Of a stretch of 35,145 nt of DNA, positions 1 to 35,145 are shown piece after piece. The position numbers and the translations under genes are program-made. Positions within the stretch are counted from its first letter, which is position 1, and the number at the start of each line of letters is the position of its first letter. The stretch lies in assembly GCA_017432665.1 (NCBI GenBank), contig JAFRIS010000022.1:1-35145 (forward strand), in the 5' to 3' direction. The stretch is from Bacilli bacterium (GTDB taxonomy: Bacteria; Bacillota_I; Bacilli_A; RF39; UBA660). The notes under the pieces were generated by a model. That model was not told the origin of the DNA. It ran no database searches and saw nothing but the letters and a program-made list of their open reading frames with translations.

Positions 1-40
1 GGTTTTGGAGACCATTATTATACCATTTAACTAATCCCCT
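1..40 (-). tRNA. tRNA-Trp (CCA), 5' part, cut by window edge
   Basis: Read on the minus strand, the first 40 bases give a 5' acceptor strand AGGGGAT, a D arm with TGGT, and an anticodon arm whose 7-base loop CTCCAAA carries anticodon CCA (bases 6-8). The anticodon arm is the same as in the usual bacterial tRNA-Trp. The 3' half lies outside the window. A CCA anticodon fits TGG as the Trp codon and TGA as stop. The 5' end is inferred from the acceptor pattern. Confidence 0.85.
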
Positions 41-52
41 GTTTCAACAGAT

Positions 53-114
53 AAAAAGAGTATATCATAAAAAGTGTTTGATTTCAACAACTTTCACTTT
101 GAAATACTCTTTTT
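53..114 (-). terminator. Possible terminator after the zinc-ribbon gene
   Basis: An 11-base inverted repeat (53-63 with 104-114) closes a 40-base loop that holds a smaller TTTCA/TGAAA hairpin. On the minus strand the right arm ends in a short U run. The structure overlaps the tRNA promoter, so it may equally be chance complementarity or a leader structure. Confidence 0.35.
59..87 (-). promoter_or_regulatory. Promoter for tRNA-Trp
   Basis: On the minus strand, -35 TTGAAA (82-87) and -10 TATACT (59-64) are separated by exactly 17 bases, with an extended -10 TG. The predicted start is about 10 bases before the tRNA 5' end. It lies between the stop of the zinc-ribbon gene and the tRNA. Confidence 0.65.
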
Positions 115-1482
115 TTATTTATTTACTTTTATGTTTTCCCCTTTTACATCTTTGCTATTATCACCAATACTTCTAGTTAGATTAGCTTCTCTAGTTCTAA
201 CTTTCTTATCTTTCTTTATTACGTTAGTTAGTTCTCTTTTTGTTTCAGATTCGTAAGTATGTCTAGCTCCCCTATTTCTATATTTAGAATTATTAGTAGA
301 TGAGAATATCATAGCTACTAAGAATCCTAATATAAGAAGAACATAAGACATTCCCTTACTCATGTTAATGAAATAAGCCGCAGCCATAAATACTAAGAAT
401 ATTAATACTGTAATAGTAGTTAGTCTAATTCTATTTATTGGTACACTACCCATAGTTTCTCCTGTTCTACCATTAACTGCTACATAGTGTAGAATATCTT
501 TCTTATCTTTATAAGAATATAACCAAACTGGTAAATATGCGGATACCCATTGTTTACCTTTAATATTTAATTGTTCTGATCTCCATTTTACTCCACTATT
601 GTAGAATTCTAAGTCTTTACTTAGAGAGTTTCTTGCGACATCTTTTAATTCTTGTTCTACTTTTTCTTCAAGGTGTTCTACATTAACATCTCTTCTTTCA
701 GAGTTATAACCTACTAAATAATTAGATTGAAACTTAATACATTTATCTGTATCAAACGGCATAATACTATTAATAACATTTGTAGTTTTACTATTGTTCT
801 TATTATCAAGTTTATCAAGAGATGATTCTATTGATAAATCATCTATTGTAATATCAAACTCTCTAGTTATTTCATATACATCTATATCATATACAGTATT
901 TTCTGTTCCTGTTTCTATATCCACTTTCTTGTACTCTTTTATAAGATGTCCTGCTTCCCCTTCAAATATTCCATGACAATTAGCATCTACTAGCATATAT
1001 GGGAAATAGACTCCTATTATATTATCTGTAGTAAATTCTTCTCTAAAACGTTTATTTGCATAAAACTTTCTTTTACTTACAAACTCCTCTATTTTTTTCT
1101 TAGCGTCTTCCCTATTAAGTGAGAAAGGTAATATAACATCTGGAGTAATACCGTTTTCTACTTGTGAATTTAATGACAAGATACTTCTACACCAGTGACA
1201 TCTTGCATTAGCTGATTCTTCTCTATTTATTACTACTTCTGCTCCACAGCCATCACATTTTAATGTAATAGTATTACTAGTGTTTTCACTAATATCACTA
1301 GTTCCACTACTGCGTCTGTCATGTGTAAGATCTTTAGACTCTATTTCAAGCCCTTCTATACTTTCTGGTTCATATTCTGTGTGACAGTAATTACAAACTA
1401 ATTTTTTCTTTTCAATATTATATGTAACATCACTAACTCCACAATTAGGACATCTAACATTAGTATTATTTTGTTCTTTCAT
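115..1482 (-). CDS. Double zinc-ribbon membrane protein, paralogue of the one at 16716-18086
   Basis: A 455-residue protein of unknown role. The N-terminus has two zinc ribbons: CPNC (11-14) with CNYC (30-33), then CDGC with CHWC near residues 75-97. A long soluble middle region follows, with an IxPF motif after the second ribbon, then two hydrophobic segments (about 355-395) and a basic tail. The same order (two ribbons, IxPF, ~200-residue domain, membrane segments) is seen in the protein at 16716-18086, so the two are paralogues. TFIIB-type zinc ribbons of this sort occur in uncharacterised Bacillota membrane proteins. The start ATG has AAGGATGA upstream and a TATAAT at 1501-1506. Binding partner is unknown. 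Confidence 0.8.
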   Translation of the reverse strand: MKEQNNTNVRCPNCGVSDVTYNIEKKKLVCNYCHTEYEPESIEGLEIESKDLTHDRRSSGTSDISENTSNTITLKCDGCGAEVVINREESANARCHWCRSILSLNSQVENGITPDVILPFSLNREDAKKKIEEFVSKRKFYANKRFREEFTTDNIIGVYFPYMLVDANCHGIFEGEAGHLIKEYKKVDIETGTENTVYDIDVYEITREFDITIDDLSIESSLDKLDNKNNSKTTNVINSIMPFDTDKCIKFQSNYLVGYNSERRDVNVEHLEEKVEQELKDVARNSLSKDLEFYNSGVKWRSEQLNIKGKQWVSAYLPVWLYSYKDKKDILHYVAVNGRTGETMGSVPINRIRLTTITVLIFLVFMAAAYFINMSKGMSYVLLILGFLVAMIFSSTNNSKYRNRGARHTYESETKRELTNVIKKDKKVRTREANLTRSIGDNSKDVKGENIKVNK

Positions 1483-1515
1483 AGTATCATCCTTTATTCT
1501 ATTATATCTTACAAA

Positions 1516-1545
1516 TAAAAAAATAGATAGTTAAACTATCTATTT
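1516..1545 (-). terminator. Terminator of the GH73 gene
   Basis: An 11-bp stem (1521-1531 with 1535-1545, loop TAA) is followed on the minus strand by a U run. It starts inside the stop codon of the glucosaminidase gene. Confidence 0.8.
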
Positions 1546-2370
1546 TACTGGATCCCATTGATTTAAATTATAAGGCTCAATATAATCATTAATTAAACTA
1601 TTATCATAATTTCTACCAGTTGCATAACCACCAGCTTTTACTGCATGAGCAGCTTCCTTATAATCTTTTGCACTTCTTACAGCATCATATCTCTCTAAAG
1701 ATAGCACTTCTCCATAATCTTTAACCGCTGCTTCATAGGAATCATAATCTCTAAAGTCAGCATTTACTGATTCAATAGATTTTCCAGTATCTTCAGTAGT
1801 CCTAGCATTAACTGATTTACCACTCCAACCTGCTGATTTAATTCCAAATATATTATGACCATTACCAGGTCTTGCTTGACCAAACTTACTTTCTTTACAA
1901 GCTTGAGCTATTGTTAGAGATGGTAATATACCTTTTTCATTATATAAATTAAGAGCATATGGTAATATTTTATTAATAAAATCAGACTGATATTTTGGAC
2001 ATTTAGGATTTACATAATATCCTCCTGCTAAACCTTCAGTAATAGCAACTTTACCGTTCTCTTTAATTGATAAGAATTTAGCTTTAGAATTAGCATCAGC
2101 AGTTTGATAATTACTTTTTGATTGTGTTAAGAATGAACTTACAGTGCCAAAATTATCGCAAATTAAATTAAGTTGATTTTTTAATTTATCAAATTCTTCA
2201 CCGCAACTATCAGCAATTGGCCCCATAAAAACAGAATCATTAAGTAATTTAGTACGATTACTATCAATATTATTATTTTCTGTTTCAAGCTTACTTTTTA
2301 AAGTATCTACGGTTTTAGCACCTGCATCAAAGTTACTATATTCACCAGTTTTAATAGTCTCTTGCCCCAT
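1540..2370 (-). CDS. GH73-type glucosaminidase with a WXG100-like N-terminal domain; candidate T7SS substrate
   Basis: A 276-residue predicted peptidoglycan hydrolase. Residues about 130-276 match the LytG/FlgJ-like glucosaminidase fold: IAQACKES with the catalytic Glu160, NIFGIKSAGW, then FRDYDSYEAAVKDY and the GGYAT region typical of GH73. Residues 1-105 form two predicted amphipathic helices joined by a turn at SVFMGP, about the size and shape of a WXG100 or LXG export domain, although Trp-x-Gly itself is not present. There is no signal peptide or membrane segment, yet the substrate is outside the cell, so another export route is needed. The T7SS at 21248-26517 is the obvious candidate (inference). 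The start has AGGTGATAGT upstream and its own promoter and terminator. Confidence 0.82.
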   Translation of the reverse strand: MGQETIKTGEYSNFDAGAKTVDTLKSKLETENNNIDSNRTKLLNDSVFMGPIADSCGEEFDKLKNQLNLICDNFGTVSSFLTQSKSNYQTADANSKAKFLSIKENGKVAITEGLAGGYYVNPKCPKYQSDFINKILPYALNLYNEKGILPSLTIAQACKESKFGQARPGNGHNIFGIKSAGWSGKSVNARTTEDTGKSIESVNADFRDYDSYEAAVKDYGEVLSLERYDAVRSAKDYKEAAHAVKAGGYATGRNYDNSLINDYIEPYNLNQWDPVK

Positions 2371-2386
2371 ACTATCACCTATTATA

Positions 2387-2417
2387 ATTATAACATATAC
2401 TTATTTTATTTAGACAA
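2387..2417 (-). promoter_or_regulatory. Promoter for the GH73 gene
   Basis: Extended -10 TGTTATAAT (TATAAT at 2387-2392) with a weak -35 TTGTCT (2412-2417) at a 19-base spacing. It is followed by AGGTGATAGT and the ATG. Confidence 0.5.
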
Positions 2418-2420
2418 TTA

Positions 2421-2429
2421 TGTTAAAAT
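2421..2429 (+). promoter_or_regulatory. Extended -10 for the exonuclease III gene
   Basis: TGTTAAAAT, an extended -10 with no clear -35, lies 20 bases before the start codon, divergent from the GH73 promoter. Confidence 0.4.
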
Positions 2430-2449
2430 TATAGTGTAAAGGAGTATAT

Positions 2450-3199
2450 ATGAAAATAATATCATGGAATGTCGCAGGACTAAGAGCTTGTTTAAATAAA
2501 GGTTTAGATAGATTCTTTTCTAAAGAAAAAGCTGATATCTATTGTTTTCAAGAAACTAAGGTATTGGAGGAACAAAATCCCTTTCATCCTTTAGGTTATA
2601 AAGAGTTTTTATTCCCAGCCGAAAGAAAAGGATATTCAGGTACAATGATTTATTCTAAAATAGAACCTATTAGTGTTAAATATGGTATTGATGATTCCGA
2701 ATATGATAGTGAAGGAAGAACAATCACCTTAGAATTTGATGATTTTTATTTAGTTAATTGCTATGTACCTAATGCTAAAAGAGAATTAGAAAGAATGGAT
2801 TCTCGAATGAGATTCGAAGATCTTATGAGAAATTACTTACTTGATTTAAAACTTAAGAAAAATGTTATTTACTGTGGAGATTTAAACGTTGCTCATGAAG
2901 AAATAGATATTAAGAATCCTAAAACTAATCACTTTTCTGCTGGATTTACTGATCAAGAAAGAAATAAAATGACTGAGTTATTAAATAGTGGTTTTATTGA
3001 TACTTATAGGTATTATAATCCTAATGAGGTTAAATATACTTGGTGGAGTTATATGTTTCAATCTAGAAGTAAAGATATTGGTTGGAGAATAGATTATTTT
3101 ATAGTTAATAAAGATTTTATTGCTAATGTTAAGAATGTTTTAATTTATAGTGATGTTCAAGGTAGTGATCATTGTCCTATTGGAATTGAAATTGAATAA
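2450..3199 (+). CDS. xth: Exodeoxyribonuclease III (AP endonuclease)
   Basis: A 249-residue member of the ExoIII/APE1 family, which cuts abasic DNA and degrades 3' ends in base excision repair. All family blocks are present: WNVAGLRA at the N-terminus, FQETK with the metal-binding Glu, the GYSGT block, YVPNA, CGDLNVAH, TWWSYMF...DIGWRIDYF, and SDHCPIG with the catalytic Asp-His at the C-terminus. The length is normal. AAAGGAG is well placed before the ATG. The next gene follows after about 26 bases and may be cotranscribed. Also called exoA in Bacilli. Confidence 0.96.
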   Translation: MKIISWNVAGLRACLNKGLDRFFSKEKADIYCFQETKVLEEQNPFHPLGYKEFLFPAERKGYSGTMIYSKIEPISVKYGIDDSEYDSEGRTITLEFDDFYLVNCYVPNAKRELERMDSRMRFEDLMRNYLLDLKLKKNVIYCGDLNVAHEEIDIKNPKTNHFSAGFTDQERNKMTELLNSGFIDTYRYYNPNEVKYTWWSYMFQSRSKDIGWRIDYFIVNKDFIANVKNVLIYSDVQGSDHCPIGIEIE

Positions 3200-3225
3200 T
3201 GCTATAATGAATGATAGGTGAGAAT

Positions 3226-3834
3226 ATGAATGATTTTAAAACTACAATGAAGGAAAAAATTAAACAATATTCTAATAAACAATACTTAGATGATTATATA
3301 AAAAATGAATACTTAACAGATGATGGAGATGCTGATATCTACATAAAGTTAAGTAATAAACATCAATTGTTTGATGAAAGAACCATTAATAATCAGCTTG
3401 ATTTAAATAATGAAATTTATGAGTTTGTTGAAGAAAAAACTTCTATGTTAGATTGTAATGTTCAAATTCAATTTCATATATTAGGATTAAATTTAACTAA
3501 AGAAGAACAAGGTAGAGTTCAACATATTATGAAAGAGCATTATGCAATTGAATTATATAAAATTCAAAAAGAATATATTAGGTATCGTAATGAAATATTT
3601 AAATTGATATTAATAGGTATTTTATCATTAACATTTTATGGCTTTTTGTATTTTAATACTACTTTTGATTTCTTTATGGAAGTATTCTGCTTCATCTTTT
3701 CATTTGCTTTATGGCAAGGAATTGAAAACATAATCTATGATTTTAAAGATGTGCGTATGACTAGAAATGATATTACTCAGAATTTACTTATGAACGTAGT
3801 ATTTGATGAAAAAGAAAAAGATATCAAAAAATGA
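3226..3834 (+). CDS. Unknown protein with two C-terminal membrane segments
   Basis: A 202-residue protein not recognised. The chosen start is the ATG at 3226, because AGGTGAG lies just before it; an in-frame ATG at 3211 would put this site inside the gene. The first ~125 residues are soluble, charged and mixed helix/strand. Two hydrophobic segments follow (about residues 128-147 and 151-170), then a short cytoplasmic tail. The gene ends in TGA inside a terminator stem. It probably shares a transcript with xth, but nothing suggests a shared role. Confidence 0.75.
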   Translation: MNDFKTTMKEKIKQYSNKQYLDDYIKNEYLTDDGDADIYIKLSNKHQLFDERTINNQLDLNNEIYEFVEEKTSMLDCNVQIQFHILGLNLTKEEQGRVQHIMKEHYAIELYKIQKEYIRYRNEIFKLILIGILSLTFYGFLYFNTTFDFFMEVFCFIFSFALWQGIENIIYDFKDVRMTRNDITQNLLMNVVFDEKEKDIKK

Positions 3835-3845
3835 TATCTTTTTTT
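3815..3845. terminator. Terminator between convergent genes
   Basis: A 12-bp stem (3815-3826 with 3832-3843, loop of five A) with A and U runs on both sides. It contains the TGA stop of the + gene and abuts the stop of the aquaporin gene, so it can serve both directions. Confidence 0.85.
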
Positions 3846-4530
3846 ATTTTCTAGATTTTTTAGTAGTCTTTTTTTCTTCGTTTAAATATTTAAATAAGAC
3901 TGCTGCTAAAGATCCTCCTACCAATGGTGCTAATATGAATACCCATACTTGTTTTAAAGCACTACCTCCTAAGAAGATAGCTGGTGCTAAACTTCTAGCT
4001 GGGTTAACTGATGTACCAGTTAATCTAATTCCTATCAAGTGTACGAATGTTAATGTTAAACCAATAACTATACCAGACACACTAGATTTCTTTTCATCAC
4101 TAGTTACTCCTAAAATAGTATAAATAAATACACATGTTAGAATTACTTCAGTAACTATAGCTCCTAGTAAACTAATATTAGTTGCTGATAAATTACCATA
4201 TCCATTAGCTCCTAGAGCAACAGTTCCTAGACTAGTAGTACTTAGAATTAAGTAAAGAATAGCAGTTCCAGCCAAAGCACCTAAAACTTGCGCAATTACA
4301 TAACCGCAAAAATCTTTAACTGCTAGTTTTTTAGAAATTAGCATTGCTAAAGATACTGCTGGATTTACATGACATCCAGAAACATCACCTATTACATATG
4401 CCATCGCAACTATTGCTAAACCGAATGCTAATGCTGTCGCAACTAAATCTCCTCCTGAAACTACTGCAATACCTGTTCCAAATAATACTAAAACTAGTGT
4501 TCCGATAAATTCTGCACAATACTTTTTCAA
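3844..4530 (-). CDS. aqpZ: Aquaporin Z-type water channel
   Basis: A 228-residue MIP-family channel with six membrane segments and two half-helix NPA motifs, HVNPAVS (Asn56) and SVNPARS (Asn176). By alignment with AqpZ the selectivity filter is Phe36, His164, Thr173 and Arg179, the water-specific set, not the Trp/Gly/Phe set of glycerol facilitators. A water channel is therefore more likely than GlpF. The start is TTG with AAGGAG 8 bases upstream; a nearby ATG is out of frame. The C-terminus is lysine-rich. It is a monocistronic gene with its own promoter. Confidence 0.92.
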   Translation of the reverse strand: MKKYCAEFIGTLVLVLFGTGIAVVSGGDLVATALAFGLAIVAMAYVIGDVSGCHVNPAVSLAMLISKKLAVKDFCGYVIAQVLGALAGTAILYLILSTTSLGTVALGANGYGNLSATNISLLGAIVTEVILTCVFIYTILGVTSDEKKSSVSGIVIGLTLTFVHLIGIRLTGTSVNPARSLAPAIFLGGSALKQVWVFILAPLVGGSLAAVLFKYLNEEKKTTKKSRK

Positions 4531-4554
4531 AGCCCATTCTCCTTTCTTGGTTTT

Positions 4555-4583
4555 ATTCTAATTCGATTTAAAATATATGTCAA
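4555..4583 (-). promoter_or_regulatory. Promoter for aqpZ
   Basis: On the minus strand, a consensus -35 TTGACA (4578-4583), 17-base spacer and -10 TAGAAT (4555-4560). Confidence 0.75.
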
Positions 4584-4625
4584 TTATTATTAATCTTATG
4601 ATATAATTATTTTGGATGTGATAGT

Positions 4626-5369
4626 ATGGATGAACACGAAAGAAAGAAAAGTTATATATTAACTTCTGTTAGAACTATATATGTAAAATATAAATATTTA
4701 TTTACTGAAAGTCTTGAAGTATTAGAGAAAAAGGCTTTAGATATCTTCATGAATAAAGATTTAAGCGATGATCAAATCATTGAAGAAATGATGAGAATCG
4801 TTGAACAAAGAATTATGAATTATGAAAACAAAGAAAAAAATCCTAGTCCAGAAAATATTCCTATAGAGGAACAAAGGCATTATGACTTAAATGATTTATT
4901 TGATTGTAGAATTACTAAAAATTGTCTACATATCCATGTAGTTCCTAAATCAGTAAAAAAAGATATGGCTCAAGCTGGAGGCCCTAGTAGATATCTAAAA
5001 GATGTAGTTACTCCTAAATTAGATGATGCTTTAGCTAAAATAAATGAAATACTAAATACTTCTGAAAAAGAAATTACTGTGATAATGGCTGTATCTCCTA
5101 CATTAAGATTAACTAAGAATCTTTTTAGTGAAAGAGGTTTTGATGTTAGTGAAACTAAAGAAGATGTTTTTCAAAAGATGTTTGGCGATACTAAGATTTT
5201 TAAAGCTGTAATTTCACGTGAAAAATTTATGAGTATTCAAAGATCTACTGAAAAATCTAATTCTAAAAGTGAATTAGATGAAATGTTTAATAATAAAGAA
5301 TCATCTGAAGAAGTTAGTAATACTTCTGAAAATAATTTTCATAAAAAGATTAATTCTAATCAGACATAG
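4626..5369 (+). CDS. Unknown soluble protein, 247 residues
   Basis: Family not recognised. Three parts can be seen: a helical N-terminus (1-75) rich in Lys and Glu; a central mixed alpha/beta domain (about 85-200) with HIHVVPK, a GGPSRYL loop and a hydrophobic VIMAVSPTL strand; and a Ser/Glu/Asn-rich, probably disordered tail (205-247). There is no signal peptide or membrane segment, so it is probably cytoplasmic. An ATGATATAAT-type extended -10 lies at about 4600, with GGATGTGAT before the ATG. A terminator follows, so it is likely monocistronic. Confidence 0.75.
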   Translation: MDEHERKKSYILTSVRTIYVKYKYLFTESLEVLEKKALDIFMNKDLSDDQIIEEMMRIVEQRIMNYENKEKNPSPENIPIEEQRHYDLNDLFDCRITKNCLHIHVVPKSVKKDMAQAGGPSRYLKDVVTPKLDDALAKINEILNTSEKEITVIMAVSPTLRLTKNLFSERGFDVSETKEDVFQKMFGDTKIFKAVISREKFMSIQRSTEKSNSKSELDEMFNNKESSEEVSNTSENNFHKKINSNQT

Positions 5370-5384
5370 TACATATAAAATATT

Positions 5385-5406
5385 AAAATAGCTTCGGCTA
5401 TTTTTT
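5385..5406 (+). terminator. Terminator
   Basis: An AAAATAGC/GCTATTTT stem with a stable TTCG tetraloop and a U run (5401-5406), 16 bases after the stop of the 247-residue protein. Confidence 0.9.
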
Positions 5407-5438
5407 GTTTTGTGTTAAAATATTTTAGAGGGATATTT

Positions 5439-6323
5439 ATGAATTTATTAACTAATTGTACAATTTGTCCTAGAAAATGTGGAGTAAATAGATATAAGGA
5501 AAAAGGTTATTGTGGAGCTTCTAACAAAGTAAAACTGGCTTATTATAGTCTTCATAAATGGGAAGAACCTGTTATTTCTGGTACTAAAGGTAGTGGGACT
5601 ATTTTCTTTTCTCATTGTAATCTTAGATGTTTATATTGTCAGAATAAGAAGATATCTTTAGATGGTTATGGTAAAGAAATATCTAATAAGAGACTAGAAG
5701 AAATAATCTTGGAATTACAAGAAAAAGGTGCTCATAATATTAATTTAGTTACCCCTACTCACTATACTCCCCAAATTAGAAAAGTATTAATAAAGGTTAA
5801 AGATAAATTACATATACCTGTAGTTTATAATACAAGTAGTTATGAAAATGTAGGTACCTTAATGATGATGAGAGGTCTAGTTGATATTTATTTAGCTGAT
5901 TTACGCTACTTTGATGACTCTTTAGGGGAAAAGTATTCTGGTTGTAGAAACTATTTTGAAACTGCTACTATGGCTATTGATGAAATGTATAGACAGATAG
6001 GTAAATTTGAAATAAAAAACAATCTTATGAAAAAAGGATTAATAGTTAGAGTATTAATTCTACCTGGTCATAAACATGAAGCTAAAGAAATAATTAATTA
6101 CTTATATAAAACTTATAAAGATGATATTTTCATTAGTATTATGAATCAATATACTCCACCTAGTACTTGTAAGTATGATAATTTACTTAAAAAGTTATCT
6201 GAAGAGGACTATGATGAGGTAATTAATTTTGCATTAACTATTGGAGTTACTAATGCCTTTATTCAAGAAGGAGATACGGCTAAGGAAAGTTTTATTCCAA
6301 AATTTGATAAATCAATTGTTTAA
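5439..6323 (+). CDS. Radical SAM protein, PflA-like
   Basis: A 294-residue radical SAM enzyme of the family annotated as 'putative pyruvate formate-lyase activating enzyme'. An N-terminal four-cysteine block reads CTICPRKCGVNR...GYCG (Cys7, 10, 14, 25), probably a zinc or auxiliary site. The 4Fe-4S motif that splits SAM follows as CNLRCLYC (Cys60, 64, 67), then a TIM-barrel region. True PflA lacks the N-terminal cysteine block, and no glycyl-radical enzyme is encoded nearby, so the substrate is unknown. The start is placed at the ATG at 5439, which has AGAGGG upstream; an in-frame GTG at 5412 has no ribosome site. Confidence 0.88.
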   Translation: MNLLTNCTICPRKCGVNRYKEKGYCGASNKVKLAYYSLHKWEEPVISGTKGSGTIFFSHCNLRCLYCQNKKISLDGYGKEISNKRLEEIILELQEKGAHNINLVTPTHYTPQIRKVLIKVKDKLHIPVVYNTSSYENVGTLMMMRGLVDIYLADLRYFDDSLGEKYSGCRNYFETATMAIDEMYRQIGKFEIKNNLMKKGLIVRVLILPGHKHEAKEIINYLYKTYKDDIFISIMNQYTPPSTCKYDNLLKKLSEEDYDEVINFALTIGVTNAFIQEGDTAKESFIPKFDKSIV

Positions 6324-6344
6324 TTATTTGTTTTGTGTTATTAT
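6316..6344 (+). promoter_or_regulatory. Promoter for the thioredoxin-fold gene
   Basis: -35 TTGTTT (6316-6321), 17-base spacer and -10 TATTAT (6339-6344), overlapping the stop of the radical SAM gene and followed by a full AGGAGG site. Confidence 0.6.
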
Positions 6345-6361
6345 TTTTATAGGAGGTTTTT

Positions 6362-6928
6362 ATGAAAAATATTAAGTATTTGGTGATTTTATTAGTAGTT
6401 TCTTTATTAGTTCCAGTTGCTGTTTTTGCTGCTGATGAAGAAGTAGTTGCTGAAAATCCAGAAGCAACAGATAACAAAGTTCCAGTTTATATTTTCAGAG
6501 GTGAAGGATGTCCTCACTGTGAAGAAGCTTTAACTTGGTTCAGTGGTATCGAAGGAGAATATGGAAGCAAATATAAAATCGTTGATTATGAAACATGGTA
6601 CAACGAAGACAATGCTGCTTTAATGGAAAAAGTTGCTAAAGCTAGAGGTGAAACAGCTGAAGGTGTTCCATATATCATTATCGGAGACAAATCTTGGAGC
6701 GGATTCTCTGAAGCGGATTATGCTGAAGAAATCAAAACTCAAATTGATGCTGTATATGCTCAAGATGTATCTGCTAGATATGATGTTATGAAATATCTTG
6801 ATAATCCTACTAAGAAAAAATCTAGTGATGATAATGGAAGCAATGATGCATTAATCCTACTTCTTATTTTAGTAATTGCTGGTGGATTAGGATTTGGTAT
6901 CTATAAAGCTAGATCAACTGCAAAATAA
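6362..6928 (+). CDS. Secreted, membrane-anchored thioredoxin-fold protein
   Basis: A 188-residue protein with an N-terminal signal peptide (about 1-23, ending VFA-A), a thioredoxin-like domain (about 38-140) with a CPHC redox pair at Cys50 and Cys53, and a C-terminal membrane segment (163-182) followed by a short positive end. It would therefore face the outside, anchored by its tail. CPHC resembles DsbA or glutaredoxin-like oxidoreductases. The strong AGGAGG site and fewer A/T-ending rare choices than neighbouring genes suggest good expression (inference). A thiol exchange role on exported proteins is plausible; the partner is unknown. Confidence 0.85.
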   Translation: MKNIKYLVILLVVSLLVPVAVFAADEEVVAENPEATDNKVPVYIFRGEGCPHCEEALTWFSGIEGEYGSKYKIVDYETWYNEDNAALMEKVAKARGETAEGVPYIIIGDKSWSGFSEADYAEEIKTQIDAVYAQDVSARYDVMKYLDNPTKKKSSDDNGSNDALILLLILVIAGGLGFGIYKARSTAK

Positions 6929-6950
6929 AAAGACCAAAGGGTCTTTTTTT
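6927..6950. terminator. Bidirectional terminator
   Basis: A 9-bp stem AAAAAGACC/GGTCTTTTT (6927-6935 with 6940-6948) with a U run on the + strand and an A run allowing use from the other side. It separates two convergent genes. Confidence 0.88.
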
Positions 6951-7573
6951 TATGAATTTTTCATTATTACATCTTGGATACAATCACTTATTTCTTCACA
7001 ACTATCAATTGTTTCTTCAAAACACTTATAAATATTTACCCATTTGATTAACTCGATTGGGTCTTTTTCTTCTTTATATAAATTAGAAACAATTCGCTCA
7101 TATACTCTATCACCTTGTTCTTCTAATTTATTAACAACAATAACTTTTTCTTTTATTAATTCTGGATGCTTTAAATCGCTTAGTTTTTCAAAAACACCTT
7201 TTACGGCTTTTGCTGCTTGAACTAAAATATCTACGAATTCTAAGATATCTCCTTTAACTTTTTTTACATTTAGTATTTTAAAATCAATAGCTATTTCATC
7301 AATACCATCTTCTATATCATCTAATTTATTAATAATCACAGCTATATCTTCTCTTTCAATTGGTGGTAAAAAATCTTTTATTAAATACTCACGCATTTTA
7401 TGAACTACTCTATCTGATGAGTGTTCCAACTTATGTATTTCTTCGATACTTTTATCTAATTGTTCTACATTAAAATTATTCATTAATTCTTTTAGTTTAT
7501 TAGATGATTCTTCAATATATTCTGTTACTTTTATAAATTCTTCAAAATAATCATATTTTTCTTTTTTCTTCAT
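6950..7573 (-). CDS. DUF47/PhoU-like partner of the PiT transporter
   Basis: A 207-residue all-helical protein of the DUF47 (TIGR00153) family. These proteins are normally encoded beside PiT phosphate transporters, as here (15 bases downstream), and are thought to control transport. Repeated acidic helices carry the family's metal-binding type pattern: HKLEHSSDRVVH (about 47-58) and KLEEQGDRVYE (about 150-160), with DDIEDGIDEI between them. AGAAGGAG lies before the ATG. Confidence 0.9.
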   Translation of the reverse strand: MKKKEKYDYFEEFIKVTEYIEESSNKLKELMNNFNVEQLDKSIEEIHKLEHSSDRVVHKMREYLIKDFLPPIEREDIAVIINKLDDIEDGIDEIAIDFKILNVKKVKGDILEFVDILVQAAKAVKGVFEKLSDLKHPELIKEKVIVVNKLEEQGDRVYERIVSNLYKEEKDPIELIKWVNIYKCFEETIDSCEEISDCIQDVIMKNS

Positions 7574-7588
7574 ATTGTTCTCCTTCTA

Positions 7589-8644
7589 TTAAATAATACT
7601 TATTATTACTTTAGTTAATATATATCCTAATAGTCCACAGAATGGGAATGTTAAAAACCAAGTTATTACTATATTCTTAGCAATATTCCAATTTACATTA
7701 GATAATCTTCGAGATGCCCCTACTCCCATTACTGCACAGTTTTTAGTATGATTAGAACTTACTGGTATACCAAGTAATGATGATCCAAATAAACATATTG
7801 AACTAGCTATATCAGCAGATGTTCCTTGATAACTCTCTACTTTGGTAACTTTAGTTCCCATTATTTTAATTATTCTCATACCACCTATTAATGTTCCTAA
7901 AGATATAATTATTGATGTATATATCATTAACCATAATGGTATAGAGAAATTAGTACTACCAGGAATCATTCCATTGGACAAAACTACTCCTAGTAACATA
8001 AATGACATAAACTTTTGCCCATCTTGAGCACCATTCATAAAACAAGTAGTTAGGGCTCCTATTATTTGGCTAAATTTAAAGAACTTATTAGTTTTTCTTC
8101 TATCCATTTCTTTACAAATAAACTCTATTATTTTAGTAATTATATAACCTAGAATAAAAGCTAATAAATTTATTATTATTAAACCATATAACACTTTTTT
8201 CCATTCATTAAAGTTAATTGCCGAGAAGTTACCCATTAAGGCAATAGCTGCCCCTGATATACCCGCTATTAAGGCATGTGATTGACTAGATGGTATACCA
8301 AATTTCCAAGCTATAAAACACCAAATACTAATTCCTACTAAAGCACAACATAATGTGATTAAACTAGTAGATGGAGACCCTCCAAAATTAACTAAGTTAT
8401 AGACTGATTTAGCTACATTAGAACTAATATAAGTCATTAGTATTAATCCTAATGTATTACTAATTAAAGCTAATATTATACCCAACTTAGGCTTTAAGCT
8501 TCTAGTCGATATACATGTAGCTATAGCATTAGGTACATCAGAACAGCCATTTATAAACATAACTATTGATATTAATATAGTAGTTATTAACAGACTATAA
8601 TTACTTATTAAATTACTAAAAAACGATGCAAATGATATTTCCAT
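7589..8644 (-). CDS. pit: Inorganic phosphate transporter, PiT family
   Basis: A 351-residue PiT (PHO4) membrane transporter moving phosphate with a cation. Both inverted family repeats are seen: GCSDVPNAIATCIS and GIPSSQSHALI in the N-terminal half, MNGAQDGQKFM and GIPVSSNHT in the C-terminal half, with about ten membrane segments. The start is set at the ATG at 8644, with GGAG upstream; the in-frame TTG at 8659 would lie in the ribosome site. It sits between a GNAT gene (20 bases upstream) and its DUF47 partner, in a unit that begins with a SAM-I riboswitch. Confidence 0.94.
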   Translation of the reverse strand: MEISFASFFSNLISNYSLLITTILISIVMFINGCSDVPNAIATCISTRSLKPKLGIILALISNTLGLILMTYISSNVAKSVYNLVNFGGSPSTSLITLCCALVGISIWCFIAWKFGIPSSQSHALIAGISGAAIALMGNFSAINFNEWKKVLYGLIIINLLAFILGYIITKIIEFICKEMDRRKTNKFFKFSQIIGALTTCFMNGAQDGQKFMSFMLLGVVLSNGMIPGSTNFSIPLWLMIYTSIIISLGTLIGGMRIIKIMGTKVTKVESYQGTSADIASSICLFGSSLLGIPVSSNHTKNCAVMGVGASRRLSNVNWNIAKNIVITWFLTFPFCGLLGYILTKVIISII

Positions 8645-8664
8645 ATTAATCAACTCCAAGTAAA

Positions 8665-9141
8665 TTATTTATTATTAAAAATAAATACATCTTCTGTACC
8701 ATCATTCTTAGTTACATAATCATTATTAGTATATTCAGCAATAATATTTTTCCAAAAAGTATAAGCTATAGGATTATTCTCCATAGGTTGAACTTCCCAA
8801 TCTCCTTTAAACCTTTCAAAGATATCATAAGCCACTTTTTTACCAATATGATGTCTTCTATATTTAGGTAATATTAAGAACTCTGCAACTGATTTACCTT
8901 CTTGATTAAAGATATGATTCTCATTAACTAAAACCATGCCTAAATAGTCTTTATTATGCTTTATAAAATATGCATGTCTATCTGAATCATTAAAGTAATT
9001 GTCAAACCAATCATATTCAAATATACAATCTTCATTAATTTCATTATCTATATATTGTGATCCATCATATAGAGCATATTGAAGTAATCTATATAATTTA
9101 TCTTTTTCTTCTATAGTAGCATCAACTATTTCATAATTCAT
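8665..9141 (-). CDS. GNAT family acetyltransferase
   Basis: A 158-residue single-domain GNAT protein. The acetyl-CoA site (motif A) is FLILPKYRRHHIGKKVA, and a beta-strand pair VEVQPMENNPIAYTFWK-like region follows at the C-terminus (N-x-x-A-x-x-FW, typical of motif B). The substrate cannot be told; small-molecule amines and protein N-termini are both possible. The start has GGTGATAAT before the ATG. An extended -10 (TGTTATAAT, -10 at 9157-9162) in the 26-base gap upstream may give it a second promoter apart from the riboswitch. Confidence 0.85.
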   Translation of the reverse strand: MNYEIVDATIEEKDKLYRLLQYALYDGSQYIDNEINEDCIFEYDWFDNYFNDSDRHAYFIKHNKDYLGMVLVNENHIFNQEGKSVAEFLILPKYRRHHIGKKVAYDIFERFKGDWEVQPMENNPIAYTFWKNIIAEYTNNDYVTKNDGTEDVFIFNNK

Positions 9142-9156
9142 ATTATCACCATTTAT

Positions 9157-9165
9157 ATTATAACA
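9157..9165 (-). promoter_or_regulatory. Extended -10 ahead of the GNAT gene
   Basis: TGTTATAAT on the minus strand without a -35, between the 52-residue ORF and the GNAT gene. It could let the GNAT-pit-DUF47 genes be expressed when the riboswitch is off. Confidence 0.4.
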
Positions 9166-9167
9166 TA

Positions 9168-9326
9168 TTATTGCTTATTCTTTTTTTCTAATAATTCTTT
9201 TTGTTTTTCTTTTGAAGGAATATAGATAAAACTTCCTTCTCTTTTTATTTCTTTTGGTTTTGATAAACCTCTTTCTTCACATATTTTGTTAATTTCTTCT
9301 ATAAGTATTTGAGCTTTACTTTTCAT
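9168..9326 (-). CDS. 52-residue protein directly under the SAM-I riboswitch
   Basis: A short ORF with a strong AAAGGAG site 6 bases before its ATG, starting about 30 bases after the riboswitch terminator. The product is very basic and mostly helical (22 of 52 residues are Lys or Glu), with a GSFIYIPSKE strand in the middle and one cysteine (Cys16). There is no signal peptide or membrane segment. Family not recognised. Its place as the first gene after the riboswitch suggests a link with methionine, cysteine or SAM metabolism (inference). The good ribosome site and clean start-to-stop frame argue for a real gene. Confidence 0.65.
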   Translation of the reverse strand: MKSKAQILIEEINKICEERGLSKPKEIKREGSFIYIPSKEKQKELLEKKNKQ

Positions 9327-9357
9327 ATTTAACTCCTTTCTCAACAAACACTATCAA

Positions 9358-9388
9358 GAAAAGAAAAACCTTATACGAATGTATAAGG
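9358..9388 (-). terminator. SAM riboswitch expression platform (terminator)
   Basis: An 8-bp stem CCTTATAC/GTATAAGG (9381-9388 with 9369-9376) followed by a U-rich run on the minus strand. An 8-base segment just after P1 (9392-9399) is fully complementary to 9373-9380 in the terminator, giving a ready antiterminator pairing when SAM is absent. Confidence 0.85.
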
Positions 9389-9399
9389 CTAATTCGTAT

Positions 9400-9493
9400 T
9401 TATCATTCAAAGCTATGCTTTGTTGGTTTTACCACCTAACTTAATAGGTTGGTGCAAGTTCATTGAGCCAATTCTCTCCCTTGCTCTTGATAA
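9400..9493 (-). ncRNA. SAM-I (S-box) riboswitch aptamer
   Basis: The minus strand folds as a SAM-I aptamer. P1 is TTATCA/TGATAA (9488-9493 with 9400-9405), followed by the invariant AAGAG. P2 is GCAAG/CTTGC. The inner GAG/CTC stem has loop TTGG, which can pair with CCAA after the AAAA of the GGTGGTAAAACC block, the family's pseudoknot. P3 is ACCTA/TAGGT, and P4 is CAAAGC/GCTTTG with loop ATA (9408-9422). The conserved ATGAA is present. It acts through the terminator at 9358-9388: SAM binding stabilises P1 and stops transcription. It precedes the 52-residue ORF and the GNAT-pit-DUF47 genes. Confidence 0.94.
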
Positions 9494-9509
9494 TGTAAAT
9501 TGTACATTA

Positions 9510-9537
9510 ATTATATCATTATAATTATTCTTGTCAA
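9510..9537 (-). promoter_or_regulatory. Promoter of the SAM riboswitch unit
   Basis: Perfect -35 TTGACA (9532-9537) and -10 TATAAT (9510-9515) with a 16-base spacer on the minus strand. The -35 overlaps the stop codon of the DHH gene. Confidence 0.85.
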
Positions 9538-10424
9538 TTATATTTTTCTCTAATTTCTTTAATCAAGTCTTTTGTAATTAACATACTACTAGTAACAATA
9601 TGATCATATTTTTTTAAGAATTCACCTTTGTAATATACTTCTGTAATTAAAGTATCAAATTCATTCCAAATAAATAGATTATTACTATATAGTTCATTAG
9701 CTCTATTTATATATTCTTCTAAGTACTTTCTATCTCTTGAATAACTCTTAAATATTATTCTATTTATTTCCATATTATCTACATGATATACTTTATGATT
9801 ATTATTGATGTTATAGTCAACTTCTGAATTAAAATCAATTGTTTTAAAGTACTTATCTCTTACTTTAGTAACATCTAAATCAACATTTAATTCGTTATAT
9901 AATAATTTATCACTATCTTTAAATCTAGATGTAGTTAAGTAACAAGAATCAGTCATTACTGTTAAGGCTATTAATTCTTTTAATTCTTTAGAAAAGTCAT
10001 ATACTTCTTTAAATAAATCATAAATATATAAAGCAGTACTTGTATATTCAATAGAATAACTATTTTTAACTCTATTAGTTTCTATATGATGATCTATAGA
10101 TAGAACTATATTACATGGATTATCTTTTACTGATTGAGATGGATCATTATGATCTACTAGAATAATATTTTTATCTTTTAATTCGCTATATTTAATAATA
10201 TTAGGTTTTTCTTTTAAATAGTCATTCATTAAATCTTTATCTTCTTCTAGTAATTTATAATCTTCTAGAATAGAAAATTTAGTATTTAATCCAAATGATT
10301 TTAATATTACTGATAATATGTAACTAGAAAAGTATGAATCAGCATCTGTATTATTATGACCTATTACATATAGTGAATCGTATTTCTTTAAATCATCTAT
10401 TATTTTTAATGCGATATCTTTCAT
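9534..10424 (-). CDS. DHH phosphoesterase, close to family II inorganic pyrophosphatase
   Basis: A 296-residue DHH superfamily enzyme. The metal ligands fit family II (manganese) pyrophosphatase: His23, Asp27 and Asp29 in GHNNTDADS, Asp91 in LVDHND, Asp111-His112-His113, and Asp159 in VMTDS. PPases have HKNPDTDS, so Pro to Thr is a change. The C-terminal lobe is poorly conserved and I do not see the usual SRKK block, so the substrate could be pyrophosphate or a small (oligo)nucleotide. No other PPase is visible in the window. AGGTGG lies upstream of the ATG; the gene ends in TGA. Confidence 0.8.
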   Translation of the reverse strand: MKDIALKIIDDLKKYDSLYVIGHNNTDADSYFSSYILSVILKSFGLNTKFSILEDYKLLEEDKDLMNDYLKEKPNIIKYSELKDKNIILVDHNDPSQSVKDNPCNIVLSIDHHIETNRVKNSYSIEYTSTALYIYDLFKEVYDFSKELKELIALTVMTDSCYLTTSRFKDSDKLLYNELNVDLDVTKVRDKYFKTIDFNSEVDYNINNNHKVYHVDNMEINRIIFKSYSRDRKYLEEYINRANELYSNNLFIWNEFDTLITEVYYKGEFLKKYDHIVTSSMLITKDLIKEIREKYN

Positions 10425-10442
10425 TACTAACCACCTACTTTA

Positions 10443-10474
10443 TTATATCAAAAAAAGACTACTATTAGCCTTTC
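10443..10474 (-). terminator. Terminator of the repeat-protein gene
   Basis: An AAAG-G-CTA/TAG-T-CTTT stem (with a G-U pair) and loop ATAG on the minus strand, followed by eight U. It covers the stop codon at 10465. Confidence 0.75.
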
Positions 10475-11187
10475 TTTTTTCTTAAAGATTTCATTAGTTC
10501 TTCGACAATATTATTTGTCTCTCTATATGTTTCTAGTTCATCTAATTCAGAGCCTTTTTTCATTACTGTTTTAAAGGTATTTACCCAATTTCCTGATTCA
10601 TATTCTTTCACAATGTAATCTATATTGCCATATATATCACATATATTATCTCTAAATTCAAGAACTTTTTTACCTTGATAATAAATAACAAAAACAAAGT
10701 ATTCAAAAGCACTAGAATAATCCTCGATTAAATTAGGAGTATAATGAGCTCTTTTTTCTTTAACTATAGAAATATTTTGTTTATTTAAAGAAGAGTTAAC
10801 TGAATTAATTACATTATTTTCTTTATTGTTTATTCTAATATATTCTTTAAAATAATCTTCTAATTCTTTTAATTCTTTCTTTTTCTTTAATACTTCTTTC
10901 TCCTTGATTTCTCTTTCAGCTAATACACTAGGTATTTGAGCATGTACTAAACTTATTAATTCTGTCCAATTACCATCCATATAATAATTAGTACTGGTAT
11001 CTAATACTTTTGTTTTACCAATATATATTGTAATACCTGCTTCTGTTTTAATTATTTTTAGTTTGTCATAAACATATTTTTGGCCATAATATTCATCTCC
11101 ATAATAACTATCAATAAATAGTGGATAACCTATTTTATCAGATATTTCTCTTGCTAACATAGCTATGTTACTAATACTTTTTTTCAT
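10465..11187 (-). CDS. Unknown protein with an internal duplicated module
   Basis: A 240-residue cytoplasmic-type protein, family not recognised. A module of the form Y-x-GK-x-KVL...G-N-W appears twice: about residues 52-80 (YIGKTKVLD, DGNW at 71-74) and about 163-207 (YYQGKKVLE, SGNW at 198-201), each ending in a short amphipathic helix. Between them is a lysine/glutamate-rich coiled coil (about 90-120). This points to an ancient domain duplication with a coiled-coil linker. There is no signal peptide. It has its own terminator and lies downstream of pheT but not in that operon. Confidence 0.75.
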   Translation of the reverse strand: MKKSISNIAMLAREISDKIGYPLFIDSYYGDEYYGQKYVYDKLKIIKTEAGITIYIGKTKVLDTSTNYYMDGNWTELISLVHAQIPSVLAEREIKEKEVLKKKKELKELEDYFKEYIRINNKENNVINSVNSSLNKQNISIVKEKRAHYTPNLIEDYSSAFEYFVFVIYYQGKKVLEFRDNICDIYGNIDYIVKEYESGNWVNTFKTVMKKGSELDELETYRETNNIVEELMKSLRKKKG

Positions 11188-11264
11188 TTATTTGAATCCT
11201 TCCTTTTATTATAAAACATCCCTAGTTGAATTTTGCCATTACAATAACACAAAATATTATATAA

Positions 11265-11294
11265 GTCAAAAAAAAGAAGTCTTTTGACTTCTTT
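11265..11294 (-). terminator. Terminator of the pheST operon
   Basis: A 9-bp stem (11273-11281 with 11286-11294, loop TTTT) followed by a long U run on the minus strand, overlapping the pheT stop codon. Confidence 0.88.
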
Positions 11295-13716
11295 ATTCTT
11301 CTCTTAGTACTGCTTTACATTGATTACTTAATGTCTTCATGATGTTATTCATCTTAGTATTAATTTCATCTGATGTCATAGTACTATCTTCATTACCTAT
11401 TTTTACTCTTAGAGTAATTGATTTCTTACCTTCTGGTATTTGATTACCTCTGTATTCTTCAATAAATTCTATTGATTTTACTTTAGACTTAATTACTTTA
11501 GTAATATCTTCCCATTTAACATCATCATCTACTAGGATAGATAAGTCTTTTTCTACTAATGGGAATTGTGGTAAATGTTTAAATTCATTAGTACGAGAAT
11601 CTAATGGTACTAGTTTATCAACATTAATTTCAAACATAGCTACATTAGTTCTCTTAATCTTAGATTCAGACATTGTATAAACAGATACTAAACCTAAAGA
11701 GCCTATTTCTTCACTACCTAATTTAATATTTAAGTAAGCATTAACATCAGCCCAACTAGGTTTTTCTTCATGAGTAAAGTATATTTCTTCCATATGATTA
11801 TATCTAGCCATATCTTCTACTACACCTTTTATTTCATAGAAGATATCTTTAGCGTTCTTTCCTACTACACAACCTGTTAAATATTGTTTATGAATTGGAA
11901 GTGTTTCTTCTTCTGTTGATTCATGATATTCTCCATCTTCAAATACTTGAGCCATTTGGAAGACTCTAAATTCATTATAATATCTTAAGTTCTTAGATAC
12001 TACTTCTAGCATTCCTGGAATTAGTGAACATCTAAGAATAGCTAATTCTGGCGCTGGTGGAGTAGCTAGTTTAATTGCTTTAGTTGTATCTATCTTAGCT
12101 GCTTTAATATACTTTTCATCTATCCATGGATAAGTAAATATTTCATTGAATCCACAGCGGAATGCTAAATATTCTCTCAAATTTCTTTCTAGTTTTTCTT
12201 TTGGTTGAATAACAGCATGTTCAAAATTTACTGGTAATGGTTTAGCTTCAAAACTTTCAAAGCTTAGTATTCTAGCAATATCTCCCATTACATCATCTTT
12301 AATAGATACATCTCCTGTAGATCTCCATACTGGAGCAACTACATGATATACTCCCTTTTCATACTTAACATCATATCCTAGAGATGTTAATACTTTTTCA
12401 ATTGTCTTTCTATCTAACACTTTTCCTAAACGTACATCTAAGAATTCTTGTTCTACATCTATTTTTGCTCTTTCAGTCTTAATAGGATATTCGTCAGCAA
12501 AAGATACTATCTTACAGTCTGGGAATATTTCTTTAAATAATTCTAATCCGCAAGCTAATCCTTGTTCTACTCTTTCTGTATCAATTGCTTTTTCATAACG
12601 AATAGATGAATCTGTCTTTTCATCAAATCTCTTATCAGTTTTTCTAATATCACTAGCAGTAAAGTTAGCTATTTCAAATACTACTCCTGTAGTATCTTCT
12701 AAAATAGAATCTTTTTTACCACCTTTGATACCAGCTAGTCCTAATGGACTCTTAGCATCAGCAATTACTAAATCATCTTCTGTTAAGTCTAAGTCCTTAT
12801 CATCTAATAATAATAGTTTTTCATCTTTTTTAGCATTTCTAACTATTATTTTTTCACCTTCAACATGTGTTCTATCGAAGGCATGAGATGGTTGACCTAC
12901 TCCTAACATAATATAATTTGTAATATCAACAATAGCATTGATTGGTCTCATACCACCATTAATAATTAATGCTTGCATCCATAGAGGTGATTTTCTAGTA
13001 TCCAATCCTTCTATTTCTGTAGCTGTATATCTATTACATTTTTTTGGTTCTTTTATTTCTAATTTATACTTTGGTAATTTACTATCTAATTTTAACTTTG
13101 GTAATTCTTTTAATTTTAAATCATAGATAGCTGCTAATTCTCTAGCAACACCATAGTGTCCCCATAAATCTGGTCTATTAGTTAATGATTTATTATCTAT
13201 TTCTAAGACAACATCATCCATATAAACTACATCAGCTATTTCATCTCCTGGCTTACATTTAATACCAGATAAATCAACTATTTCTCTTTCTGTTTTTGGT
13301 GGGAATAATTGATCTAAATATACTTCTGTAGCTCCACAAATCATTCCATATGATTCTTCTCCACGCATTTTCGTTTCTTTTATCTTAACTAATTGATCTT
13401 CACCATGCCAATATACTTCAGCACCTGGTTTAGATACTACTACTAATTCATCTTTATAAAGATTTTCTCCTCCACAAACAATTTGTACAGGAGTCTTATC
13501 TCCAATATCAGTAATACATATCTTTAATGAATCAGCATTTGGATGATCTTTTACTTCTAATATTTTACCTACGACAATATCATGGAATTTATCTTTAGTA
13601 TATTCTACTGATTCTACTTCTACTGTTCTTAATGTTAAATCGTAAGCTATTTGTTTAGCTGTTAAATCTTTTGGTAAATCTACATATCTCTTTACCCAAT
13701 TTAATGATATCTTCAT
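11293..13716 (-). CDS. pheT: Phenylalanine-tRNA ligase beta subunit
   Basis: An 807-residue PheT of full length. It forms the (alpha-beta)2 enzyme with PheS to charge tRNA-Phe. Visible domains: the N-terminal EMAP/OB tRNA-binding domain (about 40-150, NADSLKIC), the B3/B4 editing region (about 210-380, with GMRPINAIVDITNY), the B5 domain (about 405-475), the catalytic-like core (about 490-680) and the C-terminal ferredoxin-like anticodon-binding domain (about 715-807, FPLVEKDLSILVDDDV). It starts 13 bases after pheS, with AAGGAG, in a T-box-regulated operon. Confidence 0.97.
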   Translation of the reverse strand: MKISLNWVKRYVDLPKDLTAKQIAYDLTLRTVEVESVEYTKDKFHDIVVGKILEVKDHPNADSLKICITDIGDKTPVQIVCGGENLYKDELVVVSKPGAEVYWHGEDQLVKIKETKMRGEESYGMICGATEVYLDQLFPPKTEREIVDLSGIKCKPGDEIADVVYMDDVVLEIDNKSLTNRPDLWGHYGVARELAAIYDLKLKELPKLKLDSKLPKYKLEIKEPKKCNRYTATEIEGLDTRKSPLWMQALIINGGMRPINAIVDITNYIMLGVGQPSHAFDRTHVEGEKIIVRNAKKDEKLLLLDDKDLDLTEDDLVIADAKSPLGLAGIKGGKKDSILEDTTGVVFEIANFTASDIRKTDKRFDEKTDSSIRYEKAIDTERVEQGLACGLELFKEIFPDCKIVSFADEYPIKTERAKIDVEQEFLDVRLGKVLDRKTIEKVLTSLGYDVKYEKGVYHVVAPVWRSTGDVSIKDDVMGDIARILSFESFEAKPLPVNFEHAVIQPKEKLERNLREYLAFRCGFNEIFTYPWIDEKYIKAAKIDTTKAIKLATPPAPELAILRCSLIPGMLEVVSKNLRYYNEFRVFQMAQVFEDGEYHESTEEETLPIHKQYLTGCVVGKNAKDIFYEIKGVVEDMARYNHMEEIYFTHEEKPSWADVNAYLNIKLGSEEIGSLGLVSVYTMSESKIKRTNVAMFEINVDKLVPLDSRTNEFKHLPQFPLVEKDLSILVDDDVKWEDITKVIKSKVKSIEFIEEYRGNQIPEGKKSITLRVKIGNEDSTMTSDEINTKMNNIMKTLSNQCKAVLREE

Positions 13717-13729
13717 AATAATCTCCTTC

Positions 13730-14767
13730 CTACTTGAATTGTTTTAAGAAACGTAAATCTCCACTATGGAATAATCTAATATCATCTACTCCATAGCGCA
13801 TCATTACTAATCTTTCTAAACCTATATTTATATAGAATCCAGTCCATTCTTTAGGATCTAAATTAGCAGCACGTAATACATTTGGATGAATTACACCTCC
13901 AGGCATAACTTCTATCCAACCATTATTCTTACATACCTTACAACCTTTTCCTCCGCATACTAAACATTCCATATCAATCTCATATCCTGGTTCAGTAAAT
14001 GGGAAGAATCCCTCTCTCATTCTTACCTTTATTTCTCTACCAAATACTTTTTCTAAAATAGTTTTAATCATTACTAATCCTGATGAGAATGAAATATCTT
14101 TATCAACTATTAAAGCTTCATATTGGAAGAAAGCTCTTTCATGCCCAGAGTCTACATCTTCATTACGATAAACTCTTCCTGGATAAATAAATCTAGCAGG
14201 AGCTCCATCTCTTAATAATTTTCTAACTGATCCTCCAGTTAAATGTGGCCTTAAACATAATCTTTCTTCAGCATTTTTATTTTCAGTTCCTTCTATCCAA
14301 TAAGTATCCATCATTTGTCTAGCAGGATGATCAGCAGCAAAGTTTAAATTATCGAATACAAACTTCTCACTACTAATATCATCTTCACTATATAATTCAA
14401 ATCCTAGTGATAAGAAAGCGTCGTTTAAGTCATAACACATTTGTGTAATAGGATGAAGTGCACCTTCTCCTACATGTTTACCTGGTAGTGTTAAGTCTAA
14501 TGGTTCATCTAAAACACTTTTATTAGAGATAATCTCTCCTTCTTTTTCTTCTAATTTCTTAGTAAATTCTTCTCTAATTTCAGTAGCTTTCATACCTATT
14601 TCTTTTTTCTCTTCAGCAGATAGACTACTCATACCTTTTAAGACTTTAGTTAATTCACTATTTTTACCCATTAAGTCTTTTTTTACTTCTTGTGCTTCTT
14701 CTACTGTCTTTGTCTTTTCAATTTTTTCTAGACCTTGTTTAAGTATCTTTTCTAAATTCTCTTTCAT
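13730..14767 (-). CDS. pheS: Phenylalanine-tRNA ligase alpha subunit
   Basis: A 345-residue PheS. The N-terminus is a coiled coil (1-85), as usual. The class II catalytic core follows, with motif 2 RVYRNEDVDSGHERAFFQ and FFPFTEPGYEIDMEC (motif 3 region), ending with GLERLVMMRYGVDDIR. A Cys-rich insert (CLVCGGKGCKVC) is seen, as in many bacterial PheS proteins. GAAAGGAAG lies before the ATG. The T-box leader directly upstream controls it. Confidence 0.97.
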   Translation of the reverse strand: MKENLEKILKQGLEKIEKTKTVEEAQEVKKDLMGKNSELTKVLKGMSSLSAEEKKEIGMKATEIREEFTKKLEEKEGEIISNKSVLDEPLDLTLPGKHVGEGALHPITQMCYDLNDAFLSLGFELYSEDDISSEKFVFDNLNFAADHPARQMMDTYWIEGTENKNAEERLCLRPHLTGGSVRKLLRDGAPARFIYPGRVYRNEDVDSGHERAFFQYEALIVDKDISFSSGLVMIKTILEKVFGREIKVRMREGFFPFTEPGYEIDMECLVCGGKGCKVCKNNGWIEVMPGGVIHPNVLRAANLDPKEWTGFYINIGLERLVMMRYGVDDIRLFHSGDLRFLKQFK

Positions 14768-14794
14768 ATTATCTTCCTTTCTTTTTATGTTGAT

Positions 14795-15013
14795 AAAAAA
14801 AAGAGAAATCCATCCTCAAAGGACGAATTTCTCGTGGTACCACCTTTATTCATAGTATTTCTACTACCTCTATCGATTAACGCTCGACCACGTTTTGACT
14901 CCATTATTGAAATTCATTAATTCACCTTTCTAAATGGCTCTCAGTCGCTGACCATTTTTTCCTGTATAGAGTTTTGAATTAACTACTGGGATAACTTCTT
15001 CATCAACAAATCA
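14795..15013 (-). ncRNA. T-box leader sensing tRNA-Phe
   Basis: A tRNA-responsive leader of pheST. The T-box core GGTGGTACCACG lies at 14833-14845. The terminator is the stem GAGAAAT/ATTTCTC (14803-14833) with a U run at 14795-14802. In Stem I, TTAATTCA pairs with TGAATTAA, and just after it a bulge carries TTC at 14909-14911, the Phe specifier. CAGCGACTGAGAG matches the distal part of Stem I. Uncharged tRNA-Phe would favour the antiterminator and raise pheST expression. It fills the intergenic space between pheS and the small zinc-ribbon gene. Confidence 0.93.
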
Positions 15014-15019
15014 ATACTA

Positions 15020-15048
15020 ATTATAGTACTTTTTTTTGTTTATGTCAA
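15020..15048 (-). promoter_or_regulatory. Promoter of pheST
   Basis: Perfect -35 TTGACA (15043-15048), 17-base spacer and perfect -10 TATAAT (15020-15025) on the minus strand. Confidence 0.88.
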
Positions 15049-15073
15049 ATTAAATGATTTTGTATACTAGTAA

Positions 15074-15104
15074 TTGACAAATATACATGTCTGTATATTA
15101 TAAT
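15074..15104 (+). promoter_or_regulatory. Promoter with a palindromic operator for the small zinc-ribbon gene
   Basis: -35 TTGACA (15074-15079) and -10 TATAAT (15099-15104) with a long 19-base spacer. The spacer is filled by a perfect inverted repeat ATATACA-TGTC-TGTATAT (15081-15098). A dimeric repressor bound there would cover the promoter; the regulator is unknown. Confidence 0.6.
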
Positions 15105-15147
15105 TATTATGTAATGATTTATTTATAATATGAAAGGAGGCTCATCA

Positions 15148-15417
15148 ATGTCAAAACATTATTGTCATAATTGTTCTAAAGAAGTTGGTCTAGGAGAAGT
15201 ACTATGTGAAAATTGTTATAAGAATAGTAAATTTCATTTATTATTTAATATATTAGGATTTTTATTTGGTTTGACAGCTCCATTATATGCAATTATTGCT
15301 ATTGTTGGATTAAGGAATACAAAACATGAATTTTTTAGATGGACAGCAATTGGTTTAATTATACCAGTAGCTACTGGTATTCTTGGACTACTTAATCATT
15401 TTTTAGAGTTTCTATAA
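15148..15417 (+). CDS. Small zinc-ribbon membrane protein
   Basis: An 89-residue protein: an N-terminal zinc ribbon (CHNC at 5-8, CENC at 20-23) followed by two membrane segments (about 31-54 and 62-86). The start is placed at the ATG at 15148, which has a full AAAGGAGG site 7 bases upstream; an ATG at 15130 would overlap that site. The promoter carries a palindrome, suggesting regulated expression. The function is unknown. The zinc ribbon plus membrane layout recalls the larger zinc-ribbon proteins in this window, but the length and sequence differ. Confidence 0.78.
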   Translation: MSKHYCHNCSKEVGLGEVLCENCYKNSKFHLLFNILGFLFGLTAPLYAIIAIVGLRNTKHEFFRWTAIGLIIPVATGILGLLNHFLEFL

Positions 15418-15434
15418 GATGAATATTTAAACAT

Positions 15435-15466
15435 AAAAGAGATATACTTTTGTATATCTCTTTTTT
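15435..15466. terminator. Bidirectional terminator
   Basis: A 13-bp stem (15435-15447 with 15452-15464, loop TTTT) with U runs readable on both strands, between the convergent small zinc-ribbon gene and the TPM gene. Confidence 0.88.
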
Positions 15467-15469
15467 GCT

Positions 15470-16723
15470 TTAGAACTTGTGGCCACCTCCACCACCGGAG
15501 AAGCCACCTCCGCCACCTCCGCCACCGCCGGAGAAGCCGCCACCTCCGCCACCAGAAAATCCACTTCCTCCTGATGATTCACTTCGTGGTGAATAAACTC
15601 TATGCTGCCCACTTATATTTGCAGCAAAATTTGCAATTGCGACACTTTTAATACTTTTAAGTTCTATTTCCTTCTTTGATGGTTTTTTAATCATCATGCT
15701 TATAGCAATATAAATAAAAGTAAATAAGAATCCTACTACTAAGGAAATAACAGCATTACTAGCATAACGCATAGGTTCAGCTATTTTATAACCTGATAAT
15801 AATGAGTTCATTTCATTAAAAGCTTCTTCTGCACAAGCATAATAATTTTCAGCACTTGCATATCTATAGACATTATCAGTAATAATTTGAGCTTTTCTTT
15901 TACTAATAATTTTATAGTTTTCTCCACCTGAACATATATATATTTCTCTATTATCCATATCTATTAAAAACATTGTTCCGCTACTATTACCAAAATTTTT
16001 ATAATAGTAACTATGGGCAAAACTATTAGTAGTTGTATCATTACTATTAATTGATTTGAATATTATATATCCAAATTCAGTTAATGGAGACATAACATCT
16101 TTTAATTTTTCTTCTTCTTCTGGAGCTAATAAATCAGCATCATCTTCCACAATTAATTTTTCAGTAGGAAGAGTTGGATTTTCACTTTTACTAGCTTCTT
16201 GACCATCATTTTTATAGTTCTCATAAGATCTATTCAATCTAATTAATGTCTCATTTACAGCTTGCAGATAACGACCTTCTTGTAATACTTTGACTTTATC
16301 ATTAATTATTTGTTGTCTATCTTCTTCAACAAGGAATAGATTGTTGCCAAAATTAACAATAGTCATATAGTTATGAAGGATAGGATTATCTCCAGAAGCA
16401 ACAGTTCCATTATAAACATTTATTACTACAATTAAGCCATTATTATTATCAAAAAGTTTAGTATATTCTTCAGTAGCAACTGTATTAATATTGCTACTAC
16501 CATTACTTTTAACAGTTTTAATAACTATATTCCCACTATCTAATAATGGACGAGCATTTTCACTAATTGTATTTAATTCTTCTCTATTAAACAGACTAGC
16601 TGTATCATCAATAACTAATTCATATTCATTATTAGCATGCTTTTCCCTAAGCATTTCTGCACTTATTGTAATTGGGAATAAGCTAACAATTAATAACATT
16701 AATAATATTATTTTCTTAGGCAC
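15470..16723 (-). CDS. Tandem TPM-domain membrane protein with a glycine-rich tail
   Basis: A 417-residue protein: signal peptide (1-23), two TPM-like (DUF477, PF04536) domains in tandem (about 35-165, VIDDTASLF; and about 190-310, IVEDDADLL), one membrane segment (322-344), and a tail (384-413) of Gly and Ser-Gly-Gly repeats ending HKF. Most TPM proteins have one such domain plus a Gly-rich tail (YgcG/DUF2207 type). The start is set at the GTG at 16723: GGAGGTGAT, fully complementary to the 16S 3' end, is placed correctly for it, while the ATG at 16729 lies inside that site. It overlaps the stop of the zinc-ribbon gene by 8 bases, so translation is coupled. Confidence 0.85.
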   Translation of the reverse strand: MPKKIILLMLLIVSLFPITISAEMLREKHANNEYELVIDDTASLFNREELNTISENARPLLDSGNIVIKTVKSNGSSNINTVATEEYTKLFDNNNGLIVVINVYNGTVASGDNPILHNYMTIVNFGNNLFLVEEDRQQIINDKVKVLQEGRYLQAVNETLIRLNRSYENYKNDGQEASKSENPTLPTEKLIVEDDADLLAPEEEEKLKDVMSPLTEFGYIIFKSINSNDTTTNSFAHSYYYKNFGNSSGTMFLIDMDNREIYICSGGENYKIISKRKAQIITDNVYRYASAENYYACAEEAFNEMNSLLSGYKIAEPMRYASNAVISLVVGFLFTFIYIAISMMIKKPSKKEIELKSIKSVAIANFAANISGQHRVYSPRSESSGGSGFSGGGGGGFSGGGGGGGGGFSGGGGGHKF

Positions 16724-18086
16724 TTTCATCACCTCCACGTTTTTCAAGCTGAGGTAATTTAGTTGAAACTAATTCATTGTGTTTTTTTATAATATTATAG
16801 AAATTCAATAGTACTAAACCTAATGAGCCAATAGCTGCGCCATAGAAGTATAAATCTTCAGCAGGATTTTTCGCTAATACAAGTACTGGAAGCAAAGCTG
16901 AGATAAAAGATATCAAAATACTTACTATTGAAGTAACATTTGCTTTTATCTTAGAATCTTTTTTTACTGATTGTAATCCTTCATCATCACTATGCGTCTC
17001 TCGATTGGATAAACTAATAGCTTGAATGAAATTAATTATTAATCCAATAATAGCAAATCCTATAGCTGCAGAACATACTTCTTGAGGATTTAATATTAAA
17101 CTACTATTTATTAATAAGAATATAATTGCAGATAGTATTAATGAACCAATAATATACTTAGGATATGATACCGGTAATTCTGTTACTAATTTACCAGTTT
17201 GACCATTTACTATTGCATAATTAATATTCTTTTGATTCTTGCTACGAATAGCCAAGAAGTATAGTGGAAACATTCCCGTTTTTTGTTCTATCTGATCAAA
17301 TTTAATAGCAGATGGCTTACTACAACCATATCTAGCCATCTCTTTAACACTTAATATTCTCTTTTTATAATCAGCTGCTGCATCATCCATTGCATTATCT
17401 AAATAAGTATTCCCTTCAACATCTTTTGCATCAGCATAAAATCCTAATATATAGTTAGGGTTAAATGGCAATTTCTTTGTTTCATCAAAAGGAATTGCCT
17501 GACTATATCTATCATAAAATTTAGATGATAAATCATAAGAAAAACCTTCGTATTTAGCGTCTACATCAAAGTTTATAGAATAATCATTATAATATTCATA
17601 GTCACCTGAACGATGAGAATATTTACTTCCTTTTTCTTTTTTAGGACCATTGTATCCTAATTTATAAACACCATATGGTATATATATACCTCTAAACTTA
17701 TCTACTACTAAGTCAGATTTCATATAATTTGGAACAAAGATAGATTTATTTATCTTCTTTTTAAATGTCTCAATACACTGTTCCTTGTTTATTTCGAAAG
17801 GTATTATGAAATCAGGATTATTTTGTGTAATCATTTTAGACTCAATCATAGCTTGAGAACCACAATAACTACAAAAAGTAATAGCTGTTTCATCAAACGT
17901 CATTAAATTGGCTCCACATTGTGAACAACTATATACTTTACCTTCTAAATTTGTTCCTTCGCTAGCTGCCTTAGTAGTAGCAATCTTCTCTTTAGGATTA
18001 AATTTAGTTCCACAATGTTCACATTTTACTACTTTTTCTTGAACATTGTATTTTAATTCTCCACCACAATTAGGACATTTAATCAT
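16716..18086 (-). CDS. Double zinc-ribbon membrane protein (TFIIB-type ribbons)
   Basis: A 456-residue protein, paralogue of the one at 115-1482. Two zinc ribbons come first: CPNC (4-7) with CEHC (22-25), then CSQC and CSYC (about 51-75). A soluble domain follows, with the shared IxPF motif and FRGIYIPYG (equivalent to IIGVYFPYM in the paralogue), then four hydrophobic segments (about 310-440). The start is the ATG at 18086, with AGGAGGG upstream; an in-frame GTG at 18104 falls inside htrA. It lies 10 bases after htrA and overlaps the TPM gene, with which TFIIB-ribbon proteins probably work at the membrane (inference). Confidence 0.85.
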   Translation of the reverse strand: MIKCPNCGGELKYNVQEKVVKCEHCGTKFNPKEKIATTKAASEGTNLEGKVYSCSQCGANLMTFDETAITFCSYCGSQAMIESKMITQNNPDFIIPFEINKEQCIETFKKKINKSIFVPNYMKSDLVVDKFRGIYIPYGVYKLGYNGPKKEKGSKYSHRSGDYEYYNDYSINFDVDAKYEGFSYDLSSKFYDRYSQAIPFDETKKLPFNPNYILGFYADAKDVEGNTYLDNAMDDAAADYKKRILSVKEMARYGCSKPSAIKFDQIEQKTGMFPLYFLAIRSKNQKNINYAIVNGQTGKLVTELPVSYPKYIIGSLILSAIIFLLINSSLILNPQEVCSAAIGFAIIGLIINFIQAISLSNRETHSDDEGLQSVKKDSKIKANVTSIVSILISFISALLPVLVLAKNPAEDLYFYGAAIGSLGLVLLNFYNIIKKHNELVSTKLPQLEKRGGDESA

Positions 18087-18096
18087 AGTTTCCCTC

Positions 18097-19191
18097 CTAT
18101 GCACTACCTAGTAATACTTTTGTTGTTTTTTCTTTTCCATTTCTAATAAACGTGATCTTAATAGTATCTCCTGCTTGATATTGATATAATTCATATCTCA
18201 AATAAGCAGAATTCTTTACATTTTTATTATTTACTTTAGTAATTACATCATTCTTTTGAAGTCCAGCTTTAGCTGCACCCGTGTCCTTTTTTACATTTAA
18301 AACAATAACTCCGTTATGAACATCTTTAGGTAGAGTAATATTATGAGCAGTAATATTATTAATACTAGCATCTTCCATTCCAATACCAAATACTGGCCAT
18401 TTTAATTTAGTACCTTGTTCAAGTAATTTAATATAGTTCATAGCATATTCAATAGGAATAGCAAATCCCATACCTTCTACACTATCATCAACTAGTTTTA
18501 AAGCACATATTCCAATAACTTCACCATTTATATTCAACAGAGGTCCTCCACTATTTCCGTGATTCAACGGAGCATCTGTTTGTAGTACTTTCATGACCCA
18601 GTCATAATTATTTTTGTTTGTTACAGAAGTAGCTACTAATCTATCTTTTCCAGATAAAATACCAGCAGATACACTACCACGATAATTGATTCCTAACGGA
18701 GACCCAATAGCAAATACTGTATCTCCTAAATTCATTTCATTACTACTTCCAATATTAGCTATTCTAGTAACATATTTTTTATCTATTCTTAAGACTGCTA
18801 AATCTAAATAAGCATCTTTTCCTAATACTTTAGCTGTAGTTTCTTCTTCATTAGAAAATATAACTCTAATATCATTAGTTTCTCCTAAAATATGCTCATT
18901 TGTAATAATATATCCATAATTAGAATCAGCTTTATAAATAAAACCAGTACCAGTATTAGAGACAATTCCACCTTCATATTCTTCAATAGCTACTACTGCA
19001 TCATAAACTTTTTCTACAGATCTAGCTAATGAATTCTTTTCATATACTTTTGTTTCATCTTTAATAATAGTATTACTATTTAAAGGCTTGATTTCTAGCA
19101 AAATAAGCATGAATAAACCACCTAATAAGAATGAAACCACTATTAAGCAGACTTGAATGATAGCTTTAATTTTAGTATTGCTCTTCTTCAT
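18097..19191 (-). CDS. htrA: HtrA/DegP-family membrane serine protease
   Basis: A 364-residue protease: one N-terminal membrane segment (about 8-32), a trypsin-like domain (60-260) and one PDZ domain (about 270-362). The catalytic triad is His100 (TNEHIL), Asp130 (AYLDLAV) and Ser214 (GNSGGPL). This is the layout of Bacilli HtrA/YyxA, which degrades misfolded proteins outside the membrane. Here it is coupled, not alone: it overlaps the preceding Abi gene by 20 bases, and its AAAGGAG lies inside that gene. The zinc-ribbon and TPM genes follow. Confidence 0.94.
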   Translation of the reverse strand: MKKSNTKIKAIIQVCLIVVSFLLGGLFMLILLEIKPLNSNTIIKDETKVYEKNSLARSVEKVYDAVVAIEEYEGGIVSNTGTGFIYKADSNYGYIITNEHILGETNDIRVIFSNEEETTAKVLGKDAYLDLAVLRIDKKYVTRIANIGSSNEMNLGDTVFAIGSPLGINYRGSVSAGILSGKDRLVATSVTNKNNYDWVMKVLQTDAPLNHGNSGGPLLNINGEVIGICALKLVDDSVEGMGFAIPIEYAMNYIKLLEQGTKLKWPVFGIGMEDASINNITAHNITLPKDVHNGVIVLNVKKDTGAAKAGLQKNDVITKVNNKNVKNSAYLRYELYQYQAGDTIKITFIRNGKEKTTKVLLGSA

Positions 19192-20137
19192 TTAAGTCTT
19201 GACTCCTTTCAATATCAGCTAGTTCTCTCCAATTAATTGGAAAACCCATTTTATCTAATACTTTATTTATTTTAATTGTATGAAGATTATAACTTAATGT
19301 TTCGATGACATGATCAAACTCAAGAGTCATATTCTTAAACTCCTCAGCATCTAATAATTGCTTTAGGATAATAATTAAAGCAAATAAATCATTTTTACCG
19401 CAAACATATTCATCATCTTCTTTTCTTATTTTTAACAATTGATGATAAACAGTATCTTCAATAGCTTTTTGTGTTTTGTTTTCATACAAAATATCTTCAT
19501 GAGCACATAAATTACGATAGTTAGCTAAGATTGGTAAATACACCATTAAAACATCAGAATCAACGCCATATATTTTAGCTATATCTTTTTGATCCTCTGG
19601 TTTTAAAATAGAATACATTTCACTAACTATTCCAAATGATAATACTTTTACTAAAATCCATAATGGAATATATCCATAATTAGTAACATAATGTTGAGTA
19701 GCTGAATGTTGAGAACCATTAACTCTAATTTGTCTTTTCATTTTTCTTAACAAATCACTTACTTGAGCCTGTTTTTCAGGATTTTTAGTAAAGTTTTTCT
19801 CTTTTAAATATTCTCTTTCTTTATAACCATATTTTCTAGATAATTGGTAAGAAATAATAGATTTTAAGTTGTTTTCTATTACTAATAGATATTTAAATAG
19901 AACATTACGAAAAGAACGATCAAACAAGAATAAGCTATACATTTCTTCAAAAGTAGTTCCTTCTATAAAAGTTCTATTCTCTTCTGACTTTAAGAAAAGA
20001 TGTCTATATCCATTTAAAAAGAAGTAATTCTCTCTTAACAAGACTTGTTTAGCATATCTTTCATCGTTTATGATCATACCTTTATGTTTAAAGATTTCGA
20101 CTTGTTCATCTAAGTTTTTAAAGTTCTTTTCTATCAT
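19172..20137 (-). CDS. Abi_2 (AbiD/AbiF-like) protein with HEPN motif
   Basis: A 321-residue Abi_2 family (PF07751) protein. The N-terminus has the family block LDEQVEIFKHKGMII..YF-x-NGYRHLF, then FDRSFRNVLFKYLLVIENNLKS. The C-terminal half carries YRNLCAHE, an R-x4-H HEPN motif (about Arg212/His217) typical of RNase toxins. Family members include phage abortive infection proteins. Here it is the first gene of a coupled operon with htrA, so a defence or stress role linked to the envelope is possible (inference). AGGTGAGACT lies before the ATG, and an extended -10 (TGGTATAAT) upstream. Confidence 0.88.
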   Translation of the reverse strand: MIEKNFKNLDEQVEIFKHKGMIINDERYAKQVLLRENYFFLNGYRHLFLKSEENRTFIEGTTFEEMYSLFLFDRSFRNVLFKYLLVIENNLKSIISYQLSRKYGYKEREYLKEKNFTKNPEKQAQVSDLLRKMKRQIRVNGSQHSATQHYVTNYGYIPLWILVKVLSFGIVSEMYSILKPEDQKDIAKIYGVDSDVLMVYLPILANYRNLCAHEDILYENKTQKAIEDTVYHQLLKIRKEDDEYVCGKNDLFALIIILKQLLDAEEFKNMTLEFDHVIETLSYNLHTIKINKVLDKMGFPINWRELADIERSQDLNEEEQY

Positions 20138-20198
20138 AGTCTCACCTATTATAAATTATACCATAATATTCACAATAAAAATATGATTTTTTTACTTA

Positions 20199-20226
20199 TT
20201 GTAATTCTTTTTTTCTGTGTTATAAT
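20199..20226 (+). promoter_or_regulatory. Promoter for the phospholipase C-like gene
   Basis: -35 TTGTAA (20199-20204), 16-base spacer and extended -10 TG-n-TATAAT (20221-20226). Confidence 0.65.
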
Positions 20227-20254
20227 AACACTAATTGTTAATTGGGGGGATTTT

Positions 20255-21223
20255 ATGCCAGCAACAATAACACATGCGTTTTTTGCTAAAGATGTATACG
20301 ACATATTACCAGAAGAAATAGTGCAAAAATTAGACATAGATAGATTAAGAATGTTTTCTCAAGGTGTAGATAGTTTAATGTTTTATAACTTATTCTCTAT
20401 CTTTCCTGGTAAGGAAATAAGAAGATTTCAAGGCTATTTTCATAATCATACTACTCAAGAATTCTTTGTTACGTTATTAAAATATATTAAAGATAATAAT
20501 ATTGATGATATTGATACCTATACTTTCTTAGTAGGATTTATTTGTCATTATGCCTTAGATTCTACTATTCATCCATATGTAGTTTATAAAACGGGTAGAT
20601 TTAATAAGAAAAATCCTAGTACTTATAAATACAATAATGTTCATGCTTTTATGGAAGCTTATATTGATAATGACATGGTTAGAAGAAGACTTAAACGTAA
20701 CCCTTATTCTTTTAATTTTACTAAATTTTGTTTTGATACTAAACCATTTTCTTCTAGTTTAGATAAGACTATTGATTATACTTTTTCTCATACTTTTAAT
20801 AGACAAGATATGAGTAAAATTTACTATAAATCTCTTAAACAAATGAAATGGTCTCTTAGAATATTTAGAAAAGATCGTTTTGGTGTTAAAAAGTTTATTT
20901 ATCAACTAGTAGATACTTTTACTCCTAGAAGGTGCTATCGTTTTGAAGCTATTAGTTATCATTATCCTTTAAAAGACTATCATAACTACTTGAATAATGA
21001 TCATACATTATGGAGAAATCCTTGTATTTATGACATGACAAGTACTGAATCATTTATTGATTTATATTTAAAAGCAATTCAATTTGCCAAAGAATTAACT
21101 TATAAATCATTTGATTATTTAAATAATGAAAATATCAATTTAAAAAAGGTATTTACTAATATTAGTTATGTAACTGGCTTAGATTGTGATTCCAATAAAC
21201 AAGCACAGTATTTTGAGTTTTAA
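20255..21223 (+). CDS. Zinc-dependent phospholipase C family protein
   Basis: A 322-residue protein of the zinc phospholipase C-like superfamily (PF00882). Signatures are ITHAFFAKDVYD near the N-terminus, SQGVDSLMFY, FHNHTTQEF, and CHYALDSTIHPY with the H-x3-D-x4-H zinc ligands. The start is set at the ATG at 20255, with GGGGGGA upstream; codons upstream of it run through the promoter and encode an unlikely hydrophobic leader. No signal peptide remains, so the enzyme may be cytoplasmic, and the substrate (phospholipid or other phosphodiester) is not known. It is convergent with the T7SS locus. Confidence 0.85.
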   Translation: MPATITHAFFAKDVYDILPEEIVQKLDIDRLRMFSQGVDSLMFYNLFSIFPGKEIRRFQGYFHNHTTQEFFVTLLKYIKDNNIDDIDTYTFLVGFICHYALDSTIHPYVVYKTGRFNKKNPSTYKYNNVHAFMEAYIDNDMVRRRLKRNPYSFNFTKFCFDTKPFSSSLDKTIDYTFSHTFNRQDMSKIYYKSLKQMKWSLRIFRKDRFGVKKFIYQLVDTFTPRRCYRFEAISYHYPLKDYHNYLNNDHTLWRNPCIYDMTSTESFIDLYLKAIQFAKELTYKSFDYLNNENINLKKVFTNISYVTGLDCDSNKQAQYFEF

Positions 21224-21249
21224 AAAAAGAACTTTCAGCTGAAAGTTCT
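21222..21249 (-). terminator. Terminator of the T7SS locus
   Basis: A perfect 22-base palindrome AGAACTTTCAG/CTGAAAGTTCT (21228-21249) followed on the minus strand by seven U. It covers the stop of the last T7SS ORF and also follows the convergent phospholipase-like gene. Confidence 0.88.
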
Positions 21250-21466
21250 ATTTTATTTGTTCTTTTAATCCTTTAAGTGCATCATCTGCATCTTTATTAA
21301 TTTCTATAGTATTTTCTAAGAATTTAGAATATCCTTCTACAGTAGCTATAAAATCAGCCAACTCATCAATTCCTTTAGTTTTAGCTATTTTATCAACTAT
21401 TTCTACTTGTTCCTTTAAACCTTTAGAGATTTCAGCAATTTCAGCATATGATAATTTATCAATCAT
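21248..21466 (-). CDS. Small helical protein of the T7SS locus (WXG100-like candidate)
   Basis: A 72-residue, fully helical, acidic protein with two predicted helices (about 8-34 and 42-71) and no signal peptide. It lacks a Trp-x-Gly turn, but its size, two-helix shape and place after yukD and another small ORF suit a WXG100 or LXG-partner (Lap-type) protein. The start ATG lies inside the TGA stop of the preceding gene (8-base overlap), so the two are translated together and may form a heterodimer (inference). Confidence 0.6.
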   Translation of the reverse strand: MIDKLSYAEIAEISKGLKEQVEIVDKIAKTKGIDELADFIATVEGYSKFLENTIEINKDADDALKGLKEQIK

Positions 21467-21671
21467 TTCCTAATACCCCCATCTCTCCAGATTCTTGTTG
21501 AGTGGTGCCGGTATTTTTTATTTGAGTGGCAATGTTAGAAACAAGTTGTTTATACTCTTCAATACTTTCAATATAATTATGATTATCTAAAGTTTTCCAG
21601 CCAGCCTTCATTTTAGCAAGATAATCAAATATTTTATTGATAGCAGTGACATATTGATTATATTCTGACAT
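21459..21671 (-). CDS. Small helical protein of the T7SS locus (WXG100-like candidate)
   Basis: A 70-residue protein: helix 1 (about 3-22), a turn with AGWKTLDN (Trp25), helix 2 (about 32-52), and a polar flexible tail (TGTTQQESGEMG). Trp in the turn between two helices recalls WXG100 proteins, although W-x-G is not exact and the length is short (WXG100 proteins are about 100). AGGAGGT precedes the ATG. It sits 9 bases after yukD, and the gene ends in TGA. Probable secreted partner or chaperone (inference). Confidence 0.65.
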   Translation of the reverse strand: MSEYNQYVTAINKIFDYLAKMKAGWKTLDNHNYIESIEEYKQLVSNIATQIKNTGTTQQESGEMGVLGND

Positions 21672-21680
21672 AACTACCTC

Positions 21681-21938
21681 CTATATTAAAATTATTCCTG
21701 AACCGTTTCTTAAATCTGTATCTCTAACAGTTTTATTAACATCATAAATTACTCCTGTTTTTTTACTATAGAGATTACTAATTTCTTTAGGAACATAAGC
21801 CCCATCTGTTAATTCTACTAAAGCTTCTTCAATAAGTCTTTTTATAGTACCGACTTTTTTATTAATAGGAATAAACAAATCATACTTAGCTTCTATTAAT
21901 GGAATTTCTAATTCAATTAATATCTTATTCTTATTCAT
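21681..21938 (-). CDS. esaB: YukD/EsaB ubiquitin-like T7SS component
   Basis: An 85-residue beta-grasp protein similar to YukD/EsaB, a cytoplasmic, ubiquitin-fold component needed for T7SS function. It has the strand-helix-strand order: ILIELEIP, DLFIPINKKVG, the long helix TIKRLIEEAL, LYSKKTGVIYD and a terminal GSGIILI. The ends match the family, including the N-x-T-V-x-D-T turn. It lies 10 bases after essC and before two small helical ORFs, with AGGAGGT before the ATG. Confidence 0.87.
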   Translation of the reverse strand: MNKNKILIELEIPLIEAKYDLFIPINKKVGTIKRLIEEALVELTDGAYVPKEISNLYSKKTGVIYDVNKTVRDTDLRNGSGIILI

Positions 21939-21948
21939 TGTCTACCTC

Positions 21949-24900
21949 CTATTCATCAGACATTAACTTAGTTAATGCAGCTTTACCTTTCTTAATTACA
22001 TAACCAAAGCCTGGTTCTACTTCTGCTCTTAAAACTCTAGCATTAGTAGTAACTTTAAGAGTAAATTGATTACTAATACCATTACCTAGCCAAATACCTT
22101 CAGCAAGGTCAGTGCTACCTTTATACCATGGTTCGAAATTAAGATTCTTAATTGTATCAATAACATCTACAACAATTAAACGGATATTACCATCAGCCTT
22201 AGCTGAAGTAATTAGATTAGTAAAGTCCATCTTCTCAGTCGGATCCATCTTACCTAATAAAGATCCCATACCTATAATCATTACAAATAGATTTTTCTCT
22301 TCGTTCTTTTCCTCATGGAATTTATTAAAGTAAGCGATTAATTCATCAATCTTATCATTACCATATTTTATTTTTTCACTACTAATATCGTTAAGAACAC
22401 TATTTGGATCTATTACTAAACATTCAGTATTATTAATAGTTAATATATTATTAATAAATCCTGTAAGGAACTGTGGTTCAGAAGTAATATCATCTCCTGT
22501 AATATTGTAGATATATTTATCTCTTAGATTAATAGCAGCTATTTCTAATGTTTCTTTCTCTACACCAGCAGGTACAGTATTGATAGATCCTAAATAATCT
22601 GAAACAAATTCCTGATTTACTACCTCAGGTAAAATAGGTATCTTAATTGCTTTATAATCACAAATTTCATTTAATTTATTACTAATTACTTTAATGTAAT
22701 CAGTCATCTTTTCTTCAGTGTAAGAATATGCTGTTTGGAATTCATAAATAGCATCTAAAGCAATAAGTCCACGACCAAATGATTTAGATGGTTCTTTCTT
22801 TCTTACACCAGGAAGTACTGATGAATAATCCATTGGATCGTTAAATTGTAAAACAACATTTTGCTTGAAGTTTTGTCTCAAACGATAACGAACTGTATTA
22901 GGACCATTAGTACTAAGAATAAAGACAACACCATATTTTAAACAGTCTCTAGTCATTTGACCTAAGATATCTTCATAATCAGCATAAGTTTCAATAAATG
23001 CTTCAACATTATTGATAACTACTACTATCATTGGTATTTGTTTACCACCATGGTGAATATAGAAGTCATATGAACCATTATAGTCTACAAATATTTTCTT
23101 TCTTTCTTCAATAGTAGCTGCTAAAAATTTAAATAAATTAGCAATTTTTTCTTCATCATTTGATAGCATTACTTCTCCTACATGAGGAGCTTCTTTAAAC
23201 ATTGTTAAAGTCTCTGCACCGAAATCCATAATATAAAAGTTAACTTCTTTAGTATCATGAGTAGAAATACTAGAGTAGATAATACTTGATAACATTAATT
23301 CTTTTCCACTACCAGCAGCACCAAAAACAATTGTGTTTCCATCGGCAGATAACGGTAATGTTAAGATATTCTGTCTTTGATTATCAGGGTCATCATATTC
23401 TCCAATAATTGGATTAATAATATTTCTAGTTGCCTTATAATTATATTTTTCTTTTAACCTATCAATATAGATAACATCAGGAATTCTATCTAACCATAGT
23501 TGGTCAATAGATACATTTTCATTTCTTGCTTGATCAACAATATATCTAATAATACTTGTTACTTCTTCACCTTGTGAAGGAGCAGCTATTTCATTATTCT
23601 TAGTATCTAAAGATTTTATTATTCCACCAACATTATCAACAATATTGATAGCTTGATCAACTTTTTTCTTTCTCTTTTCTGTTGGATAATATTGAGCACC
23701 TGCCCAAGCCGCTTGTCCCATAGCAAACAATTCATTATAACCAACTTGTAGATAGAATCTACCAGTAGTTTTTAATTCTGCGGCATCAGGACATTTAATC
23801 ATATCCATTGAGTCTGATTTATCTTGAACCCTTAAACAGATTCTAAACTTAGAGTTTGACCAAATTTGATCATTAACAACACCACTAGGCTTTTGAGTTG
23901 ATAGAATCAAGTGAACTCCAAGCGAACGTCCAATACGAGCAGTTGAGATTAGTTGATCCATAAATTCTGGTCTTTGATCCTTTAATTCCGCAAACTCATC
24001 AGAAATAATGAATAAATGTGAAATTGGCTTATCTACTAGACCTCTACGATATAGACTCTGATATTTATAAATATCAATAGTACTTTCATTTAGTTTATCA
24101 CGAGCTTCATTGAATAATCTTTGTCTCTTACGTAATTCTGATTGAATTGAAGCAAGTGATCTATTCATTTCAACAGTATCTAAGTTCGTAATAGTACCAG
24201 CTAAATGTGGTAGTTTAATTCCGGTTTCTTTATTTTCAAAAGCTCCTGTTAAACCTCCACCTTTGTAGTCAATAAGTACAAATGATACTTCATATGGATG
24301 ATAATTTAAAGCCATTGATAAAATATAAGTAATAATAAACTCTGATTTACCTGAACCAGTCATACCAGCAATTAAACCATGTGGCCCATGCGCTTTTTCA
24401 TGTAAATCTAATTTAAATAATTCACGAGATTTATCAACACCAACTGGTGCTTGTAATGACTTAGTAGGATCATTACTCTTCCATCTATTCAAGATATTTA
24501 ATTGGTCTATCATACCAACATTATACATTTCAAGGAATGAAATACTTTGTGGTAAAGTACGATTCTCTCTAGCAATATCTATTGGTATATTAGCAATAAT
24601 CTTACAGCATTCGTGCATATCTAGAGTTGGATCAAAATCAGCAACAAATTCTTTTTGTTTATTAGATACTAATTCGCTTTCAAATACCCCAGATTTTTTA
24701 TCACCAATACTAATGAAAGTCTTACATTCATTAGGTATATTTACTAATCTTGGACTAATTACAATCATACTGAAACCATAATTAACTTGCATTTCAGAAA
24801 CATCTTTTACTAGTTCTATATCTCTTACTAATTTATAATCATCAGTGATAATCATATAATATGGCTTATAGTGATGATAATCAACTTGGCTTAGTTCCAT

Positions 24901-26517
24901 TTTTCCGTTAGTATCAACAAATTTTCTACTTTGAATTTCTTTTTCTAACTCTAAAGATATTTCTTTTGCCTCATCTAAATTAGTAGCAAAATATCTAAAA
25001 GTACGATTATTATTCCAGTTATGTGGTGCTACTTTCATAAAGTCCCAATTTTCTTCGTTTTGATCATTAGTTAAAATAACTATCTTTAAATCTTCATAAC
25101 TATGATAAGCTAACATCTGAAGAATTAATCCTTCAATAAAGCCTTGTTTATTTAAACCAGTACCAATAATTGCGACTATATTCTTTTGGATAAAGTTAAG
25201 AGAAATAGGCACATTTTCCAAGACTTTAGAAGTAGACCCAATTTCATACACTTCTTTTAATAAGTCATCATCTTTTAATGAGAAATGTTCTTCAGGGGCA
25301 TTAATACTTCCACGAAGTTCGGTACTACCTACTCCCAATCTCAAATCAAGGAAGTCTTCCTGTTCTAATTCTCTTTCCCATAAACTTCTTTTCTTTTGAT
25401 AAATAATTTCTTTAGTTTGAGACAATGGTAAATAGTTATCAATTAAGATTTGTCGCTGAATCTTAATTTCCGTTTGGATTTTTTCTTTCTTACTCTCTAA
25501 ATATTCATGATATTTCTTTAATCTTTCTTCTTCTCTCTTTTTTCTTTGTTTCTTCTGATATCTTCTTTGTAATGTAGGCCACAAAAGCATGGTTGCTAAC
25601 ATAGCAAATGACATTAATAAAGTTGGGATAGCAGGTCCTAAATCCATAGTACCATTAATAACACCCATTAAAGCATTATATCCCATAGTCATAGACATCA
25701 TACCCATAGTAAGCATAGGTCCAATAGTGAATATGGCAGGTGTCTTATCTTCCTCTTCTTTTCCTGGAGGAGGATCAATAGTAATTACTGCATCTTCGAT
25801 ACCTGTTTTAAATCTCGGAGCACGATAAAAATAATCATCTTCTCTATAGAACTCAATTCCTTCTTCATCTGGATTATCAAATTCTTTTTGTTTTTGGACA
25901 AAGTCACCAACAACTTCAAAGGAAGTTTCGTTTATTTTTAGATGATTTATTATATTATTAATAATAATTGTATCTTTCATCACTACTATTTTTAATCCCA
26001 TGATGAAAACGATATCGCCATATTCTAATTCTCTAGATGTAATTGCTGAATTATTAACATATGTACCATATTTACTATTTAAATCATGAATTATCCAAGT
26101 TCCGTTATTATAAACTAGTTTAGCTTGTTGTCTAGAAACTAATGGATAATTATAAATAATATCTGCTCTATTGTCTGTACCGATTAAAAGTTCTGTTTTT
26201 CCAACAGGTCTTAGTTTCATAATGTTATTCTCAGATGATGGTGAACAATATAAAATAACAAACTCGTTATCAGTATTAATCTTTAAGAAGTATAGGCAAT
26301 AATCTCTTAAAATTGCTGAATCAACTTCTTTTTCACCTGACATAATTTTAGTTTCAAAGTCACTTTTTATTTTCCATTCACCGTTGTATTCTTCAACATT
26401 GATAAGGTTTCTAGTGTTCCCTAGATAATCGTTATCTGTGATCCAATAGTTACCAGCTACATTATTAGGTAATAAAAAGTTGTAGATTTTTTTCTTCTTG
26501 ATTAGTCTAACAATCAC
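21949..26517 (-). CDS. essC: EssC/YukB-type FtsK-SpoIIIE ATPase of the T7SS
   Basis: A 1522-residue T7SS motor of full length. Residues 1-85 and 87-185 form two FHA-type domains (second: GTDNRAD, SRQQ, NSKYGTYVNN); 260-315 hold two membrane segments, then a coiled coil. Three ATPase domains follow. D1 has Walker A GMTGSGKS (718-725) and Walker B IISDEF (837-842). D2 has Walker A GAAGSGKE (1066-1073) but a weak Walker B, VINNVE. D3 (1350-1522) has no Walker A (VIDPNSV). The start is GTG with GGGGTGAT upstream. It leads the locus; EssB, EssA and EsaA genes are not in the window. Confidence 0.95.
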   Translation of the reverse strand: MIVRLIKKKKIYNFLLPNNVAGNYWITDNDYLGNTRNLINVEEYNGEWKIKSDFETKIMSGEKEVDSAILRDYCLYFLKINTDNEFVILYCSPSSENNIMKLRPVGKTELLIGTDNRADIIYNYPLVSRQQAKLVYNNGTWIIHDLNSKYGTYVNNSAITSRELEYGDIVFIMGLKIVVMKDTIIINNIINHLKINETSFEVVGDFVQKQKEFDNPDEEGIEFYREDDYFYRAPRFKTGIEDAVITIDPPPGKEEEDKTPAIFTIGPMLTMGMMSMTMGYNALMGVINGTMDLGPAIPTLLMSFAMLATMLLWPTLQRRYQKKQRKKREEERLKKYHEYLESKKEKIQTEIKIQRQILIDNYLPLSQTKEIIYQKKRSLWERELEQEDFLDLRLGVGSTELRGSINAPEEHFSLKDDDLLKEVYEIGSTSKVLENVPISLNFIQKNIVAIIGTGLNKQGFIEGLILQMLAYHSYEDLKIVILTNDQNEENWDFMKVAPHNWNNNRTFRYFATNLDEAKEISLELEKEIQSRKFVDTNGKMELSQVDYHHYKPYYMIITDDYKLVRDIELVKDVSEMQVNYGFSMIVISPRLVNIPNECKTFISIGDKKSGVFESELVSNKQKEFVADFDPTLDMHECCKIIANIPIDIARENRTLPQSISFLEMYNVGMIDQLNILNRWKSNDPTKSLQAPVGVDKSRELFKLDLHEKAHGPHGLIAGMTGSGKSEFIITYILSMALNYHPYEVSFVLIDYKGGGLTGAFENKETGIKLPHLAGTITNLDTVEMNRSLASIQSELRKRQRLFNEARDKLNESTIDIYKYQSLYRRGLVDKPISHLFIISDEFAELKDQRPEFMDQLISTARIGRSLGVHLILSTQKPSGVVNDQIWSNSKFRICLRVQDKSDSMDMIKCPDAAELKTTGRFYLQVGYNELFAMGQAAWAGAQYYPTEKRKKKVDQAINIVDNVGGIIKSLDTKNNEIAAPSQGEEVTSIIRYIVDQARNENVSIDQLWLDRIPDVIYIDRLKEKYNYKATRNIINPIIGEYDDPDNQRQNILTLPLSADGNTIVFGAAGSGKELMLSSIIYSSISTHDTKEVNFYIMDFGAETLTMFKEAPHVGEVMLSNDEEKIANLFKFLAATIEERKKIFVDYNGSYDFYIHHGGKQIPMIVVVINNVEAFIETYADYEDILGQMTRDCLKYGVVFILSTNGPNTVRYRLRQNFKQNVVLQFNDPMDYSSVLPGVRKKEPSKSFGRGLIALDAIYEFQTAYSYTEEKMTDYIKVISNKLNEICDYKAIKIPILPEVVNQEFVSDYLGSINTVPAGVEKETLEIAAINLRDKYIYNITGDDITSEPQFLTGFINNILTINNTECLVIDPNSVLNDISSEKIKYGNDKIDELIAYFNKFHEEKNEEKNLFVMIIGMGSLLGKMDPTEKMDFTNLITSAKADGNIRLIVVDVIDTIKNLNFEPWYKGSTDLAEGIWLGNGISNQFTLKVTTNARVLRAEVEPGFGYVIKKGKAALTKLMSDE

Positions 26518-26553
26518 TAGAAATCACCCCATATTACTCCTATTCTATACTTC

Positions 26554-26582
26554 ATTATATCTTTTTTTAGAACATTTTACAA
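26554..26582 (-). promoter_or_regulatory. Promoter of the T7SS locus
   Basis: -35 TTGTAA (26577-26582), 17-base spacer and -10 TATAAT (26554-26559) on the minus strand. Confidence 0.7.
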
Positions 26583-26604
26583 TAATTTATCCTATTTTAT
26601 TACT

Positions 26605-26627
26605 AAAAAAAGAAGCATTGCTTCTTT
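26605..26627 (-). terminator. Terminator of the Nudix gene
   Basis: An 8-bp stem AAAGAAGC/GCTTCTTT (26609-26616 with 26620-26627, loop ATT) followed by a U run on the minus strand. Confidence 0.82.
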
Positions 26628-26633
26628 AATACT

Positions 26634-27071
26634 TTAAATATCTTTGTTAATAGATTTTAGAATCGTTAACATACTATCAGAAAAGACAATATCTTGACTT
26701 TTATTTTCCATCATATCAATGACTTTGGTGATTTCATACCATTTTACTTCAGATAATTCTTCTTTTTGAAGGACAAAATCATTTTCGTTTTTGTCAGTGT
26801 GTAATACATAGTATTTAGTAATATGCTTATCCTTAGAATCATCAACTAATTCTTTAATAAATACTAGTTCTAATTCTTCTTTAGAAATAATAAGCCCTAA
26901 TTCTTCATTTAATTCACGAACTGCTGCTGCTTCAAAATCTTCATCGAAGTCTTCTACATGACCAGAACATAATGCCCATTTATTAGGATGATGTTTTTTA
27001 GTAGAACTTCTTTTTTGTAATAAGATTTCTTTTTTATTATTTATTATGTATATAATTACTTCTCTATGCAT
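26634..27071 (-). CDS. Nudix hydrolase, IDI-like subgroup
   Basis: A 145-residue single Nudix domain. The Nudix box is SGHVEDFDEDFEAAAVRELNEELGL, seen in parts as GHVED, then E-x7-RELNEELG, with one more residue than GX5E between Gly and Glu. LLQKRSSTKKHHPNKWALCSGHV resembles the isopentenyl diphosphate isomerase-like Nudix proteins (YfcD type). It hydrolyses a nucleoside or other diphosphate; the substrate is unknown. The promoter carries two direct repeats (27120-27160), so expression may be regulated. Confidence 0.88.
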   Translation of the reverse strand: MHREVIIYIINNKKEILLQKRSSTKKHHPNKWALCSGHVEDFDEDFEAAAVRELNEELGLIISKEELELVFIKELVDDSKDKHITKYYVLHTDKNENDFVLQKEELSEVKWYEITKVIDMMENKSQDIVFSDSMLTILKSINKDI

Positions 27072-27119
27072 AGCATCAACTCATTTCTAATATTTCTTCT
27101 TTTTCATTTTAATTCGCTT

Positions 27120-27176
27120 TTGCCAAGTTAACTCGGTATTTATAATATATCGTTGCCAAGTATACCCGTCAATACT
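27120..27176 (-). promoter_or_regulatory. Promoter and two repeat sites ahead of the Nudix gene
   Basis: On the minus strand, -35 TTGACG (about 27167-27172) and a TATATT/TATAAA -10 region. Two copies of TTGCCAAGT (+ strand) lie at 27120-27128 and 27153-27161, 33 bases apart (about three helical turns). The first is the core of a near-palindrome CCAAGTTAACTCGG. One copy is in the spacer and one just past the -10. Likely operator pair. Confidence 0.55.
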
Positions 27177-27190
27177 TTTTAGATAAATTG

Positions 27191-27199
27191 TGATATAAT
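27191..27199 (+). promoter_or_regulatory. Extended -10 for the 209-residue protein
   Basis: TGATATAAT (TATAAT at 27194-27199) with no strong -35, 17 bases before the start codon. Confidence 0.55.
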
Positions 27200-27215
27200 T
27201 ATTTCGGTGATGAAA

Positions 27216-27845
27216 ATGCTAAGATATCATACTTTAAACTATTTAACTGAAAATATTTATACAATGAATGATAGTTATAGTGAAGAAGATATAAATTATG
27301 AATTAACTAGTTTCTTTGAAAAACTTATGAACAGGCGAAGAGGTACTGATATTGAAGATGGTTTACAAGCTGGTGGAGTTATTTTTGATGATAGAGCTGG
27401 ATTTAAGATAAGTGAAAGAGATGGCCATGCTTCTCATGCTCAAACTCAAGAAAATGTTTCACAATATCTTAATGGAGAATCAGCATTTTCAAGCGAAGAA
27501 GCTGTTGGAATGATTAGTTCTAGACGCAAAGATCCTAATTTATGGGCAAACATTACTAAGAATGGCTTTACTGTTAGAGTAGTTGCGACAAAAGAAACAT
27601 TAATATTCATTTTTAATACTGACAAATATAAAATAACTGAATTTCAAATAGATGTTATTTATGGTTTATTTAAACATATTAAACAAGCTTATGATGATGG
27701 GACTATTAAACATACATATGTTAACTATGCAACTAGTAGAAATAAACTTGTTTTTAATGAACATCTAAATATTGATGAACAACTAGAAAGATTAGAAGAA
27801 CATTTACTAAAACAAAAAGAAAGCTTTAATAAAAAGACTAGATAA
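27216..27845 (+). CDS. Unknown cytoplasmic protein, 209 residues
   Basis: Family not recognised. The start is the ATG at 27216, preceded by CGGTGATGAA; in-frame GTG (27207) and ATG (27210) lie in the ribosome site. The N-terminal half holds a polar, GDG-type stretch (RRRGTDIEDGLQAGG) and HASHAQTQENV; the C-terminal half has two beta strands (FTVRVVATKETLIFIFN) and a helical, glutamate-rich end. There is no signal peptide or membrane segment. It is divergent from the Nudix gene, with which it shares a 145-base control region. Confidence 0.72.
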   Translation: MLRYHTLNYLTENIYTMNDSYSEEDINYELTSFFEKLMNRRRGTDIEDGLQAGGVIFDDRAGFKISERDGHASHAQTQENVSQYLNGESAFSSEEAVGMISSRRKDPNLWANITKNGFTVRVVATKETLIFIFNTDKYKITEFQIDVIYGLFKHIKQAYDDGTIKHTYVNYATSRNKLVFNEHLNIDEQLERLEEHLLKQKESFNKKTR

Positions 27846-27859
27846 CTAGTCTTTTTTTT
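27831..27859. terminator. Bidirectional terminator
   Basis: An 11-bp stem AAAAAGACTAG/CTAGTCTTTTT with loop ATAA and a long U run on the + strand, between convergent genes. Confidence 0.9.
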
Positions 27860-27873
27860 TGTTTCATAGTTTA

Positions 27874-28668
27874 TTATTCAACATTTACTCCCTTACTAAG
27901 TGTCTTTTTGCATAAGCAACTCATTGCAAAGATAATTAATAAATATAGTACTGATGATAAAATAGCCAAAGTTTTGAAGGCCTCTACATTAACATTAATA
28001 GTAGCAGTTTTAAATAATTCCATTACTGATGAATCAAACAAACCATATACAAATACTAATCCAAGTATAATAGTTTGAGCTACTAAATAAATAATAAAGC
28101 CAAATAATACTGAAAAAGCTATTTTTCCATTGTTTCTTCTATGTCCTAGAATTATTCCGTAAAAACCGCATTGAATGGCATTAAATACTTCTAAAAATAC
28201 AACTATACAAAACATGGTAACAAAGAATGCTGTACTCATATTTAAGCCTGTTGTAATAGTTTTAACATAATTAGTAATTGCTGCCCAATTTTCTTTTGAA
28301 TAGTAAGTAATAAATAAACTAATTATTATAATTACAAAGCCTATTATAAAGAAGATTAGTGTTTGAATAAACTTTGAATTATATAAATCATTTTTAGTAA
28401 CTGGCAATGTATGTGTTAAATAAGCTTCATCTTTATATAAAGAATCTCTAAATCTAACCCAACTTCTCATCATAGTATTTATTAATACACTAGCAATCAT
28501 TGAGAACATACAACCAACACTTATTTGACCAAGTATTTTTATCATAACTGATTGATCAATATTAAATAGTATTCTAGTTGTTATGGCAAAGAATATAGAT
28601 AGTATATAGAATATTCCCATATTCTTAAGCATATATTTTAAATCATATTTTAATAATTTTACTAACAT
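27874..28668 (-). CDS. ABC transporter permease
   Basis: A 264-residue integral membrane protein with about six hydrophobic segments (around 15-33, 43-65, 103-126, 145-170, 188-215, 232-253). There are no conserved motifs beyond that, as usual for ABC-2 type permeases. Its ATG overlaps the stop of the ATPase gene by 7 bases. The GntR-ATPase-permease order is that of YtrA-type transporters, often induced by cell-wall stress. The substrate is unknown. Confidence 0.85.
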   Translation of the reverse strand: MLVKLLKYDLKYMLKNMGIFYILSIFFAITTRILFNIDQSVMIKILGQISVGCMFSMIASVLINTMMRSWVRFRDSLYKDEAYLTHTLPVTKNDLYNSKFIQTLIFFIIGFVIIIISLFITYYSKENWAAITNYVKTITTGLNMSTAFFVTMFCIVVFLEVFNAIQCGFYGIILGHRRNNGKIAFSVLFGFIIYLVAQTIILGLVFVYGLFDSSVMELFKTATINVNVEAFKTLAILSSVLYLLIIFAMSCLCKKTLSKGVNVE

Positions 28669-29366
28669 TTGAACATCCTCCTAAAGACTTCATCTATTGA
28701 TGATTTTTCTTTATTTCTAAGCTTATCTGCATCTTCCTGTAGTATAATTTCACCTTTATCAATAAATATTACTTCATCTAGAATTCTTTCAATATCAGAT
28801 ATTAAATGTGTAGAAATAATTACACTAGCTTTTTCATTAAAGTTAGAAAGTATTGTATCTAGTATATAATCTCTTGTAGCCGGATCTACTCCTCCAAGTG
28901 GCTCATCTAAAATATATAAATCAGCTTTTCTCGACATAACAAGAACTAATTGTACTTTTTCCTGCATTCCTTTACTCATCTTAGATAAGCGTTCATTAAT
29001 ATCTAAGTCTAAGTCTTTCAATAATTTCTTGGCTTTTTTATCATCAAAATTATCATAAAAATCTTTAAAGTATTCAATTACTTCTGATACTTTCATCTGC
29101 TTATTTAAATAAGTTCTTTCTGGCAAATAAGAAATTATTTTTTTAGTTTCTACTCCAATCTTTTTACCTTTAACTAATATTTCCCCAGATGTTGGAGTAA
29201 GCAAATCATTTATTAGTTTTATTAATGTAGTTTTTCCGGCACCATTCTTACCTAATAGCCCTACTATTTTACCCTTTGTTAGGCTGAAGTTAACATCCTT
29301 AAGAATTTCTTTATTATCAAAGGATTTATTTAATTCTTTTACTTCCAATAATTCCATATTATTCAT
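28662..29366 (-). CDS. ABC transporter ATPase
   Basis: A 234-residue ATPase with all motifs: Walker A GKNGAGKTT (about 37-45), a signature MSKGMQEKV (in place of LSGGQ), Walker B LYILDEP and the His switch STHLISD. It probably pairs with the permease encoded just downstream. The start overlaps the GntR stop by 8 bases. The signature change is common in the YtrB/EcsA-like group. Confidence 0.93.
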   Translation of the reverse strand: MNNMELLEVKELNKSFDNKEILKDVNFSLTKGKIVGLLGKNGAGKTTLIKLINDLLTPTSGEILVKGKKIGVETKKIISYLPERTYLNKQMKVSEVIEYFKDFYDNFDDKKAKKLLKDLDLDINERLSKMSKGMQEKVQLVLVMSRKADLYILDEPLGGVDPATRDYILDTILSNFNEKASVIISTHLISDIERILDEVIFIDKGEIILQEDADKLRNKEKSSIDEVFRRMFKC

Positions 29367-29718
29367 CTATCCCTTCTAAATATTTTATTGAATCAGCTTT
29401 GCCTAAACCAATCCTTTTCATTCCTTGAAAATAACTTTTAGCAAGAGTAATAGCATATTCATCTTTTAATCTTTCTATTACTTTCTCATCTTTTGTAACA
29501 TATTTACCATTCGTTCTTTCAGTATAGATGAGATTCATACTTTCAAGTTCAGCAAGCGCTTTTTGCATTGTATTTGGATTAACTTTAAAAGTAGTCGCAA
29601 ATTCTCTAACAGAAGGTAACTTATCTCCAGTTTTAAACACTCCTGAAATTAGATATATTTTCATATAATCTAATAATTGAATATATATTGGAATATTATT
29701 CTCAAAAGTAAACTCCAT
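29359..29718 (-). CDS. GntR-family regulator, YtrA subfamily
   Basis: A 119-residue repressor: an N-terminal winged helix (about 5-75) with the GntR signature GDKLPSVREFATTFKVNPNTMQKAL, and a short C-terminal helical tail instead of a ligand domain, as in YtrA. The start is the ATG at 29718, with AGGTGAAATT upstream; upstream codons run into the promoter. It is the first gene of the transporter operon and probably represses it through the palindrome over its own -10. Confidence 0.9.
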   Translation of the reverse strand: MEFTFENNIPIYIQLLDYMKIYLISGVFKTGDKLPSVREFATTFKVNPNTMQKALAELESMNLIYTERTNGKYVTKDEKVIERLKDEYAITLAKSYFQGMKRIGLGKADSIKYLEGIDE

Positions 29719-29746
29719 AATTTCACCTCGCTGTATCACTTAACTA

Positions 29747-29785
29747 ATACAATGATATTGTATACCAGAATTTATAATATGTCAA
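29747..29785 (-). promoter_or_regulatory. Promoter with palindromic operator of the GntR operon
   Basis: On the minus strand, -35 TTGACA (29780-29785), 17-base spacer and -10 TACAAT (29757-29762). A perfect inverted repeat ATACAAT-GAT-ATTGTAT (29747-29763) covers the -10. It is the likely autoregulatory site of the GntR protein. Confidence 0.7.
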
Positions 29786-29786
29786 C

Positions 29787-29810
29787 AAAAAAACCCGATA
29801 AAATCGGGTT
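29787..29810 (-). terminator. Terminator of the rplM-rpsI operon
   Basis: A 9-bp stem (29792-29800 with 29802-29810 region, AACCCGAT/ATCGGGTT) followed by a U run on the minus strand, 10 bases past the rpsI stop. Confidence 0.88.
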
Positions 29811-29820
29811 TGGAAACATA

Positions 29821-30246
29821 TTAACGTTTTGAGAATTGTGGAGCTCTACGAGCTTTCTTCAATCCTGGTTTCTTACGTTCTTTCTTACGTGAATCTCTTG
29901 TGATAAATCCTGCAACTTTAAGAGTTTTTCTAAAACTATTTTCTGAATCAGCTGGAGTAGTTTTATCATAATCAAGCAAAGCTCTTGTAATTCCTAAACG
30001 GATAGCTCCTGTTTGACCTTGAAAACCTCCACCTTTTACTTTAGCATCTACATCGAACATTTCTCTTGTATTAGTAATATCAAGAGGTTGACATAAATCC
30101 ATTACACAGATTTCAGAAGGAAAATATTCATGAACATCTCTACCATTTACTGTAATGTTACCTTTTCCAGAAGTTAATGTTACTCTTGCAACACTAGACT
30201 TTCTGTGACCAGTTCCAGTATAAACATTTTTCTTTTCTTTTGCCAT
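29821..30246 (-). CDS. rpsI: 30S ribosomal protein S9
   Basis: A 141-residue S9 with its conserved [12 protein letters not shown] start block, the [20 protein letters not shown] core and the basic C-terminus ending FSKR, which reaches the P-site tRNA. The length is normal. GGAGGG lies before the ATG; it follows rplM by 12 bases, the usual order. Confidence 0.98.
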
Positions 30247-30258
30247 TACTTAACCCTC

Positions 30259-30690
30259 CTACTTAACATCAAGCACTTCTGGCTTTTGAGCCATTTGTTT
30301 GTGCTCGCTTCCTGCATATACAAATAGTTTTCCATACATTTGTCTTCCTAATCTATTGTGTGGAAGCATACCTTTTACAGCTCTTTCCACCATTTCTTCA
30401 GGATATTTTTCTCTCATTACTTTTGCAGTTCTTTCTCTTAATCCACCAGTATATTGTGAGTGATTATAATACATCTTGTTTTCTAATTTGTTACCAGTTA
30501 AGTTAACCTTACTAGCATTAACAATAATAATATAATCTCCACAATCAATATGTGGTGTATAAGTTGGTTTGTTCTTACCACGAAGATATGTAGCAGCTAA
30601 AGTAGCAACTCTACCTAAAGACTTACCTTCAGCATCAATTACATACCACTTACGTTCTACTGTTTCTTTTTTTTGCATATAACTTTTCAT
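30259..30690 (-). CDS. rplM: 50S ribosomal protein L13
   Basis: A 143-residue L13: [17 protein letters not shown], the [13 protein letters not shown] block, and [20 protein letters not shown]. The length is normal. AAAGGAG lies before the ATG, and a leader hairpin lies upstream. It is the first gene of the rplM-rpsI pair. Confidence 0.98.
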
Positions 30691-30710
30691 ATTTTTTCTC
30701 CTTTTACTTT

Positions 30711-30755
30711 AATTAGCTTTTCCCAGGAGCTAATTAGAGTGGGATTAATTAAATG
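30711..30755 (-). promoter_or_regulatory. Leader hairpin of rplM, candidate L13 leader
   Basis: An 8-bp stem AATTAGCT/AGCTAATT (30711-30718 with 30728-30735) with a loop containing CCTGGG, preceded by AATCCCACTC. This leader lies between the promoter and the rplM ribosome site, where L13 autoregulatory leaders occur in Bacillota. Position and hairpin are seen; the family match is from memory. Confidence 0.55.
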
Positions 30756-30766
30756 TACCAGTTGTA

Positions 30767-30795
30767 ATTATACTAAAAAAAGTATTAAAAATCAA
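30767..30795 (-). promoter_or_regulatory. Promoter of rplM-rpsI
   Basis: -35 TTGATT (30790-30795), 17-base spacer and -10 TATAAT (30767-30772) on the minus strand, inside the terminator of truA. Confidence 0.7.
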
Positions 30796-30803
30796 TACTT
30801 TTT
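30775..30803 (-). terminator. Terminator of the truA unit
   Basis: An AAAAGTATT/AATACTTTT stem with a 7-base loop and a U run on the minus strand. It overlaps the rplM -35, so termination and initiation share the same DNA. Confidence 0.7.
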
Positions 30804-30810
30804 CCTTTAT

Positions 30811-31551
30811 TTACATAGTTTTATAGCGAACTTCTACCAAATATAAACCCTCTGCTGGTGCGGTTTTACTAGCTTTAGTTCGATCTTTCTTTAAAATTAT
30901 CTCTTGTACTTCGTTTGGTTTGATCTTTTCTTCACCAATTTTTATTAATAAGCCTACCATATTTCTTACTTGATAACGTAAAAAACCATTGCCAGTAAAG
31001 GTAATTATAATTTTACCATGATCTTCTTTAATAACTGCTTTAGTTATCTTTCTAATACAGTTTTCTTTATCTTTATTATCAGTCACAAATGATCTAAAAT
31101 CATGTTCTCCTATGAAATATTTAATTGCTTCTTTCATTTTTTCTACATTTAATTTGTAATTATATTGAAAAACATAATTTCTTTCTAATGGATTATATTC
31201 ATTAGTATTAATAATATATTGATATGTCTTACTTTTAACATTATATCTAGCATGAAATGTATCACTAACTACTCTAGTTTCAATTACATGAATATCATCA
31301 GGTAAATTAGAGTTCATTGCTCTTTTTAATTTCTTTTCAGTAATATTAACATCAATATCCGCATGACCATATTGAGCTAAAGCATGAACTCCTTTATCAG
31401 TTCTTCCTGTCGCTACTAAATTAGTCTTTTTACCATTATTAATCTTAGTTAATGCTAATTCCATCTTTTCTTGAATAGTTTCTCGCCCTTTTTGAGATTG
31501 GAATCCACTATAATTTGAGCCATCATATGAAAACTTAATTAAATATCTCAT
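30811..31551 (-). CDS. truA: tRNA pseudouridine synthase A
   Basis: A 246-residue TruA, which makes pseudouridine at positions 38-40 of the tRNA anticodon arm. The catalytic Asp52 is in ATGRTDKGVHA; other blocks are YDGSNYSGFQ at the N-terminus, FHARYNVKSKTYQY and GNGFLRYQVRNMVG. The length is normal. It starts 8 bases after the second ECF-like ATPase gene, where ecfT would be expected in the standard order. Confidence 0.97.
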   Translation of the reverse strand: MRYLIKFSYDGSNYSGFQSQKGRETIQEKMELALTKINNGKKTNLVATGRTDKGVHALAQYGHADIDVNITEKKLKRAMNSNLPDDIHVIETRVVSDTFHARYNVKSKTYQYIINTNEYNPLERNYVFQYNYKLNVEKMKEAIKYFIGEHDFRSFVTDNKDKENCIRKITKAVIKEDHGKIIITFTGNGFLRYQVRNMVGLLIKIGEEKIKPNEVQEIILKKDRTKASKTAPAEGLYLVEVRYKTM

Positions 31552-31559
31552 AAGCCCTC

Positions 31560-32258
31560 CTATACATGTTTATAAATATCTTTAATAATATCTCTAATAT
31601 CATTATGATAATCTATTTTTACATTATACTTTTTCTTTGCTTTATATGTAAATTCTACTATTTCAGGTACCTTAATATTGTTTTTAATTAGAGCATCAAC
31701 ATCCTCTAATACTCTTCTAGTACCCTCCATAATAAGTTTTTTATTCTGTATTATTATCACATAATCAGTATATTTATATAAAACATTACTATCATTTGTA
31801 ATAAATACTGCAGTTTTATTAAATTTTTCTTTAATCTTTCCAAGAAAAATCATTAATTTCTTTTGATTTTTTAAATCCAGCTTAGTAAAAGGTTCTTCAA
31901 ATACTAAAATATCTGGATTAGAAAGTAAAGCTATCGCGATTTGTAGTAGTTTTTTCTCTGATTCTGATAAAGTAGTTACATTTCTATCAATGTCTATTTT
32001 ATTTAAACCTACTATTCTCAAAGAATCTTTAATTTTCTTTGCCTTATCTCTTAAAATCAAGTTCTTTCTTTCTACTTCTCCAGTCATATATTCATAAACT
32101 GTATTATCAAAGTAATTATATTGAAAATCTTCTCCAATAATGCTTACTTTATCTTCTGCAGATAAAAGATTTATTATTTCTTTTCTATCATCAGTAATAA
32201 TACCGTTTATACCACTATCTTTAATATTGAAAACCAGTTTATTTTTCTTTATTTCCAT
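31560..32258 (-). CDS. Degenerate EcfA2-like ATPase without a Walker A motif
   Basis: A 232-residue EcfA2 (CbiO) relative by position and by its C-terminus (NNIKVPEIVEF...). The ATPase motifs are damaged: the P-loop region reads SGINGIITDDRKE (about 15-27), with no G-x4-GK-T; the signature is LSESE (97-101); the H-loop His is Asn155 (FITND). The Q-loop Gln46 and a Walker B with a Glu pair (VFEEP, Glu122) remain. It should not bind ATP normally. It overlaps the EcfA1-like gene by 10 bases. The frame is intact, which argues for a retained role rather than decay. Confidence 0.85.
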   Translation of the reverse strand: MEIKKNKLVFNIKDSGINGIITDDRKEIINLLSAEDKVSIIGEDFQYNYFDNTVYEYMTGEVERKNLILRDKAKKIKDSLRIVGLNKIDIDRNVTTLSESEKKLLQIAIALLSNPDILVFEEPFTKLDLKNQKKLMIFLGKIKEKFNKTAVFITNDSNVLYKYTDYVIIIQNKKLIMEGTRRVLEDVDALIKNNIKVPEIVEFTYKAKKKYNVKIDYHNDIRDIIKDIYKHV

Positions 32259-32926
32259 AGGATATCCACCATCCTATCTTGATCTAGTTCAATGTTAGAT
32301 ATTAAATCATAATCTTTTAGTTTTACTGATAAATCTATCATAAAAGGCACTTCTAAACCGGCTTTGTTGATAATATTATCTTTTTGTAGTACTTCTAGTG
32401 GCTCACCTTCTAATATTATCATCCCATCATCTATGATATAAAGATAATCTGTTAATAATGATTCTTCTAAATGAATTGTAGTAGTAACCACTGTTAATGC
32501 ATATTTAGACTGGTAATCTCTTAAGAATTTAAAAATACTTTTTAATTCTTCATATTTTAGATAATTTCCTATACTATCTAATAGTAATACTTTAGGTCTT
32601 TTTGATAAAGCAAGCGTAATTTGAACCAATATTATTTCTTTTTTAGATAAATTATTAATTGATTCTTTAGAAATACTCTTTATTTTTAAACCTTTTAGCA
32701 AATAATTTATAAATTCTTGATCATTATTTTGATAAGTCAATTCTTCTAATATAGTATTTTTACTAACCCTTAATTCGAAAGGTATTACTGCCTGTGAAAA
32801 ATTATTAATATGTTTTAATGTTCTAATTAGTGTCGTTTTACCACTATTATTAGAACCAGAGATAGTATAAAATGTATTTTCATAAAAGCCAATATTAAAA
32901 TTTTTAAGTTCAATTATCTTTTTCAT
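32249..32926 (-). CDS. Degenerate EcfA1-like ATPase without catalytic Glu
   Basis: A 225-residue EcfA1 (CbiO) relative. Walker A is intact (GSNNSGKT, 24-31) and the His switch is present (His152, TIHLEE). The Q-loop Gln is not seen (VIPFELR), the signature is LSKKE (93-97), and Walker B reads VLLLDS, with Ser118 in place of the catalytic Glu. The C-terminus keeps the ECF form (AGLEVPFMIDLSVKL). It should bind but hardly hydrolyse ATP. GGGAGGT precedes the ATG. It follows the SDR gene by 34 bases. Confidence 0.87.
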   Translation of the reverse strand: MKKIIELKNFNIGFYENTFYTISGSNNSGKTTLIRTLKHINNFSQAVIPFELRVSKNTILEELTYQNNDQEFINYLLKGLKIKSISKESINNLSKKEIILVQITLALSKRPKVLLLDSIGNYLKYEELKSIFKFLRDYQSKYALTVVTTTIHLEESLLTDYLYIIDDGMIILEGEPLEVLQKDNIINKAGLEVPFMIDLSVKLKDYDLISNIELDQDRMVDILWK

Positions 32927-32945
32927 AATACCTCCCTCCCTTGAT

Positions 32946-32972
32946 TATAAAAGCCAACTATTAGTCGGCTTT
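32946..32972 (-). terminator. Weak terminator or attenuator after the SDR gene
   Basis: An AAGCCGAC/GTTGGCTT stem (one G-U pair) at the SDR stop, with only a short U run on the minus strand (TTTTAT). Readthrough into the ECF-like genes is likely. The + strand has the stronger U run but no gene ends there. Confidence 0.5.
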
Positions 32973-33716
32973 TTTCTTTTGAATTCTATATGTTTGTCTT
33001 AATAAAAATTTATCTGATACGAAACGACTAAAGAATTTTGCCATTTTCATTGTAGTTCCTGGTATAATTAGCATTTTCTCTTTAAACATCTGGTCTATTG
33101 CATATTTCGCAACAAACGTACTCTTTAGAGGTTTTACTGCGAAATTAACTCCTGCGACATTATTGAAATTTGTATCTACTGGTCCAGGACATAATACTGA
33201 AACATGCACTTTAGTCTTCTTTTTCTTTTCTTCATAGTATAAAGCTTCACTTAATTGATACACATATGCTTTAGTAGCATAATAAGTACTCATTAAAGGT
33301 CCTGGTTGAAAAGCAGCAGATGATGCAACATTCAATATATATGTATCTGTATCTTTCTTTTCCATATCCTTTACTATTGATTTAGTTAAGATATGAACTG
33401 CCTTAATATTTGTATTTATTTGATCTAAATCTTTGTTTAAATCTGTATCAGTTAAATAGCCAAAATCCCCAAATCCTGCATTATTTATTAAAATATCTAT
33501 GTTTTCTTTTCTCGCAACTACATATAATTCTTTGACTTTTTGTTCATTAGATAAGTCTGCGACTATAATAGTTACTTTTGTTGGTAGTTGTTCTTGGATT
33601 AATTCTAGTTTTTCCTTATTTCTAGCTACTAAAATAAGTTCACATTTCATTGTAGCTAGATATCTAGCCATATCTAATCCAATTCCTGATGTCGCTCCTG
33701 TAATTAGTGCTTTCAT
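32961..33716 (-). CDS. SDR-family NAD(P)-dependent oxidoreductase
   Basis: A 251-residue classical short-chain dehydrogenase: TGATSGIG (6-13) for the cofactor, NNAG (78-81), and Ser132-Tyr145-x3-Lys149 as the catalytic set. It resembles the YqjQ/DltE-like group of unknown substrate. An Arg after the second strand (VARNKEK) suggests NADPH. It lies between the rplQ region and the ECF-like genes, which is not the standard content there. It has its own extended -10 (TGATATAAT, -10 at 33737-33742). Confidence 0.92.
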   Translation of the reverse strand: MKALITGATSGIGLDMARYLATMKCELILVARNKEKLELIQEQLPTKVTIIVADLSNEQKVKELYVVARKENIDILINNAGFGDFGYLTDTDLNKDLDQINTNIKAVHILTKSIVKDMEKKDTDTYILNVASSAAFQPGPLMSTYYATKAYVYQLSEALYYEEKKKKTKVHVSVLCPGPVDTNFNNVAGVNFAVKPLKSTFVAKYAIDQMFKEKMLIIPGTTMKMAKFFSRFVSDKFLLRQTYRIQKKKAD

Positions 33717-33765
33717 ACATCATCACTTCCAAAATTATTATATCAAACTATTGTTTTTTTTACTA

Positions 33766-33794
33766 CAAAAAAAATCTATGCAATGCATAGATTT
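33766..33794 (-). terminator. Terminator after the 192-residue protein
   Basis: An AAATCTAT/ATAGATTT stem with a self-complementary loop and eight U on the minus strand. It abuts the stop at 33793. Confidence 0.85.
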
Positions 33795-34371
33795 ATCTTA
33801 TAATTCTTGCTGGGTTATTTTCATATTCTTCTCTTCTTTTTTCAAGTTCATCAAGGATCTCATCAACTTTTCTTTTTTTTCTTTCTTCTACTCTGCGTTC
33901 AAAGTCTTCAAAATCTTTGTCTGTTATACACAAATTATATTCCTTTTCATCTTCATCCACTGCCAAATTATTTTTATTGATGTAGCGTTCAACTGCCTTA
34001 AAGTCGCTTTTAGCAGTAGATACACTTGTGATTACTCTAAAAACTAACTTCATTATATTTTTAGCATCTTCCATCATTTCTTTATCATCATTGTATCTCT
34101 TTTCAAAGTCCCTATCAATTGATATTTTAGTAGGTGAATCTTTATCATTTGTTACTTCAATATAACCTATTTTCTCAATCTTTTTACTTTTATCTATTAG
34201 TTTAGTCACCAATATTGTTATTTTTTGGTCGATTTCAGTATCATTTTCTTTGATATATATATCACTTTTTTTATCAATATGAACTTGTAAAACACCATAG
34301 GCTGTTTCCATTATGTTATCATCCAAGCCGTCTAAATATGTAATTTTGTCCAAACTTTTACTTTTTTCCAT
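33793..34371 (-). CDS. Unknown charged protein, 192 residues
   Basis: Family not recognised. The N-terminal half has strands and a GYIEVTN turn; the middle helix is about 95-130; the C-terminus (about 150-190) is a long Glu/Lys/Arg-rich coiled coil. There is no signal peptide or membrane segment. GGGTGATATT lies before the ATG. It lies 75 bases after rplQ, past that gene's terminator. Also an extra gene in the standard rplQ-ecfA spacing. Confidence 0.75.
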   Translation of the reverse strand: MEKSKSLDKITYLDGLDDNIMETAYGVLQVHIDKKSDIYIKENDTEIDQKITILVTKLIDKSKKIEKIGYIEVTNDKDSPTKISIDRDFEKRYNDDKEMMEDAKNIMKLVFRVITSVSTAKSDFKAVERYINKNNLAVDEDEKEYNLCITDKDFEDFERRVEERKKRKVDEILDELEKRREEYENNPARIIR

Positions 34372-34418
34372 AATATCACCCGATTAATTGTTTTTTTTCT
34401 TATAATTGTCAATTTTGA

Positions 34419-34445
34419 ATAAAAAACAAGTATTTCAACTTGTTT
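34419..34445 (-). terminator. Terminator after rplQ
   Basis: An AAACAAGT/ACTTGTTT stem with loop TGAAAT (34424-34431 with 34438-34445) and a U run on the minus strand. It probably ends the rpoA-rplQ transcript. Confidence 0.85.
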
Positions 34446-34446
34446 C

Positions 34447-34869
34447 TTATTTCTCTTCCTTTTTAGTTCTTCTTGTTTTCTTTTCCTTTTTATCTTCTTT
34501 CTTAGTTTCTTGTTTTGGTTCTTCTTCACTAACTAATCTTAAAATAACCATTAATGAGTGATCTCCACGTCTTTCATCTACTTTTAATATTTGTGTATAA
34601 CCACCATTACGATTTTCATAACGTTTAGCTAAATCACTGAATACTTTTTCAACAGTGGCTTTATCGTTATGTAAGAATGCTAGAGCTTTACGACGAGATA
34701 CTAAATCTCCTTTTTTACCATAAGTAATCATTTTATCAACAAACTTACGAACTTCTTTAGCTCTAGTATCAGTAGTAGTAATACTTTCATTATTAATTAC
34801 TTGTTTAGTTAAAGTAGCAAGCATACTTCTTCTATGTTTATTATCTCTACCTAATTTTCTATATGCCAT
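34447..34869 (-). CDS. rplQ: 50S ribosomal protein L17
   Basis: A 140-residue L17: [20 protein letters not shown], the [19 protein letters not shown] block, and [25 protein letters not shown]. After residue 115 comes a Lys/Glu-rich tail (about 25 residues), longer than in most L17 proteins. It follows rpoA by 17 bases, the usual order. Confidence 0.97.
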
Positions 34870-34886
34870 AGTTATTCCTCCTTATC

Positions 34887-35145
34887 TTAGTCATCATCAC
34901 GTAAAATTAAGCCCATATCTCTAATCTTATCTAATACTTCTTTTAGAGATTTTTTACCTAAATTACGTATCTTCATCATATCAGATTCACTCTTGTTAAC
35001 AAGATCTTGTAATGTATGAATTCCAGCTCTCTTTAAGCAGTTATATGCTCTTACAGAGAAGTCTAAATCTTCGATTGAAGTTTCAAGTGCTTTTACTTTT
35101 GGATCTTCAGTCTTTTCAATCATCATACCACTTACATCAGCAATA
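34887..35145 (-). CDS. rpoA: RNA polymerase alpha subunit, C-terminal part
   Basis: The 3' end of rpoA; the frame runs on past the window edge, so the first in-frame ATG is not the start. The visible ~86 residues are the alpha-CTD, which contacts UP elements and activators: [26 protein letters not shown], and the second helix-hairpin-helix [11 protein letters not shown], ending in DDD. It is followed by rplQ, as in other Bacillota. Confidence 0.95.

What the first reader, a model, noticed from the sequence alone, without database searches (positions are those of the whole stretch)
31560..32926. An ECF ATPase pair without EcfT, each subunit missing different catalytic parts
In most Bacillota the order is rplQ-ecfA1-ecfA2-ecfT-truA. 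Here both ATPase genes are in place but ecfT is absent: truA starts 8 bases after the second. The EcfA1-like protein keeps Walker A (GSNNSGKT) and the His switch but has Ser instead of the catalytic Glu and no Q-loop Gln. The EcfA2-like protein has lost Walker A and the His switch but keeps a Glu pair at Walker B. The losses are complementary, the frames are open, and the genes overlap by 10 bases, so this looks like a pair kept for another job (for example a scaffold or a nucleotide-bound switch) rather than two decaying genes.
Basis: partly seen in the sequence, partly recalled or inferred. Interest (0 to 1): 0.75.

Follow-up and report, generated by a model that had tools for sequence, protein, structure and literature searches.

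The report
Degenerate ECF ATPase pair lacking EcfT
In a large group of uncultured gut bacteria, the two engine proteins of a vitamin importer have lost their membrane partner and the parts that burn ATP, yet they are still kept as a pair with one likely ATP-holding site, so they have probably taken on another job.

Summary
The locus is real and not an assembly or sequencing artefact. The same A1-A2-truA arrangement occurs in 33 of 36 genomes of the window's genus. EcfT is absent from all 36 but present in all 23 other class members searched. No intact EcfA1 exists elsewhere in the genus, and neither S-component model tested reaches its cut-off. Both genes are under purifying selection (omega about 0.1 in an unsaturated same-genus pair) and both proteins fold confidently as EcfA-type ATPases.

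One motif reading is wrong. The A1 switch His is not kept: Ile sits there, and the nearby His is one residue later. "Complementary" losses is also imprecise. What survives lies in one composite site: A1 Walker A and Walker-B Asp plus A2 signature Ser/Glu and D-loop Asp, each 33/33. Catalytic Glu, Q-loop and His are nearly all gone.

Across the family EcfT erodes stepwise: recognisable, then a degraded 190-230 aa remnant, then absent. S components (PF12822) are nearly absent even where EcfT remains.

Best reading: a catalytically dead EcfA1-EcfA2 heterodimer, nucleotide-bound at one site, kept as a scaffold or slow switch. Partner and function are inferred, not shown. Relict decay remains a serious rival.

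The parts
32249..32926 (-). EcfA1-derived ABC ATPase (A1), 225 aa, catalytically degenerate
   Evidence: TIGR04520 best, 84.6 bits vs cut-off 315; best PDB match 8bms_A, EcfA1
32834..32857 (-). A1 Walker A GSNNSGKT (residues 24-31), retained in 33/33 genus genomes
32636..32650 (-). A1 signature position, LSKKE instead of LSGGQ/E (residues 93-97), lost
   Evidence: Gly-Gly 0/33
32573..32578 (-). A1 Walker B Asp117 (kept 33/33) followed by Ser118 in place of the catalytic Glu (Glu 2/33)
32474..32476 (-).
32303..32380 (-). A1 C-terminal domain core DN..NK.GL..PFMIDLSVKL.DY.L (residues 183-208), the most conserved stretch of A1
   Evidence: synonymous codon variation
32249..32258 (-). 10-base overlap of A1 end and A2 start (ATGGAAATAA), conserved in nearly all relatives
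31560..32258 (-). EcfA2-derived ABC ATPase (A2), 232 aa, P-loop lost
   Evidence: (TIGR04521 best, 84.9 bits vs cut-off 330)
32178..32204 (-). A2 region where Walker A should be (GIITDDRKE), lost in 33/33 genus genomes
31956..31970 (-). A2 signature remnant LSESE (residues 97-101); Ser98 and Glu101 kept 33/33, Gly-Gly lost
31875..31877 (-). A2 D-loop Asp128, kept 33/33
31563..31619 (-). A2 C-terminal helix (residues 214-232, ending DIRDIIKDIYKHV), the most conserved stretch of A2
31552..31559 (-). 8-base gap between A2 and truA where ecfT is missing
30811..31551 (-). truA, conserved downstream neighbour
32961..33716 (-). short-chain dehydrogenase, upstream neighbour in most relatives, with or without EcfT
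   Evidence: PF00106, 1.6e-38

Best explanation
The two genes descend from the ATPases of a normal Bacillota ECF vitamin-transport module (EcfA1-EcfA2-EcfT). In this family recognisable S components are nearly absent, EcfT decayed and disappeared repeatedly, and the ATPase pair was kept in many lineages. SHOWN: orthology, genus-wide absence of EcfT and of an intact EcfA1, purifying selection, confident EcfA fold, and a lopsided pattern of conserved residues. INFERRED: the proteins still pair through their conserved C-terminal domains. They bind a nucleotide at one composite site (A1 P-loop and Walker-B Asp facing the A2 signature Ser/Glu and D-loop Asp). They cannot hydrolyse it at a normal rate because catalytic Glu, Q-loop Gln and switch His are gone there and the second site has no P-loop. 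The pair would therefore be a non-cycling, nucleotide-stabilised cytosolic scaffold or very slow switch acting on an unknown partner, no longer a transport motor.
For: ECF ancestry: TIGR04520/TIGR04521 are best models for the window proteins and match all 74 and 77 relatives; EcfA/CbiO top Foldseek matches; EcfA2 4mki_B is the top PDB sequence hit for A2; rplQ...truA context. EcfT absent: PF02361 over cut-off in 0/36 genus vs 23/23 other class genomes; a family-specific EcfT profile gives only partial hits of about 22 bits or less in the genus but rings in all 23 others. S components: PF12822 and PF07155 over cut-off in 0/36 genus genomes. No intact EcfA1 elsewhere: TIGR04520 best in genus about 183 bits vs cut-off 315. 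One-site pattern, 33/33 each: A1 Walker A and Walker-B Asp, A2 signature Ser and Glu, A2 D-loop Asp. Against that: A2 Walker A 0/33, A1 signature Gly-Gly 0/33, A1 D-loop 15%, A1 Glu 6%, A1 His 0%. On the TruA tree, A2 signature Ser changes 2 times and A1 Walker A 6 times, against 14 for A2 Walker A and 21 for A1 Glu. Selection: omega about 0.1 at low dS. Conserved C-termini vary synonymously. Precedents: EcfA-EcfA' closes on AMP-PNP without membrane subunits (PMC4820897), and Glu-to-Gln mutants hold the module closed and ATP-bound (PMC10368641).
Against: No partner, nucleotide binding or dimerisation was tested; complexes could not be predicted here. A2 has lost both signature glycines, so ATP sandwiching at the kept site may be weak. 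The pair evolves faster than TruA (dN roughly 2-9 times higher in same-genus pairs). About 70 of 193 order genomes, and 3 of 36 in the genus, show no pair.
Confidence: 0.5

Rival explanations
1. Relict in slow decay: S components and then EcfT were lost, the ATPases have no specific job, and they are on the way out, held for now by weak residual or pleiotropic constraint.
For: Stepwise erosion across the family: recognisable EcfT in 46, degraded remnant in 20, none in 44 other genomes plus all 33 in the genus. About 70 of 193 order genomes have no pair above the ABC background. A1/A2 evolve faster than truA, and T is very fast in some lineages. Shortening: window A1 is 225 aa and A2 232 aa against about 255-263 aa in most of the genus.
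Against: Frames open in all 33 genus loci; omega 0.075-0.14 in unsaturated T-less pairs with omega = 1 rejected; invariant C-termini and one-site residues kept at protein level; confident folds.
Confidence: 0.22
2. The pair still powers a transporter, but with a different membrane protein encoded elsewhere that has replaced EcfT and is too diverged or unrelated to detect.
For: EcfA pairs can serve more than one T partner: Listeria EcfA/EcfA' work with EcfT and with FmnA (PMC9973259). T-like proteins diverge beyond Pfam recognition in this family: the 190-230 aa remnants tested have no CbiQ hit yet align with EcfT by profile comparison.
Against: A family-specific EcfT profile that includes those remnants found only partial hits of about 22 bits or less in the genus. 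Hydrolysis residues are gone and the Q-loop Gln is gone in 32/33 of both subunits, so a motor role is unlikely.
Confidence: 0.2
3. The frames are kept for gene-expression reasons, such as translational coupling into truA, rather than for the proteins.
For: The A1/A2 10-base overlap and the tight A2-truA spacing are conserved, and the A1 Trp and A2 Met-Glu are dictated by the overlap.
Against: Other conserved residues vary synonymously, conservation follows ATPase motifs, and lineages without a detectable pair exist.
Confidence: 0.04
4. Assembly or sequencing artefact.
For: Metagenome-assembled genome of 71% estimated completeness.
Against: The same arrangement in 33 genus genomes and in 69 of 80 genome contigs records.
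Confidence: 0.01

Closest known systems
Group II ECF transporter ATPases EcfA1/EcfA2 of Bacillota
   Same: Sequence family, gene pair and order before truA, fold, and C-terminal domain
   Different: No EcfT, no S component at the two models tested, one nucleotide site destroyed, hydrolysis residues lost
Heterodimeric ABC transporters with one degenerate nucleotide-binding site (e.g. BmrCD, MsRv1273c/72c, MRP1)
   Same: Asymmetric loss of one composite site while the partner site is kept (abstracts)
   Different: Those keep one catalytically competent site and their membrane domains; here no site keeps both catalytic Glu and His, and no membrane domain is known
ECF module mutant 2EQ (both catalytic Glu changed), solved closed and ATP-bound (8bms)
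   Same: Loss of catalytic Glu expected to favour a closed ATP-bound dimer (PMC10368641); 8bms_A is the top fold match of A1
   Different: Engineered, two intact binding sites, EcfT present
Isolated EcfA-EcfA' heterodimer (e.g. 4hlu, bound to ADP)
   Same: A pair without membrane subunits that binds nucleotide (PDB title; PMC4820897)
   Different: Experimental sub-complex, not a natural EcfT-free state

Membership tests
ECF transporter (group II) | Two EcfA-type ATPases in the rplQ-truA region | tested here: met
ECF transporter (group II) | EcfT transmembrane coupling subunit | tested here: not met
   0/36 genus genomes over cut-off by Pfam; nothing convincing by a family-specific profile
ECF transporter (group II) | At least one S component in the genome | tested here: inconclusive
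   PF12822 and PF07155 over cut-off in 0/36 genus genomes; one borderline hit in G029 (30.3 vs 30.7 bits). BioY, ThiT, QueT and other S families not tested; several genomes are incomplete
ECF transporter (group II) | ATP hydrolysis | not testable with these tools
   Catalytic Glu and switch His lost in A1; no assay
EcfA1 equivalog TIGR04520 | Score over curated cut-off 315 bits | tested here: not met
   84.6 bits; still the best-scoring model
EcfA2 equivalog TIGR04521 | Score over curated cut-off 330 bits | tested here: not met
   84.9 bits; still the best-scoring model
ABC ATPase fold, EcfA type with C-terminal domain | Nucleotide-binding-domain fold closest to EcfA/CbiO | tested here: met
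   AF2 pLDDT 92.2 and 93.3; Foldseek top hits EcfA/CbiO
Degenerate-site heterodimeric ABC protein | One composite site retained, the other lost (by sequence motifs) | tested here: met
   Motif table
Degenerate-site heterodimeric ABC protein | Retained site is catalytically competent (by sequence motifs) | tested here: not met
   A1 catalytic Glu 2/33, A1 His 0/33, A1 Q-loop 1/33

The most novel reading that the evidence does not exclude
A whole family of gut Bacilli has turned the ECF ATPase pair into an EcfT-free, non-hydrolysing pseudo-ABC heterodimer that uses a single nucleotide site as a structural or sensing element, reached repeatedly after loss of S components and stepwise decay of EcfT.
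Probability: 0.45. Interest if true: 0.75.

Novelty: new variant of a known kind. Interest (0 to 1): 0.6.

Why it matters
ECF modules are regarded as motors for S components. Here the module appears to outlive its recognisable S components, and the ATPase pair then outlives the membrane subunit, repeatedly and with the same half of the nucleotide machinery kept. If the pair is a true pseudo-ATPase heterodimer, the family is a natural series of intermediates for how an ABC motor becomes a non-transport protein, with living examples of each step. It also warns annotation pipelines: calling these genes EcfA and inferring vitamin import would be wrong for many gut genomes. Five open-library paper searches and word searches in two RF39-related genome papers turned up no description of this state; subscription literature was not searched.

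Tried and rejected
Artefact or single-genome oddity: rejected by 33 genus orthologues and 69/80 genome contigs records. Relocated EcfT: rejected within sensitivity by PF02361 and by a 56-row family EcfT profile. Second intact EcfA1: rejected. His switch kept: rejected by alignment. Conserved C-termini as RNA or overlap constraint: rejected except for A1 Trp224 and A2 Met-Glu, which the overlap dictates. SDR as replacement partner: not favoured, because it sits upstream of A1 in EcfT-bearing relatives too. Most within-genus omega values are unreliable in size because dS is saturated; the argument rests on G004-G029 and G132-G205. Tests of correlated loss of T and catalytic residues by independent pairs leaned in the expected direction but were too few to be significant (7 pairs). 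A plasmid search gave nothing. Two RF39-related genome papers do not mention ECF in the words searched.

Full report
WHAT IS THERE. On the minus strand the window carries rplQ (34447-34869), a 192-aa unknown (33793-34371), an SDR (32961-33716), A1 (32249-32926), A2 (31560-32258), truA (30811-31551), rplM and rpsI. A1 and A2 overlap by 10 bases and truA begins 8 bases after A2. The best NCBIfam models are the EcfA1 and EcfA2 equivalogs, far below their cut-offs (84.6 of 315 and 84.9 of 330 bits).

MOTIFS. Aligned to canonical EcfA1/EcfA2 from other class members, A1 keeps Walker A (G24SNNSGKT31) and the Walker-B Asp117, and has Ser118 for the catalytic Glu. It has LSKKE for LSGGE, Pro for the Q-loop Gln, and Ile151 for the switch His. 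A2 has no Walker A, E-E at Walker B, LSESE for the signature, Asp128 kept in the D-loop and Asn for the His.

GENUS-WIDE STATE. Both genes occur in 33 of 36 genus genomes (not in G022, G024, G025) and A2 is followed directly by truA in all 33. EcfT (PF02361) is over cut-off in none of 36 but in 23 of 23 other class genomes. A 56-row family EcfT profile gives only short hits of about 22 bits at most in the genus and strong hits in all 23 others. TIGR04520 finds no canonical EcfA1 in the genus (best about 183 bits). PF12822 and PF07155 find no S component over cut-off in the genus; G029 has one borderline hit. In genome contigs, 80 loci from MAGs, many of them from ruminant, rabbit and other gut samples and including Candidatus Faecimonas and Candidatus Scybalousia, show A2-truA in 69, an unrecognised protein between them in 10, and EcfT in 1. 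From memory these names belong to GTDB order RF39; I could not verify that here (NCBI places Faecimonas in Bacilli incertae sedis).

FAMILY-WIDE SERIES. All order genomes searched carry the same family code, with many genera. Loci from 147 genomes, including the genus and outgroups, were tabulated. Outside the genus, A2 is followed by a recognisable EcfT in 46 family genomes, by an unrecognised 189-233 aa membrane protein in 20, and by truA in 44. The unrecognised protein is a degraded EcfT: the profile of the 20 aligns with that of intact family EcfT over 221 columns, probability 98.9%, E 1e-17. An Arg-Gly coupling motif of the EcfT type is seen in 27/46 recognisable EcfTs and 1/20 remnants. 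On a TruA tree, presence of EcfT or remnant versus none needs 17 changes, at least 7 of them on well-supported branches. This sampling was by A2 similarity to the window, so it is not a census. In the profile search of 193 order genomes about 70 have no match above the background of other ABC ATPases; I counted these by eye, and since two real pairs score at background it is an upper estimate of loss. PF12822 S components exceed cut-off in 2 of 193 order genomes although 41 have EcfT over cut-off.

WHICH HALF SURVIVES. In an ABC dimer each site joins one subunit's Walker motifs to the other's signature and D-loop (established knowledge). In the genus, A1 Walker A, A1 Walker-B Asp, A2 signature Ser and Glu, and A2 D-loop Asp are each 33/33. 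A2 Walker A is 0/33, A1 signature Gly-Gly 0/33, A1 D-loop Asp 15%, A1 catalytic Glu 6%, A1 His 0%. Other EcfT-less genera lean the same way. On the tree, A2 signature Ser changes 2 times, A2 D-loop 5 and A1 Walker A 6, against 14 for A2 Walker A, 15 for A1 D-loop, 21 for A1 Glu and 18 for A1 His. So one composite nucleotide site is favoured and hydrolysis is not. The most conserved stretches are the C-termini of both proteins. Synonymous codons vary there, so the constraint is on the protein; the exceptions are A1 Trp224 and A2 Met-Glu, dictated by the overlap.

SELECTION. Most within-genus comparisons have saturated dS. In the unsaturated same-genus pair G004-G029, omega is 0.112 (A1), 0.101 (A2) and 0.041 (TruA); in the EcfT-less pair G132-G205 it is 0.075 and 0.142. 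Omega = 1 is rejected in each. The proteins evolve faster than TruA but are clearly constrained.

STRUCTURE. AlphaFold2 models of the window's A1 and A2 have mean pLDDT 92.2 and 93.3. Foldseek places ECF ATPases first for both: 8bms_A for A1, 5x3x and 4mki for A2. Only monomers could be predicted.

MECHANISM. Shown: an EcfT-free, selected EcfA1-EcfA2 pair with one-site conservation, in genomes without an S component detectable by the two models tested. Inferred: heterodimer formation, nucleotide binding at that site, near-absence of hydrolysis, and a scaffold or switch role. Two published facts make this plausible: EcfA-EcfA' without membrane subunits closes on AMP-PNP (PMC4820897), and catalytic-Glu mutants hold the ECF module closed with ATP bound (PMC10368641). 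Rivals are slow decay and a hidden replacement membrane partner; Listeria shows that an EcfA pair can serve two T subunits (PMC9973259). Neither is excluded.

VERDICT. Function remains unknown experimentally. New variant of a known kind; interest 0.6.

Noticed in passing
order genomes: EcfT is over cut-off in 41 of 193 order genomes, but PF12822 S components in only 2. The family seems to run EcfA-EcfA-EcfT modules without recognisable S components. Other S families were not searched.
   Followed up: partly
L141:3674-4330, L152:3597-4253, L180:891-1574 and 17 similar loci: Degraded EcfT of about 190-230 aa, no Pfam CbiQ match in the three tested, still overlapping A2; intermediates between intact EcfT and its absence.
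   Followed up: yes
window 33793..34371 (-): 192-aa protein of unknown family between rplQ and the SDR, no Pfam match; a protein of similar size sits there in some other genera, homology not tested.
   Followed up: no
window 32961..33716 (-): SDR gene inserted between rplQ and ecfA1, present in many relatives with or without EcfT.
   Followed up: partly
L240:1960-2841 (G061): A 293-aa membrane protein lies between ecfA1 and ecfA2 in a genome that keeps EcfT; part of that A2 reads as N.
   Followed up: no
L018:2948-3616 and similar loci after truA in several genus genomes (L010, L012, L013, L014, L024): Lysine-rich protein of over 220 aa with a hydrophobic hairpin directly after truA, no Pfam match for the one tested; not present after truA in the window.
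   Followed up: no
G149, G177, G203, G226 and G164 (L154, L168, L167, L176, L218): Closely related genomes (TruA about 90% identical) whose EcfT is only about 30-69% identical, and G164 has no EcfT after A2: very fast EcfT decay.
   Followed up: partly
window 21949..26517 (-): 1522-aa open frame, the largest in the window; not examined.
   Followed up: no
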